From: Shewanella sp. Arc9-LZ | Lineage (GTDB): Bacteria; Pseudomonadota; Gammaproteobacteria; Enterobacterales; Shewanellaceae | NCBI RefSeq assembly: GCF_010092445.1 | Contig: NZ_CP048031.1 | Location: 4,030,001-4,094,000 of the forward strand | Direction: 5' to 3' | Length of the DNA stretch: 64,000 nt | Part shown: one piece after another, positions 1 through 64,000 of the stretch | Layout: each line of letters begins with the position of its first letter | Position numbering within the stretch: position 1 is the stretch's first letter | Position numbers and translations under genes: made by a program | The notes under the pieces: model-generated | Databases searched by the model: none | Seen by the model: the letters and a program-made list of their open reading frames with translations, nothing else | Told to the model about the DNA's origin: nothing

Positions 1-1
1 A

Positions 2-1123
2 CATCCAACGTTACGTGAACAACGAGTACAACTAGGGTTGTTCAACAAAAATCGATATGGCATAGAAAAACAACAAGTGGTTGCGGTGACATACAAAGGC
101 GCTTATACCGAAGTTGATCAGTTAATTGGCGAGGTTTGTCCTGATTTAGTGTATCCAAACTATGATGACTGGGGATTTGTGAAAGTAACGCTAGACTCTA
201 GCTCATTTAACACCGCCAAACAGTCTCTAGGTCAAGTAACCGATCCGCTATTACGCTCTATGTTGTGGCAGAGCATGTGGGACAGTGTGATTGATGGTAA
301 GACATCATTGGATCAGTTTTTAAATATCGCGTTAATTAATGCGCCACTCGAAAAAGACTACACCATTCTAGGTCAAGTACTTGGTAATCTGCAGCGTGCT
401 AAGAACTATCTTGATTTAATGGCGCCAGCTAATGCGGCTTACAACAGTAAAATATCTAAGGCACTTAGCCAAATGAGCCTGCGGATGAGTATGGAAAGCT
501 ACCGGAATAGTGATTTTCAACGCCGTTGGTTCGATGCTTATATTAGTTTATCTAGCCATGGCGATGCGTTAAAACATATCCAATCATTACTGCAAAGTAA
601 GAGCCATATTAAAGGGTTAAGCATAGATCAAGATTTACGCTGGGCGATGATCCGCCAATTAAACCGTTATGATTACGGTGATGCTCAGGCGCTACTCGCC
701 CAAGAAAAACACCTTGATCAATCTGACTCTGGTGAAAAAGCCGCGATTGCAGCCGAGGTTATCCGCCCACAGTCATCGCTTAAGCGTCAGTGGTTAAATA
801 CCATTGAAAACAATGACAGCATGGCGTTCTCAAAAATTCGCGTCGCAATGTACAATATTTATCCGGCTGAACAAAAACTGTTAAGTGCCGCAACGGCAGA
901 ACAACGCTTTGCCAACTTGCCGCTAATGGACGATAAAGGTCCGGTATTTATGCGCAGTTTTGCGGCGCAATTAATTCCGACCGATTGTAGTGCAACAAAC
1001 ATAGAAGCTATTAGCCATGTTTTAGATACACAAACGGGTTTATCACCATTGGTGAGACGCGCCCTACTCGAAACCCGTCAACAAGAACAACGCTGCGTAA
1101 AAATCAAACAAAAATTACAGTAA
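2..1123 (+). CDS. pepN: Aminopeptidase N, C-terminal part (5' end outside window)
   Basis: The frame is open to the left edge and reads through the TTG at 38, so that codon is not the start and the gene is cut by the window. About 373 residues are visible. They fit the helical ERAP1-like C-terminal domain of M1 zinc aminopeptidases, which closes over the active site. The catalytic GAMEN and HExxH motifs would lie upstream and cannot be checked. PepN enzymes remove N-terminal residues from peptides in the cytoplasm. The gene ends 40 bases before a strong hairpin terminator and faces the next gene convergently. The assignment rests on the overall look of the C-terminal region, so the exact M1 subfamily is inferred. 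Confidence 0.75.
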   Translation, partial: HPTLREQRVQLGLFNKNRYGIEKQQVVAVTYKGAYTEVDQLIGEVCPDLVYPNYDDWGFVKVTLDSSSFNTAKQSLGQVTDPLLRSMLWQSMWDSVIDGKTSLDQFLNIALINAPLEKDYTILGQVLGNLQRAKNYLDLMAPANAAYNSKISKALSQMSLRMSMESYRNSDFQRRWFDAYISLSSHGDALKHIQSLLQSKSHIKGLSIDQDLRWAMIRQLNRYDYGDAQALLAQEKHLDQSDSGEKAAIAAEVIRPQSSLKRQWLNTIENNDSMAFSKIRVAMYNIYPAEQKLLSAATAEQRFANLPLMDDKGPVFMRSFAAQLIPTDCSATNIEAISHVLDTQTGLSPLVRRALLETRQQEQRCVKIKQKLQ

Positions 1124-1162
1124 GCTTACCCATTACAACGGTAAATCAATTACGTTAAATCT

Positions 1163-1194
1163 AAAAAAGCGCTGATATTTATCAGCGCTTTTTA
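1163..1194. terminator. Bidirectional intrinsic terminator after pepN
   Basis: A GCGCTGATA / TATCAGCGC hairpin is flanked by an A run on the left and a T run on the right. It lies between two convergent genes and can serve both strands. Confidence 0.85.
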
Positions 1195-1282
1195 TTATCT
1201 TGACCAAATGGAGCCGACACTTAGCAAGTTATGTGGCGATCACTTTCAATAGTCCATCTATAAACATCATCATTGCCACTCA

Positions 1283-2416
1283 CTAAGTGCGCACGCAAAA
1301 GCTCATCATCACTGGTGCATGATCGGTACTGTCGCTGTCGCGTTCATAGTCAGGCCGAACTAGATGACGATCAAACGTTTTATAATCAATTATATGAGCG
1401 AGGTTTTGCTGCTGAGTCGGATTAAACTCACTTGAGACTAATATGTAATCAAGTACTGAGCCACTGTTGCCATAGTAATGTGTCGGCTGCCTAGCAGGAT
1501 GCGGTTGCTCATCCACTAGTGAGCTTGACTCAAATTCATCCAGGGCCAATGTCGCGTTACACTTAGTCGCGGCGATAAACAGCTCATAGCTGTCAAACAA
1601 ACTACTTTGCTGTAACTCTGCCATTAATGAGGTTTCACCTAGTTTAGCCAGCCCAGGGTCTTCAATATCACTGCGATACACGCGTAATTGATTATTAAAT
1701 GCCGCTAAGAGTTCACTGCCCATGGTGTCATTAAAGTCACCCATCAACATAAAGGGCTGCTGAGTTTGCTGTCTTCTCATCAGCATTTGATGGCACAATA
1801 GAGCTGATTCACTGCCGCGCTGTAAACTGGATGCCCAACGCCCAAGCACTTGCCGTGCAACAAAATCAGCACCGCCATGTAAGCCACTTTCACTGATATC
1901 GTCACGACTCACGCCACTGCGTTTAGACTTAAGGTGAATGACATAACAATCACATGGACCAAATACTGGTAACTGTATCGTAGCCCGTAACGGTTTACGG
2001 CTAAAACTAAATGACTCCGCTAAACCTAACTGGCTGACCCATTGCGGATCTGGGCTGACATTAGCTGAATCAATAATAGGATACTTTGATGCTATCGCGA
2101 CCACAGGGCTGCGGTACACATAATCACTTACTACCTCGGGTAAATCTAGCGCCACAAAATATTCATAACCCAACGACTCAGTCAACTTAGCTAAGGCATC
2201 AGGACTAAACACTTCCTGAAAAGCAATAATGTCAGGTTGATTGTGGCTAATAAACTCACCTAACCATGCACATTTTTTTTGCCATTGCTTATCACTATAG
2301 ATGTTTTCAAAGTCATAGTAGGCGTGAGGCGGTTCAATAAAGTTAAATAAATTAATGCTTACGACACTAAATGTAAGCTCGGGTGATGGAGCGGTTAATA
2401 CATCGTTTACGTCCAA
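1283..2416 (-). CDS. Endonuclease/exonuclease/phosphatase (EEP) family protein
   Basis: A 377-residue protein of the DNase I-like EEP fold. Visible motifs in order are N-terminal FSVVSINLFNF, the metal-binding QEVF near residue 68, GDFND near residue 226 and the C-terminal DHAP near residue 366. These are the canonical metal and catalytic positions of phosphodiester or phosphomonoester hydrolases. No signal peptide is evident, so it is probably cytoplasmic. The substrate (DNA, RNA, phospholipid or inositol phosphate) cannot be told from the motifs. It stands alone, convergent with pepN and divergent from the CIA30 gene. Confidence 0.8.
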   Translation of the reverse strand: MDVNDVLTAPSPELTFSVVSINLFNFIEPPHAYYDFENIYSDKQWQKKCAWLGEFISHNQPDIIAFQEVFSPDALAKLTESLGYEYFVALDLPEVVSDYVYRSPVVAIASKYPIIDSANVSPDPQWVSQLGLAESFSFSRKPLRATIQLPVFGPCDCYVIHLKSKRSGVSRDDISESGLHGGADFVARQVLGRWASSLQRGSESALLCHQMLMRRQQTQQPFMLMGDFNDTMGSELLAAFNNQLRVYRSDIEDPGLAKLGETSLMAELQQSSLFDSYELFIAATKCNATLALDEFESSSLVDEQPHPARQPTHYYGNSGSVLDYILVSSEFNPTQQQNLAHIIDYKTFDRHLVRPDYERDSDSTDHAPVMMSFCVRT

Positions 2417-2554
2417 AATATTTTGCTCTCTGTAAAACTTATATTAAGGGTACTGACAACATTGTTATTTGTCGAATTTAACTCCCCTCAACCAGGAATA
2501 ATGCAACATAAACAAAATAACCTAAAAAAACTGAACCTACATTCACAAATACGC

Positions 2555-2703
2555 GTAATGCATAATAGTTAGACGTTAAGTGATATCTGATTGACTATCC
2601 CCCGATACAGCTGATCCGATAAAGTAACACCCGATGTTCTAAGACAATCATCCTCCGTAAGACCCTTTATGGCTTATCCCTCACCCTGATAAGCCATTTT
2701 TTT
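2555..2703 (+). ncRNA. Candidate small RNA ending in a strong terminator
   Basis: A perfect 10-bp stem (ATGGCTTATC at 2669-2678, GATAAGCCAT at 2688-2697) is followed by seven T residues, a textbook rho-independent terminator for + strand transcription. No + strand gene lies upstream, because the nearest upstream gene runs the other way. A short transcript must therefore start inside this intergenic region. A CATAAT box near 2559 could be a -10 element, but the -35 match is poor, so the 5' end is a guess. Just before the terminator is an unpaired-looking stretch with ATCCTCCG, which resembles an anti-Shine-Dalgarno seed. I do not recognise it as a named sRNA. A leader attenuator for the next gene is the alternative. 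Confidence 0.4.
2669..2703 (+). terminator. Intrinsic terminator of the candidate sRNA
   Basis: A 10-bp perfect stem with a 9-nt loop and a T7 tail. It ends 54 bases before the CIA30 gene start. Confidence 0.8.
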
Positions 2704-2757
2704 ACGGCATTGTTTCTATAGCACATGTGCTTATCGAACTAAAATGAATAGGAGTAT

Positions 2758-3369
2758 ATGATGGGATCACTCAATGCAAATAATCGGCATGTCTGCCAAA
2801 CAATACAAATAGGCATTGCTACTGCCGTTGGGGTTTTATTATTAATTGGCCAACCCGTCTGGAGTGCCAGTGAGGACAACATGCTATTTCACTTTACTGA
2901 CCCAAGCCACTTCACAGCGTGGAACATCAATAATGACACTGTGATGGGCGGTATTTCGCAAAGCCAAATTAAGCTTAATGAGCAACAAGCGTTATTATTC
3001 TCTGGACAGGTTTCCTTGGCAAATAATGGCGGATTTGCATCGACAGAATCCAGCTTTATCCATCAAATTGCCGATGCATCATTACTCACTATCACGGCCA
3101 AAGGTGACGGAAAAATATATCAAATCCGCCTAAAAACACCGAATTTATCTTATGGTGAAGCCTATGTGGCTAACGTTAATACTCAAGCTGATACACTCAC
3201 TCAACATACTTTTACCCCGGCAGATTTTACTGTCAGCTTTAGAGGGCGAGCGGTCACGAATGCCCCTACATTAAACTTTGAAGATATTGATCGTGTTGGT
3301 TTTCTCGTGGCACAAAAACAACAAGGTCCATTTATAATTGAGTTACACTCAATACAGTTTGACCGATAA
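2758..3369 (+). CDS. CIA30-family protein, probably exported
   Basis: 203 residues. A hydrophobic segment around residues 17-34, ending WSASED, looks like a signal peptide. The rest matches the CIA30 fold (complex I intermediate-associated protein 30, a jelly-roll domain): LFHFTDPSHFTAWNINNDTVMGGIS, then SQIKL..., and a C-terminal strand with FIIELHSIQFDR. Bacterial members have no settled function. The start has two adjacent ATG codons. GGAG at 2751-2754 is 6 nt from the second ATG (2761), which may be the real start. The next gene, a HAD phosphatase, follows 25 bases downstream and may be cotranscribed. Confidence 0.75.
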   Translation: MMGSLNANNRHVCQTIQIGIATAVGVLLLIGQPVWSASEDNMLFHFTDPSHFTAWNINNDTVMGGISQSQIKLNEQQALLFSGQVSLANNGGFASTESSFIHQIADASLLTITAKGDGKIYQIRLKTPNLSYGEAYVANVNTQADTLTQHTFTPADFTVSFRGRAVTNAPTLNFEDIDRVGFLVAQKQQGPFIIELHSIQFDR

Positions 3370-3394
3370 ATATGTTAATACATAAGGGTATTCA

Positions 3395-4000
3395 TTGAAT
3401 TTACCAATACACATAAAAGGCATTATTTTTGATTTAGACGGCACCTTAGTTGAGTCCAGTTTAGATTTTGACTTAATTCGCCAACAAATTGGTTGCCCTA
3501 ATGGCGTAGACCTTCTTAAATACGTCGACGAGTTAAGTTGCAAAGCCACTCAAGCCAACGCAAACAAAATTATTCTTGAGCATGAATATCAAGATGCTAT
3601 GAGTGCCAAACCAATCAAAGGCATGACCGAACTGATTAACGCTATTGAAGCGGCCAAATTACCCACAGCCATAGTGACTCGTAATAGCCTTGCAGCCAGT
3701 GCCATGAAGGTAACACAAAATAATATCGCCATAGACCATGTGTTAACCCGAGAGCACTTCCCTGCAAAGCCGGCACCCGATGCGTTACTGGCCATTGCAA
3801 CACAATGGCAAATACATCCCCAGCATATTATCTATGTTGGTGATTACTTATACGATATTCAAGCAGCTAATAACGCGGGAATGATAGCCTGTTTAATTAA
3901 TCATGGCATCGAACGTGATTATCAACATTTAGCCGATATTGTTATCGAAGAGTTGAGTCAACTCCAGCAATTAATAATCAATAACTCACCGAGCGATTAA
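3395..4000 (+). CDS. HAD-superfamily hydrolase, phosphoglycolate phosphatase-like
   Basis: A 201-residue soluble HAD phosphatase. Motif I is IIFDLDGTLVES near residues 10-21 (the first Asp is the nucleophile), motif II is IVTRNS near residue 94, the motif III lysine is in HFPAKPAPDA, and motif IV is VGDYLYDIQAA. A helical cap sits between motifs I and II. It probably hydrolyses a small phosphorylated metabolite, but the substrate is unknown. The start is TTG: an in-frame TAA at 3383-3385 excludes anything further upstream, and AAGGG at 3384-3388 is well placed. It may be translated from the CIA30 transcript. Confidence 0.8.
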   Translation: MNLPIHIKGIIFDLDGTLVESSLDFDLIRQQIGCPNGVDLLKYVDELSCKATQANANKIILEHEYQDAMSAKPIKGMTELINAIEAAKLPTAIVTRNSLAASAMKVTQNNIAIDHVLTREHFPAKPAPDALLAIATQWQIHPQHIIYVGDYLYDIQAANNAGMIACLINHGIERDYQHLADIVIEELSQLQQLIINNSPSD

Positions 4001-4038
4001 CGCCAGTACTAACGTTAATAATAAATAAGAACTACCAC

Positions 4039-4260
4039 ATGAATATGAATCAAATTCACCCAAAAAAATTACTGAATAGTAAATGGACCAAAGTTAACGT
4101 GGTTCAAAAGTTGAAGCATTTTACAGTGACTAAAGTTGAGTATGACGAGCAACAAAACGTGGTTGAATGTCTTATCCGTGCAGAAATGAATGCAGAAGAA
4201 TGCTCTATTAATTGGCGCGTTCTTAAGGATCCGCAACAGTGGAAAATTGGTTGGCAATAA
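4039..4260 (+). CDS. Small Trp-rich protein, TIGR02450 family
   Basis: 73 residues with a Trp-rich pattern: LLNSKWTKV, INWRVLKDPQQWKIGWQ at the C-terminus. This is the signature of the short TIGR02450 family, whose function is unknown to me. It follows the HAD gene by 38 bases and is closed by a hairpin terminator, so it is likely the last gene of the CIA30-HAD unit. Confidence 0.75.
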   Translation: MNMNQIHPKKLLNSKWTKVNVVQKLKHFTVTKVEYDEQQNVVECLIRAEMNAEECSINWRVLKDPQQWKIGWQ

Positions 4261-4297
4261 TCTACTGCAAAACACATTTATTATGCCGTTTGATAAT

Positions 4298-4338
4298 AAA
4301 AAAGTGACTCTTGTTTAAATACAATGAGTCACTTTTTT
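4298..4338 (+). terminator. Intrinsic terminator, AAAGTGACTC/GAGTCACTTT
   Basis: AAAGTGACTC and GAGTCACTTT form a 10-bp stem followed by T residues. The A run on the other side also permits use by the minus strand Sel1 gene. Confidence 0.85.
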
Positions 4339-4517
4339 GTACTATCATTAGCATAACCTTAGCTAACGAGTTTCAAGATAATAAACGGTTATCAAACTGC
4401 TTGTTGATCTGTTTACTATTGCATTGACTACAACAACTGACTATAGCTTCGTTATTAGCCTTGCAACAAAAATAACCAGTTTGTCATTGAAACCCATTAT
4501 TCTATTTAACTCGGCTA

Positions 4518-5405
4518 TTATTTTATGATAAAGATTGAACCTTCGAGCCTAAATTGAAGGGTTTCTAAACCCCAATCAGATAACATGACGTCCTGGATTC
4601 GTTGGCCATCACCTTCACTACTACATCCCCACATTTTTGCACATGTTTGTCCCGCTATATTCGATCCAGTGCCTTTTGAAGTGTCAGGGATCATGTGGTT
4701 CAATTGGGTAATATGCGAGCCAAACATGTCTTCAAATGTATCCATTTGTACGTCAATGGTTTCCATTTCACCTTGAGGAAAATTGATCGCTGCAGTCTGC
4801 TGGTTTGAAACAGTTTTCTCAGGGATTAACGTGACAACATCTTTTGAAATTAAAGCGTAAAGTTTGCTCAGCGGTAAATCTTTAGTTGATTCATGTAAGT
4901 AAAGTATTTGCCCATAATTTCTGGCTGCAAAATTATTTTCTTCATAAGCTATAGCAAGGTATTGATCTGCAAGTGCCAAATCTTGTTCTACCATGCCACC
5001 ACCTAAATACATTTTACCCAATAAATACGATGACTGAGAGTGGCCCATCTTTGATGCGAACTGTAAAAACTCAACACCTTCGTCGACATCTTTCAGAGGA
5101 GTATCTTGTAAATACAAGACACCCGCTTTATATTTTGCATCCAGTACACCATATTTACCTGCACGTCGGTACCATTTTAACGCCATGTCTAAATCTTTAT
5201 TGGTGCCATAACCGGTGTAATAGAATTCAGCTAACATGGCCATTGCTGAGGAGTGGCCTCGTTTCGTTAAAATGCGATAGGCTTTAAAGTATTCAATACA
5301 TTCAGACGTGTTGCACTCAGGTAATTGGTTTGCTTGGCTTTTAAATGGAGCGAAAGCGAGAAAGCTTAATATTAAGCTCAAAATAATAGCATTTTGTTTC
5401 ATCAT
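4518..5405 (-). CDS. Sel1-repeat (SLR) exported protein
   Basis: 295 residues. Residues 1-25 form a signal peptide (MMKQNAIILSLILSFLAFAPFKSQA). Residues about 40-180 carry three to four Sel1-like TPR repeats, seen as GHSSAMAMLAEFYYTGYGTNKD, KWYRRAGKYGVLDAKYKAGVL and MGHSQSSYLLGKMYLGGG. Such repeats make a protein-binding solenoid, and exported SLR proteins often act in envelope or signalling assemblies. The last ~100 residues (containing CAKMWGCSS) match no domain I recognise. It is transcribed alone, facing the TIGR02450 gene, so the context gives no further hint. Confidence 0.75.
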   Translation of the reverse strand: MMKQNAIILSLILSFLAFAPFKSQANQLPECNTSECIEYFKAYRILTKRGHSSAMAMLAEFYYTGYGTNKDLDMALKWYRRAGKYGVLDAKYKAGVLYLQDTPLKDVDEGVEFLQFASKMGHSQSSYLLGKMYLGGGMVEQDLALADQYLAIAYEENNFAARNYGQILYLHESTKDLPLSKLYALISKDVVTLIPEKTVSNQQTAAINFPQGEMETIDVQMDTFEDMFGSHITQLNHMIPDTSKGTGSNIAGQTCAKMWGCSSEGDGQRIQDVMLSDWGLETLQFRLEGSIFIIK

Positions 5406-5655
5406 GTTAAGTCCTTTTTATATACGATTCATTACTATTAGCATTTATATGCAAAATGTCTATAGTAATTATGTCTATAAAACTAACCGTACGTTATATC
5501 TAATATTATCAATCGATTACCTAATTATTCTTCAAAAGTAATCTAATACTCTAACAATAGCCACTTCCCTACTGCCATTAAAATCAATCCACAACTGACG
5601 AATATTAGTAAACTCATATACTCCAATGAGATTTATTTACCGCACACACCAATGT

Positions 5656-6681
5656 TCAACCAAATCGAGTAGCTTCAAATCGATTCAATATTCGATGCAC
5701 CACATAACACAGTAATAATGTTGCCACGATAGCGACTAATATGCTGCTTATTCGGTACAAAGCACTAAAAACTAAGTCATTATCTGGGGTTAAGTATTGA
5801 CCGAATAATATCCCTAAGGTGGTCATAGCACCGAATCCCACTCCAGAGCCACTCGCTTCTCTCACGTGTACTTGGCTAAACAACATTAAGCCTATCCACA
5901 ATAGTGGTATCACAAAAATCAATAATCCAGACCAATCATAGAGTAACCCTTGTCCCACCAAGCCGAAAGTCACGCCAAACAAGGTACCGATAGCTCGTTT
6001 GCGGGCATAACCGAGCGCACCATTCCAATGCATTGGGAATAACAATAACAAGGTGGTGGCTTGAGCAGACATAGAATCACGTAAGTTAAATACCTGAAAA
6101 ACCACAAATGATGCAGTTGCAATAGATGCACCGAGTAACGCTTCGTGTCGCATGCGGTTAGGCACTTTAACCACGGCAGCAACTGGTGCTCTTGGTTCAA
6201 CATCGGGCCATAAAGCCGTCATAGCATAAGCGATTACAACAGAGGCCGCTGTCGCCCAAAAATTACTGAAAATGAGATTATTAATATCGACACTCGGATA
6301 ACTGGCAAAGTGCAGCATAATGCTTAAGCTGATAACCCCGTTAGCGCCAAATAAAAACAAACTACCGCGTGACATTGCCGCAAAACGATACAAAAATAGC
6401 ACAAACACGATAGGTAATATCACCCCAGCGTGAGAGCCAAATAAGCCACCTAAAATACCCACTTCAATCCCAGACATTACAGATGATGCCAATAATTGCC
6501 TCATCGCATGTGCATTCATCACAGGGACTAAACCCAGTAACAACATTGGAGTGACGGTAAAAAATACACCATAACTGAGGTCGAAAAATTTACATATCGC
6601 AAATCCTAGTGTGGCGCCTGTTGCTATGCGTAAACATTGGCGTAAATCGTTTGTAGTCAAAGGACTATGGCGTAATAACAT
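5656..6681 (-). CDS. DUF2955 inner-membrane protein (FUSC-like efflux permease)
   Basis: 341 residues arranged as two similar halves, each with a cluster of hydrophobic helices (roughly 15-150 and 180-335) separated by a short soluble segment around WPDVEPRAPV. This is the layout of DUF2955, a half-size relative of the fusaric acid resistance / aromatic acid exporter permeases. It is the third gene of the MarR-HlyD-DUF2955 unit, 120 bases after the HlyD gene, and very likely forms an export system with it. The exported compound is unknown; aromatic acids or drugs are the usual guess for the family. Confidence 0.8.
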   Translation of the reverse strand: MLLRHSPLTTNDLRQCLRIATGATLGFAICKFFDLSYGVFFTVTPMLLLGLVPVMNAHAMRQLLASSVMSGIEVGILGGLFGSHAGVILPIVFVLFLYRFAAMSRGSLFLFGANGVISLSIMLHFASYPSVDINNLIFSNFWATAASVVIAYAMTALWPDVEPRAPVAAVVKVPNRMRHEALLGASIATASFVVFQVFNLRDSMSAQATTLLLLFPMHWNGALGYARKRAIGTLFGVTFGLVGQGLLYDWSGLLIFVIPLLWIGLMLFSQVHVREASGSGVGFGAMTTLGILFGQYLTPDNDLVFSALYRISSILVAIVATLLLCYVVHRILNRFEATRFG

Positions 6682-6801
6682 ATGAACAACCTACGACATT
6701 GATACAAGATACTGCACACAAATAAATTAACCTGCAGCATTGCCTTGAGTGTGAATGGGTGTAATGAGTATTAACAATCAGTATTGGGCTTAACTGCGGC
6801 G

Positions 6802-7872
6802 TTAATAGATATAATGCAGCGTGCTGATAACCTTAATTTGAACCTTGGCTAGAAAGCCAAGTAAACCGCTATTAGGTACTAATTGCACCGTTGCACGTGC
6901 TCCAGCGGGTAATGCATTAACGCCTTGGTGGTCAAGTTCAAGGTGTAAACGTAAACGCTGAGCATCACGTACCCAACGTACCGATTCTTGCGGATCAGCT
7001 AAACGGCCATTGGCATCAAATTGCCCGGCACTCACACCGGCATCTACGGTACTCACTTTGGCATGATATAAACGTCCAGGTTGACCATCAAATGCAACAA
7101 GCGCAGTTGATTGTGGCTCAATACCGCGTAAACTTTTTTCTCTAAAATCAGCAATAATATCGACGTTTTCTGACACTACAGCTAATAGCGGCTGTCCAAC
7201 AGTGGCAAAGCTGCCGACTTCTAACTGTAAGTTAGTCACCACGCCATTTTGGTCTGCGCGAATTTGAGTGTATGACAGGTTTAATTCTGCTTGAGCTAAA
7301 CGATTTTGAGCTTGACGGACTTTTAAATTATCTTCGCCATTGCGTCCACGACTTACCACTAGCTTAGTTAAGCGAGCTTTAGCGGCAAGTAAATTGGCCT
7401 GCGCCGTGACGGCCTCACTTTGAGCTTGATCGGTTAACTGCTGCGATACACCTCGAGAGGCATACAGAGCATCAAGGCGTTTTGCTTCACTATTTCTCTG
7501 CTGTGCACTACTTTGATTTGCCTGAACATCTGCTTTGGCTGCTAGTATCGATGCATCAAGTTCAGCGTTATCTTGTTTTGCTTGCTCTAACGCCAATGTA
7601 GCTTGCTCAGCCGCTAACTCGTAAGGGGCTGAGTCGATGCTAAATAACACATCACCTTTAGCCACAAGTTGGTTATTTTCGACGGCAATAGATGCAATTT
7701 TACCACTGACTTGTGGCGTCACTTTAGTGACCATTCGTGTGGCCATGGCTTGCGGCGTCATAGGCATTACTGCATCGGCAAACATAAAGTAACCAAACAC
7801 CATTACAAACATAAAAATAGCGATTTTAACGAGTCGAGCAAATTGTTGATCTGGGGTCATGTTATTTCTCAT
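6802..7872 (-). CDS. HlyD/EmrA-family membrane fusion protein
   Basis: 356 residues: a membrane anchor at residues ~15-35, a lipoyl-like half (VTPQVSGKIASIAVENNQLVAKGDVLFSID), a long Gln/Ala-rich coiled-coil hairpin at ~80-190, the second lipoyl half (YTQIRADQNGVVTNLQLEVGSFATVGQPL) and a beta-barrel. This is the adaptor that links an inner-membrane pump to the outer envelope. Its ATG (7870-7872) overlaps the TGA of the marR gene by four bases, so the two are translationally coupled. ATG at 7860 (MTPDQQ) is an alternative start. The partner permease follows downstream. Confidence 0.88.
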   Translation of the reverse strand: MRNNMTPDQQFARLVKIAIFMFVMVFGYFMFADAVMPMTPQAMATRMVTKVTPQVSGKIASIAVENNQLVAKGDVLFSIDSAPYELAAEQATLALEQAKQDNAELDASILAAKADVQANQSSAQQRNSEAKRLDALYASRGVSQQLTDQAQSEAVTAQANLLAAKARLTKLVVSRGRNGEDNLKVRQAQNRLAQAELNLSYTQIRADQNGVVTNLQLEVGSFATVGQPLLAVVSENVDIIADFREKSLRGIEPQSTALVAFDGQPGRLYHAKVSTVDAGVSAGQFDANGRLADPQESVRWVRDAQRLRLHLELDHQGVNALPAGARATVQLVPNSGLLGFLAKVQIKVISTLHYIY

Positions 7873-8354
7873 TCAGGAATTTTGTTGTCTTGTTCAGTGT
7901 TCTTATGCAGCGCAGCAAGAGCATTATCACTAATAAGACTAATGACACGTTCAAATTCACTTAATTCTTGGCTGCTAATACCTGCAAGTAAATCTCGACG
8001 AACCAACATAATGCGGCTTTCCATCTGCTTAAGCATGTCGATGCCTTCAGGAGTTAAGCTGACTATTCGTGCTCGCTTATCGTTCTCGCAGCAGCGGCGC
8101 TGTATATATCCTTGCTGTTCTAACTGGCTCAAAGTGCGCATTAAAGAGGGCAATTCTATCTCTAAAGCATCGGCAAGCACCTTTTGGCTGACGTTATCGC
8201 CCAAGCGCAGTAACTTCCACAGCGCAGTCCAGCGAGGGTGAGTTAACCCTAATGGTACGAGCTCCGCGTCTGCAGCGGTGCGCCATAAACGATGTAATCG
8301 CCCTAAGTGCTCAGCAAGTGAAAGTTCTTTTAATCGCTCTAATTCTTTATACAT
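7869..8354 (-). CDS. MarR-family repressor of the efflux operon
   Basis: Winged-helix MarR/SlyA-type regulator of 161 residues. The HTH region is VSQKVLADALEIELPSLMRTLSQLEQQGYIQR and the wing is CCENDKRARIVSLTPEG. I chose ATG at 8354 (MYKELERL) over ATG at 8387. The best promoter on this strand has its -10 (TATAAT, complement of 8386-8391) overlapping the upstream ATG, so that codon would not be in the mRNA. Two palindromes flank this -10, which fits autorepression and control of the HlyD-DUF2955 genes. No strong Shine-Dalgarno is visible. The ligand is unknown. Confidence 0.85.
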   Translation of the reverse strand: MYKELERLKELSLAEHLGRLHRLWRTAADAELVPLGLTHPRWTALWKLLRLGDNVSQKVLADALEIELPSLMRTLSQLEQQGYIQRRCCENDKRARIVSLTPEGIDMLKQMESRIMLVRRDLLAGISSQELSEFERVISLISDNALAALHKNTEQDNKIPE

Positions 8355-8370
8355 AATAAATTGCCATTTA

Positions 8371-8410
8371 GTTAGCGTGCTAAGCATTATAACAACTTAG
8401 CATGCTAAGT
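8371..8410 (-). promoter_or_regulatory. MarR operator pair around the efflux operon promoter
   Basis: ACTTAGCATGCTAAGT (8395-8410) is a perfect 16-bp palindrome. TTAGCGTGCTAA (8372-8383) is a near copy with one central mismatch. A TATAAT -10 on the minus strand (complement of 8386-8391) sits between them. The arrangement would let a dimeric repressor block both promoter recognition and the transcription start. Confidence 0.7.
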
Positions 8411-8599
8411 AAATGACTGATGTTAATTAATCCATAAACTTCTATAGCGTTGAAACTAATTTATTGATAACTGTGACTAAAAATGACTAGCGTTGATTAC
8501 ACGAACAAGAAAGATTAGGCCTTTAGTCACATGACATTACGCGGAAAAGAGAACATGAGTGTTATTTAGACAAAGATGATCAGTATCACCAAAACAGAG

Positions 8600-8654
8600 T
8601 GTCAGTTTGACATTAACAGTCTTTTTGACACTCATTAAATATGTCACTTTGACA
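8600..8654 (+). promoter_or_regulatory. Three NorR-type enhancer sites upstream of norB
   Basis: Three copies of the GT-N7-AC NorR pattern: TGTCAGTTTGACA (8600-8612), AGTCTTTTTGACA (8618-8630) and TGTCACTTTGACA (8642-8654). Three tandem sites 60-120 bp before a sigma54 promoter is the architecture known for E. coli norVW. norR itself lies directly downstream of norB here. Confidence 0.8.
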
Positions 8655-8716
8655 ACAGCTTAACGACAGGTAAAAACAAAATTCATTAATAACAGTAACT
8701 TAATAACAATAAAAAG

Positions 8717-8732
8717 TTGGCACGACTTGTGT
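8717..8732 (+). promoter_or_regulatory. Sigma54-like -24/-12 promoter of norB
   Basis: TTGGCACG-ACTT-GTGT matches the -24 element (TGGCACG) exactly and the -12 element (TTGC) partly: G is present at -12 but the following C is T. The spacing is correct. Transcription would begin near 8744, leaving a short leader with AGAGGA before the ATG at 8780. Confidence 0.65.
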
Positions 8733-8779
8733 AATGCTCTGGTCATCTGTATCAAAATGACTTTGCGCTAAGAGGACTT

Positions 8780-11068
8780 ATGAGCAAAAATAAACTCACC
8801 GGCATTGCACTGCTAATCGTGCTAGTGGCTTCCTTCACGGTATTACTCAGTTTAGGCAGCGGCATATATCGAGAAAAACCGCCGATTCCAACGGCTTTCA
8901 CTGACACCAGTGGCCAACCCATATTTACCAAAAATGATATTGAGCAAGGCCAACTTGTATGGCGTTCAATGGGCGGGCATCAGTTAGGATCAATTTGGGG
9001 CCATGGTTCTTATGTGGCACCAGATTGGACTGCAGATTGGTTACATCGTGAAGCCCAAGCTTGGTTGTCTATCACCGCAAACGAGCGCTTTAATCGTGAT
9101 TTTTCTGAACTCAATCCTGAGCAGCAAGCCGGTTTAGAAGAAGCCCTCAGAAATGATATACGGCATAATACGGTTGTCGACAGTGCTGAAGATAAAACCT
9201 ATGTTGCGCTTTCAAATACCAGAATTGCAGCGATAAATGAAGTGAGTCAACACTATTTATCACTCTTTGGCGACGACCCTGCACTGTCATCATTGCGCGA
9301 ACAATACGCAATGAAAGAAGGTACTATCACGGATGCCAGCCACCGAGAGTTGTTAAACGGCTTTCTTTTTTGGGGAGCGTGGGCTGCGGTAACTGAGCGC
9401 CCTGGTTATGATTATACTTACACCAATAACTGGCCATACGATCCACAAATTGGCAACGTCCCCACTTCAGACAACATTGTTTGGTCAGTACTAAGCTTAG
9501 TGACATTGCTTCTTGGTATTGGCATGCTGGCTTGGCATCACGCCACCTGCAAAGAGGAACCATTGCCAGAACCAGCCAAAGGTGATCCATTATTTTTTAC
9601 TAAACCTACGCCATCGCAAAAAGCCGTCGGAAAGTATTTTGTTACTGCAATTGGACTGTTTTTACTGCAAATATTAGTTGGCGGAATTACCGCGCATTAC
9701 GCAGTTGAAGGCCAAGAATTTTATGGTTTCCCAATATCTGAAATTCTGCCTTATTCTGTTACCCGTACTTGGCATACTCAACTCGCAGTATTTTGGATTG
9801 CCACAGCATGGTTAGGCACAGGGCTATATATTGCCCCTGCACTATCAGGATACGAACCTAAGTATCAACGCTTAGGGGTAAACGTACTTTGGGTCGCGTT
9901 AGTCGTTATCGTATTGGGCTCTATGGCTGGTGAATGGATTGGCGTACAACAATACTTTGACCTAGACATGAACTATTTATTCGGACATCAAGGATATGAG
10001 TACATTGATTTAGGACGCGTATGGCAAATATTATTGTTTGTGGGCTTATTAATTTGGACCGTGTTAATCACTGCAGCTATGCGTCCCGCATTAAAAGTTA
10101 ACAGCGACATACTGCCGGCAATTTGGATTCTATACGCCTCTTGTGTCGCCATCGGCTTGTTTTATGGTGCAGGCCTGTTTATGGGCAAACACTCAAACCT
10201 TGCCATCGCAGAATATTGGCGCTGGTGGGTGGTGCACTTATGGGTAGAAGGCTTCTTTGAAACATTTGCAACAGCCGTTATCGCATTAATGCTCGTTCGC
10301 TTAGGCCTTATCCGTGCACGCAGTGCCAACGGTGCGGTATTATTCACAACAGTGGTGTTTTTAACTGGCGGCTTAATCGGCACTTTACATCATTTATACT
10401 TTACCGGTACTCAAACTTCAGTCATTGCTTGGGGAGCCATATTCTCGGCACTTGAAGTGGTGCCGTTAGCATTAATTGGTTTTGAAGCAGTGGGAACCTA
10501 TCGTTTACGTAAAGCGAGCCCTTGGATGGAACGTTATCACTGGGTCATTATGTTCTTTGTGGCAACCTCATTTTGGAACTTAATTGGTGCAGGTGTATTA
10601 GGTTTCTTAATTAACCCACCAATATCGCTTTATTTTATCCAAGGTTTAAATACTACTGCGACACATTCTCATGGTGCATTTATGGGCGTGTACGGTATGT
10701 TAGGCATAGGGCTAATGCTATTCTGTTTACGCGGATTAACAGGCGATATGCAATGGAACCAAAAATACCTTAAAGGGGCATTCTGGACATTAAATATCGG
10801 CTTAGCAGCAATGCTGTTTATGTCATTATTGCCTGTCGGAATTGTGCAGTTCTTTGCGGTCATTGACCACGGCTATTGGTATGCTCGTTCACCTGCGGTG
10901 ATCCACAGCGATTTAGTGGAAAGCCTTGTATGGACACGAATGTTCGGTGACATTATCTTCAGTATTGGTGGATTATTGATGGCGGCGTTCTTATTTGACA
11001 TCATCAAGAAAGCCATTGCTAGCAAAGGCGTTAAAGCGAAACAAGCTAGTCCATTAACGATTAACTAA
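8780..11068 (+). CDS. norB: Quinol-dependent nitric oxide reductase (qNor, fused NorB)
   Basis: 762 residues, the usual length of the single-subunit qNor. It reduces two NO to N2O with electrons from quinol at the inner membrane. The N-terminal ~250 residues carry a first membrane helix and a periplasmic domain resembling NorC but without a CxxCH haem c motif. Residues ~275-745 are the 12-helix haem-copper oxidase core, with histidines in RTWHTQL, WWVVHLWVEGFFE, HHLYFTG and THSHGAFMG as expected haem and FeB ligands. The Glu in WVEGFFE is characteristic of NO reductases. Control by NorR is indicated by the sites upstream and by norR downstream. There are no norC, norQ or norD genes here, which fits a detoxifying rather than a denitrifying role. 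Confidence 0.95.
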   Translation: MSKNKLTGIALLIVLVASFTVLLSLGSGIYREKPPIPTAFTDTSGQPIFTKNDIEQGQLVWRSMGGHQLGSIWGHGSYVAPDWTADWLHREAQAWLSITANERFNRDFSELNPEQQAGLEEALRNDIRHNTVVDSAEDKTYVALSNTRIAAINEVSQHYLSLFGDDPALSSLREQYAMKEGTITDASHRELLNGFLFWGAWAAVTERPGYDYTYTNNWPYDPQIGNVPTSDNIVWSVLSLVTLLLGIGMLAWHHATCKEEPLPEPAKGDPLFFTKPTPSQKAVGKYFVTAIGLFLLQILVGGITAHYAVEGQEFYGFPISEILPYSVTRTWHTQLAVFWIATAWLGTGLYIAPALSGYEPKYQRLGVNVLWVALVVIVLGSMAGEWIGVQQYFDLDMNYLFGHQGYEYIDLGRVWQILLFVGLLIWTVLITAAMRPALKVNSDILPAIWILYASCVAIGLFYGAGLFMGKHSNLAIAEYWRWWVVHLWVEGFFETFATAVIALMLVRLGLIRARSANGAVLFTTVVFLTGGLIGTLHHLYFTGTQTSVIAWGAIFSALEVVPLALIGFEAVGTYRLRKASPWMERYHWVIMFFVATSFWNLIGAGVLGFLINPPISLYFIQGLNTTATHSHGAFMGVYGMLGIGLMLFCLRGLTGDMQWNQKYLKGAFWTLNIGLAAMLFMSLLPVGIVQFFAVIDHGYWYARSPAVIHSDLVESLVWTRMFGDIIFSIGGLLMAAFLFDIIKKAIASKGVKAKQASPLTIN

Positions 11069-11104
11069 GTATGCATTAATAAACACGCTTTGATAACCAT
11101 CATC

Positions 11105-11127
11105 AGGGGCCTTTGTGGCCCCTTTAG
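11105..11127 (+). terminator. Hairpin after norB
   Basis: AGGGGCC (11105-11111) pairs with GGCCCCT (11117-11123) and is followed by TTAGTTT. The stem is strong but the T tract is imperfect, so it may only attenuate read-through into norR. Confidence 0.6.
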
Positions 11128-11169
11128 TTTCAACAATTTGGGCTTTACCCTTGTTGTTATATTCACACT

Positions 11170-11182
11170 TGTCATAATGACA
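11170..11182 (+). promoter_or_regulatory. NorR-like palindrome in front of norR
   Basis: TGTCATAATGACA has the same GT-N7-AC pattern as the norB enhancers and is palindromic except at its centre. It lies 29 bases before the norR ATG. That is too close to act as an activating enhancer of a normal sigma54 promoter, so autorepression is the likely role if it is bound. Confidence 0.5.
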
Positions 11183-11210
11183 CTTATTATGTTCCTTTCT
11201 GGAGTTTAGC

Positions 11211-12767
11211 ATGGCATTGAGACAAGCTGACTTAACCCGTATCGCACTTGATATCACGTCCAATTTATCTAAACGTGATCGATTCTCTCGTTTATTAACC
11301 ACAGTAAGAGAAACCCTCGATTGTGATGCTGCTGCACTGTTATCGTTCCAAGGGCATCAATTCAAGCCATTAGCGATTGATGGACTGAGTGCGGATGTAT
11401 TAGGACGGCGCTTTATTTTAAGTGAGCATCCGCGACTTGAAACCATTGCCCGAGCGGGTGATATTGTCCGTTTCCCTTCCAATAGCGAATTACCCGACCC
11501 TTACGATGGCTTAATCCCCAATGTAGATGGTGACTTAAAAGTGCATGCCTGCATCGGTTTACCATTATTCGCTAACGAGCAACTCATTGGCGCATTAACT
11601 ATTGATGCATTAGATCCCAATAAGTTTGATCAATTCAGTAATAATGAACTGCGCAGCTTTAGCGCAATTGCAGCGGCTTCATTAAACAACGCATTGCTGA
11701 TTGATAAACTTGAAAAACAAGCGTCAACGTTTACCATCCCCCATACCCAACCCTCTAGGCTATTAGACACAGAAACAGAAACCGAAATAATTGGTCAGGC
11801 CGATAATCTATTATCGCTGCTTAATGAAGTGAATGTGGTGGCAGAAACTGAACTCAACGTGTTGATTTTAGGAGAAACGGGTACCGGTAAAGAATTGATA
11901 GCCAAGCAGATCCATCAACAATCTGCACGAGCCAATAAACCACTGGAGTATTTAAACTGTGCTGCACTTGCTGAATCCGTTGCCGAAAGCGAACTCTTTG
12001 GTCATGTAAAAGGCGCGTTTACTGGCGCTATTAGCCATCGTAGCGGCAAATTTCAAGTAGCCGATAAAGGTACATTATTTTTAGATGAAATTGGTGAACT
12101 ACCTCTTAACTTACAAGCAAAACTTCTGCGAGTACTGCAATTTGGCGACGTGCAAAAGGTCGGTGATGATCGTAGCTTAAAAGTCGATGTTCGTATTATT
12201 GCCGCAACCAATAAAGACCTAAAAAGCGAAGTATTGGCCGGACGATTTAGAGCAGATTTATACCATCGTTTAAGCGTGTTCCCGGTTATGGTTCCACCAC
12301 TAAGAGAACGTCAACAAGATATCCATTTATTAGCGGGCTACTTTATCGAGCGCTATAGACAGCAATTACACTTGGCCCATTTAAGATTAGAGCCTTCATC
12401 ATTGCAATTACTGGAGCAATATGACTGGCCTGGCAACATACGTGAACTTGAGCATTCCATTCATCGAGCCGCTGTTTTAGCTAAATCACAAAGCCAAAAA
12501 GATGGTTTATGCATCATTAACAACAGCCATTTTGAATTTGCACAGTCATCGCCTGATGCTATCCATTCAAACAAAAACCTGACGCTTAAACAGTCGGCAA
12601 CATCTTTACCACAAACAAGCTTACGAGATGCAACAGATCAGTTTCAAAATCAATTTATCCAGCAAATATATACTCAGCAAGGGAGTAATTGGGCTGCAAC
12701 CGCACGCCAATTGCAAATAGATTCAGGTAACTTACACAGGCTGGCTAAACGCTTAGGATTAAAATAA
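11211..12767 (+). CDS. norR: NO-responsive sigma54 activator NorR
   Basis: 518 residues in the standard order. The N-terminal GAF domain (~1-170) senses NO through a non-haem iron. The AAA+ domain (~192-425) has Walker A GETGTGKE at ~221-228 and the sigma54-contacting GAFTGA at ~268-273. A C-terminal Fis-type HTH is seen as [23 protein letters not shown]. Residues matching the E. coli iron-site region are present: Arg75, Arg81, Asp99 and Cys114 (Cys113 in E. coli). An SD-like TGGAG precedes the ATG. It follows norB in the same direction, while E. coli norR is divergent from its target. It should activate norB when NO is present. Confidence 0.95.
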
Positions 12768-12931
12768 AAAAAGTAAAAAATTTCAGTTGAAATATTAGCC
12801 GTAATAAGTAACGATGCGCCCTAACCATCTGTACAAATGACCTGTACTAATTATTTGTACTAAATAGTCAAACTTGGCAAAATATTGTAGTCTGACTAAT
12901 ATAACGTCTGTTTTGGAATGATATAACCCTT

Positions 12932-13849
12932 ATGATAAATTCGTTACGTTCTACTTTAATTGCAGCGACTGCCATTGTATTAAGTTTTTCGAGTGCTGCT
13001 GTTGAATATCGTCTACCGGCTGAAGGCAGTAATTTAGTAGGTGAAAATCAATATTATGTTGTTCCTGAGGGGAAACTAACCTTAGAGCAAATTGCTTCAC
13101 AATTTCAGCTAGGGTTGACTAATTTATTAGAAGCTAATCCAGGTGTTGACCCATTTTTACCTAAACCGGGTAGCACATTACTGATCCCGCATCAGCTAAT
13201 TCTACCTAACGCTAAAAGAGAAGGTGTGGTCATTAACTCTGCCGAGATGCGTTTGTATTATTATCCGAAGGGTAAAAATACCGTCGAAGTATTGCCTATT
13301 GGTATTGGTCAAATTGGTAAAGATACCCCTGAAAATTGGGTAACAACAGTACAACGTAAACGCGCTAATCCAACTTGGACACCTACGGTTAATATTCGTA
13401 AATCATACGCGGCTAAAGGGATAACATTACCGGCTGTATGGCCAGCAGGCGCTGACAACCCAATGGGTTTATTCGCCCTTTATGTCGGTAACTTGTATGC
13501 GGTTCACGGTACTAACGCCACGTTTGGTATTGGTTTACGGGTAAGTTCTGGCTGTGTTCGTTTACGCGATGAAGACATTGAACATTTATATAATAGCGTA
13601 CCAGTTGGCACACGTGTTGAGTTTATTAACCAACCGATTAAAGCCACTGAAGAACCTGATGGTAACCGCTATTTAGAAGTTCATGAGCCACTGTCACGAA
13701 CTCAAGCTGAATTTGATTCGTTAGAACCAGTAGCACTATCATTCGATAAAGCCATGACTCGCTTTGTTGCTCACCCAGACACTGACTCATTTACATTAAA
13801 ACGATTACTTGAGCAACGTACTGGAATGCCAACTCGGATTAATCCATAA
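12932..13849 (+). CDS. L,D-transpeptidase (YkuD family) with LysM domain
   Basis: 305 residues: a signal peptide (1-23), a LysM-like peptidoglycan-binding domain (~40-87, [18 protein letters not shown]...LLIPH) and a YkuD catalytic domain (~97-235) with His192 in VHGT and the nucleophile Cys208 in SSGCVRL. These periplasmic enzymes make 3-3 crosslinks or attach lipoproteins to peptidoglycan; which one applies cannot be told. The C-terminal ~65 residues are an extra tail found in the ErfK/YbiS/YcfS group. Transcribed alone, ending at a strong bidirectional terminator. Confidence 0.9.
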
Positions 13850-13896
13850 GCATTAATCCATAAGACATAAAATGTTTGGATTTCTGCAAACATAAC

Positions 13897-13947
13897 AAAA
13901 TGGCTTTGTTAATTCAGTAAACACTGTGATTAACAAAGCCATTTTTT
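13897..13947. terminator. Bidirectional terminator with 17-bp stem
   Basis: AAAATGGCTTTGTTAAT pairs with ATTAACAAAGCCATTTT across a 15-nt loop, with A and T runs outside. It separates the convergent L,D-transpeptidase and bactofilin genes. Confidence 0.88.
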
Positions 13948-13991
13948 ATATCAGCTTGATAGTTACTCCCAACTCAGGATAAGAAATGGAG

Positions 13992-14789
13992 TTACTTATC
14001 AGGTGTACTTATCGTCGACCCATTCTGATCAACATTATCACTGTCACTCACATTCTGACTATCACCCAGCGCTTCACTGGTTTGTGCTAATGCATGTAAA
14101 TCTTCCATCGCCACATTAATGTCACTTTGACCGGCATTAATTAACTCTTCGGTTTGCTCGGCAAATGAAGTCTGTTGATCCATTTCTTGTAGAAGCGCGG
14201 CAGCATTTTCTTCTGTTATATTTAATGCTGATTGTGGGTATTGCTGAGCATTTGCTTGATTATTATCAGCTGACGGTGCTTGACCGCGATTTAGCATGGA
14301 GTTAATTGTCGGTTGCATAACCATAGCGGTAATAATCACGATTGCGGCGACAGCAACCAAACTAAGCTTACCCATAGAAATTGGCGTTTTCTTATCCGGC
14401 ATTGAAGGAGTTTGATTGAGTTCGGAAAAACGTTCGCTATCAACCTGGGGTAACCCAGACGATTCAGGCCCTTTAGTGCGCATGCCGATAAATTGACCGC
14501 CATCATAAATTTCCATTTGATGACTGGATACTTCACCCTCGACAATACCCGAACTGACAATTATGAGTTTATTACAATGTAACGTGCCTTTGAATAAGCC
14601 AGACACTCGCAGCTCTTGACAAAAAACCTCACCTTCAACCACACCACTAGGTTCTATTTTTATTTGATCGGTTGAACTGATTTTACCCTTAGTTTGGCCC
14701 GCGATTATTGCTGGACCTTGAATATGCATATCACCTTCCAACGCCATATCGACACCAATATAGGTCATGCCCTTATTTTTATTATTCAT
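13992..14789 (-). CDS. Bactofilin with a membrane segment and C-terminal tail
   Basis: 265 residues. Residues ~10-110 are the polymer-forming bactofilin (DUF583) beta-helix, seen as repeated short strands: MHIQGPAIIAGQTKG, IEPSGVVEGEVFCQELRVSGLFKGTLHC, SGIVEGEVSSHQMEIYDGG. A hydrophobic segment at ~143-163 is a probable transmembrane helix. The last ~95 residues are acidic and Gln/Asn-rich. The filament domain would be cytoplasmic and the tail periplasmic. Many bactofilins lack an integral helix, so the tail may couple the filament to the cell wall. The neighbouring L,D-transpeptidase is convergent, not cotranscribed. Confidence 0.85.
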   Translation of the reverse strand: MNNKNKGMTYIGVDMALEGDMHIQGPAIIAGQTKGKISSTDQIKIEPSGVVEGEVFCQELRVSGLFKGTLHCNKLIIVSSGIVEGEVSSHQMEIYDGGQFIGMRTKGPESSGLPQVDSERFSELNQTPSMPDKKTPISMGKLSLVAVAAIVIITAMVMQPTINSMLNRGQAPSADNNQANAQQYPQSALNITEENAAALLQEMDQQTSFAEQTEELINAGQSDINVAMEDLHALAQTSEALGDSQNVSDSDNVDQNGSTISTPDK

Positions 14790-14965
14790 TTTGGGTCCTT
14801 GTTAGGATTATTACTCTTGGTTATTATTCTTAGTTATTACTCTGGGTTAATCGTCTTTGTTGATAGATTGTTATTTTTATCACAAGAGCTTAAAGGAAAT
14901 ACACTTCATAATAAAGTAAGTCGTTAATGGTATAATACCCAGATCAACAATTTACCCTAAGTGCT

Positions 14966-16150
14966 ATGTCGCCATTACAAGCTTACCAACAACGTCTTCA
15001 GCAAAATATTGTTGATGATCCTGCACAGCAGCAAGCAATACTCGCGCTTGATTTGCTTTATCAACAATGTCTCTGTGTTAATACAAACAGCCGAGGCTTA
15101 TATTTATGGGGCGATGTGGGCCGAGGAAAAACCTTTTTGATGGACCTATTCTATCAAAGCTTGTGTGACCAGATTCAGTGCGATCAGATTCAGTGCAACC
15201 AGAGCATGTATAGCTCACAACATAAAACGGATAAAACCGTATTACGCCTGCACTTTCACCGTTTTATGGCCATGGTCCACCAGCAATTAAATCAAACTTC
15301 GGGGATACGTGATCCATTAACTCACATAGGCAAGCAGATTGCGGCGAAATATTCTGTTATTTGTTTTGATGAGTTTTTTGTCGCTGATATCGGTGATGCC
15401 ATTTTACTCGGTCGATTATTTGAAACATTATTTCAGTCAGGCGTCATCTTAGTTGCAACCTCAAATGTACCAATAATCGACTTGTATAAAAATGGTTTAC
15501 AACGCGATCGTTTTTTACCCACAATCGATCTGCTCCTACAATATACCCAATCGATCCACTTAGACGGTCAAATCGATCATCGCTTACATTTTAGCGCCGT
15601 AACGCCTACAACATCAGCCCGCTGGTTAACATTACCGTCGGCAATAACGCCTCAAGCGGTGTTTACACTTTTGTGTCAACAATACCCACAAGCTAATGTC
15701 AGCATAATAAATACACCTGACTCAATTGATATTTGTCAGCGCACTATTGCCATTGAGGCTCAATATGGACAACTTGCTTGGTTTGAATTTTCAGCTTTGT
15801 GCCAAGGCCCACGTTCGGCATTGGATTACATTGAATTAGCTAGCCGATTTAGCCATATATTGCTCAGTAATGTGCCTACATTAGGCGGTGAAGTACGTAG
15901 TTGGATTAAAGCTCGCGGCACCGAAGATGGCGCATTAGCTACCACCACAGGCGAACGACAACTGGCGTATGCCAGTGAAGACGATCCGACTCGACGCTTT
16001 ATTAGTTTAGTGGACGAATTGTATGATCAAAAAGTGATGTTAATCCTCAATAGCGACTGCAACCTAGAAGATTTATATATCGACGGGGCATTACAATTTG
16101 AATTTAGACGCACTTATAGCCGCCTGATTGAAATGCAACAATGGGTGTAA
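14966..16150 (+). CDS. ZapE/AFG1-family ATPase
   Basis: 394 residues. Walker A is GDVGRGKT (49-56), the Walker B region is VICFDEFFVADIGDA, and the sensor segment LVATSNVPIIDLYKNGLQRDRFLPTI is characteristic of the ZapE/AFG1 branch of P-loop ATPases. E. coli ZapE interacts with FtsZ and stimulates constriction under stress. Shewanella genomes can carry more than one member, and the insert-rich sequence here suggests a divergent paralogue, so I leave the symbol empty. A 15-bp unit is tandemly duplicated at 15167-15196, giving the in-frame repeat DQIQC-DQIQC near residues 68-77, next to the nucleotide-binding domain. Confidence 0.85.
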   Translation: MSPLQAYQQRLQQNIVDDPAQQQAILALDLLYQQCLCVNTNSRGLYLWGDVGRGKTFLMDLFYQSLCDQIQCDQIQCNQSMYSSQHKTDKTVLRLHFHRFMAMVHQQLNQTSGIRDPLTHIGKQIAAKYSVICFDEFFVADIGDAILLGRLFETLFQSGVILVATSNVPIIDLYKNGLQRDRFLPTIDLLLQYTQSIHLDGQIDHRLHFSAVTPTTSARWLTLPSAITPQAVFTLLCQQYPQANVSIINTPDSIDICQRTIAIEAQYGQLAWFEFSALCQGPRSALDYIELASRFSHILLSNVPTLGGEVRSWIKARGTEDGALATTTGERQLAYASEDDPTRRFISLVDELYDQKVMLILNSDCNLEDLYIDGALQFEFRRTYSRLIEMQQWV

Positions 16151-16203
16151 ATAAGCCTGCAGCACTGAAATGAACCGCTTAACAGGCGAGTCTATGCAGT
16201 AGA

Positions 16204-16488
16204 TTATGAAGCTTGATAGTTTTCAACATCATTAAAACGAAGTAAAAAGTTGTCAAGAGCATCATTGGTCGGGTAATCGAACTGATATTTATTGTGAAAA
16301 AATACTGTCAAGCTAACCTGAGCATCGGCTAAAGTAATGGTATAACCATCATGATCCGTTTGCGCACTGATTCCACACAACCAATAATCATGACCATTAT
16401 GACCGTCTTCAAGCGCCCGCTTCTCACCATATTGCGTGACTTTGTTAAACACTTTCAACGCGCGGTGAATATCAATTTCATTTTTCAT
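16204..16488 (-). CDS. Small DUF3081-like protein
   Basis: 94 residues without signal or membrane segment. The pattern IHRALKVFNKVTQYGEKR, then YWLCGISAQTDHDGYTITL and VSLTVFFHNKYQFDYPTNDAL, recalls the short DUF3081 family of Shewanella and Vibrio relatives. The function is unknown. It sits convergent to the ZapE-like gene and divergent from the bicarbonate permease gene, so neighbours do not inform its role. Confidence 0.6.
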   Translation of the reverse strand: MKNEIDIHRALKVFNKVTQYGEKRALEDGHNGHDYWLCGISAQTDHDGYTITLADAQVSLTVFFHNKYQFDYPTNDALDNFLLRFNDVENYQAS

Positions 16489-16715
16489 ATCATGCTCTGC
16501 TATTAATGTTTTGCATTATCATTTAAGCATACTATACGCCATTTGCACTTAATAGATCAGCGAAGAAAAACATGATAAACCCGCAAAGTACAACACGACT
16601 GATCAGCCTTAAATGGATCAGTTTACTATAGCAGTATTTTTTCGCTGAAAAGATTTCCCTTTGTTAACACAACAAGGCAGAATCGCGATACTTTATAACA
16701 GACAGAACCTATACC

Positions 16716-17669
16716 ATGCCTGATATTGTGATTGCCTTTTTTGCCCTCGGTTTGCTTGCCGGGTTGATAAAGTCTGATTTAAAAGTCCCTAAAGCAACCT
16801 ACGAAACCCTATCTATCTTACTTATGCTTACGCTAGGACTAAAAGGTGGCATGGCACTGCATGGAGAAACTGCCAATTTAGCGATCACCGAATTACTGTC
16901 TGTTATTGCACTTGGATTCATAATCCCACTTAGCCTTTATCCTCTACTGCGAAAATTAATTCAATTACCGCAAAAAGAAGCCATAAGTATTGCTGCTCAT
17001 TACGGCTCTGTGAGTGCGGGAACATTTGCCGTGGTGATGACCATGGTCGATCAATCTCAGTGGCCTTTACGACCTGAAACAACGTTGTATCTAGTGCTAC
17101 TCGAATTGCCTGCAATTATTATCATGCTTTGGCTACACCGCTACTTACAAGCAAAAGTAGCAGGCGATAGCCAACACTCTTCGGCAGGCAGCGTATTACA
17201 TGAAGCGCTGACAAGCCGCGGAGTCGTATTACTCTGTGGAGGGGTGATCATAGGCTGGATATATGGCACTAGTGGCATGGCACCACTTACACCAATGTTA
17301 TTGGGTGGTTTTAAAACGTTATTAGCACTGTTCTTATTAGAAATGGGGATTAGTACCGCCAAAGTATGCTTCCCTATTCCTTACAAACAATGGCGTTTAT
17401 TGGTATTTGCTGCGGTAATTCCATTTATTTTAGCTTGGGCGGGTATCGGCTTAGGCGTGTTACTTGATTTACCTTCTGGCAGCATATTAGTACTTGCAGG
17501 CTTAAGTGCAAGTGCGTCTTATATTGCTGCGCCGGCCGCAATTAAGGCAGCAATACCAGACGCTAATATTGGTTTAGCGATGTTGGCATCACTCGGAATA
17601 ACGTTCCCAATAAACGTATTAATTGGTTTACCTATCTATAAAATGTGGATAGAACAGATACTAAGCTGA
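16716..17669 (+). CDS. SbtA-like sodium-dependent bicarbonate permease (PF05982)
   Basis: 317 residues, almost wholly hydrophobic, about ten membrane helices. The conserved segments LGLKGG near residue 41 and HYGSVSAGTFAV near residues 95-106, together with the second-half counterpart GLSASASYIAAPAAIKAA, match the SbtA family of Na+-dependent bicarbonate transporters. The gammaproteobacterial members are not all tested for substrate. No carbonic anhydrase or SbtB-like PII gene is adjacent. It is transcribed alone and ends 56 bases before a long inverted repeat. Confidence 0.85.
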   Translation: MPDIVIAFFALGLLAGLIKSDLKVPKATYETLSILLMLTLGLKGGMALHGETANLAITELLSVIALGFIIPLSLYPLLRKLIQLPQKEAISIAAHYGSVSAGTFAVVMTMVDQSQWPLRPETTLYLVLLELPAIIIMLWLHRYLQAKVAGDSQHSSAGSVLHEALTSRGVVLLCGGVIIGWIYGTSGMAPLTPMLLGGFKTLLALFLLEMGISTAKVCFPIPYKQWRLLVFAAVIPFILAWAGIGLGVLLDLPSGSILVLAGLSASASYIAAPAAIKAAIPDANIGLAMLASLGITFPINVLIGLPIYKMWIEQILS

Positions 17670-17725
17670 GCATTGATACACTCATAACCGTGCCGATAAA
17701 TCGATGTTAGCAGTTGCTGTTAACG

Positions 17726-17766
17726 AACGTTATTAACGATTGTTGTTAACAATCGTTAATAACGTT
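17726..17766. repeat. Perfect 19-bp inverted repeat with 3-nt loop
   Basis: Arms at 17726-17744 and 17748-17766 pair without a mismatch around GTT. The sequence is AT-rich (AACGTTATTAACGATTGTT) and lacks a clean T tract. It sits between convergent genes and probably stops or stabilises transcripts from both sides. Confidence 0.8.
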
Positions 17767-17910
17767 GATTTATTTCGCTGCGAATATGCAAATGAATAAT
17801 AGTTGCGCCAAGTGTATTATTTGCAGCGGCTCAACGAGTTTAACGTTTGTAGCTTATCAAATCAGTTACATGCGCAGATAAAAACACCAATATCATCAAT
17901 TTAATAAGCG

Positions 17911-18894
17911 CTATTTAATATCCGTTGGTGTTCTCTGGTGATGTATTGCTTTATCGACAAACATGGCTTTATCGACCTTAACCAAATAATCATTTAACGA
18001 TAATGACTGCCTAGCTTGTCGATGCGCCACGCCCTTACTGTACTTTAATTGGTATGGTTTACCACTGTGCAAATTATGTTGATTAACGCACTGTTGAAAA
18101 CGTTGTAATACATTATTAACACTAATTTCATCGCTTTGGCTCAGCATTACCACAAATTCATCACCAGCAAAGCGGGCAATAATATCCGATTCGCGGAAGC
18201 TGTCGATCAATAAGCCAGCAAAAGTCCTCAAGGCAGTATCACCTTCTTCATGGCCAAAATTGTCGTTAATTGCTTTAAAATAATCTAAATCAAAGAAAAT
18301 TAAGCACGTTGCAAAATCAAGCCTATCACCATAAGCAAGCGTCTTATTAGCGAGTAATTCAAAGCCACGACGATTAGAAATACCGGTTAGCGCATCTAAG
18401 GTATTTTGCTGAATCGACAGCAGTTCTTCTGCGACAATTTTGCCAAGGTCTTCCAAGGCATCTTCATCATCTTTAGAGAAAGATCTCGGCTTGTCATCGA
18501 TAATACACAAGGTACCTACCCTCACACCATTAGGCATAGTCAACGGATAGCCGGCATAAAATCGAATCTTAGGAGCCGCCAATACAAGCGGATTGTCGGC
18601 AAAACGTTCATCTTTTAGTGTATCTGGCACAACTAAAACATGTTGTTGATTAATAGTATGACCACAAAATGAAATATCACGCCGGGTTTCGCATACATCC
18701 ACCCCCTGCACAGACTTAAACCATTGGCGATCGGAGTCGATTAAACTCACCACACTAATTGAAACTGAAAACAATCGCTTAGCCAACCGAGTGATACGAT
18801 CAAAACGTTCTTCAGCGATCGTGTCGAGCACGTTCAGCCCTCGAAGCGTTTCGAGTCGAGTGTATTCATTGTCAGGTATCGATGCCAGCAGCAT
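17911..18894 (-). CDS. GAF-GGDEF diguanylate cyclase
   Basis: 327 residues. An N-terminal GAF domain (~25-160) is followed by a GGDEF domain (~165-320) that makes the second messenger c-di-GMP. The active-site motif is AGDEF (243-247), a variant known in active cyclases. The inhibitory I-site RxxD is present as RESD (234-237), five residues before it. No membrane segment is seen, so it is a soluble sensor of an unknown small molecule. It stands 86 bases downstream of glnE on the same strand, and could be cotranscribed with it. Confidence 0.88.
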   Translation of the reverse strand: MLLASIPDNEYTRLETLRGLNVLDTIAEERFDRITRLAKRLFSVSISVVSLIDSDRQWFKSVQGVDVCETRRDISFCGHTINQQHVLVVPDTLKDERFADNPLVLAAPKIRFYAGYPLTMPNGVRVGTLCIIDDKPRSFSKDDEDALEDLGKIVAEELLSIQQNTLDALTGISNRRGFELLANKTLAYGDRLDFATCLIFFDLDYFKAINDNFGHEEGDTALRTFAGLLIDSFRESDIIARFAGDEFVVMLSQSDEISVNNVLQRFQQCVNQHNLHSGKPYQLKYSKGVAHRQARQSLSLNDYLVKVDKAMFVDKAIHHQRTPTDIK

Positions 18895-18980
18895 TAAACA
18901 ACCTATTCAATCAAAATAATAGTTCTATAATCAAAGCAGTTAAGTGACTAAATATCAACCTAATCTACTTTGATTAATGT

Positions 18981-21830
18981 TTAAACCGATAGAATTTCAT
19001 TATAAATTTCAATTACACTGTCGATTTTTTGTTGCACACTTTGTATGGGTAATTTACCGGGCAACTGTTGTAATGTCAGTTCATGATTCTCGTCACGCAG
19101 CCAGCAATAGGTTTGGGTTAAATGTTGGGCTTGCATGATGGGTAATAACTCCAACTCCGCCAACACTTCAAAGATACGCACATTATCAGACCAAATGGTT
19201 AATTCCTGATATTGATGAGCATTCGCTAACACTAAGTACTGAGCGATAAACTCTATGTCTGCAATACCACCAGCACTCTGTTTTAGATCAAATTGCCCTG
19301 GTTCAACTTGCAACAAGTGCTCACGCATTTTTATGCGCATGTCTTTGACCGCTTTGGCTAATACCTCTTTATCACGCTCTATTTTCAATATTTTCGCACG
19401 TAAATCACTAAAACGACCGGCAAGCGAATAATCACCAAATACAAAACGAGATCGCACTAATGCTTGATGCTCCCAAGTCCACGCTTCTTGTTGTAAATAG
19501 GTACCAAAATGCTCAATCTCACTCACCAACAAACCAGAAGCACCTGACGGACGTAAGCGCATATCCACTTCATATAACTCACCAGACGTTGTCCGGGTAG
19601 CAAATAAATGCACAATACGTTGGGCAAGCTTGAGGTAGAAATGGCCGATATCAATAGGACGCTTACCATCAGTTGTGCCAGCACCTGTGTGGCCGTGTAG
19701 AAACACCAAATCTAAATCAGAACCATAACCCAGCTCAATTCCACCTAACTTACCGTAACCAATGACGGCAAAACCCATGTTACTTGGGCTCGTTCCTGCA
19801 GGTATGCCATGGCGAGATGCCACCTGATGCCAAGCTTGTAGTACAACTTGTTCGATAATGGCTTCAGCTAAAAAGGTTAAATGATCGCTAACCTGCATGA
19901 CAGGTAATACCCCAGTAACATCTGCGGCCGCAATCTTAAGCTGCTGAGACAATTTAAACTGCCGCAACGCTTCCATTTGCTGTTCCATGTCATCTTCAGG
20001 TACACGTAATAAATACTGGCGTAATTCACTAGGATAATCATCAATCGAAGTAATGTCATACAGCTGCGACGGATCAATTAACTCATCGAGCAGCATTGGG
20101 AAATTCGCCAGCTCGCGGGCAATCCAAGGGCTTGCACAACACAAACTCACTAATTGCTGTCTAGCGCCTGGGTTTTCACATAAAAGTTCTAGATAGGTAG
20201 TACGGGTTAAAATTTTATCCAGCACTTTAGCTACTGGTTTAAACGCTTGGCTCGGTTTAGTTTGAGTCACTAACTCTTCAAGCAACTTAGGCATTAATTT
20301 GTCTAGCGTTTCACGTCCTCGAGGTCCGATAGAACGTTTCGACACCGTTTGATGCCACTCATTTAATAGTGGCCATAATTCGGCATCATCGATTTGTTGC
20401 TCTTGCAACAAGGCGTTAGCGTGTTCATCTTGCTGCACATTCCAAAATAAAGCAGTCCAATGATCATTGTGTTCATGGCTGTCAGTACCACCCACAGTGG
20501 CATTAAAATGGCCATGAATGGTGACCATTGCTTGATTAATTTTTTGACGAAGTTCGGCTTCATCGGCCATGTCTAGCGGATAACATAAACGTTGCCAATC
20601 GAGCTCATTATTAGGCAGGGTTTGCGTTTGCTTATCGTCAATGGCTTGCAACAAGTTTTCCACTCGACGCAATATAATATAACTGTGTTTAAGCTCATCA
20701 ACCGCTAAGTATTCCAATTGCCCTAAGCTGTACAAGGTATCAATGGCGCCAAATAAACTTTGCTGACGCAATGCAGGCTCGCGGCCACCACGGATTAACT
20801 GAAAACTTTGCACCACGAATTCAACTTCGCGGATCCCGCCGGCGCCAAGCTTAATATTATCGGTTAACTGACGACGCCTAACTTCTTGGGCGATTAATTG
20901 CTTCATTTTACGCAGTGATTCAATCGCAGAAAAATCAATATAGCGGCGATAAACAAATGGTCGTAGTAGGTCATGCAACTCATCGCAATAGCCAGACCAA
21001 GGTCCAAGTACGCGCGCTTTGACCATGGCATAACGCTCCCAATCACGGCCTTGCTCTTGGTAATAGTCTTCTAAACCGCTAAAACTGACCACCAAAGGAC
21101 CACTTTCACCATAAGGTCGTAGACGCATGTCGACACGGAAAACGAATCCATCCACGGTGACTTGGTCGAGTAAATTCACCAAGCGTTGTCCCATGCGAAT
21201 AAAAAATTGCTGATTTGCCTGAGTTCGTCGACCGCCAACGGTTTCACCATGTTCTGGAAAGGTAAAAATTAAGTCGATGTCTGATGAAAAGTTAAGTTCA
21301 CGACCACCCAGTTTACCCATGCCTAAAATCAATAAGGGTTGTGGCTTACCTTCAGCACTTGTTGGTGTGCCGTATTGTTGACACATCTCTTGATATAACC
21401 AATCACGTCCAGCAATTACCAATGCCTCTGCTAATGCAGATAAATCGAGTAATGACTCTTCAACTGGGGTGTAATTTAAAAAGTCACGCCACGCTAAGCG
21501 CACCATTTGCAGATTACGATAACGACGTAAGGCAGACTTAACCTGCTCTTCTTGAGTTAACTCAGCTAATAGCGAATGTAACTGCGCATCAAACTCACTG
21601 CGCACAACATCACTTAATAAGCCATCAAATAACTGCACAATCCATTCTGGATGACGACAAAGTTGCTCACCCATATAGTCACTTAAGCCAAATACGGCCT
21701 TTAACTCTTGCTGTTGCATGGCTGTCAGTGCTGTTTTAGCTTCTGGCCAAACGTCGCAGAGTCTTAACCAGTAACGATCTGCGCTGTCTAGCATCGCTGC
21801 AGATAATACCTTGTTACTTTGGTTTTGCAT
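18981..21830 (-). CDS. glnE: Glutamine synthetase adenylyltransferase / deadenylase
   Basis: 949 residues, full length for GlnE. It adds and removes AMP on glutamine synthetase in response to PII and so sets nitrogen assimilation. Two nucleotidyltransferase domains are visible: [20 protein letters not shown] near 170-190 (deadenylase half) and [20 protein letters not shown] near 690-710 (adenylylase half), each with the metal-binding DxD. They are joined by helical GlnD-PII-UTase regions. It is divergent from the yjf-like cluster, and a palindromic site lies 34 bases upstream of its ATG. Confidence 0.96.
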
Positions 21831-21861
21831 GGCAATAATGATCCCTAAAGAAAATGAACGT

Positions 21862-21890
21862 TGGACATATTATGTCGTGAATGGTATATC
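21862..21890 (+). promoter_or_regulatory. Shared palindrome over the putative promoter of the yjf-like cluster
   Basis: GACATATTATGTC (21864-21876) is palindromic around one base. It overlaps a plausible -35 (TGGACA, 21862-21867), 17 nt before TATATC (21885-21890). The same palindrome with the same -35 overlap recurs at 25650-25665, before the fourth gene of the cluster. It is also close enough to glnE, in the other direction, to affect it. Confidence 0.6.
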
Positions 21891-21993
21891 TATCAGCCAG
21901 TCAAATGATCAGATTAATATCATTGACACTAAGATTACTATAACCTGTGTCATATTGAATTAGCACATGAAAAATCTACATTTTGGAGAAAAC

Positions 21994-22956
21994 ATGGTAG
22001 GTCACCTCCCACGTGTACTCACATTGATAACGGTATTGTTTGTTGCCTTAACCCTTGGCGGTTGCGGTGACGATAGACCGGAACAAATTGCTAAGTACCA
22101 GCAACTGACCCAACAACGACTTGATCTGTTGGCCAGTTCGCTCAATAACAATCAGTTACGCAATGCGACGTTACTCAAACAATACACTCGAGTTCTCGCT
22201 CAGCGTCAATCCGACTTAACCCCATTACTAGAAGAATTGGCTAAAGATGCCAGCACTGAAGGGCCAATGTTTAAGTCATTAACGCGTCGTTACAAAGACT
22301 TAAACGACAGCGCTAATTTTATTGATTTAGACCAACAGTTAGCTGAAGCACAGAATATTTATCAAGCCGCTGACACCAGTTTGTATAACGATATGCTGTC
22401 TGATCCAGTCAATGTTGTTGCCGATATGTCTAAAGGGCAACTCGCTCGAGTTAATGCTATTAGCCGTGAGGCTGAAGCCCTAGCAAATGGCACCGAAGGC
22501 AGTGGTGCAGGCAGCCAACTTGTGGGTAATCCTGCATATGGTAGCTGGCAAAATAATTCAAGCGGCACCTCCATTTGGGCTTGGTATGGCATGTATGCGA
22601 TGTTTTCTAACTTCTCCCGCCCAATAGGCTACGGTAGTTGGTCGGGTAACCGTGGTTACAGCTATTATAATGATGTGGGACGTTACCGTTACACTTCACC
22701 AAAACAAGCAACTTCGCAAACCAAAACCTTTGAACAAACCAAGAAACGTTTTAACAGCCAAGGGAAACGATTCGACAGCCCTTATGCAAAAGCTCGAACA
22801 GGCTCTACTAGCTTGTCACGTCAAAGTACCAGTGCACCCAAAGCTAATAGCACCACTCAGAGCGCGAGTAGAAAATTTCGTTCGAGCTACTCAAAAGACA
22901 GCAGTTTCCGTAACTCAAGCAGCCGCACTAGTCGCGGTGTTAGCCGTGGAAAATAG
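21994..22956 (+). CDS. Lipoprotein with low-complexity Ser/Arg tail, first gene of yjf-like cluster
   Basis: 320 residues from ATG 21994, chosen because TGGAG stands 6 nt before it, while the upstream ATG at 21967 has no ribosome site. The signal peptide ends in the lipobox LGGC with Cys24. Residues ~30-160 are helical and Gln-rich. Residues ~180-225 are Gly/Tyr/Trp-rich (WAWYGMYAMF, YGSWSGNRGYSYY). The last ~90 are Ser/Arg/Lys-rich, ending SRGVSRGK. The next amino acid after Cys is Gly, so outer-membrane sorting is likely. I recognise no family. E. coli YjfM in the related yjf operon also ends in a Ser/Gly/Arg-rich tail, so a similar role is possible. The DUF350 gene follows after 13 bases. 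Confidence 0.8.
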   Translation: MVGHLPRVLTLITVLFVALTLGGCGDDRPEQIAKYQQLTQQRLDLLASSLNNNQLRNATLLKQYTRVLAQRQSDLTPLLEELAKDASTEGPMFKSLTRRYKDLNDSANFIDLDQQLAEAQNIYQAADTSLYNDMLSDPVNVVADMSKGQLARVNAISREAEALANGTEGSGAGSQLVGNPAYGSWQNNSSGTSIWAWYGMYAMFSNFSRPIGYGSWSGNRGYSYYNDVGRYRYTSPKQATSQTKTFEQTKKRFNSQGKRFDSPYAKARTGSTSLSRQSTSAPKANSTTQSASRKFRSSYSKDSSFRNSSSRTSRGVSRGK

Positions 22957-22969
22957 GTAAGGACTCACC

Positions 22970-23869
22970 ATGACATTTTTTCAAGAATATGGCTTAACTC
23001 AACATTTGGCGATTATTTTAGCCATTGATTTAACCATCGCTATCATTTTGCTGACGCTAATGCGTTATTTGCAGGGGTGGAGCGTTAAAGTCAACAGCAG
23101 TGCAGAGTTAGCCGAGCGCGACAACTTTGCCTTTGGGATCAGTACCGCTGGTGCTGTGGCGGCTTTAGGTATTGTGCTAACTGGCGCTATCACAGGCGAA
23201 GCGGCTCCGTCTTATTTAACTGAAGCGATTGGCATGTCGGCATACGGCTTGTTTGGCTTAATACTGATTAAATTAGGCCGTTTTTTACATGATAAAATCG
23301 CCTTAAATGAATTTGCTAAAAACGATGAGATTCTTAAAGGTAATATTTCTGTTGCTGTGGTTGATGCTGCTGCAGCCATAGCCACTGCCATTATTATCCG
23401 CGCGGTATTAATGTGGGCTGAAGATATTACTCTAGATACCTTTATCGCTATTTTTAGTGCCTTTTTAATCTCACAACTGATGTTAGTCATACTCACCCGA
23501 CTACGTGAAAAGCGTTATGCCAAACGTAATCAAGGCGCGTCAATGCAACAAGCGTTAACTCAGGGCCAAACGGCATTAGCACTGCGTCACAGCGGCTACA
23601 TGATTGCCATGGCACTAAGCTTTAATGCGGCGAGTCATTTTATTGCTTATGACCCAACAGCCCATGTAAGCAACATTATTGGTTGGTGCGCATTCTCATT
23701 GATCATGCTGGTGGTATTATCGTTATTAATAACCATAGTGAAAAAAATGGTGTTAGCCGGTATCAATCTTGCTGAAGAAGTTGAGAAACAACAAAACATC
23801 GGTATTGCAGCCGTTGAAATGGCGATTAGTATTGCCGTTGCCCTTATTCTCACGGCGTTAATGGCTTAA
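22970..23869 (+). CDS. Double DUF350 inner-membrane protein (YjfL-like)
   Basis: 299 residues with about eight membrane helices in two similar halves of four (roughly 10-145 and 155-299). Each half has the DUF350 pattern of a first helix pair, an acidic/polar loop and Gly/Ala-rich helices (FGISTAGAVAALGIVLTGAI and SGYMIAMALSFNAASHF). E. coli YjfL is a single four-helix copy, so this is a fused duplicate. DUF350 proteins have no proven function but occur beside PspA and polyamine genes. The SD GTAAGGA precedes the ATG, and the next gene starts 3 bases after the stop. Confidence 0.85.
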   Translation: MTFFQEYGLTQHLAIILAIDLTIAIILLTLMRYLQGWSVKVNSSAELAERDNFAFGISTAGAVAALGIVLTGAITGEAAPSYLTEAIGMSAYGLFGLILIKLGRFLHDKIALNEFAKNDEILKGNISVAVVDAAAAIATAIIIRAVLMWAEDITLDTFIAIFSAFLISQLMLVILTRLREKRYAKRNQGASMQQALTQGQTALALRHSGYMIAMALSFNAASHFIAYDPTAHVSNIIGWCAFSLIMLVVLSLLITIVKKMVLAGINLAEEVEKQQNIGIAAVEMAISIAVALILTALMA

Positions 23870-23872
23870 TCT

Positions 23873-25633
23873 ATGACAACACCTTTGCTCGATGATCTTC
23901 CCGCTAACACTACACAGGGGGACTCGCAGCAAAGTTCCCCTCCATCCCGTCAAGTATCATGGTTTGATGATGCCTTGTTACTCGGCATTATGGCCTCGTT
24001 GGCGGGATGCGGTCTTATTTATGAATACTTATTATCACACTATGCTGGTCGCATTCTCGGCGCATTAGAAGCCGCCATTTACACCATGATTGGTCTAATG
24101 ATTGTGTCCATGGGTGTGGGCGCTTTTGCCGCACGTAAAATAAAATGCGCTTTTACTGGCTTTGCCATGCTTGAATTAACCGTAGCACTGTGTGGCTCTT
24201 TTGCCATTATCATTACCGCAGCGGTCATCGGATTCGGTCAACAACTGCCGTTAACCATCGCCAATACACTCGGCCTACCGCCAGATCATTTACCCAATGG
24301 TGGCTTTATTGCCAGTTTGCAAACTCTCAGTGCATATTTACCGTATGTTTGGGGTGTATTACTCGGGTTAATGATTGGCATGGAAATTCCACTTATTGCC
24401 CGCGTTCGACAATCATTGTCTGAAGCGCACTTACTGCATAATGCCGGCACCATATATGGTGCCGATTACATTGGCGCTGGAATAGGCGCCGCAATCTGGG
24501 TCGGTTTTATGCTGGCCATTGATATTCAATTAGCTGCTGCGCTTACAGCGAGCGTTAACCTACTCGCTGGACTGGTGTTTATTTGGCGTTTTTGGTCAAA
24601 AATAAATCATGTAAAATTGCTGCTTATCGGCCATATTATTGCCAGTGTGGTGATTGGCATATTAGCCGTTAAAGGCCCGAGCTGGGAACAGCATTTTAAT
24701 AATCTTTTGTATAAAGATCATGTGGTTTATGCCAAAGCGACCCGCTTTCAGCAGCTCAATTTTACTAAGCGTTTGCGCGGTGGTGGTTTACCTCCCGTTT
24801 ATAATTTATACATCAATGGTCGGTTACAATTTTCAAGCAGCGACGAGCACATCTATCATAGCTTTTTGGTTCATCCAACATTGGCTGCCAGCGCACGGCA
24901 CGATAACGTGCTCATTATTGGTGGTGGTGATGGCTTAGGACTAAAGCAAGTACTCAAATGGCAACCTAAAGCGGTTACCTTAATGGATTTAGATAAAGAC
25001 TTACTGGCACTGTTTAAATCGCCACCAGCAGATATGCCACAACGCTTACAGGATGCATTACTGGCGTTAAACGGCGATGCGTTAAACGATCCACGCTTAA
25101 CATTAATGGTCGACGATGCATTTAACGGGGTTGATAAGCTAATTCAAAATGGCAAAATGTTTGATGCCATTATTGTTGACTTACCCGACCCAAGTCATCC
25201 TGATTTAAACAAACTGTATTCAGACTTATTTTATCGTAAGCTTAATGAATTACTTAGCGCCGATGGCGTAATAACGGTGCAATCAACCTCACCTTATCAT
25301 GCGCCAAAAGCGTTTATATCGGTTGGTAAAACACTGACTGCTGCAGGGTTTAATGTAAAACAGTATCACCATAATGTCCCTAGCTTTGGTGAATGGGGTT
25401 GGAGCATTGGCAGTAAAATGGGTAAAAACCCACAACAACGTCTTGCTGCACTAACAGATATACCGGTACCAGAAGAATGGCTAACCCCAGGACTTATTCA
25501 CGCTTCATTTGAATTCCCAAAGAATTTCTATGCCGATATAGACAACATCAAAGTAAACGAAATTGGTTCATTACAGCTGTATTACTACCACTTAGCGGCT
25601 TGGTCAGAAAATGAAGTAATTAATCTTTTTTAA
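23873..25633 (+). CDS. Membrane-fused spermidine synthase-like aminopropyltransferase
   Basis: 586 residues. The N-terminal ~265 residues hold about seven membrane helices. Residues ~280-560 are an aminopropyltransferase domain of the SpeE type: substrate segment YINGRLQFSSSDEHIYHSFLVHP, nucleotide loop GGGDGLG (350-356), acidic DLDKD, and DLPDPSHPD where SpeE has its catalytic Asp. The soluble enzyme uses decarboxylated SAM and putrescine; the substrate here is unknown. Fusion to a membrane domain suggests action at the inner membrane. No speD is adjacent. It is tightly packed after the DUF350 gene. A perfect inverted repeat and a promoter follow it, marking the boundary of the first transcription unit. 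Confidence 0.88.
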   Translation: MTTPLLDDLPANTTQGDSQQSSPPSRQVSWFDDALLLGIMASLAGCGLIYEYLLSHYAGRILGALEAAIYTMIGLMIVSMGVGAFAARKIKCAFTGFAMLELTVALCGSFAIIITAAVIGFGQQLPLTIANTLGLPPDHLPNGGFIASLQTLSAYLPYVWGVLLGLMIGMEIPLIARVRQSLSEAHLLHNAGTIYGADYIGAGIGAAIWVGFMLAIDIQLAAALTASVNLLAGLVFIWRFWSKINHVKLLLIGHIIASVVIGILAVKGPSWEQHFNNLLYKDHVVYAKATRFQQLNFTKRLRGGGLPPVYNLYINGRLQFSSSDEHIYHSFLVHPTLAASARHDNVLIIGGGDGLGLKQVLKWQPKAVTLMDLDKDLLALFKSPPADMPQRLQDALLALNGDALNDPRLTLMVDDAFNGVDKLIQNGKMFDAIIVDLPDPSHPDLNKLYSDLFYRKLNELLSADGVITVQSTSPYHAPKAFISVGKTLTAAGFNVKQYHHNVPSFGEWGWSIGSKMGKNPQQRLAALTDIPVPEEWLTPGLIHASFEFPKNFYADIDNIKVNEIGSLQLYYYHLAAWSENEVINLF

Positions 25634-25649
25634 TTGGACCAGATAGCGC

Positions 25650-25700
25650 TTGACATATTATGTCTAGATGCTATCTTTACTCACAGACATAATATGTCAA
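25650..25700 (+). promoter_or_regulatory. Promoter and two operator palindromes before the DUF2170-PspA genes
   Basis: TTGACATATTATGTCT (25650-25665) and AGACATAATATGTCAA (25685-25700) form a perfect 16-bp inverted repeat 19 nt apart, and each arm is itself a palindrome (GACATAnTATGTC). TTGACA (25650-25655) and TATCTT (25672-25677) fit a sigma70 promoter with a 16-nt spacer. One palindrome overlaps the -35 and the other lies at the expected start site, a layout typical of repression. Confidence 0.7.
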
Positions 25701-25712
25701 TTAAGGACGAAT

Positions 25713-26126
25713 ATGAACATCCATACCATTGCAGGTCACCTAAACGGACTATGCGATCACAGCAAAACCGGTTTTCAGTTTGATTGTTATCCGATTGACG
25801 GTGATGTTGAAGTGTTACAAGTCAATATTGTCGGCCGAGAAGAAATTCCGGTGTTTGTATCAGTAACTGACAACCAAATATTGTGTATCAGTTACTTATG
25901 GGGCGAAAACGAAGTAAACCAAGCTCGCCGCGCTGAAATGTTCGAGACCATGTTAGAGCTCAACATTCCAATGCCATTATCATCGTTTGCTAAAATTGAT
26001 GATAAATATGTGGTTTACGGGGCATTATCTGTGCAATCAAGCATGGAAGAAATTGAACAAGAATTAGCAGTACTGTCAGACAACTGTCTGGAAGTCATCG
26101 ACGAACTCGTCGAATTTTTAATCTAA
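25713..26126 (+). CDS. DUF2170 protein (YjfI-like)
   Basis: 137 residues from ATG 25713, which has AAGGA five bases before it. The ATG at 25668 lies within the promoter and is rejected. The protein is small and acidic without signal peptide. Segments FDCYPIDGDVEVLQVNIVGREEIPVFVSVTDNQILCISYLW and LELNIPMPLSSFAKIDDKYVVYGAL match the DUF2170 family, of which E. coli YjfI is a member. The function is unknown; it always seems tied to PspA-like partners. The PspA gene follows 10 bases later. Confidence 0.8.
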   Translation: MNIHTIAGHLNGLCDHSKTGFQFDCYPIDGDVEVLQVNIVGREEIPVFVSVTDNQILCISYLWGENEVNQARRAEMFETMLELNIPMPLSSFAKIDDKYVVYGALSVQSSMEEIEQELAVLSDNCLEVIDELVEFLI

Positions 26127-26136
26127 GGAGCCAATT

Positions 26137-26826
26137 ATGGGCATTCTAAACAAGATTCTTACAGCGTTTCGTGGTGGTGCAACTGAAGTTGGCCAAAATA
26201 TCGTTGACTCAAACTCAACCCGAATTTTTGAACAAGAGATTCGTGATGCAGAAAAGCATTTAACCCGAGCTAAACGTGAATTAACTGATGTTATGGCTAA
26301 AGAAATGCAAGCCAGTCGTGAAATTGATCGCCTAAAGCGTAGTGTTGTTGAGCACGAAGGTTATGTCACCCAAGCGCTAGAGAAAGGCAATGAAGCTTTA
26401 GCAATTGAAATAGCTGAAAAGATTGCTCAGCTAGACGAAGAATTAGCTGAACAACAAACAGCCAATGATAGCTTTAGCTCACATGCAGTGCGTTTAAAAG
26501 ATTTAGTGAAGAAGACTGAGCGTCAGTTAAATGATTATCAACGTCAACTTACTATGGTTAAAACCACTGAAAGCGTGCAAAAAGCCACTGCAACTATCAC
26601 TGACTCATTTGCGTCAAGTAATTCAAAACTGCTTAACGCTAAAGATTCACTAGAGCGCATCAAAGCACGTCAACAACAGTTTGATGACCGCTTAAAAGCG
26701 TCAGAAACATTAGCTGAAGAGAATAGCGATAAGTCATTACATGCCAAGCTAGCTGAAGCAGGTATTGGTGAGCAAAAGTCGAATGCTAATGCTGTGCTAG
26801 ATCGCATTAAAGCACGTAAAGGTTAA
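26137..26826 (+). CDS. PspA/IM30-family membrane-stress protein (YjfJ-like)
   Basis: 229 residues, nearly all alpha-helical and coiled coil, with charged heptads throughout (EQEIRDAEKHLTRAKRELTDVMAKEMQASREIDRL). The short N-terminal helix MGILNKILTAFRGGATEVG is amphipathic, as needed for membrane binding. PspA proteins form ESCRT-III-like rods that stabilise damaged inner membrane and sometimes inhibit PspF. No pspF, pspB or pspC is nearby, so this belongs to the yjf type rather than the classical psp operon. It is flanked by DUF2170 and DUF2491 genes, the same order as E. coli yjfI-yjfJ-yjfK. Confidence 0.92.
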   Translation: MGILNKILTAFRGGATEVGQNIVDSNSTRIFEQEIRDAEKHLTRAKRELTDVMAKEMQASREIDRLKRSVVEHEGYVTQALEKGNEALAIEIAEKIAQLDEELAEQQTANDSFSSHAVRLKDLVKKTERQLNDYQRQLTMVKTTESVQKATATITDSFASSNSKLLNAKDSLERIKARQQQFDDRLKASETLAEENSDKSLHAKLAEAGIGEQKSNANAVLDRIKARKG

Positions 26827-26832
26827 GCTATT

Positions 26833-27486
26833 ATGGGATTTCTTAGTGGCCTATTCGGCAAAAAAGAAGCCCCGAAGCGTAAGCTTGACCATCCAAATAA
26901 ACTGCTCAAGGGTGATATGATCACCTTTGATGACAGTTTTGCTTTGCCTACGCAATTGCGCGGGCAACAGCTTAAGGTTGAAGCTATTCATACTTATGAA
27001 TACCAACGCTCGCAGCTTTGTGAATTCTTATTACGTGGCCATAGCGGCACCGCAATCTATTTATCCTACGTGCAAGAAGACGAATCTTACTTAAGTATTT
27101 CAATCAAAATCAACCGCGCTGTGGTTGAACAATTGTTTGAGCTTGACGCATTTGCTGAAATATTTGAAGAACCAGGCAAAGCAACGCTGACATTGCAGGC
27201 ACTTCCTGCCGAGTTAGCCGCTGAGTTCGATAAATGGCTCAGTGATGAATATCATCAAGTTGAATTTGCCGGTTTTGGTTACTTCCATCGTCAAGATTAT
27301 CGCGACCTAAAGCCTCCTCAAAATGACGATGATGCTCGCGGTGAAGGTTTTGAAGGTTACAGTTTGGCTAATGCTGATGACTCTCACGCGGTTGATATTG
27401 AAGTTTACGAAAGTGGAGACACTGAAGTGATGTTGACTTTATATCGCCCACTGACCGATATTAGAGAGTATTGGCCAGCAAGCTGA
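26833..27486 (+). CDS. DUF2491 protein (YjfK-like)
   Basis: 217 residues, soluble and acidic. It begins MGFLSGLFGKKEAPKRK, a short amphipathic helix with a basic patch much like the PspA N-terminus, which may bind membrane. The body (LKGDMITFDDSFALPTQLRGQQLKVEAIHTYEY... through VMLTLYRPLTDIREYWPAS) fits DUF2491, the YjfK family. Function unknown. It starts 6 bases after the pspA stop, so it is cotranscribed and probably made in a fixed ratio with PspA. Confidence 0.8.
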   Translation: MGFLSGLFGKKEAPKRKLDHPNKLLKGDMITFDDSFALPTQLRGQQLKVEAIHTYEYQRSQLCEFLLRGHSGTAIYLSYVQEDESYLSISIKINRAVVEQLFELDAFAEIFEEPGKATLTLQALPAELAAEFDKWLSDEYHQVEFAGFGYFHRQDYRDLKPPQNDDDARGEGFEGYSLANADDSHAVDIEVYESGDTEVMLTLYRPLTDIREYWPAS

Positions 27487-27509
27487 TACAGGTAGGAGAC
27501 GATTTTCTA

Positions 27510-27845
27510 ATGAGTTCAGGCAAACCGTTACCAGAGAAATGGCTTAAAAACCAACAAGCTGCAAAAGCAACCCAAGTGGCTTTTGATCTGGATGAGAAGT
27601 TTCAATACTCAATCCGAAAAGAAGCCTTAGATAAAGGCGTCAGTCCTTCAGACCAAATCAGGACCATACTTGGACTCTCTGTATCCAAACGTCCAAAGCG
27701 TCCTCGCTTAACTGTGTCATTAAATGCTGAAGATTATGTGATTTTAGCGCAGAAATACGGCTTAGAATCTGAGTCGCAGCTGGAAATCAAAAAGCGCGTA
27801 TTAGATGATTTGGTCCACTTCGTTGATACTAAATCGTCAAAATAA
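27510..27845 (+). CDS. Small protein resembling two ribbon-helix-helix modules
   Basis: 111 residues from ATG 27510, with GGAG 11 nt upstream. A TTG at 27471 overlapping the previous gene is possible but less likely. I do not recognise the family. Two internally similar units are visible: TQVAFDLDEKFQYSIRKEAL followed by a second helix ending IRTILGL (~20-55), and RLTVSLNAEDYVILAQKYGL followed by a helix ending LDDLVHF (~64-105). Each is a beta strand with alternating polar residues and then two helices, as in RHH DNA-binding proteins. A basic linker (KRPKRPR) joins them. It closes the yjf-like unit and could bind the palindromes upstream. This function is inferred only. Confidence 0.6.
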   Translation: MSSGKPLPEKWLKNQQAAKATQVAFDLDEKFQYSIRKEALDKGVSPSDQIRTILGLSVSKRPKRPRLTVSLNAEDYVILAQKYGLESESQLEIKKRVLDDLVHFVDTKSSK

Positions 27846-27879
27846 ACACCGTTATCAGCACAGTACATTAACTAAAAAC

Positions 27880-27914
27880 AACGCACCAGACACTTGTCTT
27901 GTGCGTTTTTTGTT
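27880..27914 (+). terminator. Intrinsic terminator closing the yjf-like unit
   Basis: AACGCAC-C-AGACA and TGTCT-T-GTGCGTT pair around a short loop and are followed by a T run. It separates the cluster from the K+ channel gene. Confidence 0.85.
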
Positions 27915-27974
27915 ATGATAAACTCAACATCTTAACAAAGCCTCACGGCGAACGAATGCAAACGGACTTATTAT

Positions 27975-28784
27975 ATGCTCGAATCTAAACGTTGGTCGGT
28001 CAAAAATGTCGATGGCCCAAGTCCATTCGAACTCGCAATGATGGTGTTATCACTGATCTCTGTGGTGATAGTACTCACGATTACCTTTGGTAAGTTAGAC
28101 GCTGAAACCAACAAAGTACTGCTGTATATAGACACTACAATCTGCATGATTTTTATGACCAAGTTTTTCCATGGTTTGTTCAAAGCACGTAATAAAGCCT
28201 TTTACTTTAGGCACCATTGGATAGACTTTGTTGCCAGCATTCCAGCCATTGAAGCACTGCGTATCGCACGTATATTCCAAATATTAAGAGTTATTCGTTT
28301 AATCCGCATGAGCCGGTCATTATTAATCCCATTATTGCGTCAGCGAAAACAATCTACATTGGCCAGTTTACTGGTGGCGATGGTATTAATTTTAGCCACT
28401 GCATCTGTACTTATTTTACTAGTAGAAAGCACTGAACCTAACGCCAATATCCAAACAGCAGAGCAAGCTATTTGGTGGGCATTAGTGACCATATCAACCG
28501 TCGGTTACGGTGACTTCTATCCCGTCAGTACGGTAGGCCATATCATCGGTGGATTAGTGATCATTAGTGGTGTCAGCTTTTTCGGAGTGATATCCGGTTA
28601 TATGGCATCTGTTTTCGTCGCACCAGATGAGCAAGAACGTAACGAAGCGCAAGAGGCTCAAGCAGCGCATAAAGCAGAAATCAATACCAAGCTAGAACAA
28701 GCGCTAGAGCGCATGGAGCACAATCAGCAGCAAATGATCGAAGAAATTGCCACCTTACGTAATCAACTCGGACAAGGTAAATAG
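27975..28784 (+). CDS. Voltage-gated potassium channel (Kv-like, Kch family)
   Basis: 269 residues with six membrane helices. The S4 voltage sensor is a row of arginines (RIARIFQILRVIRLIRMSR, ~96-114), the pore has the K+ filter TVGYGD at 175-180, and the last ~55 residues form a cytoplasmic coiled coil rich in Gln and Glu (LEQALERMEHNQQQMIEEI) that would assemble the tetramer. There is no RCK domain. The gene is separated from the yjf-like unit by a terminator, so it has its own promoter. PspA-type clusters elsewhere are often accompanied by ion channels, so proximity may still matter. Confidence 0.9.
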   Translation: MLESKRWSVKNVDGPSPFELAMMVLSLISVVIVLTITFGKLDAETNKVLLYIDTTICMIFMTKFFHGLFKARNKAFYFRHHWIDFVASIPAIEALRIARIFQILRVIRLIRMSRSLLIPLLRQRKQSTLASLLVAMVLILATASVLILLVESTEPNANIQTAEQAIWWALVTISTVGYGDFYPVSTVGHIIGGLVIISGVSFFGVISGYMASVFVAPDEQERNEAQEAQAAHKAEINTKLEQALERMEHNQQQMIEEIATLRNQLGQGK

Positions 28785-28857
28785 CTTCTGCTCTGCAATA
28801 TCGTCAGCAGGAAAAAAGATTGCTTAAAAATGTTGATTATCCTGCGCGAGACCAAAA

Positions 28858-28895
28858 AATAAGCCCAAAGTAATCACTTACTTTGGGCTTATTGT
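28858..28895. terminator. Bidirectional terminator between K+ channel and mrcB
   Basis: AATAAGCCCAAAGTA pairs with TACTTTGGGCTTATT around a 6-nt loop. The left flank is A-rich, serving the convergent mrcB gene. Confidence 0.82.
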
Positions 28896-28925
28896 TGGCA
28901 ACGACATAATGGCTAAGCTAACGCG

Positions 28926-31226
28926 TTACTCTCCCACCAACTTCTGCCACCAAGATAATGACTCGCCACAATTGGCAACCGGATGATAGCTTGCGTCTAA
29001 TGCCGGTAGACCGATAATATTGTCACAATTACCTTTCTTAGCCACACCCGTTGTACGATCAAAATAACCATTAATAACCCCATTAACGGGCATCATTCGT
29101 AAACTAAGCGGTGGACGTTGATGTAAAAAGGCCTGATACACGGCCATTGCGCCACTACTACCATACAAGCCCGTTTTACTGTTATCGTCTTGGCCGACCC
29201 AAATAGCCGCTACGTTACGTTCATCAAATCCAGCAAACCACGAGTCACGACTATCATTACTGGTGCCGGTTTTACCCGCTAAACGAACCCCAGGAAATGC
29301 AGCGCCTAAACGCTTAGCCGTACCATTTCGCACTACCTGGTTCATTGCATATTGAACTAAGTAATCGGTTGCCGGATCAATCGCCATCGACGATGGAACA
29401 CGAGTCACTTCCAACGCTTGGTTTTGACTGTCTAATACCGCTGTAATCGATGATAACTTACGATAGCGACCTTCATCAGCAATGGTTTGATAAACTTGAG
29501 CCACCATTAATGGTGAGCCATTCACCGCACCCAACAACATCGATGGATAAGGGGATATATCATCCTCCCAACCCGATTTTTTCAATGTAGCAGCAACCTT
29601 TTCAACACCAACAGCCAAACCAACGTTAACCGTTGGAACGTTCATTGAATCTTTAAATGCGCTTAATAAAGGCACTTGGCCACTGAACTTTTTATCGACG
29701 TTTTTAGGTGACCACGTTTTTCCTTGCTCATTTTTAAGGGTGATGGGTTTATCTTCTACGGGAGTGGCTAAAGTAAATTTATCTGCTTGGCGTAATGCGC
29801 TGGCATACACGAATGGTTTTATTAACGACCCAATTGGACGTCTAATTTCAACCGCGCGGTTAAATCCTTCATAACTCGGTTGTTTATCACCCACCATCGC
29901 TGCTATGCCGCCAGTATATTTGTCGGTGACAACCATGCCGACTTGAACGTTTTTAGCCCGTTTATCCAGTGATGCCATGGTAGACAACACGGCTTTTTCT
30001 GCGGCTTCTTGGGCCATAGGATCGAGCGTGGTATACACTTTTACGCCCGACTGCTTCAGTAACGAATCACCATAACGGTCGCGTAACTCTTGTTTAACCA
30101 CAGCAAAAAACGCTGGTAACTTCTGATGTACCGATTTTTTAGCACTGCGTAGACCGATTGGCGACTCTGCTGCAGCTTTATATTGGGCAACGGTTAATTT
30201 ATCGTTTTCCATAAGCAAACGTAACACTAAATCACGGCGCTCTTGGGCTCGTTCAGGATAACGCCACGGGTTGTAATAAGAAGGTCCTTTAATGACCGCA
30301 ACTAAAAAGGCTTGCTGCGACACGGTTAATTCACCAATGGGGCGACCAAAATAGAATTGTGAGGCTAATCCCATACCATGCACACCACGGGCCTTGTCTT
30401 GGCCCATGTACACTTCATTGAGATAAGCTTCTAAAATTTCATCTTTGCTATAACGAAAATCGATAATCAATGCCATTATGGCTTCACGCACTTTACGCAC
30501 AATTGAGCGTTCGCTGCTTAAAAAGAAGTTTTTGGCTAACTGCTGAGTTAAGGTTGAACCCCCTTGCACCGTACGACCGGCAGTAATATTGACCACCGCA
30601 GCGCGTGCAATCGCCAATGGGTTTACCCCAAAGTGATCATAAAAACTGCGGTCCTCAACCAAAATAAGCGCATCGATAATCATTGAAGGCATCTCTGGCG
30701 TTCGCACAAATAAACGGTCTTCGCCATCGCCGGCAATAATACGGTCAAGTAATACTGGTTCTAAATGAAATACCGCTAATTCACGTTTGTCAGACATCCG
30801 CTTAACTGAGCTAACGCCTTCAGAGTCAAAGCTTATCATCACTCGCTGCTCGGCTTGGTTGCCTTCGGGATGCAAAAACGGCCGACGCCATAATTCGATA
30901 CGAGTACTTGAAGCAGAAAACTCGCCAACTTGCCGCGGATTGGACACTTTACGGTAACCCAACAAATTAAGCTCAGCCATTAACTGCGGATGGTTTATCG
31001 CAGCACCTGGGTACAATGCCATTGAACGACTAAAAACTTGGGCCGGTAAATGCCACTTTTGCCCTTCAAATTTCTGCGCAATAATTTGGTCTAAATAAAT
31101 AGCGTAAAAGCTCACAACAGCAATACCAACGATTGATAATTTCCATGTGAGCGACCACAGTTTTTGCCACCAAGATGAGCCACTTTTTTTTGTGTTGGCT
31201 GAAGACTTTTTGGGTTTTTTACTCAT
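28926..31226 (-). CDS. mrcB: Penicillin-binding protein 1B
   Basis: 766 residues, bifunctional peptidoglycan glycosyltransferase and transpeptidase. There is a basic cytoplasmic tail (1-25), a membrane helix (~28-46) and a UB2H-like domain (~65-150). The glycosyltransferase domain has EDRSFYDHFG (catalytic Glu191) and GGSTLTQQLAKN (222-233). The transpeptidase domain has the nucleophile Ser467 in SLIK, SMN at 527-529 and KTG at 652-654. The UB2H region would receive the LpoB activator, which is not encoded here. It lies downstream of hrpB on the same strand, as in E. coli, after a 68-bp gap. Confidence 0.96.
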   Translation of the reverse strand: MSKKPKKSSANTKKSGSSWWQKLWSLTWKLSIVGIAVVSFYAIYLDQIIAQKFEGQKWHLPAQVFSRSMALYPGAAINHPQLMAELNLLGYRKVSNPRQVGEFSASSTRIELWRRPFLHPEGNQAEQRVMISFDSEGVSSVKRMSDKRELAVFHLEPVLLDRIIAGDGEDRLFVRTPEMPSMIIDALILVEDRSFYDHFGVNPLAIARAAVVNITAGRTVQGGSTLTQQLAKNFFLSSERSIVRKVREAIMALIIDFRYSKDEILEAYLNEVYMGQDKARGVHGMGLASQFYFGRPIGELTVSQQAFLVAVIKGPSYYNPWRYPERAQERRDLVLRLLMENDKLTVAQYKAAAESPIGLRSAKKSVHQKLPAFFAVVKQELRDRYGDSLLKQSGVKVYTTLDPMAQEAAEKAVLSTMASLDKRAKNVQVGMVVTDKYTGGIAAMVGDKQPSYEGFNRAVEIRRPIGSLIKPFVYASALRQADKFTLATPVEDKPITLKNEQGKTWSPKNVDKKFSGQVPLLSAFKDSMNVPTVNVGLAVGVEKVAATLKKSGWEDDISPYPSMLLGAVNGSPLMVAQVYQTIADEGRYRKLSSITAVLDSQNQALEVTRVPSSMAIDPATDYLVQYAMNQVVRNGTAKRLGAAFPGVRLAGKTGTSNDSRDSWFAGFDERNVAAIWVGQDDNSKTGLYGSSGAMAVYQAFLHQRPPLSLRMMPVNGVINGYFDRTTGVAKKGNCDNIIGLPALDASYHPVANCGESLSWWQKLVGE

Positions 31227-31294
31227 AAATAATGGTTTCGTTTTCCATATAACGCTGAAATAATTGCATGTTATTAATAAGCTAGATGACTTAT

Positions 31295-33880
31295 TTACAC
31301 GCCTGGAGTTTTCTTTTTAGTAAATTTTGTTGCCACTGTATTCACTGGGTCATCAGGCCATAAATGCCTAGGATAACGACCACGCATTTCTTTTTTTACA
31401 TCAATATATGGGCCTTGCCAGAAGCTGGCTAAATCTGCCGTGGCGGCTAATGGTCGTTGTGCTGGCGACAACAACTCCATAGTAACCGTCATTTTGCCGT
31501 GCAATATTGTCGGGCTTTGCGCCATCCCTAATGCTTCTTGTAAACGTACACTAAGCAACGCACGGCCTTGTTGGTCATTGTTATGATAAAAATGTCCGTC
31601 AGTATCAAGTGGCATCTGGTAACGGATGGGGGCACGAGTGCCAGTTGCCATCGGCCAATGTGTTGGCACCAGTTGCTCTAATAGCTGCTGCTGTTGCCAA
31701 TTGAGTAAATTTTTCACCAATCCATACGCGGCTACTTTAGCCAATGCGGCCAATGAACGAATGTTATCCAAATGTGGCTCAAGCCAATCTTCTAACGTCG
31801 CCAGTAAGTACTCATCGCTTAAACAAGGCCAATCATGCTCTGGCGCAAAGTATCGAGCTAATTCAACCCGATATTGTAACTGGATTAACAGCTCGTCACG
31901 ATTAAGGATTGTTAACCCTTTTATACGGATCTGTTCTAATAATGCTGCGGTAATTTGTGCTCGTTCAGGTGTAATACCGGTGTCGATTTTGATGATAACC
32001 TCACCGATTTTGGTATGTTTTTCAGCAAAAAAACGCCCTTTTGCTTCATCCCAACCACCGTGAACATGAGTAGTTACTAACGAGGCAAGTTCGGCAGTAA
32101 ACAAGCGTTCATCTAACCTTGCTGCAAGGTAAATTTGGCCAGCATTACGACCTTGAGTCTCTTGAAAGTCAGCAACCACTAACCAAGGTTCATGAGCCAA
32201 ACTGTCTTCGGCATTGATCACCACACCCGTACCATTACTTAATAAAAAGCCTTCATGGCCTCGAGCTTTGGCAATACGATCAGGGTAAGCAAGTGCTAAC
32301 AAATAGCTTATATCACGAGTCGATGCATTACGTATTGCCTCATTGACCTGACCCGATATCGCCAAAGATTGTTGCCATTGCCTAACTTGCTGTTTAATTT
32401 GCCCCTGCAAAGCCTCGGTCAAATAATGATGAATATCAGCGCCTTTTTTCGGTAGTCCACGGGCTTCAATAATGCCTGCTAATACGCAAGCCAGCAGGCA
32501 AAGTTGCGGCTGATTGTCGTGCAAGGCAAGTTGCTTAGCTTTAAGCAGCATATGCGCTAAGCGTGGATGGCAACCTAATGCATAAGCCTCTCGGCCAAGT
32601 GACGTTAATTTACGTTGTGGATCAATTAATTCAAGTTGAATAAGTAATCGCCATGCGACTTGTTCATGGATCGGCGGCGGTGGTGTGAGCAATGATAATT
32701 CAGCAAATGATTTAGCGCCCCAACTGGCACAATCAAGTGCCATAGAAGTCAGTTCTGCTTGCGTGATTTCGGGCTCATCGACTTTGCGCATGCGCCCTTG
32801 TTCTTCTTGGCTCCATAACCGCACGCAATAACCCGCAGCTAAGCGCCCTGCTCGGCCACTACGTTGAATAGCCGATGCCTGGCTAATGCGCTTAAGCCCT
32901 AAGCGTGTCACGCCGGTTTTAGGGTTAAAACTCGCTTCACGTCGATAACCGCTGTCTATAACAAGGGTGATGCCTTCAATCGTTAAACTCGATTCAGCCA
33001 CGTTAGTCGCGAGGACGATTTTACGTTTACCCGGTTCTGCTGCACGAATGGCTTGATCTTGCTCCGCTGACGACAAGTCGCCATACATAGGACAAATAAG
33101 CCATGATGCATCTAAACGCTCACGCAATAATCCAGCTAATTTACGAATTTCACCTTTCCCGGGTAAAAACGCCAAAACGCTGCCCTGTTGATATTGCGCT
33201 AGATTGGGATCGGAAATGGTATCGATAATCACACGGGACATGTGTGTTAGCCACAACTGTTGCCCAGGGCAAGGCTGATAAGCAATCTCAACCTCAAAAC
33301 TGCGACCATCACTGTGTATTTGCGCAGCATCGGGCATTAACGTGTCTAGCGGTAAGCCAGACAAGGTGGCAGACATAGCAATAATGTGTAAATCGTCACG
33401 TAATGATTGCTGCACTTCCAGTGCTAAAGCCAAGCCTAAATCAGTCGTAAGATGACGCTCATGTATTTCATCGAAAATAATCACATCAATCCCACTAAGC
33501 TCTGGGTCTTGTTGGATCATGCGGGTCAGAATACCTTCGGTGACAATTTCTAATCGAGTATCTGCGCTGACTTTTGATTCGCCACGGACACGATAACCCA
33601 CTTGCTGGCCAACATTTTGGCCCAATTGTTGGGCAATAAACTTAGCGACATTGCGGGCCGCGACTCGACGGGGTTCTAACATCAGAATTTTGCCATGAAT
33701 TTCAGGCCAGGCTAACATCGCTAATGGTAATGCTGTGGATTTACCTGCACCGGTTGGCGCTTCGATAATAATGTGTGAATGGGCCGAAAACTGCACACGC
33801 AACGAGTCGAGTACCGCGTGAATCGGCAATGTCGTGGGCATCAATGATGGGTGCTGCTGCAATACTTGTTTTGAGGTCAA
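31295..33880 (-). CDS. hrpB: ATP-dependent RNA helicase HrpB
   Basis: 861 residues of the DExH family. Motif I is APTGAGKST, motif II is DEIH in IIFDEIHERH, motif III is SATLSG, and motif VI is QRSGRAGR. The HrpB-specific C-terminal domain ends with the PRHLWPDDP segment typical of the family. The function in the cell is not defined, probably RNA remodelling. The listed start is TTG (33880); ATG at 33841 (MPTTLPIHAVLD) is a good alternative, and neither has a clear ribosome site. hrpB-mrcB order is conserved in enteric bacteria, so the two may be cotranscribed. Confidence 0.93.
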   Translation of the reverse strand: MTSKQVLQQHPSLMPTTLPIHAVLDSLRVQFSAHSHIIIEAPTGAGKSTALPLAMLAWPEIHGKILMLEPRRVAARNVAKFIAQQLGQNVGQQVGYRVRGESKVSADTRLEIVTEGILTRMIQQDPELSGIDVIIFDEIHERHLTTDLGLALALEVQQSLRDDLHIIAMSATLSGLPLDTLMPDAAQIHSDGRSFEVEIAYQPCPGQQLWLTHMSRVIIDTISDPNLAQYQQGSVLAFLPGKGEIRKLAGLLRERLDASWLICPMYGDLSSAEQDQAIRAAEPGKRKIVLATNVAESSLTIEGITLVIDSGYRREASFNPKTGVTRLGLKRISQASAIQRSGRAGRLAAGYCVRLWSQEEQGRMRKVDEPEITQAELTSMALDCASWGAKSFAELSLLTPPPPIHEQVAWRLLIQLELIDPQRKLTSLGREAYALGCHPRLAHMLLKAKQLALHDNQPQLCLLACVLAGIIEARGLPKKGADIHHYLTEALQGQIKQQVRQWQQSLAISGQVNEAIRNASTRDISYLLALAYPDRIAKARGHEGFLLSNGTGVVINAEDSLAHEPWLVVADFQETQGRNAGQIYLAARLDERLFTAELASLVTTHVHGGWDEAKGRFFAEKHTKIGEVIIKIDTGITPERAQITAALLEQIRIKGLTILNRDELLIQLQYRVELARYFAPEHDWPCLSDEYLLATLEDWLEPHLDNIRSLAALAKVAAYGLVKNLLNWQQQQLLEQLVPTHWPMATGTRAPIRYQMPLDTDGHFYHNNDQQGRALLSVRLQEALGMAQSPTILHGKMTVTMELLSPAQRPLAATADLASFWQGPYIDVKKEMRGRYPRHLWPDDPVNTVATKFTKKKTPGV

Positions 33881-34024
33881 CGCGATTAACTTTTACGGCT
33901 ATTTTCTGCGGTTCATTTTACCCACATTGTATCAAGGTGTCATTAATTGCCTATTTCAAGCCTATTTGGCTACCTTTTTAACAAAGCAATTAACCGCTCT
34001 CAGTTATTGAGTCATTTTACTCAT

Positions 34025-36286
34025 TTAGATTAACCAAGGAGTCCGTAAACCGTGTTGTAGTTCAGCTAATCGTGTCGGTTTATTAATAGCATAGCCTTGC
34101 GCATAATCGACACCAATATTTTTAAGATATACGCCAATATCAGTATTTTCAACAAACTCTGCGATAACTTCAAACCCCATGTCTTTTCCGAGCTGACAAA
34201 TAGCCGAAACAATGGCTTTATCACTGCGGTTTTCGCATAAATTCACTACAAATTGGCCGTCAATTTTAACGTAATCGACATCAAGACATTTCAAATATGC
34301 AAAGCTAGAAAAACCAGAACCAAAATCATCTAATGCAATCTTACAACCAAATGGTCGTAACAACTCAATTAATCCGGTAGCTTGGTCTAATTGGCTTACC
34401 GCTGCAGTTTCGGTTATTTCAAAACATAATTTACTCACCAGCTCAGGTTCGACCATTAAACGCATTTCGAGCCAAGTCATGAACTTTTGGTCAGCAAGTG
34501 ACATCGCAGACAAATTCACCGACACCATAGAAAGCTGTTCCCATGTAGCTAAATTATTGCCGCCCCACGTCAATAAATTATCGATAACCCAACGGTCTAC
34601 TCGAGGCGCTAAGTTATAACGCTCAGCAGCAGGTAAAAACACCCCCGGCGATACATATTGGCCATCACTCTGCACCATGCGAAGTAGAATTTCCATGTGG
34701 ATGCCAGTGTCGGGTTTATCGAGCGGCTCAATTAATTGATAGAATAGCTCAAACTGATTTAATGCCAGTGCGCCTGTAATATCCACAGATGCCAGCATTT
34801 GGTTATACATCATGTGCATTTGTGGGTCGTCAGGATTATAAAAATGCCAACGGTTACGGCCTTCTTCTTTGGCCAAGCGGCAAGCGGCATCAGCTTTGCT
34901 CATCACACCGTAAATATCGGAGTCAACATAATCGACTTTGGCAATGCCAATGCTGGCACTAATGTTGTGTTTGATACCTTTCCAAGTAAATTCATGATCA
35001 AACAACTGTTGGCAAATTCGTTTTGCCACTTGTTGCGCCGATGCGGTATCAGAATAATGCATCAATAAGCCAAACTCATCGCCGCCTAAACGCGCAACCA
35101 CATCGTCTTTACGTAATAATTGTTTTAAGCGAGTCGCCACTTGTTGCAGCAACACATCACCCGCTTGATGACCACTAAGGTCATTTACCACTTGAAATTG
35201 ATCGAGATCGAGAAAGGCAATACAAGCCGGAGCATGTTCGTCGTCTTTTAATAACTCTTCAAGCATGTTTTCGAACTGTAATCGATTTGGTAATCCGGTT
35301 AGCACATCATAATTGGAATGAAACGATAACTCATCGGCAAGTCGATAACGTTCGGTGACATCTTCAATCATTAATAATAACTGTTGCTGTTTATTAAGTG
35401 CATGGCAAAAGCTAAACTTATACCAGTATATTTGAACCCCATTTCGTAACGGCACTTCACACCAGGCTTGGCGTAAAATACCTTCTCGAACGATATGCAA
35501 GGTATCGAGTAATAGTGGGTGATCATCTTCTCGTAGCAACGTAAATAAACTCTGCCCGACTGTAATGGGTAAATTTTGTTTACTCGCATCATTTTGCAAT
35601 ACAACATTATTGTGTAAATCAATCAACGCACATGGCATCGGCAGTAACTGAAATAGCTCTTGATACTGTTTATCTTTACTGTCTAAAAGCACGGATAAAC
35701 GACGAAGTTCAAGTGAAGAGGCTAATTGATATGCAGTATCATCGAGTAACTTTTGCACAAACGCACAAGGATCATCTTGCTGACTCACTACTGTGTTAGC
35801 ATCGGATGCACACATAGTGCCTAAAACAACTTTAACATTGCCAACATGCAAAACAGGACTCAGAGCAAGATGCTTACAATCAATATCGAGTTGATTAAAG
35901 ATGCCTAAAAGCGGTGTAAGGAGTCGATTTTCGTCAGCGGTAAATGATTGCTCTGGGGAATGAGGATAAATGATTGCTTGATAGCTGTTAAATAATGATT
36001 CGCACAGTGACAAATTATCTTGTAAATGCTGGTTAAACAGCGCTTCTGATGCTGGTGAAGCACCAAAATGACTGACACATTGTTGCTCTGAAGTGTCGAT
36101 AATATCAGTATCGACGGCAAATAATTTATCATATTGACTCGTCAACACAAATGCAGCGCTGCATTCTAGCCTTTGACAGACTAACTGTAATGCTTGATTA
36201 AGCAGTGATAACACCGAAGTATTACTACCCTCAATAGGTCCATTTGTAAAAACACTTTTCAATAGTTGCTGGGTGCTATCGGCCAT
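34025..36286 (-). CDS. GGDEF-EAL c-di-GMP enzyme with GAF and PAS-like sensors
   Basis: 753 residues. A GAF-like region (~25-195) and a PAS-like region (~205-315) precede GGDEF (~325-485) and EAL (~500-745) domains. The cyclase motif GGDEF (401-405) and the I-site RKDD (392-395) are intact. In the phosphodiesterase domain the EAL motif reads EIL (532-534), but NLSA, EITE, DDFGSG, KIDG and the late Glu residues are present, so hydrolysis is still plausible. No membrane helix is visible. It is transcribed alone. Which activity dominates cannot be judged from sequence. Confidence 0.9.
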   Translation of the reverse strand: MADSTQQLLKSVFTNGPIEGSNTSVLSLLNQALQLVCQRLECSAAFVLTSQYDKLFAVDTDIIDTSEQQCVSHFGASPASEALFNQHLQDNLSLCESLFNSYQAIIYPHSPEQSFTADENRLLTPLLGIFNQLDIDCKHLALSPVLHVGNVKVVLGTMCASDANTVVSQQDDPCAFVQKLLDDTAYQLASSLELRRLSVLLDSKDKQYQELFQLLPMPCALIDLHNNVVLQNDASKQNLPITVGQSLFTLLREDDHPLLLDTLHIVREGILRQAWCEVPLRNGVQIYWYKFSFCHALNKQQQLLLMIEDVTERYRLADELSFHSNYDVLTGLPNRLQFENMLEELLKDDEHAPACIAFLDLDQFQVVNDLSGHQAGDVLLQQVATRLKQLLRKDDVVARLGGDEFGLLMHYSDTASAQQVAKRICQQLFDHEFTWKGIKHNISASIGIAKVDYVDSDIYGVMSKADAACRLAKEEGRNRWHFYNPDDPQMHMMYNQMLASVDITGALALNQFELFYQLIEPLDKPDTGIHMEILLRMVQSDGQYVSPGVFLPAAERYNLAPRVDRWVIDNLLTWGGNNLATWEQLSMVSVNLSAMSLADQKFMTWLEMRLMVEPELVSKLCFEITETAAVSQLDQATGLIELLRPFGCKIALDDFGSGFSSFAYLKCLDVDYVKIDGQFVVNLCENRSDKAIVSAICQLGKDMGFEVIAEFVENTDIGVYLKNIGVDYAQGYAINKPTRLAELQHGLRTPWLI

Positions 36287-36494
36287 TCATCAACTCATTC
36301 AAGGTTAGCAATTCAATTTGCTTGGGAATAAAATCAGTTATCTTGTAGATGCCATATCGCTAACTGTAAGCGCTAACTATAAGCACTATATTGATTAGGT
36401 AGTTAACTGAAACCACGATATGTTTTTAAAATCGGTAGTATTGTTAATCTATCAACGTTTATGTTTCAGCTCAATAAATAATAGGGCCAACCGG

Positions 36495-37040
36495 ATGCAA
36501 ACACCTTCGTCAGCAAGATTATTTGTCGGCTTTAGCGTAGACAAACCACAAATAGATAAAATATTACATCTACAACAAACACTTATAACTAAAATAAATA
36601 CAAATTCAGTAGCCACTTTAGCACACAACTTACACATAACATTAGGCTTTTTTGGTCAAATAGATCCGACCACTTGTTCAAAAATCCATGAAGCAATAAA
36701 TCAGATGCCTAAAACAACTTTCAGTCAAGTTATCGACACCTTCGCTTGGTGGCAAACAGCACAATTAATCTGTTTAAAAGGACAAGCGAGTACATCATTA
36801 AACACTATGGCGAATGACATTAAGAACATTGCAAAAACTCACCATCTAGCCATCAGTCAATACGATTATGTTCCGCACATTAGTCTATTTCGTGGGGTGA
36901 CAACAGCTTCTTTACCAGCCGTGGTAAAGGACACTCAGCTCATCATCGCACCAAGCCATTTACATTTATATCAATCGACTGGCCACCACCATAACGTTAA
37001 CTACACGATATTAGAAAGTTGGCCGTTACGGCAAAAATAA
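36495..37040 (+). CDS. thpR: RNA 2',3'-cyclic phosphodiesterase (LigT/ThpR family)
   Basis: 181 residues from ATG 36495, preceded by AGGG at 36483-36486. An upstream ATG at 36420 would add a 25-residue leader that the family does not have. The two HxT/S catalytic motifs of the 2H phosphoesterases are HITLGF and HISLFR. The enzyme opens 2',3'-cyclic phosphates on RNA ends, and the E. coli protein can also join tRNA halves by a 2'-5' bond. It lies alone, between the GGDEF-EAL gene (divergent) and pepB (convergent). Confidence 0.88.
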   Translation: MQTPSSARLFVGFSVDKPQIDKILHLQQTLITKINTNSVATLAHNLHITLGFFGQIDPTTCSKIHEAINQMPKTTFSQVIDTFAWWQTAQLICLKGQASTSLNTMANDIKNIAKTHHLAISQYDYVPHISLFRGVTTASLPAVVKDTQLIIAPSHLHLYQSTGHHHNVNYTILESWPLRQK

Positions 37041-37043
37041 AAA

Positions 37044-37072
37044 CCGTCACCACAGAATGTGAGCAACGGTTT
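37044..37072. terminator. Weak hairpin between thpR and pepB
   Basis: AAACCGT and ACGGTTT form a 7-bp stem across a long loop. T residues follow only briefly. Placement between convergent genes supports a termination role. Confidence 0.4.
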
Positions 37073-37093
37073 AATGATAATTACAATTGATGA

Positions 37094-38368
37094 CTAGTCT
37101 TTTAATAACTCAGCAATGGTCAATACGCCATGCGTTGTCGCACCAGCGGCCCATAGCGCCGACGCTGATGATTCAAAAGCACCTGCGAGATCAACGTGTA
37201 ACCAATTCGCTTTTGGTGACACAAAACGCCATAAGAAACCGGCCGCGTTTGATGCGCCACCTGCACCGCCACCTTTAACTGGGCGACTGTTTGCAGTATC
37301 AGCATAAGCTGATGGACACATATCTTTATGCCAAGCATCTAACGGCAATGGCCATACGTTTTCAGAAACGGCTTCAGCACATTGCTGTGCAAGCTGTAAT
37401 GTCGCCTTTTGTGGTGAAAAAATGGCGTTATAATTTGAGCCCACAGCCATCACAGCAGCGCCGGTTAACGTTGCAGCATCAATAATTAAGCCTGCGCCCG
37501 TTTCTGATGCAGCTTGTAAACCATCGGCTAGAACTAAACGTCCTTCAGCATCAGTATTAACAATTTCAACCGTGGTGCCGTTTTTGTAGGTTAGAACATC
37601 ACCCAGCTTGAAAGCATTACCGCTAACTAAGTTTTCTGCACAACACAAAAATAGCTTAACGCGTTTGTTCAAACCAGCCTTCATGGCTAATCCCAATGCA
37701 GCAGTAACAGTGGCAGCACCGCCCATGTCACACTTCATCGCTAACATACCTTCTGACGACTTCAAGCTATAGCCGCCTGAGTCAAACGTAATACCTTTAC
37801 CCACTAAGGCAACAGAGACTGGAGCATCTGCGCCTAACGGATTAAAATCAAGCTCTAACAATGCAGGAGGACGTTCACTACCACGACCCACAGCATGAAT
37901 ACCGACCCATTTTTTTTCTAATAATTCATGGCCTTCAATAATGTTAAAACTGACATGGTCACCACCAATATTTTTTAGCCAAGACGCCGCTTGATTAGCT
38001 AACGATAAAGGCGATAAATCTTCTGGAGTATCATTGATCAATTTGCGAGCAAACTGGGCCGCTACGGCACGTTGATTCAACGTTTCTTTATCGGCGTCAC
38101 TACCACACCAGTCCACTTGGTATCCTGCTTTAGCCGTGGCAAAACCTTGTGCAAATGCCCACTGTGAATTCAGGGTCCATAAGCCACCGTCTAGCTGCAC
38201 ATAATTAATGCCTTGATTGCGGATTTTTCTTGCGGCCATCTGCACTTGACGCAGTTCATCGCTACCCGATAGATGGATTGTTGCCTTAGTACCTTGGTAA
38301 GTCACATCAGCTTTACCCCAATGTTCTGCAGGGGCTTCGGTGGTGAGCGTAACGGTCATAATATTCAT
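37094..38368 (-). CDS. pepB: Peptidase B, M17 leucyl aminopeptidase family
   Basis: 424 residues from ATG 38368, which has AAGGGA well placed upstream; an upstream start at 38401 is rejected. The M17 signature NTDAEGRL and metal ligands in VGKGITFDSGGYSLK, AMKCDMGGAA and the C-terminal domain are intact. These are hexameric Zn/Mn enzymes that remove N-terminal residues from peptides in the cytoplasm. Length and sequence pattern fit the PepB branch rather than PepA, which is about 500 residues. The gene is convergent with thpR and divergent from sfsA. Confidence 0.92.
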   Translation of the reverse strand: MNIMTVTLTTEAPAEHWGKADVTYQGTKATIHLSGSDELRQVQMAARKIRNQGINYVQLDGGLWTLNSQWAFAQGFATAKAGYQVDWCGSDADKETLNQRAVAAQFARKLINDTPEDLSPLSLANQAASWLKNIGGDHVSFNIIEGHELLEKKWVGIHAVGRGSERPPALLELDFNPLGADAPVSVALVGKGITFDSGGYSLKSSEGMLAMKCDMGGAATVTAALGLAMKAGLNKRVKLFLCCAENLVSGNAFKLGDVLTYKNGTTVEIVNTDAEGRLVLADGLQAASETGAGLIIDAATLTGAAVMAVGSNYNAIFSPQKATLQLAQQCAEAVSENVWPLPLDAWHKDMCPSAYADTANSRPVKGGGAGGASNAAGFLWRFVSPKANWLHVDLAGAFESSASALWAAGATTHGVLTIAELLKD

Positions 38369-38512
38369 AATAATCCCTTGTAGTAAGCCAAATAACACCA
38401 ATGCTCGAGCTTAATCACGAGCTAATGGCAGTAGTGTAGACAAAACATAATCGATAAACCAAGCTAAAGTTTGTTAGCATTGTTGTAAATCAACTCATTA
38501 GATGAGTCATCG

Positions 38513-39217
38513 ATGAAATTTACTCCCGAATTAGAATCCGGTGTATTAATTAAACGATACAAACGCTTTCTTGCCGATATCATGCTACCTAACGGGCAAG
38601 AAATCACGATTCATTGCCCAAATACTGGTTCAATGAAAAATTGCTTATTCCCTGGTGAAAAGGTGTGGTTTTCCAGCTCCGACAATCCAAAACGAAAATA
38701 TGCCCACACATGGGAATTAATGCAGACAGATCAGCAGCATTATATCGGGATTAATACCGGGCGAGCCAATGCTCTTGCAGAAGAAGCGATTAATCGGCAA
38801 GTGATTACCGAACTATTAGGTTACGAGCATTTAAAACGCGAAGTAAAGTATGGCAGTGAAAATAGCCGCATCGATATCTTGCTCACTAGCCAAAACCGGC
38901 CAGAGTGCTATATTGAAGTGAAGAGTTGTACTTTACTAGAAGATAAAATGGGTTTCTTCCCCGATGCCGTAACCACTCGTGGACAAAAGCATCTGCGAGA
39001 ACTCATCCACATGGTGGAATTAGGCCATCGTGCTGTTTTATTATTTGTGGTGCAGCACAGTGGCATCACGAGTGTTAAACCCGCGCGACATATAGATCCA
39101 CAATATGCAGACTTACTTGAACAAGCCGTAGCAAATGGCGTTGAAGTGCTAGCTTATAAAACAGCGCTTTCGCCACAGGGAAGCCTGATCACTTCAGCTT
39201 GTAAAGTCATGCTGTAG
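38513..39217 (+). CDS. sfsA: SfsA, sugar fermentation stimulation protein / DNA-binding nuclease-like
   Basis: 234 residues, the usual SfsA length. Recognisable segments are [16 protein letters not shown] (OB-like start), [38 protein letters not shown] (a PD-(D/E)xK-like core) and [19 protein letters not shown]. coli SfsA was first seen to affect mal gene expression and binds DNA; its fold suggests nuclease ancestry. It precedes dksA as in E. coli, here 118 bases away. Confidence 0.93.
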
Positions 39218-39335
39218 ATCAAAATAAAAATTAAATAACAAGTAAAAAATTTGCCACGCTATAGAGTTTCTGGTATAGATAGCGGCCATAAATTTAAGAC
39301 GTCCTTAAAACGCAAATGATTACAGGAGATGCGTT

Positions 39336-39779
39336 ATGCCTCAAGGCACGAAAAAACTTGGCGTACTCGCTATCGCTGGAGTAGATCCTTACCAGGAATC
39401 GGCTGGTGAAGAGTATATGAATACCAAGCAACGTGGTCACTTTACATTGATCCTCGAAGCATGGCGTAACCAATTGCGTGAAGAAGTCGACCGTACGTTA
39501 ACTCACATGCAAGATGAAGCTGCAAACTTTCCTGATCCTGTCGACCGTGCAGCACAAGAAGAAGAATTCAGCTTAGAATTACGCGCTCGTGACAGAGAAC
39601 GTAAATTGATCAAAAAGATTGAAAAGACTTTACAGTTGATCAAAGAAGACGATTTTGGTTTCTGCTTCTCATGTGGCGTAGAAATTGGTATCCGTCGACT
39701 TGAAGCTCGCCCTACAGCCGATCAATGTATCGATTGTAAAACGCTAGCTGAAATAAAAGAAAAACAAATGGCGGGTTAA
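39336..39779 (+). CDS. dksA: RNA polymerase-binding transcription factor DksA
   Basis: 147 residues. A central coiled coil (~35-105) carries the tip acidic residues DPVDRA (67-72), which reach into the RNA polymerase secondary channel with ppGpp. A C4 zinc finger uses Cys110, Cys113, Cys131 and Cys134. The start has the strong site CAGGAG. Together with ppGpp it represses rRNA promoters and activates amino acid promoters. It is closed by its own terminator, so gluQ downstream has a separate promoter or depends on read-through. Confidence 0.97.
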
Positions 39780-39792
39780 CCCGTTATTGATT

Positions 39793-39818
39793 AGGGCGAG
39801 ATTATCTCGCCCTTTTTA
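39793..39818 (+). terminator. Intrinsic terminator of dksA
   Basis: AGGGCGAGA pairs with TCTCGCCCT and is followed by TTTT. Confidence 0.9.
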
Positions 39819-39918
39819 TTGACTTTATTTACCCACTAACAAATTAACAAGGCTATTGTGTTGTCGCATTAACTGACGATAATAACAATACGATGTTAAC
39901 GAAAAACAACGCTATAAC

Positions 39919-40800
39919 ATGATTCCTCCATCCTATATCGGACGTTTTGCGCCCTCACCATCAGGTTCACTGCATTTTGGCTCACTCATTGCTGCATTAG
40001 GCAGTTATCTTCGCGCGCACAGTCAACAAGGCCAATGGCTTGTCCGCATAGAAGATATCGACCCGCCACGCGAAGTCCCCGGTGCAAGCGATAACATCCT
40101 TAGAACACTCGATGCCTACGGCTTACATTGGCATGGAACCGTACTATTTCAACAGCAACGATATCAGGCTTATCAAGATCAAATTGAAGCGTTTATCGCC
40201 AGTGATCTTGCTTATTATTGCCAATGCACACGTAAAATAATTCAAACCAGCGGCGGAGTGTATGATGGCCGTTGTGGCCGACTTCAGCCTAGACTGACAC
40301 ACGGCGCAATTCGAATTCGTAATCACGTTAAAATTGATCATTTTGTTGATAAACTTCAAGGCTCGGTGATGGTTGATAAAGCTTTCGCCGAAGAAGACTT
40401 TATTATTAAACGCAGTGATGGTTTGTATGCTTACCAACTCGCCGTTGTACTCGACGATGCGTATCAAGGCATAACTGAAGTGGTCAGAGGTTGTGATTTA
40501 CTTGAAGCCAGTTGCCGACAAATAAGTTTGTTTACCCAATTGGAATTTACGCCACCTGATTGGCTACATTTGCCGTTAGTTTGTGCCGAGAAAGGCTTTA
40601 AATTATCCAAGCAGAATTATGCTCCAGCCATAGATGTCATTCACCCTCAAGCCAGTATTAATGCGGCACTGACCTTTTTAGGCCAAAAAGCTGTCGATGT
40701 AGATTCGGTAGAAGTGATGCTTAAACAGGCTGTTGAACAATTTGACCTAAGCACGATTCCTGCACAAAAAGAAATTGTCTTATCGACAATAAACAACTAG
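39919..40800 (+). CDS. gluQ: Glutamyl-Q tRNA(Asp) synthetase
   Basis: 293 residues. It resembles the catalytic half of glutamyl-tRNA synthetase but has no anticodon-binding domain. The class I motifs are GSLHFGSL (HIGH equivalent) and KLSKQN (KMSKS equivalent). A zinc site is formed by Cys residues in YYCQCTR and DGRC. The enzyme adds glutamate to queuosine in tRNA(Asp) rather than charging a tRNA. dksA-gluQ-pcnB-folK-panB-panC is a conserved gammaproteobacterial string. Confidence 0.94.
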   Translation: MIPPSYIGRFAPSPSGSLHFGSLIAALGSYLRAHSQQGQWLVRIEDIDPPREVPGASDNILRTLDAYGLHWHGTVLFQQQRYQAYQDQIEAFIASDLAYYCQCTRKIIQTSGGVYDGRCGRLQPRLTHGAIRIRNHVKIDHFVDKLQGSVMVDKAFAEEDFIIKRSDGLYAYQLAVVLDDAYQGITEVVRGCDLLEASCRQISLFTQLEFTPPDWLHLPLVCAEKGFKLSKQNYAPAIDVIHPQASINAALTFLGQKAVDVDSVEVMLKQAVEQFDLSTIPAQKEIVLSTINN

Positions 40801-40926
40801 GTATCGTCATTAACTGACATAAGTTATTGCATTAAGCCCTTTTTAGCGCAACTGTACGTATACTCATTCGGTCACATTTAATGTATTATACCCGCCAGAT
40901 TTTTAATCAAATTATTATAGCATTTC

Positions 40927-40939
40927 GAGGTGTATTATT
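40927..40939 (+). promoter_or_regulatory. pcnB: Ribosome-binding site and AUU start of pcnB
   Basis: GAGG (40927-40930), a 6-nt spacer and ATT (40937-40939). A preceding ATT at 40934 is also in frame but only 3 nt from the site. AUU initiation is known to keep PcnB scarce in E. coli. Confidence 0.75.
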
Positions 40940-42343
40940 TTTCGCCGTATTAGCCAATTCTGTAAACAGCTATTTGAAAACAACAAAGTAGCTCCAGTCC
41001 TTGAAGAACCCATTCAAGAAGATGGCTTACGTCTGGATATTATCTCCAGAGATGGTCACTCAATTTCACGTCGTCAAATTAGTGAAAATGCACTAAAAGT
41101 ACTTTATCGTCTTAATAAATCTGGCTACAAAGCTTATTTAGTGGGCGGTGGAGTACGTGACATTCTATTAGGTCTTGAACCGAAAGATTTTGACGTCGTC
41201 ACTAATGCCACCCCAGATGACATTAAAAAGTTATTCCGCAATTGTCGCTTAGTCGGCCGTCGCTTTAGACTGGCGCATATCGTTTTTGGTCGTGATGTCA
41301 TTGAGGTTGCCACTTTCCGCGGTCACCACAGTGAAAGCAATGATAAAGTATCAAAATCCAACGCTGAAGGCCGTTTGTTACGCGATAACGTCTACGGTGA
41401 GATCGATGAAGATGCTGAGCGCCGTGACTTCACCATTAACGCGCTCTACTATGATATTAGTGATTATTCTATTCGCAGCTATGGTGGTGGAATAAACGAT
41501 CTCAATGCTAGAACGATTAAGCTTATTGGCGATCCAGACACGCGATACCGCGAAGACCCGGTGCGTATGCTTCGTGCTGTTCGTTTTGCGACTAAACTTG
41601 ATATGCAAATCGATGCAGTAACAGCGGATCCCATCAAAGCCCTTGCTCCATTGCTAGCCGATATTCCTGCTGCGCGCATGTATGAAGAAGTATTGAAACT
41701 GTTTTTTGCCGGTAAAGCAGAAGCTAATTACCACATGATGCAACGTTTTGGTTTATTCGCGCCCTTGTTCCCACAAGTCGGTGCATTAATTGAAGAGTCG
41801 CCTAAAGGGTATGCCGCTAAAATGCTGCAAGTCGTTATGCGTAATACCGATATCCGTGTTAGCGAAGATAAAACCGTGACTCCGGCATTTTTCTTTGCGG
41901 CAATCTTGTGGTATCCCGTTAAGCAACGAGCTGATGATATTGCCATTGAAAGCGGCTTAACTCATTACGATGCATATGTTGCTGCAATGGGTGATGTGCT
42001 TGAAAAACAGTGTCTAACAATTAGCTTACCTCGCCGATTTAGCACTCCAGCACGCGACATTTGGCAATTGCAGTTACGATTAGAACGCGGTCAAGGCACT
42101 CGAGCATTTAAACTACTAGAGCACCCTAAATTCAGAGCAGCTTATGATTTACTGCTACTGCGCGGTGAAGTTGAAATGGGTAATATTGCCAAGATAGCTG
42201 AGTGGTGGAAAGCGTTTGTAGAAGCTGATGAAACTGACCGTAGCGACATAGCTAAAAGCATCAAAGGCAGCAATAATCGTAACAGAAATGCACCACAGCG
42301 TAAGCGTCGCCGTAAACCAGCAGCCAAACCAGCGGAAGAATAA
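40937..42343 (+). CDS. pcnB: Poly(A) polymerase I, starting at a rare AUU codon
   Basis: 468 residues if translation starts at ATT 40937. No in-frame ATG, GTG or TTG exists before 41141, and the GTG there is inside the conserved GGGVRD nucleotidyltransferase motif, so it cannot be the start. ATT 40937 has GAGG at 40927-40930, six bases upstream, and begins IFRRISQFCKQLF, which corresponds to the N-terminus of E. coli PcnB, also initiated at AUU. The palm domain has GGGVRDILLGLEPKDFD with the metal-binding aspartates, then EDPVRMLRAVRFATKL. The Arg/Lys-rich C-terminus fits RNA binding. It adds poly(A) tails that promote RNA decay. The folK ATG follows 5 bases after the stop. Confidence 0.93.
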   Translation: MFRRISQFCKQLFENNKVAPVLEEPIQEDGLRLDIISRDGHSISRRQISENALKVLYRLNKSGYKAYLVGGGVRDILLGLEPKDFDVVTNATPDDIKKLFRNCRLVGRRFRLAHIVFGRDVIEVATFRGHHSESNDKVSKSNAEGRLLRDNVYGEIDEDAERRDFTINALYYDISDYSIRSYGGGINDLNARTIKLIGDPDTRYREDPVRMLRAVRFATKLDMQIDAVTADPIKALAPLLADIPAARMYEEVLKLFFAGKAEANYHMMQRFGLFAPLFPQVGALIEESPKGYAAKMLQVVMRNTDIRVSEDKTVTPAFFFAAILWYPVKQRADDIAIESGLTHYDAYVAAMGDVLEKQCLTISLPRRFSTPARDIWQLQLRLERGQGTRAFKLLEHPKFRAAYDLLLLRGEVEMGNIAKIAEWWKAFVEADETDRSDIAKSIKGSNNRNRNAPQRKRRRKPAAKPAEE

Positions 42344-42348
42344 CAATC

Positions 42349-42834
42349 ATGGCGGTTCAAGTTTATGTCGCCATAGGCGCTAATTTAGCAGAGCCAATAC
42401 AACAACTCGATGTTGCAGTATTGGCGCTAAAGGCATTGGCAATAAACAACACTTTTACGGTGTCAGCATATTATGGTTCCAAGCCCATGGGTGATGTTAT
42501 TCAGCCAGATTATGTCAATGCTGTCGCGGGGTTTGAAACCTCGCTATTGCCCATTGAGTTACTCGATACCTTACAAGAAATCGAGCAACAACAAGGGCGT
42601 GTACGACTTGAACACTGGGGACCTCGTACCTTAGATTTAGATTTGTTACTCTATGGTCAACAACACATCAACGAACCTCGACTTTGTGTGCCTCATTACG
42701 GCATGAAGCAACGCAGTTTTGTGTTAGTTCCATTAGCAGACATTGCACCAGCGCTAACATTGCCTTGTAATACAAGCCTTGAAAGCCTTATTAGTGTGGC
42801 AATGCGTGATGAATTACAAAAGCTTATCGATTAA
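42349..42834 (+). CDS. folK: HPPK, hydroxymethyl-dihydropterin pyrophosphokinase
   Basis: 161 residues, standard FolK length. It transfers pyrophosphate from ATP to 6-hydroxymethyl-7,8-dihydropterin in folate synthesis. The signature GPRTLDLDLLLYG with its two metal-binding aspartates and the N-terminal VYVAIGANL are intact. It begins 5 bases after pcnB, so it is translated from the same mRNA. panB starts 68 bases downstream. Confidence 0.95.
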   Translation: MAVQVYVAIGANLAEPIQQLDVAVLALKALAINNTFTVSAYYGSKPMGDVIQPDYVNAVAGFETSLLPIELLDTLQEIEQQQGRVRLEHWGPRTLDLDLLLYGQQHINEPRLCVPHYGMKQRSFVLVPLADIAPALTLPCNTSLESLISVAMRDELQKLID

Positions 42835-42902
42835 AGTTGATCTTAACAGACAGAAGATTAAGCTCAGCTTTTAGTATTTCAATATTGTTTTAAGAGTCTA
42901 CT

Positions 42903-43697
42903 ATGTCAAAAGTCACCAGTTCGACCCTAATCAAGTTCAAACAAGAAGGTAAAAAGTTCACCGCATTAACGGCTTATGACGCTAGCTTTGCCGGCGCATT
43001 TGACAGTGAAGGTGTTGATGTACTTCTAGTGGGTGATTCACTCGGTATGGTGCTTCAAGGCCATAACGATACCTTACCAGTAACCATTGCCGATATTGCT
43101 TACCATACCGCTTGTGTCAAACGTGGTGTTTCGCGCGCATTACTCATCGCAGACATGCCGTTTATGAGCTATAGCACCCCAGAACAGACCATGACTAACG
43201 CTGCAATATTAATGCAGGCAGGTGCCAGCATGGTTAAATTAGAAGGCGGACATTGGTTACTTGAAAGCGTAAAAATGTTAACCGAACGTGGTATTCCAGT
43301 TTGTGCTCACCTAGGGTTAACGCCACAGTCGGTGAACGTTTTTGGCGGATTTAAAGTGCAAGGTCGCGACGCTGATAACGCGCAACGCATTCTAGATGAA
43401 GCTAAAGCATTGCAAGCTGCTGGTGCGCAATTATTAGTGGTTGAGTGTATTCCAGCCTCCCTGGCTAAAGCCATTACTGAAGCACTAACCATTCCAGTTA
43501 TCGGTATCGGCGCGGGTGCTGACACCGATGGCCAAATTCTTGTTATGCACGATGTTTTAGGCATTTCGAGTGGCTACATTCCCCGTTTTTCAAAAAACTA
43601 CCTCAAACAAACCGGCGAAATCCGTTCGGCTATCAGAGCTTATATTGATGAAGTTGCTAACGGCACATTCCCAGCGGAAGAACATACCTTTAATTAA
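42903..43697 (+). CDS. panB: Ketopantoate hydroxymethyltransferase
   Basis: 264 residues. First step of pantothenate synthesis: it adds a hydroxymethyl group from methylene-THF to alpha-ketoisovalerate. The conserved [22 protein letters not shown] (metal-binding Asp), MVKLEGG and VIGIGAG segments are present. It shares the folate cofactor with the upstream folK and precedes panC. Confidence 0.96.
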
Positions 43698-43940
43698 TAT
43701 AACATCTTGATAATATAAATTTATTATCATTTTTGCTCTGCTATCTACGTTGCATTGACTTACAATAGATCGACAGTTGATGAGTCAATGCACCTTCGTT
43801 AGCAACACAAACGGCAAGTTTGATTTGCAGATGCGAAATAAACCCGTTGTTATCGATTACCCTAGCTCTTATTCGGCTTGAGGCTAATCATTAAATCTAC
43901 ATCAATGACTACATTGTTTTTATTAAGGTTCGAACAGAAA

Positions 43941-44795
43941 ATGATAACCACTTCCGCTATCTCAACCATTCGCGAACATGTTAAGACTTGGCGCAGCAAA
44001 GGCGAAACGGTTGCTTTTGTGCCTACTATGGGTAACTTACACCAAGGTCACATTACCTTAGTGAATGAAGCTAAAAAGCGCGCAGACCATGTAGTGGTAT
44101 CTATTTTTGTTAATCCGATGCAATTTAGTGCCAATGAAGACTTAGAGGGTTACCCACGCACACTCGCACAAGATAGCGAAAAGCTAATGCTTGCCGGAAC
44201 AGAACTACTCTTCACTCCAACACCTGAGATTATTTATCCCAAAGGATTGGCACAGCAAACATTTATTGAAGTACCAGAAATTGGTGATGAATTATGCGGT
44301 GCAAGCCGCCCAGGTCATTTTCGTGGTGTGGCCACTATAGTTTCCAAACTGTTTAATATTGTTCAACCTGATATCGCCTTATTCGGCCGTAAAGATTTTC
44401 AACAATTGATGATTATCAAAACCATGGTTGAAGATTTATCGATGCCAATCGATGTAATTGGAGTGGAAACTATCCGAGAAGCGTCGGGTCTTGCGATGAG
44501 CTCTCGTAATGGCTATTTAACCATTGAAGAAAAACACTCAGCAGCAACATTAAAACAAGCATTAGACAGTATTGTTAACGCGATTCAACGCGGTGAAGCA
44601 ATACAACAAGCTATCTCAATTGCCAAAAAACGACTTATAACAGTTGGTTTTACTCCTGATTATCTCGAAGTGAGAAATGCCAATACATTACGCCAAGTAA
44701 CGGCAGCTGACAGTGAGCTAGTGGTTATTGGGGCGGCATATCTCGGCAAAGCGCGCTTGATAGACAACGTGTCATTTTCTCGTCATTCAAGTTAG
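43941..44795 (+). CDS. panC: Pantothenate synthetase
   Basis: 284 residues from ATG 43941, which matches the family N-terminus ([14 protein letters not shown]). A TTG at 43878 would give an unsupported leader. It joins pantoate and beta-alanine with ATP. The class I synthetase motifs are [10 protein letters not shown], then FGRKDFQQL and the KMSKS-like MSSRNGYL. It is separated from panB by 243 bases holding a short inverted repeat, so a second promoter is possible. An AT-only hairpin follows it. Confidence 0.96.
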
Positions 44796-44840
44796 GCGCA
44801 TAGCACGCTTCGCTAAAAAAATATTATTTTTTGGCTTAAC

Positions 44841-44878
44841 TCAATAAAATAAAAAACAAAGATTTTTTATTTTATTGA
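44841..44878. terminator. AT-only perfect 16-bp hairpin after panC
   Basis: Arms 44841-44856 and 44863-44878 (TCAATAAAATAAAAAA and its complement) pair perfectly around CAAAGA. The stem has only two G-C pairs but contains long A and T runs, so it can end transcription in either direction. Confidence 0.6.
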
Positions 44879-45286
44879 TATTTCCATTGTCAAAAAACTG
44901 GTTTTATCGATAAAATTGAACCATATTTAAGCGTTAGAATAGTGTTATCGACGTGATTATAGTTATATAGTTAGCAAGGTATGATTGCCGAGTATTCAAT
45001 ATCCGGTAACGAGTATGGGTAATGTCTTACTTGCGTAGCGTTAAAACATGCTAATCTGTTTAAGTACATAAGCTCATCAAAACACTAGTTAAATAAGTGA
45101 GTTGGCGAGATACAGTAAAAAACAATACCTTTAGCCAAAATACGTAACCGGTGATTGCTTACCATTAGCAGCTAGACATGGTTGTCAACTGTGAGGCTGA
45201 ATGCATCATCGACAAGGCCTAGTGTCGAAAACGTAAACATGTGATATCAAAATCGTAATAGTGATGACAAAAGGATGTGTGGCCGC
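44879..45286. other. Intergenic region without recognised gene
   Basis: About 400 bases between the panC hairpin and the DUF4124 gene. I see no open reading frame with a ribosome site, no clear terminator and no recognised RNA. It presumably holds the promoter of the downstream gene. Confidence 0.5.
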
Positions 45287-45805
45287 ATGGCAAAAAGACT
45301 GTTATTCATCGTACTCGCCATGAGCACTTTTACTGCTCAAGCCAATACTATTTACAAATGCATGATGGATGAAAAAGTCGTTTTCAGCCAAACAGCTTGC
45401 CCTCAGGAATATAGCCAACATAAAATTGAATACCAATTGGGTATAACCACTGAGGTTGACTCGGACAAGCGCGAGCTCAAACAAGATCCCTTAGAAGCAA
45501 TACTCAATAAACAAACCATTTCTAAAGAGAAATTACTGCAGCTACTTGATGGTGAAATTTATCGCTTAAATCAAGAAAACAGCTATTTTGAAATTTTACG
45601 GGCTAGCGAAATACAAAAATTGGATCGTAAGCGTTACTGGCAAACTAAACCTAGAGACGACCCAAGTTACGGCCTAGAATTACAAGAAATTACTACACGC
45701 TTCAACGGCCTAATTAAAAATAATACTAATGTTATCCAGATATTAACTAAACATAAAATGAAGATATCTGCTGAAACACAACCAGATGAATATATGAGTA
45801 ACTAA
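45287..45805 (+). CDS. DUF4124-domain exported protein
   Basis: 172 residues from ATG 45287 (MAKRLLF). ATG 45275 is too close to the AAGG before it. A signal peptide runs to ~residue 19 (TFTAQA-NTIYKC). The mature N-terminus, IYKCMMDEKVVFSQTACPQ, is the DUF4124 motif with its paired Cys residues, likely a disulfide. The remainder is helical and charged without a recognised domain. Function unknown. It is convergent with yheV. Confidence 0.75.
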   Translation: MAKRLLFIVLAMSTFTAQANTIYKCMMDEKVVFSQTACPQEYSQHKIEYQLGITTEVDSDKRELKQDPLEAILNKQTISKEKLLQLLDGEIYRLNQENSYFEILRASEIQKLDRKRYWQTKPRDDPSYGLELQEITTRFNGLIKNNTNVIQILTKHKMKISAETQPDEYMSN

Positions 45806-45841
45806 CTCAACTCTTCATCTGCGTTGAGATGCCACGCCACG

Positions 45842-46039
45842 TTAATCAGGTTTGAATACCCCGATCATGCTACCACTGGTTTTTTGAGGCACTTTAATAT
45901 CCGTTTGTTGCTCACGATAATCACAGTCAGTACATTCAACCGTTTCAATTCCATTTTCTTTAAACAATAAAATACTGTCTTTAGCACTGCATTTAGGGCA
46001 TTTAGCCCCTGCAACAAAACGCTTTTTAATTTTGGTCAT
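45842..46039 (-). CDS. yheV: YheV-family putative zinc ribbon protein
   Basis: 65 residues. Two CxxC pairs (CPKC and CTDC) about 20 residues apart form a probable zinc ribbon. The order KKRFVAGAKCPKCSAKDSILLF...GIETVECTDCDYREQQ is typical of YheV. Function unknown. In E. coli it lies beside kefB-kefG-yheS; kef genes are absent here, but yheS follows divergently 176 bases away. Confidence 0.88.
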   Translation of the reverse strand: MTKIKKRFVAGAKCPKCSAKDSILLFKENGIETVECTDCDYREQQTDIKVPQKTSGSMIGVFKPD

Positions 46040-46215
46040 GATTTACTCAACTTAGTGTTTACTGAATGAGCGGTTAACTCAATAAGGTCTTTACCTGATT
46101 TATACGCCTATTTTGCCATGATTAGCCCACATGAGTCCCGTGATTGTGGGAAATAAATCGTAGATGCGATATTATCTGCACCATTATTCTATTCTTAAGT
46201 ATCAAGTTGTAATTA

Positions 46216-48126
46216 ATGATCAACATAAGCCAAGCTCAGTTAATTCGCGGCAGTAAAACCTTACTCGATGAAACCTCACTGACGATTTATCCCGGACACA
46301 AGGTTGGCCTTGTCGGCGCCAACGGTACAGGTAAATCATCATTGCTTGCCTTGATTTTGGGTCATTTACATCTAGATAAGGGTGAATTTAGTTTCCCCTC
46401 AGGCTGGCAAGTTGCCTCTGTTGCGCAGGAAACACCGGCATTAGATGTGTCGGCTCTAGAGTATGTCCTCGACGGTGACACTGAATACCGTGATTTAGAA
46501 GCCCAACTAGAGAAAGCCCAAACCGACAATAACGGTAATGCCATTGCGCTTATTCACGGCAAAATTGATGCTATTGGCGGCTATGCCATCAAAGCTCGAG
46601 CAGGCGCGCTATTAGCAGGCTTAGGATTTAAGGATGCAGACCAAAGTAACCCGGTAAAAAGCTTCTCTGGTGGTTGGCGTATGCGCCTCAACTTAGCCCA
46701 AGCACTATTATGTCGTTCAGACTTATTGTTACTCGATGAGCCAACCAACCACTTAGACTTAGATACCATGTATTGGTTAGAAGGTTGGATAAAATCTTAT
46801 CAAGGGACACTCATTTTGATCAGTCACGATCGTGACTTTATCGATGGCATTGTTGGTGAAATTGTTCATGTTGAAAATCACAAACTAAATTACTACAAAG
46901 GTAATTACTCTTCTTTTGAACGAGTACGCGCCGAACGCATGGCCCAGCAACAAGTCGCCTTTGAGCGTCAACAAAAAGAACGCTCACATATGCAGTCATT
47001 TGTTGATCGTTTCCGCTATAAAGCCAGTAAAGCTAAACAAGCACAAAGCCGCTTAAAAGCCCTCGAACGCATGGCCGATTTGTTGCCCTCGCAAGTAGAC
47101 AATCCATTTCAAATGGCCTTTAGAGAACCAGAAGCGCTACCTAACCCATTAGTGGTAATGGAAAATGTCTCTATTGGTTATGAAGATAACACCATCCTGA
47201 AACAGGTTGAGTTAAACCTAGTCCCTGGTGCGCGTATTGGTTTGTTAGGTAGAAATGGTGCCGGTAAATCGACGCTGATCAAACTGTTATCAGGGCAATT
47301 ACAAGCTAAAACGGGTAAATACCAACCTAACCCAGGATTGAATATTGGTTATTTTGCTCAGCATCAAGTTGAATTTTTAACGCTTGATGACTCTCCAATG
47401 CAACACTTAGTAAGACTTGCACCAGCAAGTGTTCGCGAACAAGAATTACGCAACTTTTTAGGCGGGTTTGGCTTTAATGGTGATATGGCCTTATCGCCAG
47501 TACGGCCGTTTTCTGGCGGCGAAAAAGCCCGCCTAGTATTAGCATTAGTGGTTTGGCAGCGTCCAAATTTACTATTACTCGATGAACCGACCAACCATTT
47601 AGATTTAGAGATGCGTCACGCACTCACCATGGCATTGCAAACCTTTGAGGGTGCAATGGTCATCGTGTCACACGATCGTCACCTATTACGATTAAGTTGT
47701 AGTGATTATTACTTAGTTGACCAAGGTGTTGTAACACCTTTTGACGGTGACTTAGATGACTATCATCAATGGTTGCTCGATGCCGCCAAACTAGCACAAG
47801 CCAACAACAAAACAGATGTTGGCACTGGCGGTGATGCTGTTGATAAAAAACAGCAAAAAAGAATGGAAGCTGAATTACGTCAGAAAGTATCGCCGCTGAA
47901 AAAACAACAAGTAAAGTTAGAAAATCAACAGCAAAAAATTAATGCCAGATTAGCCGAATTAGAAATTGAGTTAGCCGATGGCAGCTTATACGAAGCCGAG
48001 AACAAAGCTAAAATGACCAATGTCCTCAACGAACGGACTACGCTGACTCAAGCTATGGATGAAAGTGAAATGCATTGGTTAGACATTCAAGAGCAGATAG
48101 AGCTTTTCGAACAAGATTTTCAATAA
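46216..48126 (+). CDS. yheS: ABC-F family ATPase YheS
   Basis: 636 residues with two ABC cassettes and no membrane helices. Walker A motifs are GANGTGKSS (~34-42) and GRNGAGKST (~344-352), signatures are SGGWRMRL and SGGEKARL, and each cassette ends in LLLDEPTNHLDL. A linker at ~235-280 is rich in Lys/Arg/Gln. The C-terminal ~90 residues form a coiled coil (KKQQVKLENQQQKINARL). ABC-F proteins of this type act at the ribosome to relieve stalled translation. It heads a conserved string that ends at crp. Confidence 0.93.
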   Translation: MINISQAQLIRGSKTLLDETSLTIYPGHKVGLVGANGTGKSSLLALILGHLHLDKGEFSFPSGWQVASVAQETPALDVSALEYVLDGDTEYRDLEAQLEKAQTDNNGNAIALIHGKIDAIGGYAIKARAGALLAGLGFKDADQSNPVKSFSGGWRMRLNLAQALLCRSDLLLLDEPTNHLDLDTMYWLEGWIKSYQGTLILISHDRDFIDGIVGEIVHVENHKLNYYKGNYSSFERVRAERMAQQQVAFERQQKERSHMQSFVDRFRYKASKAKQAQSRLKALERMADLLPSQVDNPFQMAFREPEALPNPLVVMENVSIGYEDNTILKQVELNLVPGARIGLLGRNGAGKSTLIKLLSGQLQAKTGKYQPNPGLNIGYFAQHQVEFLTLDDSPMQHLVRLAPASVREQELRNFLGGFGFNGDMALSPVRPFSGGEKARLVLALVVWQRPNLLLLDEPTNHLDLEMRHALTMALQTFEGAMVIVSHDRHLLRLSCSDYYLVDQGVVTPFDGDLDDYHQWLLDAAKLAQANNKTDVGTGGDAVDKKQQKRMEAELRQKVSPLKKQQVKLENQQQKINARLAELEIELADGSLYEAENKAKMTNVLNERTTLTQAMDESEMHWLDIQEQIELFEQDFQ

Positions 48127-48149
48127 ACAGTTAGTTTTATTTTATTCAA

Positions 48150-48183
48150 GCCTTAAGTGGTGTTAACTCACACCACTTAAGGC
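48150..48183 (+). repeat. 14-bp hairpin between yheS and the next gene
   Basis: GCCTTAAGTGGTGT and ACACCACTTAAGGC pair perfectly around 6 nt. No T run follows. The ribosome site of the next gene (TAAGG) begins 3 bases after it, so it may limit translation or mark an RNA-processing point rather than end transcription. Confidence 0.65.
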
Positions 48184-48198
48184 TGTAAGGGATACTGT

Positions 48199-48690
48199 AT
48201 GTCGCGGCCTTCTCACCAGCAAACATTTAGCTATTTAATTTGGCATGATTGCGAACAAAATTACTCAACTAATCCCAATTTTTACATAAACTTACAAGAC
48301 ACTTACCAAGTAAATGTGAATATTTTATTATTGGCTCAATACCTTGATCAACAGCAATATGTGTTGACGCCACAACTGTGGGAATTATTGACAGGTGTTG
48401 TAGATCAATGGGAAGCAAATGTGTTGCAACCTTATCGACGATTACGGCGGATTGCTAAAGCATACTTAGACGGTGAAGAATATCAAAAAATGCTCGATGT
48501 TGAGCTCATTATGGAACGTAAATCTCAGTACATGTTATTACACAAATTGAACTTACTGCAGGGGAAAACGTTAGATATTGAACCTGATAATACTGAGCCG
48601 AGCAATATACAACACTACCTTAGCTTATTTGGCTTAGATGAAAGCATTATGACTGAGTTGACCACCCAAACCGGCCTTGCTCACTCATAA
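48199..48690 (+). CDS. TIGR02444-family protein (DUF2390)
   Basis: 163 residues, helical, no signal peptide. The segments NFYINLQDTYQVNVNILLLAQYLDQQ and QWEANVLQPYRRLRRIAKAYLDGEEYQKMLDVELIMERKSQYMLL match the TIGR02444 family, commonly found next to yheS in gammaproteobacteria. Function unknown. It lies 72 bases after yheS and is convergent with the GMC oxidoreductase gene. Confidence 0.82.
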   Translation: MSRPSHQQTFSYLIWHDCEQNYSTNPNFYINLQDTYQVNVNILLLAQYLDQQQYVLTPQLWELLTGVVDQWEANVLQPYRRLRRIAKAYLDGEEYQKMLDVELIMERKSQYMLLHKLNLLQGKTLDIEPDNTEPSNIQHYLSLFGLDESIMTELTTQTGLAHS

Positions 48691-48760
48691 CGCATCATCT
48701 GGTTTAGCGACTTGCCGTACGTTGATATACCGCCATGCTAAGGCATACCAAGCCGTTCAG

Positions 48761-50350
48761 CTAGCTAGTTTGAGTCAATTTTTGTGCTAATGCCGTTGCA
48801 TTTCGAGCCACTAGACCATAAATAGACAACTGCGGATTCGCGCCTAAACTTGTTGGGAATACCGAACCATCCATCACCGATAAATTTTCAAGGTAATGCG
48901 AATAACCAAAAGTATCGACCATTGATAGGGTTTTATCTTCACCCATTGCACAACCGCCCATCACATGGGCCGACGCGACAATGGTTTTTAATAAACCTAA
49001 ATCGGCATTATTGATAGCCTGCTTTGCTTCACTCCACGAATTAAGAAATGACAAGCCATCATGCATCGGCAACACCTTTTTGGCTCCTGCAGCAAATTGT
49101 AATTCGGCCATCGACAAAAATGCCCGACGAGCACCATCCCAAAAACCTTTATCTAAAGGATAATCTAACGCCAAACTCGTATCGGTTAATCTTACCTGAC
49201 CACCAGGACATTGCTGATTAAAACCATCACGAATAAGCGCAATAGTCACCTGCATTTGGTTAAAGTTAGCCATTAATTGTGCGTGGCTTACACCATAACC
49301 AATGGTTTTAGATGCTATCAACACGGGATGTACAGGCGCAACTTCAAGCTTATAACCTAAATCGCCAGTCGCGCCATCACGCCAAACAAATTCATCTGAA
49401 TAGATAGATTGCGGCGCACCACTGTGACCATTAATTTGTTCTGCAAAAATACCGCCCGATAACAATGACGGATGTAAAAACGTTTTGCCTAATTGCTTAT
49501 GTGGATCTGGGGTATTAGAACGCATTAATATCGTTGGTGTATGAACTGCACCCGCACTTAAAATATAATGCTTAGCACTAAAAGTAATGTTAACCGATGT
49601 CGGCATTAACCCTTCGGTTAATGCCTGCGCCGTTAAACCAACAACTTGATCGCCTTTGTGTTCAAGTTTGATGACCTTGGCGCGAGAAATCAACGTCGCG
49701 CCTTTGTCCAAAGCCGCTGGAATAGTAGTCACTAACATAGATTGTTTGGCATTAACGGGACAACCCATGCCACAGTAACCGGTATTCCAGCAACCTTTAA
49801 CATTACGTTTAATGACGGTGTAATCCCAACCCAGCTTTTCACAACCTTCGCGCAGTGCACCATTGTTTCTATTGGGCTCAAACTGCCACTGTTCAATATT
49901 GAGCCGCTGCTCCATCAATTCAAACCAAGGCAGTAAATCTTGCGAGGACAAACCTTTTACCGATTTTTCTTGCTCCCAAAAGGCCAAGGTTTGTTCTGGA
50001 GTTCTAATTGAGGTTGTCCAATTGACCGTGGTTGAACCGCCTACCGTTCGACCTTGAAATATACCAATACCTTTATCTGCAGTTTTCATTGCGGCTGCTT
50101 GTTGATACAAATTAGGATAAGCGTGGCGCTCTTCCATATCAAAGTGAGTTGATGATTTTAGCGATCCGCCTTCAATCATAATCACTTTTAATCCAGCTTC
50201 AGTGAGTATTTCTGCTGCGGTGCCGCCGCCAGCTCCGGTGCCAACAATAACAACATCAGCGTCAAAGTGGCGATCCATTTCTAAGGTACTAGCATCGATA
50301 TGATGCCAGCCTGAACTTAATCCGGTAATAATAGGATCAATAATGGCCAA
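48761..50350 (-). CDS. GMC-family FAD oxidoreductase
   Basis: 529 residues. The FAD-binding fold starts at VVIVGTGAGGGTAAEIL (~34-50), and the C-terminal substrate domain contains AHVMGGCAMG and MDGSVFPTSLGANPQLSIYGLVARNA. A Cys-rich insert (CWNTGYCGMGCPVNAKQSM, ~187-205) is typical of the branch close to long-chain alcohol and cholesterol oxidases. It oxidises an alcohol, exact substrate unknown. It has no signal sequence of its own; the gene 23 bases upstream encodes a TAT-signal protein, so the pair may be exported together. The pair is inserted between the yheS and yheT parts of a conserved gene string. Confidence 0.88.
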   Translation of the reverse strand: MAIIDPIITGLSSGWHHIDASTLEMDRHFDADVVIVGTGAGGGTAAEILTEAGLKVIMIEGGSLKSSTHFDMEERHAYPNLYQQAAAMKTADKGIGIFQGRTVGGSTTVNWTTSIRTPEQTLAFWEQEKSVKGLSSQDLLPWFELMEQRLNIEQWQFEPNRNNGALREGCEKLGWDYTVIKRNVKGCWNTGYCGMGCPVNAKQSMLVTTIPAALDKGATLISRAKVIKLEHKGDQVVGLTAQALTEGLMPTSVNITFSAKHYILSAGAVHTPTILMRSNTPDPHKQLGKTFLHPSLLSGGIFAEQINGHSGAPQSIYSDEFVWRDGATGDLGYKLEVAPVHPVLIASKTIGYGVSHAQLMANFNQMQVTIALIRDGFNQQCPGGQVRLTDTSLALDYPLDKGFWDGARRAFLSMAELQFAAGAKKVLPMHDGLSFLNSWSEAKQAINNADLGLLKTIVASAHVMGGCAMGEDKTLSMVDTFGYSHYLENLSVMDGSVFPTSLGANPQLSIYGLVARNATALAQKLTQTS

Positions 50351-50373
50351 GGGAGAGCTCCTTACATGAGGGA

Positions 50374-50886
50374 TTAATGCGCGTTATGCACCAAGAAAGT
50401 AGGCTTTACATAACGTAAATTGCCCCAATGTTCCGGACAGGCGTAATAACTTGCCATTATCAATTCACGTAATCCGTTATAAGCGGTCGTTAACATGTCC
50501 AAATAGTTGTGTCGCCAAAACTCTAACATGTCAATCAATTGCTTTGGTTCACGCATTAACAACGGTGTCATACTGCCACTGAGCAACAATAAGCCGAAGC
50601 GTCCTTCAAGCAACTCCAACAATTCCATTAACTCTTGTTGTTGTTCTACAGGCAAATGAGTAATTGATTGTGAAATCGCATCCAATGTGCGATTTATCGC
50701 GATTTCTCTATGGCTTGGAACCTCGGGCAATGCACCGTCTAAGAACACTGGCAGCAACACACTGAACAACACTCGATGATGAATATCATCGGTAGAGGTC
50801 GTGATGCTAGGTGAATATAAATTAACGCCGAGTGCTATTGCCGCAGTTCCAGCAAAAGCACCAGTAAGAAAGGCACGCCGCTTCAT
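50374..50886 (-). CDS. TAT-exported small partner of the GMC oxidoreductase
   Basis: 170 residues. The N-terminus MKRRAFLTGAFAGTAAIALGVNLY is a twin-arginine signal. The mature part (~35-165) is helical, with VLLPVFLDGALPE near the start and a C-terminal YYACPEHWGNLRYVKP. It resembles the gluconate 2-dehydrogenase subunit 3 group, which accompanies GMC flavoproteins as a helper or small subunit. In such pairs the small subunit carries the export signal for both. It is divergent from yheT, and a palindrome lies between them. Confidence 0.78.
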   Translation of the reverse strand: MKRRAFLTGAFAGTAAIALGVNLYSPSITTSTDDIHHRVLFSVLLPVFLDGALPEVPSHREIAINRTLDAISQSITHLPVEQQQELMELLELLEGRFGLLLLSGSMTPLLMREPKQLIDMLEFWRHNYLDMLTTAYNGLRELIMASYYACPEHWGNLRYVKPTFLVHNAH

Positions 50887-50947
50887 TTACTTCCCCTTGA
50901 GTTTATTGTTGTCTCTATTTTTTATGTGGTAGAGTGGCATGAGTAAC

Positions 50948-50967
50948 ATTTAAACATACGTTTAAAT
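50948..50967. promoter_or_regulatory. Palindrome ATTTAAAC-ATAC-GTTTAAAT
   Basis: Perfect 8-bp arms around ATAC, in the 112-base region between the divergent TAT-partner gene and yheT. The core AAAC-N4-GTTT recalls operators of TetR-family regulators of the PsrA type. The regulator is not identified. Confidence 0.5.
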
Positions 50968-50998
50968 TTTCACAAACAATTACAGAAATATTCCTTCT

Positions 50999-52012
50999 AT
51001 GAAAACCTTGTTCACTCCGCCTTGGTGGGCTACTAGCCCGCATGTACAAACGATTCTACCATTCATTTTTAAAGTGGCCAGACCAATAACATTTAGGCAA
51101 CGACAAGAGTTACCCGACGGCGACTTTATCGATTTAGATTGGCTAGGCCAAGCACAAAATGGCGCGCCTATTTTAGTGATTATCCATGGTCTTGAAGGTA
51201 ACACAGAATCGCATTATGCACGCAGAATGCTCATCGAAGCAAAAAAAGCCAAAATGTCTGCTGTCGTTCATCATCATCGAGGTTGTTCGGGTGAACCTAA
51301 CCGCTTAGCTCGCAGTTATCATAGCGGCGATGTAAACGACTTAGCCTACACCTTAGAACAACTAAAACACTACTATCCAGACTCGCCATTGTATGCTGTT
51401 GGCTACAGTTTAGGCGGTAATGTATTGGCAAAATACCAAGGCAGCAAACAACAGCATAGCTTACTCGAACGCGCTGTGGTTGTGTCGGCGCCTCTCACGT
51501 TAAGCGCATGTGCAAAACGCTTAGAAAATGGTTTTTCAACTCTGTATCAACGCTTTTTAATTAAACGCTTACAAGATAAAATGCTCGAAAAAATTAACAC
51601 TGCAGAGTTAACCGAGCAAATGCCGATCACTAAAGAACAGCTCAAAATGCTCAATACCTTTTATTTATTTGACGATAAAGTCACTGCACCTTTGCATGGT
51701 TTTATTGACGTTAATGATTATTATCAACAATCTAGCGGCCTAGGCTATTTGCAACATATTACCAAGCCCACATTAGTCATCCACGCCAAAGATGACCCCT
51801 TCATGACTGATGAAGTGATCCCAAACCAAGCTCAATTGTCGCCTATGGTTGAATACGAGTTGCATCAGTTTGGCGGACATGTAGGTTTTGTTGAAGGTGG
51901 CTGGCCTTGGAAACCGCGCTTTTACCTCGAACGTCGCATCATCGAGTTTATACTAACGGCGAGTGATACAGTAACCGAACACGATGCCCACGCTTCTTTA
52001 GTCAGTCATTAA
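50999..52012 (+). CDS. yheT: YheT alpha/beta hydrolase
   Basis: 337 residues. The nucleophile elbow is GYSLGGN near residue 139, the conserved HHHRGCSGEPN segment comes earlier, and the acid and histidine are in HAKDDPFM and GGHVGFVEGG. This is the YheT/ABHD1-3 branch of esterase-like hydrolases. Its natural substrate is not established; lipids or carboxyl esters are likely. It starts the yheT-yheU-prkB run, with yheU 13 bases after the stop. Confidence 0.9.
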   Translation: MKTLFTPPWWATSPHVQTILPFIFKVARPITFRQRQELPDGDFIDLDWLGQAQNGAPILVIIHGLEGNTESHYARRMLIEAKKAKMSAVVHHHRGCSGEPNRLARSYHSGDVNDLAYTLEQLKHYYPDSPLYAVGYSLGGNVLAKYQGSKQQHSLLERAVVVSAPLTLSACAKRLENGFSTLYQRFLIKRLQDKMLEKINTAELTEQMPITKEQLKMLNTFYLFDDKVTAPLHGFIDVNDYYQQSSGLGYLQHITKPTLVIHAKDDPFMTDEVIPNQAQLSPMVEYELHQFGGHVGFVEGGWPWKPRFYLERRIIEFILTASDTVTEHDAHASLVSH

Positions 52013-52025
52013 TAGGAAATACACC

Positions 52026-52274
52026 ATGCTTGTGCCTTATGAAGCGTTACTTTCATTACCTCAAGAAGTACTTCAACGTATGATAAAAGAATATCTGTTA
52101 TCACAACTTGAAGATGGCAGTTTTAGTGACGCAGACGAGCAACAATTAAGTCGTGCAATGGACCAATGTAAGCTAGCACTAAAAAAAGGCGACTTAGTTG
52201 TCGAGTATAGTGAGGATGATGAGTCTATCGCCATTAGACAACGCGAGCATATTTCACGTTCATCTTTCGATTAG
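52026..52274 (+). CDS. yheU: YheU-family protein
   Basis: 82 residues, acidic. VPYEALLSLPQEVLQRMIKEYLLSQLEDGS and DLVVEYSEDDESIAIRQRE match the UPF0270/YheU family. Function unknown. It is preceded by TAGGAAA and follows yheT closely, as in E. coli. Confidence 0.9.
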   Translation: MLVPYEALLSLPQEVLQRMIKEYLLSQLEDGSFSDADEQQLSRAMDQCKLALKKGDLVVEYSEDDESIAIRQREHISRSSFD

Positions 52275-52406
52275 TTGTAAAAAAAACAATGGTTTTACCA
52301 CAAAATGATCACATTGTTACCCGCGAAGAATTGACCCACGGGTGATGATTACCGTATAACTAGTGACTCGATTTTTCGCGTCCACAACTTTACCTAGGCA
52401 AATAAC

Positions 52407-53303
52407 ATGTCAGCAAAACATCCTATTATTGCTGTAACCGGTTCATCTGGTGCTGGCACAACGACAACCACGACGGCCTTCATTCATATTTTTAGACAGC
52501 TGGGTATTAATGCTGCATTCGTTGAAGGTGATAGTTTCCATAATTTCACCCGCGCAGAAATGGAAGTGTTAATTCGAAAATCACAGGCTGAAAATCGAAA
52601 TCTAAGCTATTTTGGCCCCGAAGCCAATAATTTCAAAAAACTCGAAGAGTGTTTTACAAGCTATGGTGATACAGGCAATGGCCAAACCCGCAGCTACTTG
52701 CACACCTTCGATGAAGCGGTGCCATTTAACCAAATGCCTGGTACATTCACGCAATGGCGTGATTTGCCAGCCAATACCGATATGCTGTATTACGAAGGGC
52801 TACACGGTGGTGTGGTGACGGAAGATGCCGATGTCGCTAAACATGTTGATCTATTGATAGGCATGGTGCCGATTGTCAATTTAGAGTGGATTCAGAAAAT
52901 TATTCGCGACACAAACGATAGGGGTCATAGTCGTGAAAAAGTAATGGGCTCGATAGTCCGTAGTATGGACGATTACATCAAGCACATGACGCCGCAATTT
53001 TCACGGACACACATTAATTTTCAACGAGTGCCGACCGTAGACACCTCAAATCCCTTTAGCGCAAAAGACATACCTAGCCTAGATGAAAGCTTTTTAGTGA
53101 TTCGCTTTCGCGGCATTAACAATGTTGATTTCCCTTATTACCTCAACATGATCCAAGGCTCATTTATGTCACGCGTTAATACACTGGTTGTTCCCGGTGG
53201 AAAAATGTCATTAGCAATGGAATTAATTTTAACGCCATTAGTTAAAGACTTAATGGATAAGCGTATAGAGTTGCAAAACCTTGATGATATCAAACCCGAT
53301 TAA
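52407..53303 (+). CDS. prkB: Phosphoribulokinase-family protein PrkB
   Basis: 298 residues. The P-loop is GSSGAGTTTT near residues 12-21, followed by FVEGDSFHNFTRAEM and the acidic MLYYEGLHGG. This non-photosynthetic PrkB type is widespread in gammaproteobacteria without RuBisCO, so its in vivo substrate is uncertain. It lies 132 bases after yheU in the conserved yheU-prkB order. No RuBisCO gene is present in the window. Confidence 0.92.
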   Translation: MSAKHPIIAVTGSSGAGTTTTTTAFIHIFRQLGINAAFVEGDSFHNFTRAEMEVLIRKSQAENRNLSYFGPEANNFKKLEECFTSYGDTGNGQTRSYLHTFDEAVPFNQMPGTFTQWRDLPANTDMLYYEGLHGGVVTEDADVAKHVDLLIGMVPIVNLEWIQKIIRDTNDRGHSREKVMGSIVRSMDDYIKHMTPQFSRTHINFQRVPTVDTSNPFSAKDIPSLDESFLVIRFRGINNVDFPYYLNMIQGSFMSRVNTLVVPGGKMSLAMELILTPLVKDLMDKRIELQNLDDIKPD

Positions 53304-53364
53304 GTTTGATTTAAGTCAGAACAATTAAGATAGCTGCATCGTGATTTCAAGCGAAATAACGGCA

Positions 53365-53426
53365 GTTGATGTGCTTGAAGTGCTAATTCCCCCTTTTTGA
53401 TCTGTTAGTGCATTAAGCACATCAAC
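53365..53426. repeat. 12-bp inverted repeat downstream of prkB
   Basis: GTTGATGTGCTT (53365-53376) and AAGCACATCAAC (53415-53426) are perfect complements 38 nt apart, enclosing CCCCCTTTTTGATC. It lies between convergent prkB and the Sel1/TPR gene. It is not a standard terminator because the T run is in the loop. Confidence 0.5.
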
Positions 53427-53543
53427 GAAACCCAAAAAAGTCGATGTTCCAGCACCCACATCAACTTTTATCTCTTCTGATAAACAAGTGAATACACTGA
53501 CTGATTGATAATAGTAAATGACTCACATTGCTCACTCAGAGCA

Positions 53544-54323
53544 TTACATCAGTGGGATAACTTCTCGATAAGCTTGATTATTCTGATACTGCTTCAAACG
53601 TAAAATAAATTCATCGCTGCGCACAATCTCAGGGTTATCTTTCAACGCATCAATCGCTTTTTTCTGGGTATCTATCGCCGCAGTAAAATCACCCTGTTCT
53701 GCATACGCGGCCGCAAGATTATCTAATACCGTCGGATCATTCTGATTGTGCTCAAGTAACTTTAACGACATCGATACTGCACGTGAACCATCGCGATATT
53801 CCGCTTCAGGGCATGTAGCTAATATCCACGCAATATTGCCCATTGAAACAGCATCTCCCGCAGCACTAAACTGCTCCATTGCTTTACCACAATTACGCAC
53901 TACGCCATCACCACCAGCAGAATAAATAAACCCTAAACGAAAATGAGCCCACTTATCCCCCTGTGCAACCATTTGCAAATACCATTTCTCGGCAAGTGCT
54001 AAATCCCGCGGAATTAATTTGCCGTCAAAAGCTAGGTCAGCTAATGTTTGTTGCGCCTTAATATTTTGCTGTTGCGCAGCAAGATTAACCCAGCTTAATC
54101 CTTGCTTGGTATCTTGAGTAACAAATCGTCCGGAAAGGTTCATTAAGCCCAATAGAAATTGTGCGTCTGCATTACCTTGTTTGGCTTTAATCTGAATATG
54201 AACCAGTTTACTCGCCGCTTGAGACTCAATAGAGGGCGGGATAACAAATGCTTTTACAGATGAACTAAGTCCACTTAATAAAACAACACAAACAATAACC
54301 CCAATTTGACTCAGTTTTTTCAC
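53544..54323 (-). CDS. Exported Sel1/TPR-repeat protein
   Basis: 259 residues. A signal peptide covers ~1-25 (GVIVCVVLLSGLSSSVKA). Sel1-like repeats follow from ~45 to 155 (NADAQFLLGLMNLSGRFVTQDTKQG, LALAEKWYLQMVAQGDKWAHFRLGFIYS), then a TPR unit near 195-235 (TVLDNLAAAYAEQGDFTAAIDTQKKAIDAL). It is probably a periplasmic protein-protein scaffold; the partner is unknown. It is divergent from crp across 297 bases. Confidence 0.78.
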   Translation of the reverse strand: MKKLSQIGVIVCVVLLSGLSSSVKAFVIPPSIESQAASKLVHIQIKAKQGNADAQFLLGLMNLSGRFVTQDTKQGLSWVNLAAQQQNIKAQQTLADLAFDGKLIPRDLALAEKWYLQMVAQGDKWAHFRLGFIYSAGGDGVVRNCGKAMEQFSAAGDAVSMGNIAWILATCPEAEYRDGSRAVSMSLKLLEHNQNDPTVLDNLAAAYAEQGDFTAAIDTQKKAIDALKDNPEIVRSDEFILRLKQYQNNQAYREVIPLM

Positions 54324-54620
54324 GCATACCTCGACAACTATTTATGAAGCTGATTAAATAACATTAGCTAACTCATGGATCCAATACAATAGACAAATAA
54401 CATTGGCAACAATTCAATCGTAGTGATGATTAAGACAAATTCACAAAAAAAGTCGACCGCCATCACAAACGAGATAAATTTAATCTAAAATTTAACAAGT
54501 TAATATACACTACGCACACTTCTAAATACGATCTCTATCAAAGTTTTCACCGTTTCAATAGCGTAGAATGCTTAATTAGACATTACTTACTTTCATTTTT
54601 AATCAATCGAGGAATATCAT

Positions 54621-55256
54621 ATGGCTCTGATTGGTAAGCCAAAACCTGACCCAACATTAGAATGGTTTCTTTCACATTGTCACATTCATAAGTACCCAGC
54701 AAAGAGTACTTTAATTCACGCAGGTGAAGAGTCTGACACTTTATATTACATCGTCAAAGGTTCCGTCGCTGTATTGATCAAAGATGAAGAAGGTAAAGAA
54801 ATGATCCTTTCTTATCTAAATCAAGGCGATTTTATCGGTGAACTAGGGCTGTTTGAAGAGCAATCTGAACGTACTGCATGGGTTCGTGCTAAACAAGCAT
54901 GTGAAATTGCAGAAATTTCTTATAAGAAATTTAAGCAATTGATTCAGGTAAATCCTGAAATCTTGATGAAACTTTCGGCGCAAATGGCCTATCGTTTACA
55001 AAGTACTAGTCAAAAAGTAGGCGACTTAGCCTTCCTTGACGTTGCTGGTCGTATTGCACAAACGCTATTACATCTTGCAAAACAACCCGATGCTATGACA
55101 CATCCTGACGGCATGCAGATTAAGATAACCCGTCAAGAGATTGGTCAAATTGTTGGTTGTTCACGTGAAACTGTTGGTCGTATTTTAAAAATGCTTGAAG
55201 AACAAAACTTGATCCAAGCACACGGTAAAACGATCGTAGTTTACGGTACACGCTAA
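54621..55256 (+). CDS. crp: cAMP receptor protein CRP
   Basis: 211 residues. The cyclic-nucleotide domain (~18-120) includes [23 protein letters not shown] with the cAMP phosphate-binding pocket. A long dimer helix follows, and the HTH is [21 protein letters not shown] near 169-189. In Shewanella CRP is the main regulator of anaerobic respiration genes as well as carbon genes. The ribosome site GAGGAAT is clear. It ends at a terminator. Position after prkB matches the E. coli order. Confidence 0.97.
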
Positions 55257-55338
55257 ATGACAAAAGGCTAACGACGAATCAAGCAAAATGTTTATGTTTA
55301 ATCATATAAGCTTCAGCTTGATTTAAGCCAAGATACTT

Positions 55339-55372
55339 AAAGTGGTGTTCATACTCTGAACGCCACTTTTTT
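55339..55372 (+). terminator. Intrinsic terminator of crp
   Basis: AAAGTGGTGTTCA pairs with TGAACGCCACTTT (one G-U pair) and is followed by TTT. Confidence 0.85.
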
Positions 55373-55386
55373 ATTTTGGAGCGCCC

Positions 55387-55737
55387 ATGAATAGCTTGTT
55401 CTTTACAGCAATAAGCAGCTTAATGGCCATCACCATTAATCAACAAGATATTCCCGCAAAAGAACTCCCTCTGGATCATGACTACGTCCAAAAATTGGTA
55501 TCTTCTGGTAATATACGTTCATTAGATGATTACTTAACTTGGCTATCGCAGTATTGTGATGGTCACTTAATCGACGCCCAGCTTTATCAACATCAAGATA
55601 AGTGGCGCTATGATTTACAATTTAAGCTAAAACAAGGGCATGTTGTTAATCTGCAATTAGATGCAGCTAACGGTATGCAGGACTCATTGACTCAATTACC
55701 GAGCGAATGTACTAAACATGAAACTGTTACTCGTTGA
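55387..55737 (+). CDS. Small PepSY-like protein, first gene of a two-component operon
   Basis: 116 residues. A short hydrophobic N-terminus (MNSLFFTAISSLMAIT) suggests export, though it is a weak signal peptide. The body has the pattern YVQKLVSSGNIRSLDDYLTWLSQYCDGHLIDAQLYQHQDKWRYDLQFKLKQGHVVNLQLDAANG, which is PepSY-like and common in small proteins encoded directly before PhoP/PhoQ-type pairs. Its last 20 bases overlap the response regulator gene. It may be a periplasmic modulator of the sensor kinase; this is inferred from context. Confidence 0.7.
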   Translation: MNSLFFTAISSLMAITINQQDIPAKELPLDHDYVQKLVSSGNIRSLDDYLTWLSQYCDGHLIDAQLYQHQDKWRYDLQFKLKQGHVVNLQLDAANGMQDSLTQLPSECTKHETVTR

Positions 55738-56392
55738 AGATAGCCCATTACTGGTTGCTGAACTTGAAAAACAACTCAAGCAAGCTGGTTATATTACGGA
55801 TGTTACAGACAAAGCTATTGAAGCCGATTATTTGATGAAAGAAACAGATTATGACTGTGTCATTTTAGATATCGGCTTACCCGATGGCAATGGCTTGTCA
55901 TTAGTGACTCAATGGCGTGAACGTGGCATCAGTACCCCTGTCATTATGCTAACGGCCCGCAGTCAGTGGCACGAAAAAGTTGAAGGTTTTAATGCTGGTG
56001 CTGATGATTACTTAGGCAAACCTTTTCACACTCAAGAGCTCCTCGCCCGCATTCAGGCACTTATCCATCGTGCCCATGGGCGGGTTAATTCGTCGTCGAA
56101 GCAACTATGCTATGCCGGGGTTAATTTAGACGAAAATGAGCAAAAAGTGACGGTAGGCGGACACGTATACGAACTGACGTCGATGGAATTTAGGTTATTG
56201 AAAATTTTCTTAATGTCACCAAAGAAGCTTCTTTCGAAACAGCAGCTTACAGACAAGCTTTATCAATTTGATGATGAAAAAGAAAGTAATGTCGTGGAAG
56301 TTTACGTAACACACTTACGTAAAAAACTCGGTAAAACCGCTATCGAAACCCGCCGTGGTCAGGGTTATATCTTCCATGGCATTATTGAATGA
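55718..56392 (+). CDS. OmpR/PhoP-family response regulator
   Basis: 224 residues. The receiver domain (1-115) has the acidic pair in VEDS, phospho-acceptor Asp51, Thr79 and Lys101. The winged-helix DNA-binding domain (~125-222) ends with VEVYVTHLRKKLGKTAIETRRGQGYIF. The gene overlaps the PepSY-like gene by 20 bases and the kinase gene by 4 bases, so all three are coupled. The target genes are unknown; the PhoP-like sequence suggests envelope or metal control. Confidence 0.93.
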   Translation: MKLLLVEDSPLLVAELEKQLKQAGYITDVTDKAIEADYLMKETDYDCVILDIGLPDGNGLSLVTQWRERGISTPVIMLTARSQWHEKVEGFNAGADDYLGKPFHTQELLARIQALIHRAHGRVNSSSKQLCYAGVNLDENEQKVTVGGHVYELTSMEFRLLKIFLMSPKKLLSKQQLTDKLYQFDDEKESNVVEVYVTHLRKKLGKTAIETRRGQGYIFHGIIE

Positions 56393-57723
56393 TTTCAATT
56401 CGGTTTAAATTAAGCTTATGGCTCAGTGGCTTAATCATTATTGCCACGCTCATAGGTTTATTTTTATTTGAGTCGATGTTGCGAGATGCCTTTCATGACT
56501 CCATTATTAATCGTCTTGAAGAAGATTTAGAACACATCATTATCGCCACCAGACTCGATGATGGTGAGATAGTTATCGACCAAAGCCAACTATCCAGTTT
56601 TTATAAACCTGCCTATTCAGGGCGTTATTTCCAATTAAATTTGCCCGACCGTACAATTCGCTCCCGTTCACTGTGGGATGCGGAATTACAGATTGAACAG
56701 TTACAAGCGCAGCAGAAAAGAGTTTGGCAGGCTAAAGGGCCAAAAAACAATGATATGCAGCTGTTATCTATCGGCATCGGCGCGCCAAACAGCCACAACA
56801 CAGCAACCTTGACTGTCGCCCAAGATCTCAGTATTGGACGGCGTGTTTTTAGCGAAGTATTTGGCACTAAACTGGCAATTAATATCGGCATGTTATTAGC
56901 GATGATTGCCGGTATTTTTATCATTTTACGCCAATCATTTAAACCGGTGAATCAAATCCAAGGGGCGCTGGCTAAATTGCGCGAAGGGGAAATAGCCTCG
57001 TTAGCCATTTCACAAATTCCAGCAGAGATCCGCCCGTTAGCCGAAACCTATAATGAGTTATTAGACTACACAGCCAAACAAATTGAACGTAGTCGCAATA
57101 ACTTGGGTAATTTAAGCCATGGCTTAAAAACCCCATTAGCGGTCATGCAGCAACAAGTTGAAGCGCTCGGGCTCACCCATCCGGATGCCGCTATAGCCAT
57201 GCAGCAGCAATTAGATTTAGTTCATAAAATGATTGAACGTAAATTGGCTGCAGCGAGGATAACCGGAGACATGCTACCCGCAGCACAACTGGCGGTACCA
57301 AAAGATTTTGATAGTTTAATCCAAACGTTACATAAAGTGCATCATCAGCGGAGTATTGATGGCAGCATTGTTAACCCACAACATATTAGTCGTATTCCAA
57401 TACATCGCGAAGATGGTATGGAGCTGTTTGGCAACCTGCTCGATAATGCCTTTAAATGGGCGAATTCACAGGTTAATGTCAGCATCGAAGAATTACCTTC
57501 GGGAGAGATATTAATTCAGATCGAGGACGATGGTCGAGGCGTAAAGCAAGAGCAAATTGCATTATTAACCTCTCGTGGCACACGACTAGATGAAGCCACT
57601 ATTGGCCACGGATTGGGCTTATCGATTGTTAAAGAGATATGCGACCAATATGGTTTTGTATTGCAATTTAGTCGTAGTAAGGCATTACAAGGACTTAATG
57701 TCAGTATTTTGATGAGCAACTAA
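56389..57723 (+). CDS. Sensor histidine kinase, PhoQ-like
   Basis: 444 residues. Membrane helices at ~8-28 and ~163-181 flank a periplasmic sensor domain of about 130 residues. Then HAMP (~182-235), the phospho-accepting His244 in SHGLKTPL, and an ATPase domain with N box FGNLLDNAFKW, EDDGRGV and GHGLGLSIV. The ligand is not apparent. The gene's last bases, including the stop codon, are duplicated just downstream at 57726-57751, without effect on the protein. Confidence 0.92.
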   Translation: MISIRFKLSLWLSGLIIIATLIGLFLFESMLRDAFHDSIINRLEEDLEHIIIATRLDDGEIVIDQSQLSSFYKPAYSGRYFQLNLPDRTIRSRSLWDAELQIEQLQAQQKRVWQAKGPKNNDMQLLSIGIGAPNSHNTATLTVAQDLSIGRRVFSEVFGTKLAINIGMLLAMIAGIFIILRQSFKPVNQIQGALAKLREGEIASLAISQIPAEIRPLAETYNELLDYTAKQIERSRNNLGNLSHGLKTPLAVMQQQVEALGLTHPDAAIAMQQQLDLVHKMIERKLAAARITGDMLPAAQLAVPKDFDSLIQTLHKVHHQRSIDGSIVNPQHISRIPIHREDGMELFGNLLDNAFKWANSQVNVSIEELPSGEILIQIEDDGRGVKQEQIALLTSRGTRLDEATIGHGLGLSIVKEICDQYGFVLQFSRSKALQGLNVSILMSN

Positions 57724-57751
57724 GCGTCAGTATATTGATGAGCAACTAAGC
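57700..57751 (+). repeat. 26-bp tandem duplication at the 3' end of the kinase gene
   Basis: 57700-57725 and 57726-57751 are identical apart from one base (T versus A). The copy includes the last codons and stop. It looks like a recent slippage or unequal-exchange event. Confidence 0.85.
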
Positions 57752-57773
57752 TTTTTTGCCTAAAATAACCAAT

Positions 57774-57812
57774 AAAAAAGACCTAATTGATCTCTCAATT
57801 AGGTCTTTTTTT
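57774..57812. terminator. Bidirectional terminator between kinase and DUF1338 genes
   Basis: AAAAAAGACCTAATTGA and TCAATTAGGTCTTTTTT pair around TCTC. It ends the three-gene two-component operon and the convergent ast operon. Confidence 0.9.
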
Positions 57813-57827
57813 GTCCATGCATAAACG

Positions 57828-58628
57828 TTACATCATTGCATTGGTACTTTCGAAAATCTTGTCAGCTGATGCCGCAACAAAGCCAGTATAAAGCTGACCA
57901 TTATCCATTGGATAACGGCGGGCAAATTCATAGAAACAACTTGGAATTTCCACATCGCCATCAGTAAAGTTAACCACCACTTTATCCGCCATGGTAGAAG
58001 ATTGCTCTAACAAGACTTCTGGCGATCCTTTAATTTCACCGCCAGAGCTATTTAACACAAACCCAGCCAGCTTTAAGGCTTGGTTTACATCTTCAATACG
58101 CTCAAACTCAGGCAGATCGTTAATTGAAACCGTAAAGTGATTGGCACGATATCCCAATGCAGCAACCCAAGCAGCATATTCGCTTTCAGCAAGTAAGGCT
58201 TGGTATGTTGCTTTATCTACATCCCAATGACGACCAGAATAAATAAAATTATCTGCAGTGGTTGCCGTTTCATCAACCTGATCGATTAAACCATGGATGC
58301 TCTTTTGCAACTCAGGGCTAAATTCTTCTACTAATAGCTCAGAAATAAACACCTTCGGCTGCTTTGGATCCGGATGTTCAAAGTGCTTGGCAATCAGTTT
58401 TTTCTGCACAAACTGATAATCGCCACTGTCGACATAACCGATAGAGGTAAAGTGTTTAGCCAATACGCTTAAATTCACCTTGGCGATATTAAAGGTGCGC
58501 AAAGCGATATGGTCATTGATGATTGGCGCGCCATGGCCTAATAGCTGATGAATTTTCGCCGCTGAAGGCGTCATCTTAATGTAGTCTTGCCATAAGGCAG
58601 CAAATAAAGCATTAACGTCAGTATGCAT
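57828..58628 (-). CDS. DUF1338 protein, 2-oxoadipate dioxygenase/decarboxylase-like
   Basis: 266 residues, VOC-type fold. Candidate iron ligands match the DUF1338/HglS pattern: His40 in NDHIALRTF with the substrate-binding Arg44, His164 in NHFTVS and Glu234 in CFYEFARR. HglS converts 2-oxoadipate to 2-hydroxyglutarate in lysine breakdown; this protein is much shorter than HglS (about 460 residues), so the substrate may differ. It is the last gene of the argD-astA-astD unit, 69 bases after astD, which suggests a role in amino acid catabolism. Confidence 0.82.
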   Translation of the reverse strand: MHTDVNALFAALWQDYIKMTPSAAKIHQLLGHGAPIINDHIALRTFNIAKVNLSVLAKHFTSIGYVDSGDYQFVQKKLIAKHFEHPDPKQPKVFISELLVEEFSPELQKSIHGLIDQVDETATTADNFIYSGRHWDVDKATYQALLAESEYAAWVAALGYRANHFTVSINDLPEFERIEDVNQALKLAGFVLNSSGGEIKGSPEVLLEQSSTMADKVVVNFTDGDVEIPSCFYEFARRYPMDNGQLYTGFVAASADKIFESTNAMM

Positions 58629-58697
58629 GGTTAAATCCTTCTAAAATAAGGCTGGTGAACAAAGTCACCAGCACGGATCATGCGATGAATTTATCAG

Positions 58698-60167
<1,470 letters not shown>

Positions 60168-61187
60168 CTACATTGCTAAAACACGAATTTGCTCACCATC
60201 GCTCACCAGTAAACCAGCTGCGATTTCAGGGCTGAGCACAACATTATCGTGTTCATCAGAGACCAACAATTTAGCTGCTGACGCACGATAATCAGCAAGC
60301 GAGGTGTTGGAGATAATAAAATGATGATCGGCATGTGGCATCTTGCCAACTGAAACGGTCAATAAACGGCTCTTTTTCACTGAGCGGATCTCAGCTAGTG
60401 CACATTCAACCGTTGGGCCGCCATCAAAAATATCGACATAATTACGGAACTTAAAACCCTCAGCTTGTAATAAACGTAATGCTGGCTTAGTGTTTTTATG
60501 CACTTCACCAATCACTTTTTGGGCTTTTTTAGGCAACATGCAAACATAAACGGGATTTCGCGGCATCATTTCGGCCATAAAGGCTTTTTTGCCTAAACCA
60601 GACAAGTAGTCTGCTTCAACAAAATCGATACCTAAAAAGTGATTTTGTAGCCATTCATAAAACGGTGAGTCGCCATGTTCATCACTGACACCACGCATTT
60701 CAGCAATAACCGTTTCGCCAAAGCGTTCAGGATGCTGTGCTAATAATAAAAAGCGCGAGCGTGATAACATGCGGCCGTTATTGCCTTTGCGATATCCGTC
60801 TTTTAAAAACAGAGTGCACACTTCTGCTGCGCCAGTGTAGTCGTGGCATAATGTGAGGGTTTCAACTTCATTGCGAACAGAAATTTGCTGAGAATGATAG
60901 ACCTCAGTACCTAAACGGTAATGATAAAAAGCATCTTGCATGCCGACAGCGGCTTCAATACCACAGGTGCCGACAACTTCATTGGTCTTTGTATCTTCAA
61001 GTACCATTAAATAACCTTCGTCAAAAGGTTTATCAATTTGCTTGATAAAAGATGCCTCTGCCCTAGCAATCTTCGAACGCAGTAACTCTTCGTTAACTGG
61101 TAAAGATGTAAAACCGTGGCCTGACTCAACTGCGATACCATAAAGTGCATCGTAATCACTTGCACGGATAGGACGTATGATTAACAT
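60168..61187 (-). CDS. astA: Arginine N-succinyltransferase
   Basis: 339 residues from ATG 61187, which has GAGGAG upstream (complement) and matches the family start MLIIRPIRASDYDAL; an upstream ATG at 61232 would add an unusual leader. It transfers succinyl from succinyl-CoA to arginine, the first AST step. LEDTKTNEVVGTCGIEAAVG and NNGRMLSRSRFLLLAQHPERFG are characteristic. It lies between argD and astD in one operon. Confidence 0.95.
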   Translation of the reverse strand: MLIIRPIRASDYDALYGIAVESGHGFTSLPVNEELLRSKIARAEASFIKQIDKPFDEGYLMVLEDTKTNEVVGTCGIEAAVGMQDAFYHYRLGTEVYHSQQISVRNEVETLTLCHDYTGAAEVCTLFLKDGYRKGNNGRMLSRSRFLLLAQHPERFGETVIAEMRGVSDEHGDSPFYEWLQNHFLGIDFVEADYLSGLGKKAFMAEMMPRNPVYVCMLPKKAQKVIGEVHKNTKPALRLLQAEGFKFRNYVDIFDGGPTVECALAEIRSVKKSRLLTVSVGKMPHADHHFIISNTSLADYRASAAKLLVSDEHDNVVLSPEIAAGLLVSDGEQIRVLAM

Positions 61188-61303
61188 CTTAATCTCCTCA
61201 TTGCGCCATAAGCGAATCGCGCTGAAATACATTTCAACGCGTATTCACCCAACAGGCGTACCCAAACACATCAGTGCAAGCTAGGCCCGCACTGATTTGT
61301 TAA

Positions 61304-62858
<1,555 letters not shown>

Positions 62859-64000
62859 TTACAGTAAATCAAGCTTACGAAAATTTTGCCCTTTAAGCCG
62901 AATCAGTTCTTGCGCCGAAAACTGATAATAATCAAACATAATGCGTTTCTCTTGTGGATCGATTTGTTGTTGCTCTTCTAACAAAAGCACTTTGGCATAA
63001 CAACTCGCCTTAGCCACAATGGCGGCATCGACAGACAACTCTGTAAAATGGTAATCGTGGTCGAGCTCTTTTAATACTTGTGTGATCGGTGAATCATCAA
63101 ATTTAAGTAAACTCAACAGTTGCCAATTCAATCGATGGCTATGGAGTAATACTTGCCCCAATACAGCTTCAGCAGGAAAATCCGTTGCCATAATGGCATC
63201 GTAAACTTGTTTTTCTCGACTATGGCTTGCCTCTCGTAACCAAGTCCCCCAAGTGTTATCAAATATACGTCCACTTTGGCTCAGTATAATCGAGGTAGAA
63301 AATTGGTACATTAACGCGCAGCTATAAGCCAAACCAGGCTTTTCATTATGCAATTCTGCTAAGGTTTGCGCCGCAATGGCACTGACCATGCTGTAACGCC
63401 AAAGCTTGCGGGTTATCCACAATAAATTAGCATTGCCTGAAGGTAACCAGTTACGTAAACAAAAATAAGGGATCAGCAAACGTAAATTTTCAATACCAAT
63501 GTAGTTAAGCACCAGCTTTATGTCGGTCACTTGAACATCGCCATGTTTAGGCCGTCGGTGACGAGATGCTGGACTATTAATTAAATTGATTAAATCACGT
63601 GATAACCAGCTAATACTTTCGATAATCGGTCGAAGTCGATTAATATTCAGGTCAGGATGTAATAATAGGTCGAGCAGTAAAATTTGATTTTCACAAATTG
63701 CCGATGCTTCTAATATCATTTGAGGATGAGCTAATTGATGCTCTATCGCATTATTAACCGTATTAGTTAACAGCGCGGACACCTCTAAATACACATTTTT
63801 CTCTTTTGCTTGCTTATCAAGGCGCACTTTCAATGCTTTGCGCTCAATATCAAGCTTATTGGCACTCTCTTCTAACTCTTCGTTCAACTCATCAGGCATT
63901 GCATTGGCTTTATGCTTACCCACAATAAGTTGTTTATAGAGTCGGCGCTCAATCTCAATGACTTTTCCGGGCCGAACGCCACCTGCTATTGATATTGCCA
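62859..64000 (-). CDS. HDOD-domain protein (5' end outside window)
   Basis: About 380 residues are visible; the frame is open through the GTG at 63923 to the right edge (ARPxK-type text SIAGGVRPGKVIEIERRLYKQL), so the gene starts outside. Residues of the visible part ~110-300 match the HDOD helical domain: ALLTNTVNNAIEHQLAHPQMILEASAICENQILLLDLLLHPDLN, GIENLRLLIPYFCLRNW, WRYSMVSAIAAQTLAEL. HDOD proteins resemble HD phosphohydrolases without all metal ligands and act in signalling and regulation. The part near the right edge is charged and coiled-coil-like. It is upstream of argD in the same direction but separated by 337 bases. Confidence 0.78.
   Translation of the reverse strand, partial: AISIAGGVRPGKVIEIERRLYKQLIVGKHKANAMPDELNEELEESANKLDIERKALKVRLDKQAKEKNVYLEVSALLTNTVNNAIEHQLAHPQMILEASAICENQILLLDLLLHPDLNINRLRPIIESISWLSRDLINLINSPASRHRRPKHGDVQVTDIKLVLNYIGIENLRLLIPYFCLRNWLPSGNANLLWITRKLWRYSMVSAIAAQTLAELHNEKPGLAYSCALMYQFSTSIILSQSGRIFDNTWGTWLREASHSREKQVYDAIMATDFPAEAVLGQVLLHSHRLNWQLLSLLKFDDSPITQVLKELDHDYHFTELSVDAAIVAKASCYAKVLLLEEQQQIDPQEKRIMFDYYQFSAQELIRLKGQNFRKLDLL

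Follow-up and report, generated by a model that had tools for sequence, protein, structure and literature searches.

A palindrome shared by the promoters of a PspA-centred gene cluster in Shewanella is a candidate operator of a proposed membrane-stress regulon

PspA proteins are widespread, and the switching of many nonclassical PspA operons is mostly an open question. The yjf gene set of Escherichia coli encodes DUF2170, PspA, DUF2491, and DUF350 proteins together with an ATP-grasp ligase. In Pseudomonas aeruginosa, the bacABCDEF operon likewise joins a DUF2170 protein (BacA) to a PspA-type protein (BacB); BacB-D over-accumulate 7.2- to 13.5-fold without BacA, which was read as negative control of the operon by the DUF2170 protein (PMC10948618). 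The group-2 CesT/Tir-PspA operon of Ravi et al. (2024; example accessions AAN56744.1-AAN56747.1) comprises genes for a lipoprotein, a DUF350 8TM protein, a 7TM-spermidine synthase, DUF2170, PspA, DUF4178, and, in some cases, a ribbon-helix-helix (RHH) protein (PMC11237479). The DUF2170 protein is CesT/Tir chaperone-like according to the literature, and Ravi et al. propose that the set acts in membrane dynamics, with a link to polyamine sensing or to aminopropylation (PMC11237479). Our comparison draws on published work (PMC11237479, PMC10948618, PMC12283126, and PMC5519356). The gene set described below is already known; for its control, no account was found in the open-access literature.

The window analyzed is a stretch of 64,000 nt from the genome of Shewanella sp. 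Arc9-LZ. All seven open reading frames that a previous reading of the sequence alone (the sequence-only reading) had placed in one direction were confirmed on the + strand. The first three constitute an optional module of the cluster: a lipoprotein gene (21994..22956; present in 77/80 named loci), a gene for a duplicated DUF350 membrane protein (22970..23869; two stretches of Pfam PF03994), and a gene for a membrane-fused aminopropyltransferase-like enzyme (23873..25633; Spermine_synth PF01564, 3.6e-32; NCBIfam PRK03612, 651.7 bits against a cut-off of 472). The lipoprotein matched no Pfam family above cut-off; it has an LGGC lipobox in its sequence and is at most a candidate for the Ctha_1186 type. 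An in-frame ATG is also present upstream of this gene, at 21967. Next come genes for a DUF2170 protein of the YjfI/BacA family (25713..26126; PF09938, 2.6e-37), a PspA/IM30 family protein that is of the YjfJ type by context (26137..26826; PF04012, 1.1e-40), a 217-aa protein (26833..27486), and a 111-aa protein labelled RHH (27510..27845; ATG at 27510, alternative TTG at 27471). A K+ channel (Ion_trans) gene follows on the same strand (27975..28784) and is conserved downstream in 76/80 named loci. The order of the genes found was the same in all 80 named loci, 74 of which held all eight genes. Co-occurrence by chance in few genomes, which the sequence-only reading had named as a result that would refute it, was not borne out.

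The cluster contains the group-2 gene set of Ravi et al., with DUF4178 assigned via family members. The sequence-only reading had equated the 217-aa protein with DUF2491 (YjfK), a label that we reject because neither the window protein nor any of the 12 family members scanned gave a Pfam match to DUF2491, whereas 6 of the 12 matched DUF4178 (best 3.2e-5). The window protein itself scored 0.023 against DUF4178, below the cut-off, and is called DUF4178-like from the Pfam scan of its family; Ravi et al. likewise name this family DUF4178 (PMC11237479). That reading had also known of no function for the whole set, which Ravi et al. describe and for which they propose a role (PMC11237479). Neither the ATP-grasp protein YjfC nor DUF1190 was found among the 10 neighboring proteins scanned. 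The cluster shares the DUF2170-PspA dyad and DUF350 with E. coli yjfIJKL(M)C but has a DUF4178-like protein in place of DUF2491, and a transferase, lipoprotein, and RHH protein where E. coli has the ATP-grasp ligase. It differs from the group-2 description in the frequency of the RHH gene, which is included "in some cases" there (PMC11237479) and is present in 115/117 Shewanella genomes here. For the bac operon, by contrast, a sigma-54 site has been proposed, and in the available text of that paper the word "ribbon" occurs 0 times and RHH goes unmentioned (PMC10948618).

A 13-mer palindrome with the consensus GACAT-WWW-ATGTC, which the sequence-only reading had missed together with its genome-wide distribution, marks both promoters of the cluster. 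The window holds three exact copies of GACATAWTATGTC, all of them in these two promoters; the whole genome holds eight, against 0 of the reversed pattern. At the lipoprotein promoter, a putative operator copy (GACATATTATGTC, 21864..21876, exact match) overlaps a -35-like TGGACA (21862-21867), which is followed by an extended -10-like TGgTATATC (21882-21890). The site is preceded by TC or TG in 65 of the 74 named loci with at least three sites; TGnTATA is here a majority consensus only. Upstream of the DUF2170 gene, a sigma-70-like core promoter is predicted at 25650..25677 on the + strand: TTGACA-16-TATCTT, its -10 extended by a preceding TGc. Putative operator O1 (GACATATTATGTC, 25652..25664) includes 4/6 bases of its -35, and putative operator O2 (GACATAATATGTC, 25686..25698), 34 bp from O1, lies directly downstream of the expected transcription start. 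This promoter was the top scorer among 19 sigma-70-like sites in 7.5 kb, where 17.8 are expected by chance; since that count does not exceed chance, the support for the promoter comes from conservation. TT and two exact palindromes precede DUF2170 in 80/80 named loci, 63 of them with the 34 spacing, and the promoter consensus was built from 63 loci with a 21-bp spacer. Judged from this sigma-70-like element alone, the DUF2170-PspA promoter is not of the sigma-54 -24/-12 type. A short palindrome at the gene's own promoter, as looked for in an RHH-type regulator, is present as a sequence feature in all 80 named loci.

Two transcription units with an internal promoter had been proposed for the cluster, and the two likely transcription starts agree with this. 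Separate regulation of each gene, which the sequence-only reading had taken as evidence against a common system, is not what the promoters suggest, since both carry the same palindrome.

Palindromes also precede genes elsewhere in the genome. A site was found upstream of htpX in 30/30 Shewanella genomes and upstream of nfeD in 12/12. In three other families, the htpX site has CTTGA exactly 19 bp upstream in 11 of the 12 genomes examined, so that a TATTAT -10 would fall inside the palindrome. At the htpX promoter and the promoters of the cluster, the palindrome overlaps a predicted -35 or -10 element, an arrangement that suggests repression. Further candidate targets in other lineages are NhaA and an M16 protease, and in family f6 the palindrome precedes the classical pspA-pspC operon in 5/5 genomes with distal sites examined; both f6 classical PspA proteins tested exceed the TIGR02977 cut-off. 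Two candidates were not retained. rpoH as a conserved regulon member was rejected, a relaxed site being upstream in only 4/30 Shewanella genomes, and a divergent M28 peptidase/112-aa gene pair with two sites was found in the Arc9-LZ genome only, among 12. The Arc9-LZ genome has eight single-mismatch sites, one of them the relaxed site upstream of rpoH; four are intergenic and four overlap a called open reading frame (three at its 5′ end).

We consider it likely that the cluster forms a membrane-stress system centred on PspA, with an RHH protein that represses a membrane-stress regulon through the palindrome. In an unstressed cell, the RHH protein (27510-27845) would bind GACAT-WWW-ATGTC and repress both promoters of its cluster. 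It would also repress the distant htpX (membrane protease) and nfeD-SPFH genes in Shewanella and, in other lineages, the genes for NhaA and the M16 protease as well as classical pspA-pspC, there as an added layer. Membrane damage would lift repression, probably through a state change of PspA and DUF2170 at the membrane that alters the repressor. After release, PspA and its partners would stabilize the membrane, HtpX and NfeD/SPFH would take care of damaged proteins and domains of the membrane, and the module of lipoprotein, DUF350 protein, and transferase would modify a substrate. Like the classical PspF-pspABC system of E. coli, the proposed system is PspA-centred, and it touches the f6 pspA-pspC operon; it differs in the proposed small DNA-binding regulator co-encoded with PspA, in its sigma-70-like promoters, and in a proposed regulon that extends past psp.

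The sign of regulation could differ between targets. An unlikely alternative is that the RHH protein binds the palindrome mainly as an activator or dual regulator, repressing its own cluster, activating nfeD, and helping or gating psp. In 14/15 loci, the center of the nfeD site lies near -40, at a fixed distance from an extended -10-like element, a geometry that suits an activator too. The f6 psp promoters retain sigma-54-like -24/-12 elements, and the palindrome lies 71 to 74 bp upstream of them in 6/6 sites (elsewhere in 1/916 site-by-strand cases), about where the enhancers of such promoters sit. Replacement of PspF by the RHH protein in f6 was rejected because these elements persist; sigma-54-type control is not replaced there, and the RHH protein could help or hinder it. 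The geometry at nfeD and psp is ambiguous and does not force repression; a dual role is possible. However, the core, lipoprotein, and htpX sites cover the predicted -35, -10, or first transcribed bases, and an activator of the classical kind would obstruct RNA polymerase at such positions.

The sequence-only reading had instead favored a membrane or cell-surface modification system that acts by polyamine transfer and is turned on by envelope stress. A conserved unit with a tie to PspA and to envelope stress is supported, and the polyamine chemistry is not. In its favor, the transferase exceeds the NCBI cut-off for the PRK03612 family, the palindrome is present at the promoter of its module, and sensing of polyamines or of aminopropylation has also been put forward by Ravi et al. 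(PMC11237479). However, class 1 AdoMet decarboxylase (PF02675) was detected in 0/60 Shewanella genomes, that of Arc9-LZ included, and in 8/14 control genomes, E. coli among them, which weakens the polyamine reading, and Shewanella oneidensis is reported to contain putrescine only (PMC12283126). Moreover, the transferase is present in only 9/20 representative RHH neighborhoods, being absent from 3/4 representatives of family f7, 2/2 of f11, and the single representative of f12. Polyamine biosynthesis as the main function is weakened accordingly, and we regard the modification reading as doubtful.

The repressor reading depends on the identity of the protein that binds the palindrome, and the palindrome tracks the RHH gene across many families. 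It was found in 116/117 Shewanella genomes, with 4 to 10 copies in each of the 115 RHH-positive ones, and the reversed-pattern control was found in 3/117. The sole near-complete Shewanella genome without the RHH gene (G062) has zero palindromes; it also lacks the transferase, so this loss does not single out the RHH gene. The order-wide sample comprised 295 genomes: 69 RHH-positive genomes outside family f11, 22 RHH-positive f11 genomes, and 204 RHH-negative genomes. At least one site was present in 68 of the 69 and at least two in 64; the corresponding numbers for the 204 were 13 and 2 (Fisher p about 1e-53, uncorrected for kinship), and the reversed pattern occurred in 5/295 genomes. Among DUF2170-positive, RHH-negative genomes, any palindrome was found in only 3/35, one of which (G222) is an assembly of about 600 contigs with a completeness of 88%, and in 15/15 such loci inspected no palindrome lay within 400 bp of DUF2170. 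Two RHH-positive f6 genomes (G300 and G346) have two exact sites only, both at the core promoter. In f11, the exact 13-mer is missing from 21/22 RHH-positive genomes, and in 11/11 loci inspected both operators are in place with a drifted core. The relaxed pattern GACATWWWATGTC occurs in all 22 of these genomes but also in 150/295 genomes of the order; given this visible background, the f11 case is argued from position.

The RHH label derives from some UniRef names, and the fold is weakly backed by sequence; Ravi et al. also apply the label to the final gene of the cluster (PMC11237479). Among 17 family members, no Pfam family exceeded its cut-off, with one NikA-like match at 0.015, and no PDB match was obtained. 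A tandem RHH arrangement, seen by eye as two strand-helix-helix repeats, was rejected after a profile comparison of the halves (probability, 7%). With the fold weakly backed, the palindrome might be bound by a different co-inherited protein encoded elsewhere, with the RHH protein a bystander or acting on something else. This is very unlikely: no other gene of the cluster encodes a putative DNA-binding protein, the operator pair is located at the operon that carries the RHH gene, and the sites follow that gene across many families, with none near DUF2170 in the RHH-negative genomes inspected. By analogy alone with MetJ, an RHH repressor whose corepressor is AdoMet, and with an AdoMet-type enzyme in the operon, the RHH protein might sense AdoMet or a related nucleoside that the transferase makes or uses, instead of membrane stress. 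This reading is most improbable: the RHH gene is kept in operons without the transferase, and the targets that recur are membrane proteases, NfeD, PspA, and NhaA, not AdoMet metabolism.

Should the RHH protein use the palindrome as its operator, a single short DNA word would predict membrane-stress targets in many related gammaproteobacteria and offer clues to the function of DUF2170, DUF4178, DUF350, and NfeD/SPFH. Tentatively, and with slightly more doubt than belief, we suggest that PspF/sigma-54 and two-component systems are joined by a further logic of PspA control. Here a small repressor whose gene lies in the PspA operon would be released when PspA-DUF2170 responds to membrane damage; its regulon would span families and comprise HtpX, NfeD/SPFH, and NhaA, and in one lineage it would gate classical psp. 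A palindromic operator and regulon of this kind were not found in the open-access literature; Ravi et al. describe neither in the available portions of their paper, where the main text has the word "operator" 0 times (PMC11237479).

At three loci (L142, L148, and L137), the RHH gene is followed by genes that were first named YqiJ-like and flotillin-like by eye. The FloT model gave 0.0035 in L142 and 0.0002 in L137, and the YqiJ_N match in L142 stood at 0.02, none of them anywhere near its cut-off; the pair in L148 had no FloT- or YqiJ-type match in the model scan.

The K+ channel gene has no palindrome of its own and possibly belongs to the wider system. In the window, an intrinsic-terminator-like hairpin with T6 (27880..27912, + strand; -15.1 kcal/mol, z -4.1) lies 3′ of the RHH gene. 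Despite this strong hairpin, the channel gene as a strictly separate unit was dropped: a hairpin of -8 kcal/mol or better is present in only 19 of the 76 named loci with the channel downstream, so cotranscription of the two genes may be common. At one locus (L135), the channel gene begins one base past the RHH stop.

All seven open reading frames claimed by the sequence-only reading were found, in the same order, on the + strand of the window (21994-27845). Matches to Pfam and NCBIfam models among the encoded proteins included DUF350 (twice), a membrane aminopropyltransferase (PRK03612), DUF2170, and PspA/IM30. The sixth gene, previously assigned to DUF2491, is DUF4178-like as judged by profile matches, with DUF2491 matched by 0/12 and DUF4178 by 6/12 of the family members scanned. 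The last gene, best read from the ATG at 27510, encodes a 111-aa protein that is 98% identical to its counterpart in S. frigidimarina KCTC 23109 and whose sequence weakly suggests a ribbon-helix-helix (RHH) fold. The gene set is not new because it was already described by Ravi et al. (PMC11237479); the portion of that paper available to us contains nothing on an operator or regulon for it.

Exact copies of the palindrome GACATAWTATGTC, the proposed RHH operator, are located at positions 21864, 25652, and 25686, where they coincide with the two predicted promoters of the cluster, and no others are present in the 64-kb window. The genome of the same strain contains 8 exact sites and no exact match to the reversed pattern, which served as a control. 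Across 80 named loci (the best 80 of 163), for which the RHH protein was the only query, two exact copies and no more precede DUF2170 in every case, with a spacing of 34 bp in 63/80. A further copy precedes the lipoprotein gene within the distance limit in 72 of the 77 loci possessing that gene, and 2 more carry the third copy beyond the limit. In the consensus of the 63 loci, TT-GACATATTATGTC...gTGcTATCTTTaa.c.CA-GACATAATATGTC, a predicted -35 element (TTGACA) spans the start of the first copy, a predicted extended -10 element follows 16 bp beyond it, and the second copy begins near the expected transcription start.

The palindrome follows the RHH gene rather than DUF2170 as such. Within Shewanella, the RHH gene was detected in 115/117 genomes, each of which has 4 to 10 exact sites, and the reversed pattern occurred in 3/117. 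The two remaining genomes are G062 (99% complete), which has neither the RHH gene nor an exact site and gave only a 34% SpeE-like match for the transferase, and G101 (52% complete), which has 2 sites and no RHH match. Among 295 genomes of the order, the site was present in 82, RHH in 91, and DUF2170 in 126, including all 91 RHH-bearing genomes; the reversed control matched in 5/295. Outside family f11, 68 of the 69 RHH-bearing genomes have at least one site and 64 at least two. Genomes with DUF2170 and no RHH gene had a site in 3 of 35 cases, one of them (G222; 88% complete, about 600 contigs) with 4 sites, and those with neither gene in 10 of 169, with two sites in 1 of the 10. None of 15 DUF2170 loci inspected in genomes lacking RHH had a site within 400 bp of DUF2170. 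This cross-tabulation and the site-free DUF2170 loci therefore tie the palindrome to the RHH gene.

Only 1 of the 22 RHH-bearing f11 genomes has an exact site. The f11 operators are in place but have drifted, with TTGACATATAATGNC followed by GACATWWAATGTC in 11/11 loci inspected. The relaxed pattern GACATWWWATGTC yields 1 or 2 sites in each of the 22 f11 genomes; because it also occurs in 150/295 genomes of the order, with reversed-control matches in many, the f11 case is made by position and not by presence. The association between RHH and sites across the order (Fisher P = 1e-53) is overstated because kinship makes the genomes nonindependent, and the spread across several families together with the f11 drift is the better argument.

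Sites away from the cluster were analyzed in a subset of the genomes, including 80 regions retrieved from 25 genomes. In the genome of the same strain, the other exact sites are found 5′ of htpX, 5′ of nfeD (followed by two SPFH genes), and 5′ of a gene whose product is a membrane protein of 112 aa; an M28 peptidase gene and the gene for a small protein flank the rest. All 12 Shewanella genomes in which every distal site was examined (this genome and 11 whose sites were listed in full) have a site at htpX and at nfeD; other targets were a two-transmembrane protein (5), AIM24 (4), the 112-aa protein (4), and the M28 pair (1). The htpX site was also present in 30/30 of a draw of Shewanella genomes, some common to the 12. 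In 5 of the 12 genomes (L155, L160, L170, L175, and L182), a protein of 173 to 194 aa with, by eye, two N-terminal membrane stretches lies 3′ of the palindrome; the sole one tested (L175) matched no Pfam family. At L001:4652-5618, two small membrane proteins of 112 and 105 aa adjoin, with an exact palindrome 5′ of the 112-aa gene and a weak, below-cutoff FxsA-like match for the 105-aa protein. An exact pair 29 bp apart lies between the M28 peptidase and the 112-aa protein of the strain's own genome (L003:5609-5650), with a degenerate third copy close by (by eye); none of the other 11 genomes examined showed this pair. A relaxed palindrome, GACATATGATGTC, is present 5′ of rpoH in the strain's own genome (L006:3821), and relaxed sites occur there in only 4/30 Shewanella genomes.

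In families f12, f15, and f25, the htpX site was found in 11/12 genomes examined, always preceded by CTTGA at a distance of exactly 19 bp; no such match was obtained for G191. The nfeD site was found in 3/4 f12 genomes and in 3/5 f6 genomes (96 to 345 bp upstream of the longest ORF), and in f12 genome G190 neither htpX nor nfeD was matched at any of the five sites retrieved from among those listed. A site lies by an M16 peptidase in 4/4 f12 genomes examined. In the five f6 genomes with distal sites examined, sites precede NhaA in four and, in all five, an operon encoding a small secreted protein, PspA, and PspC; both PspA proteins tested exceed the cutoff of TIGR02977 (phage shock protein PspA). 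In this classical psp operon (L192, L197, L199, L203, and L206), the small secreted protein, encoded by the first gene, is about 100 aa long, and a membrane protein of 112 to 116 aa follows PspC. Two other sampled RHH-bearing f6 genomes carry just two exact sites each, and these lie at the cluster core. A rhomboid protease gene is found 3′ of the RHH gene at L148 and L137, as are, at L142, L148, and L137, YqiJ-like and flotillin-like proteins, both weakly labeled. If these labels hold, genes that belong to the regulon in one lineage belong to the operon in another.

The likely -10 element of htpX (predicted TTGAAT-16-TATTAT) lies inside the palindrome, as does most of the predicted -35 at the core and lipoprotein promoters; these positions would suit a repressor. 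The nfeD site is centered near -40 of a predicted extended -10-like element in 14/15 loci, a geometry that would also suit an activator. At the f6 psp promoters, a sigma-54-like TGGCAC-N5-TTG starts 71 to 74 bp after the palindrome at 6/6 sites, and such an element at 60 to 100 bp occurred in 1/916 site-by-strand cases in other loci. This fixed spacing suggests a function; RHH may either help or hinder there.

Among 20 representative RHH neighborhoods, one of which (L137) is incomplete on its upstream side, DUF2170 was present in 19 and PspA in 17; 14 had the DUF4178-like gene and 9 the transferase. In P. aeruginosa without the DUF2170 protein, the other Bac proteins are reported to rise 6.1- to 13.5-fold (PMC10948618). 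From these counts and this effect of DUF2170 loss, we infer that DUF2170 and PspA may feed back on the proposed RHH repressor.

The lipoprotein-DUF350-transferase module is optional. None of 60 Shewanella genomes yielded a class 1 AdoMet decarboxylase, and S. oneidensis is reported to contain putrescine only (PMC12283126). Between DUF2170 and RHH, L135:7444-8010 (f15, G130) and L139:8318-8941 (f25, G140) encode a shorter protein of 188 to 207 aa, coiled-coil-like by eye; neither gave a tblastn match to the window's PspA, and the f15 protein had no Pfam match. Between the RHH gene and the K+ channel gene that follows it (27975-28784) is a hairpin resembling a terminator (-15.1 kcal/mol, z = -4.1); the channel gene lies 3′ of RHH in 76/80 named loci and immediately after it in distant families (L135, L138, and L149). 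This arrangement parallels the K+ channel of the third PspA group of Ravi et al. (PMC11237479).
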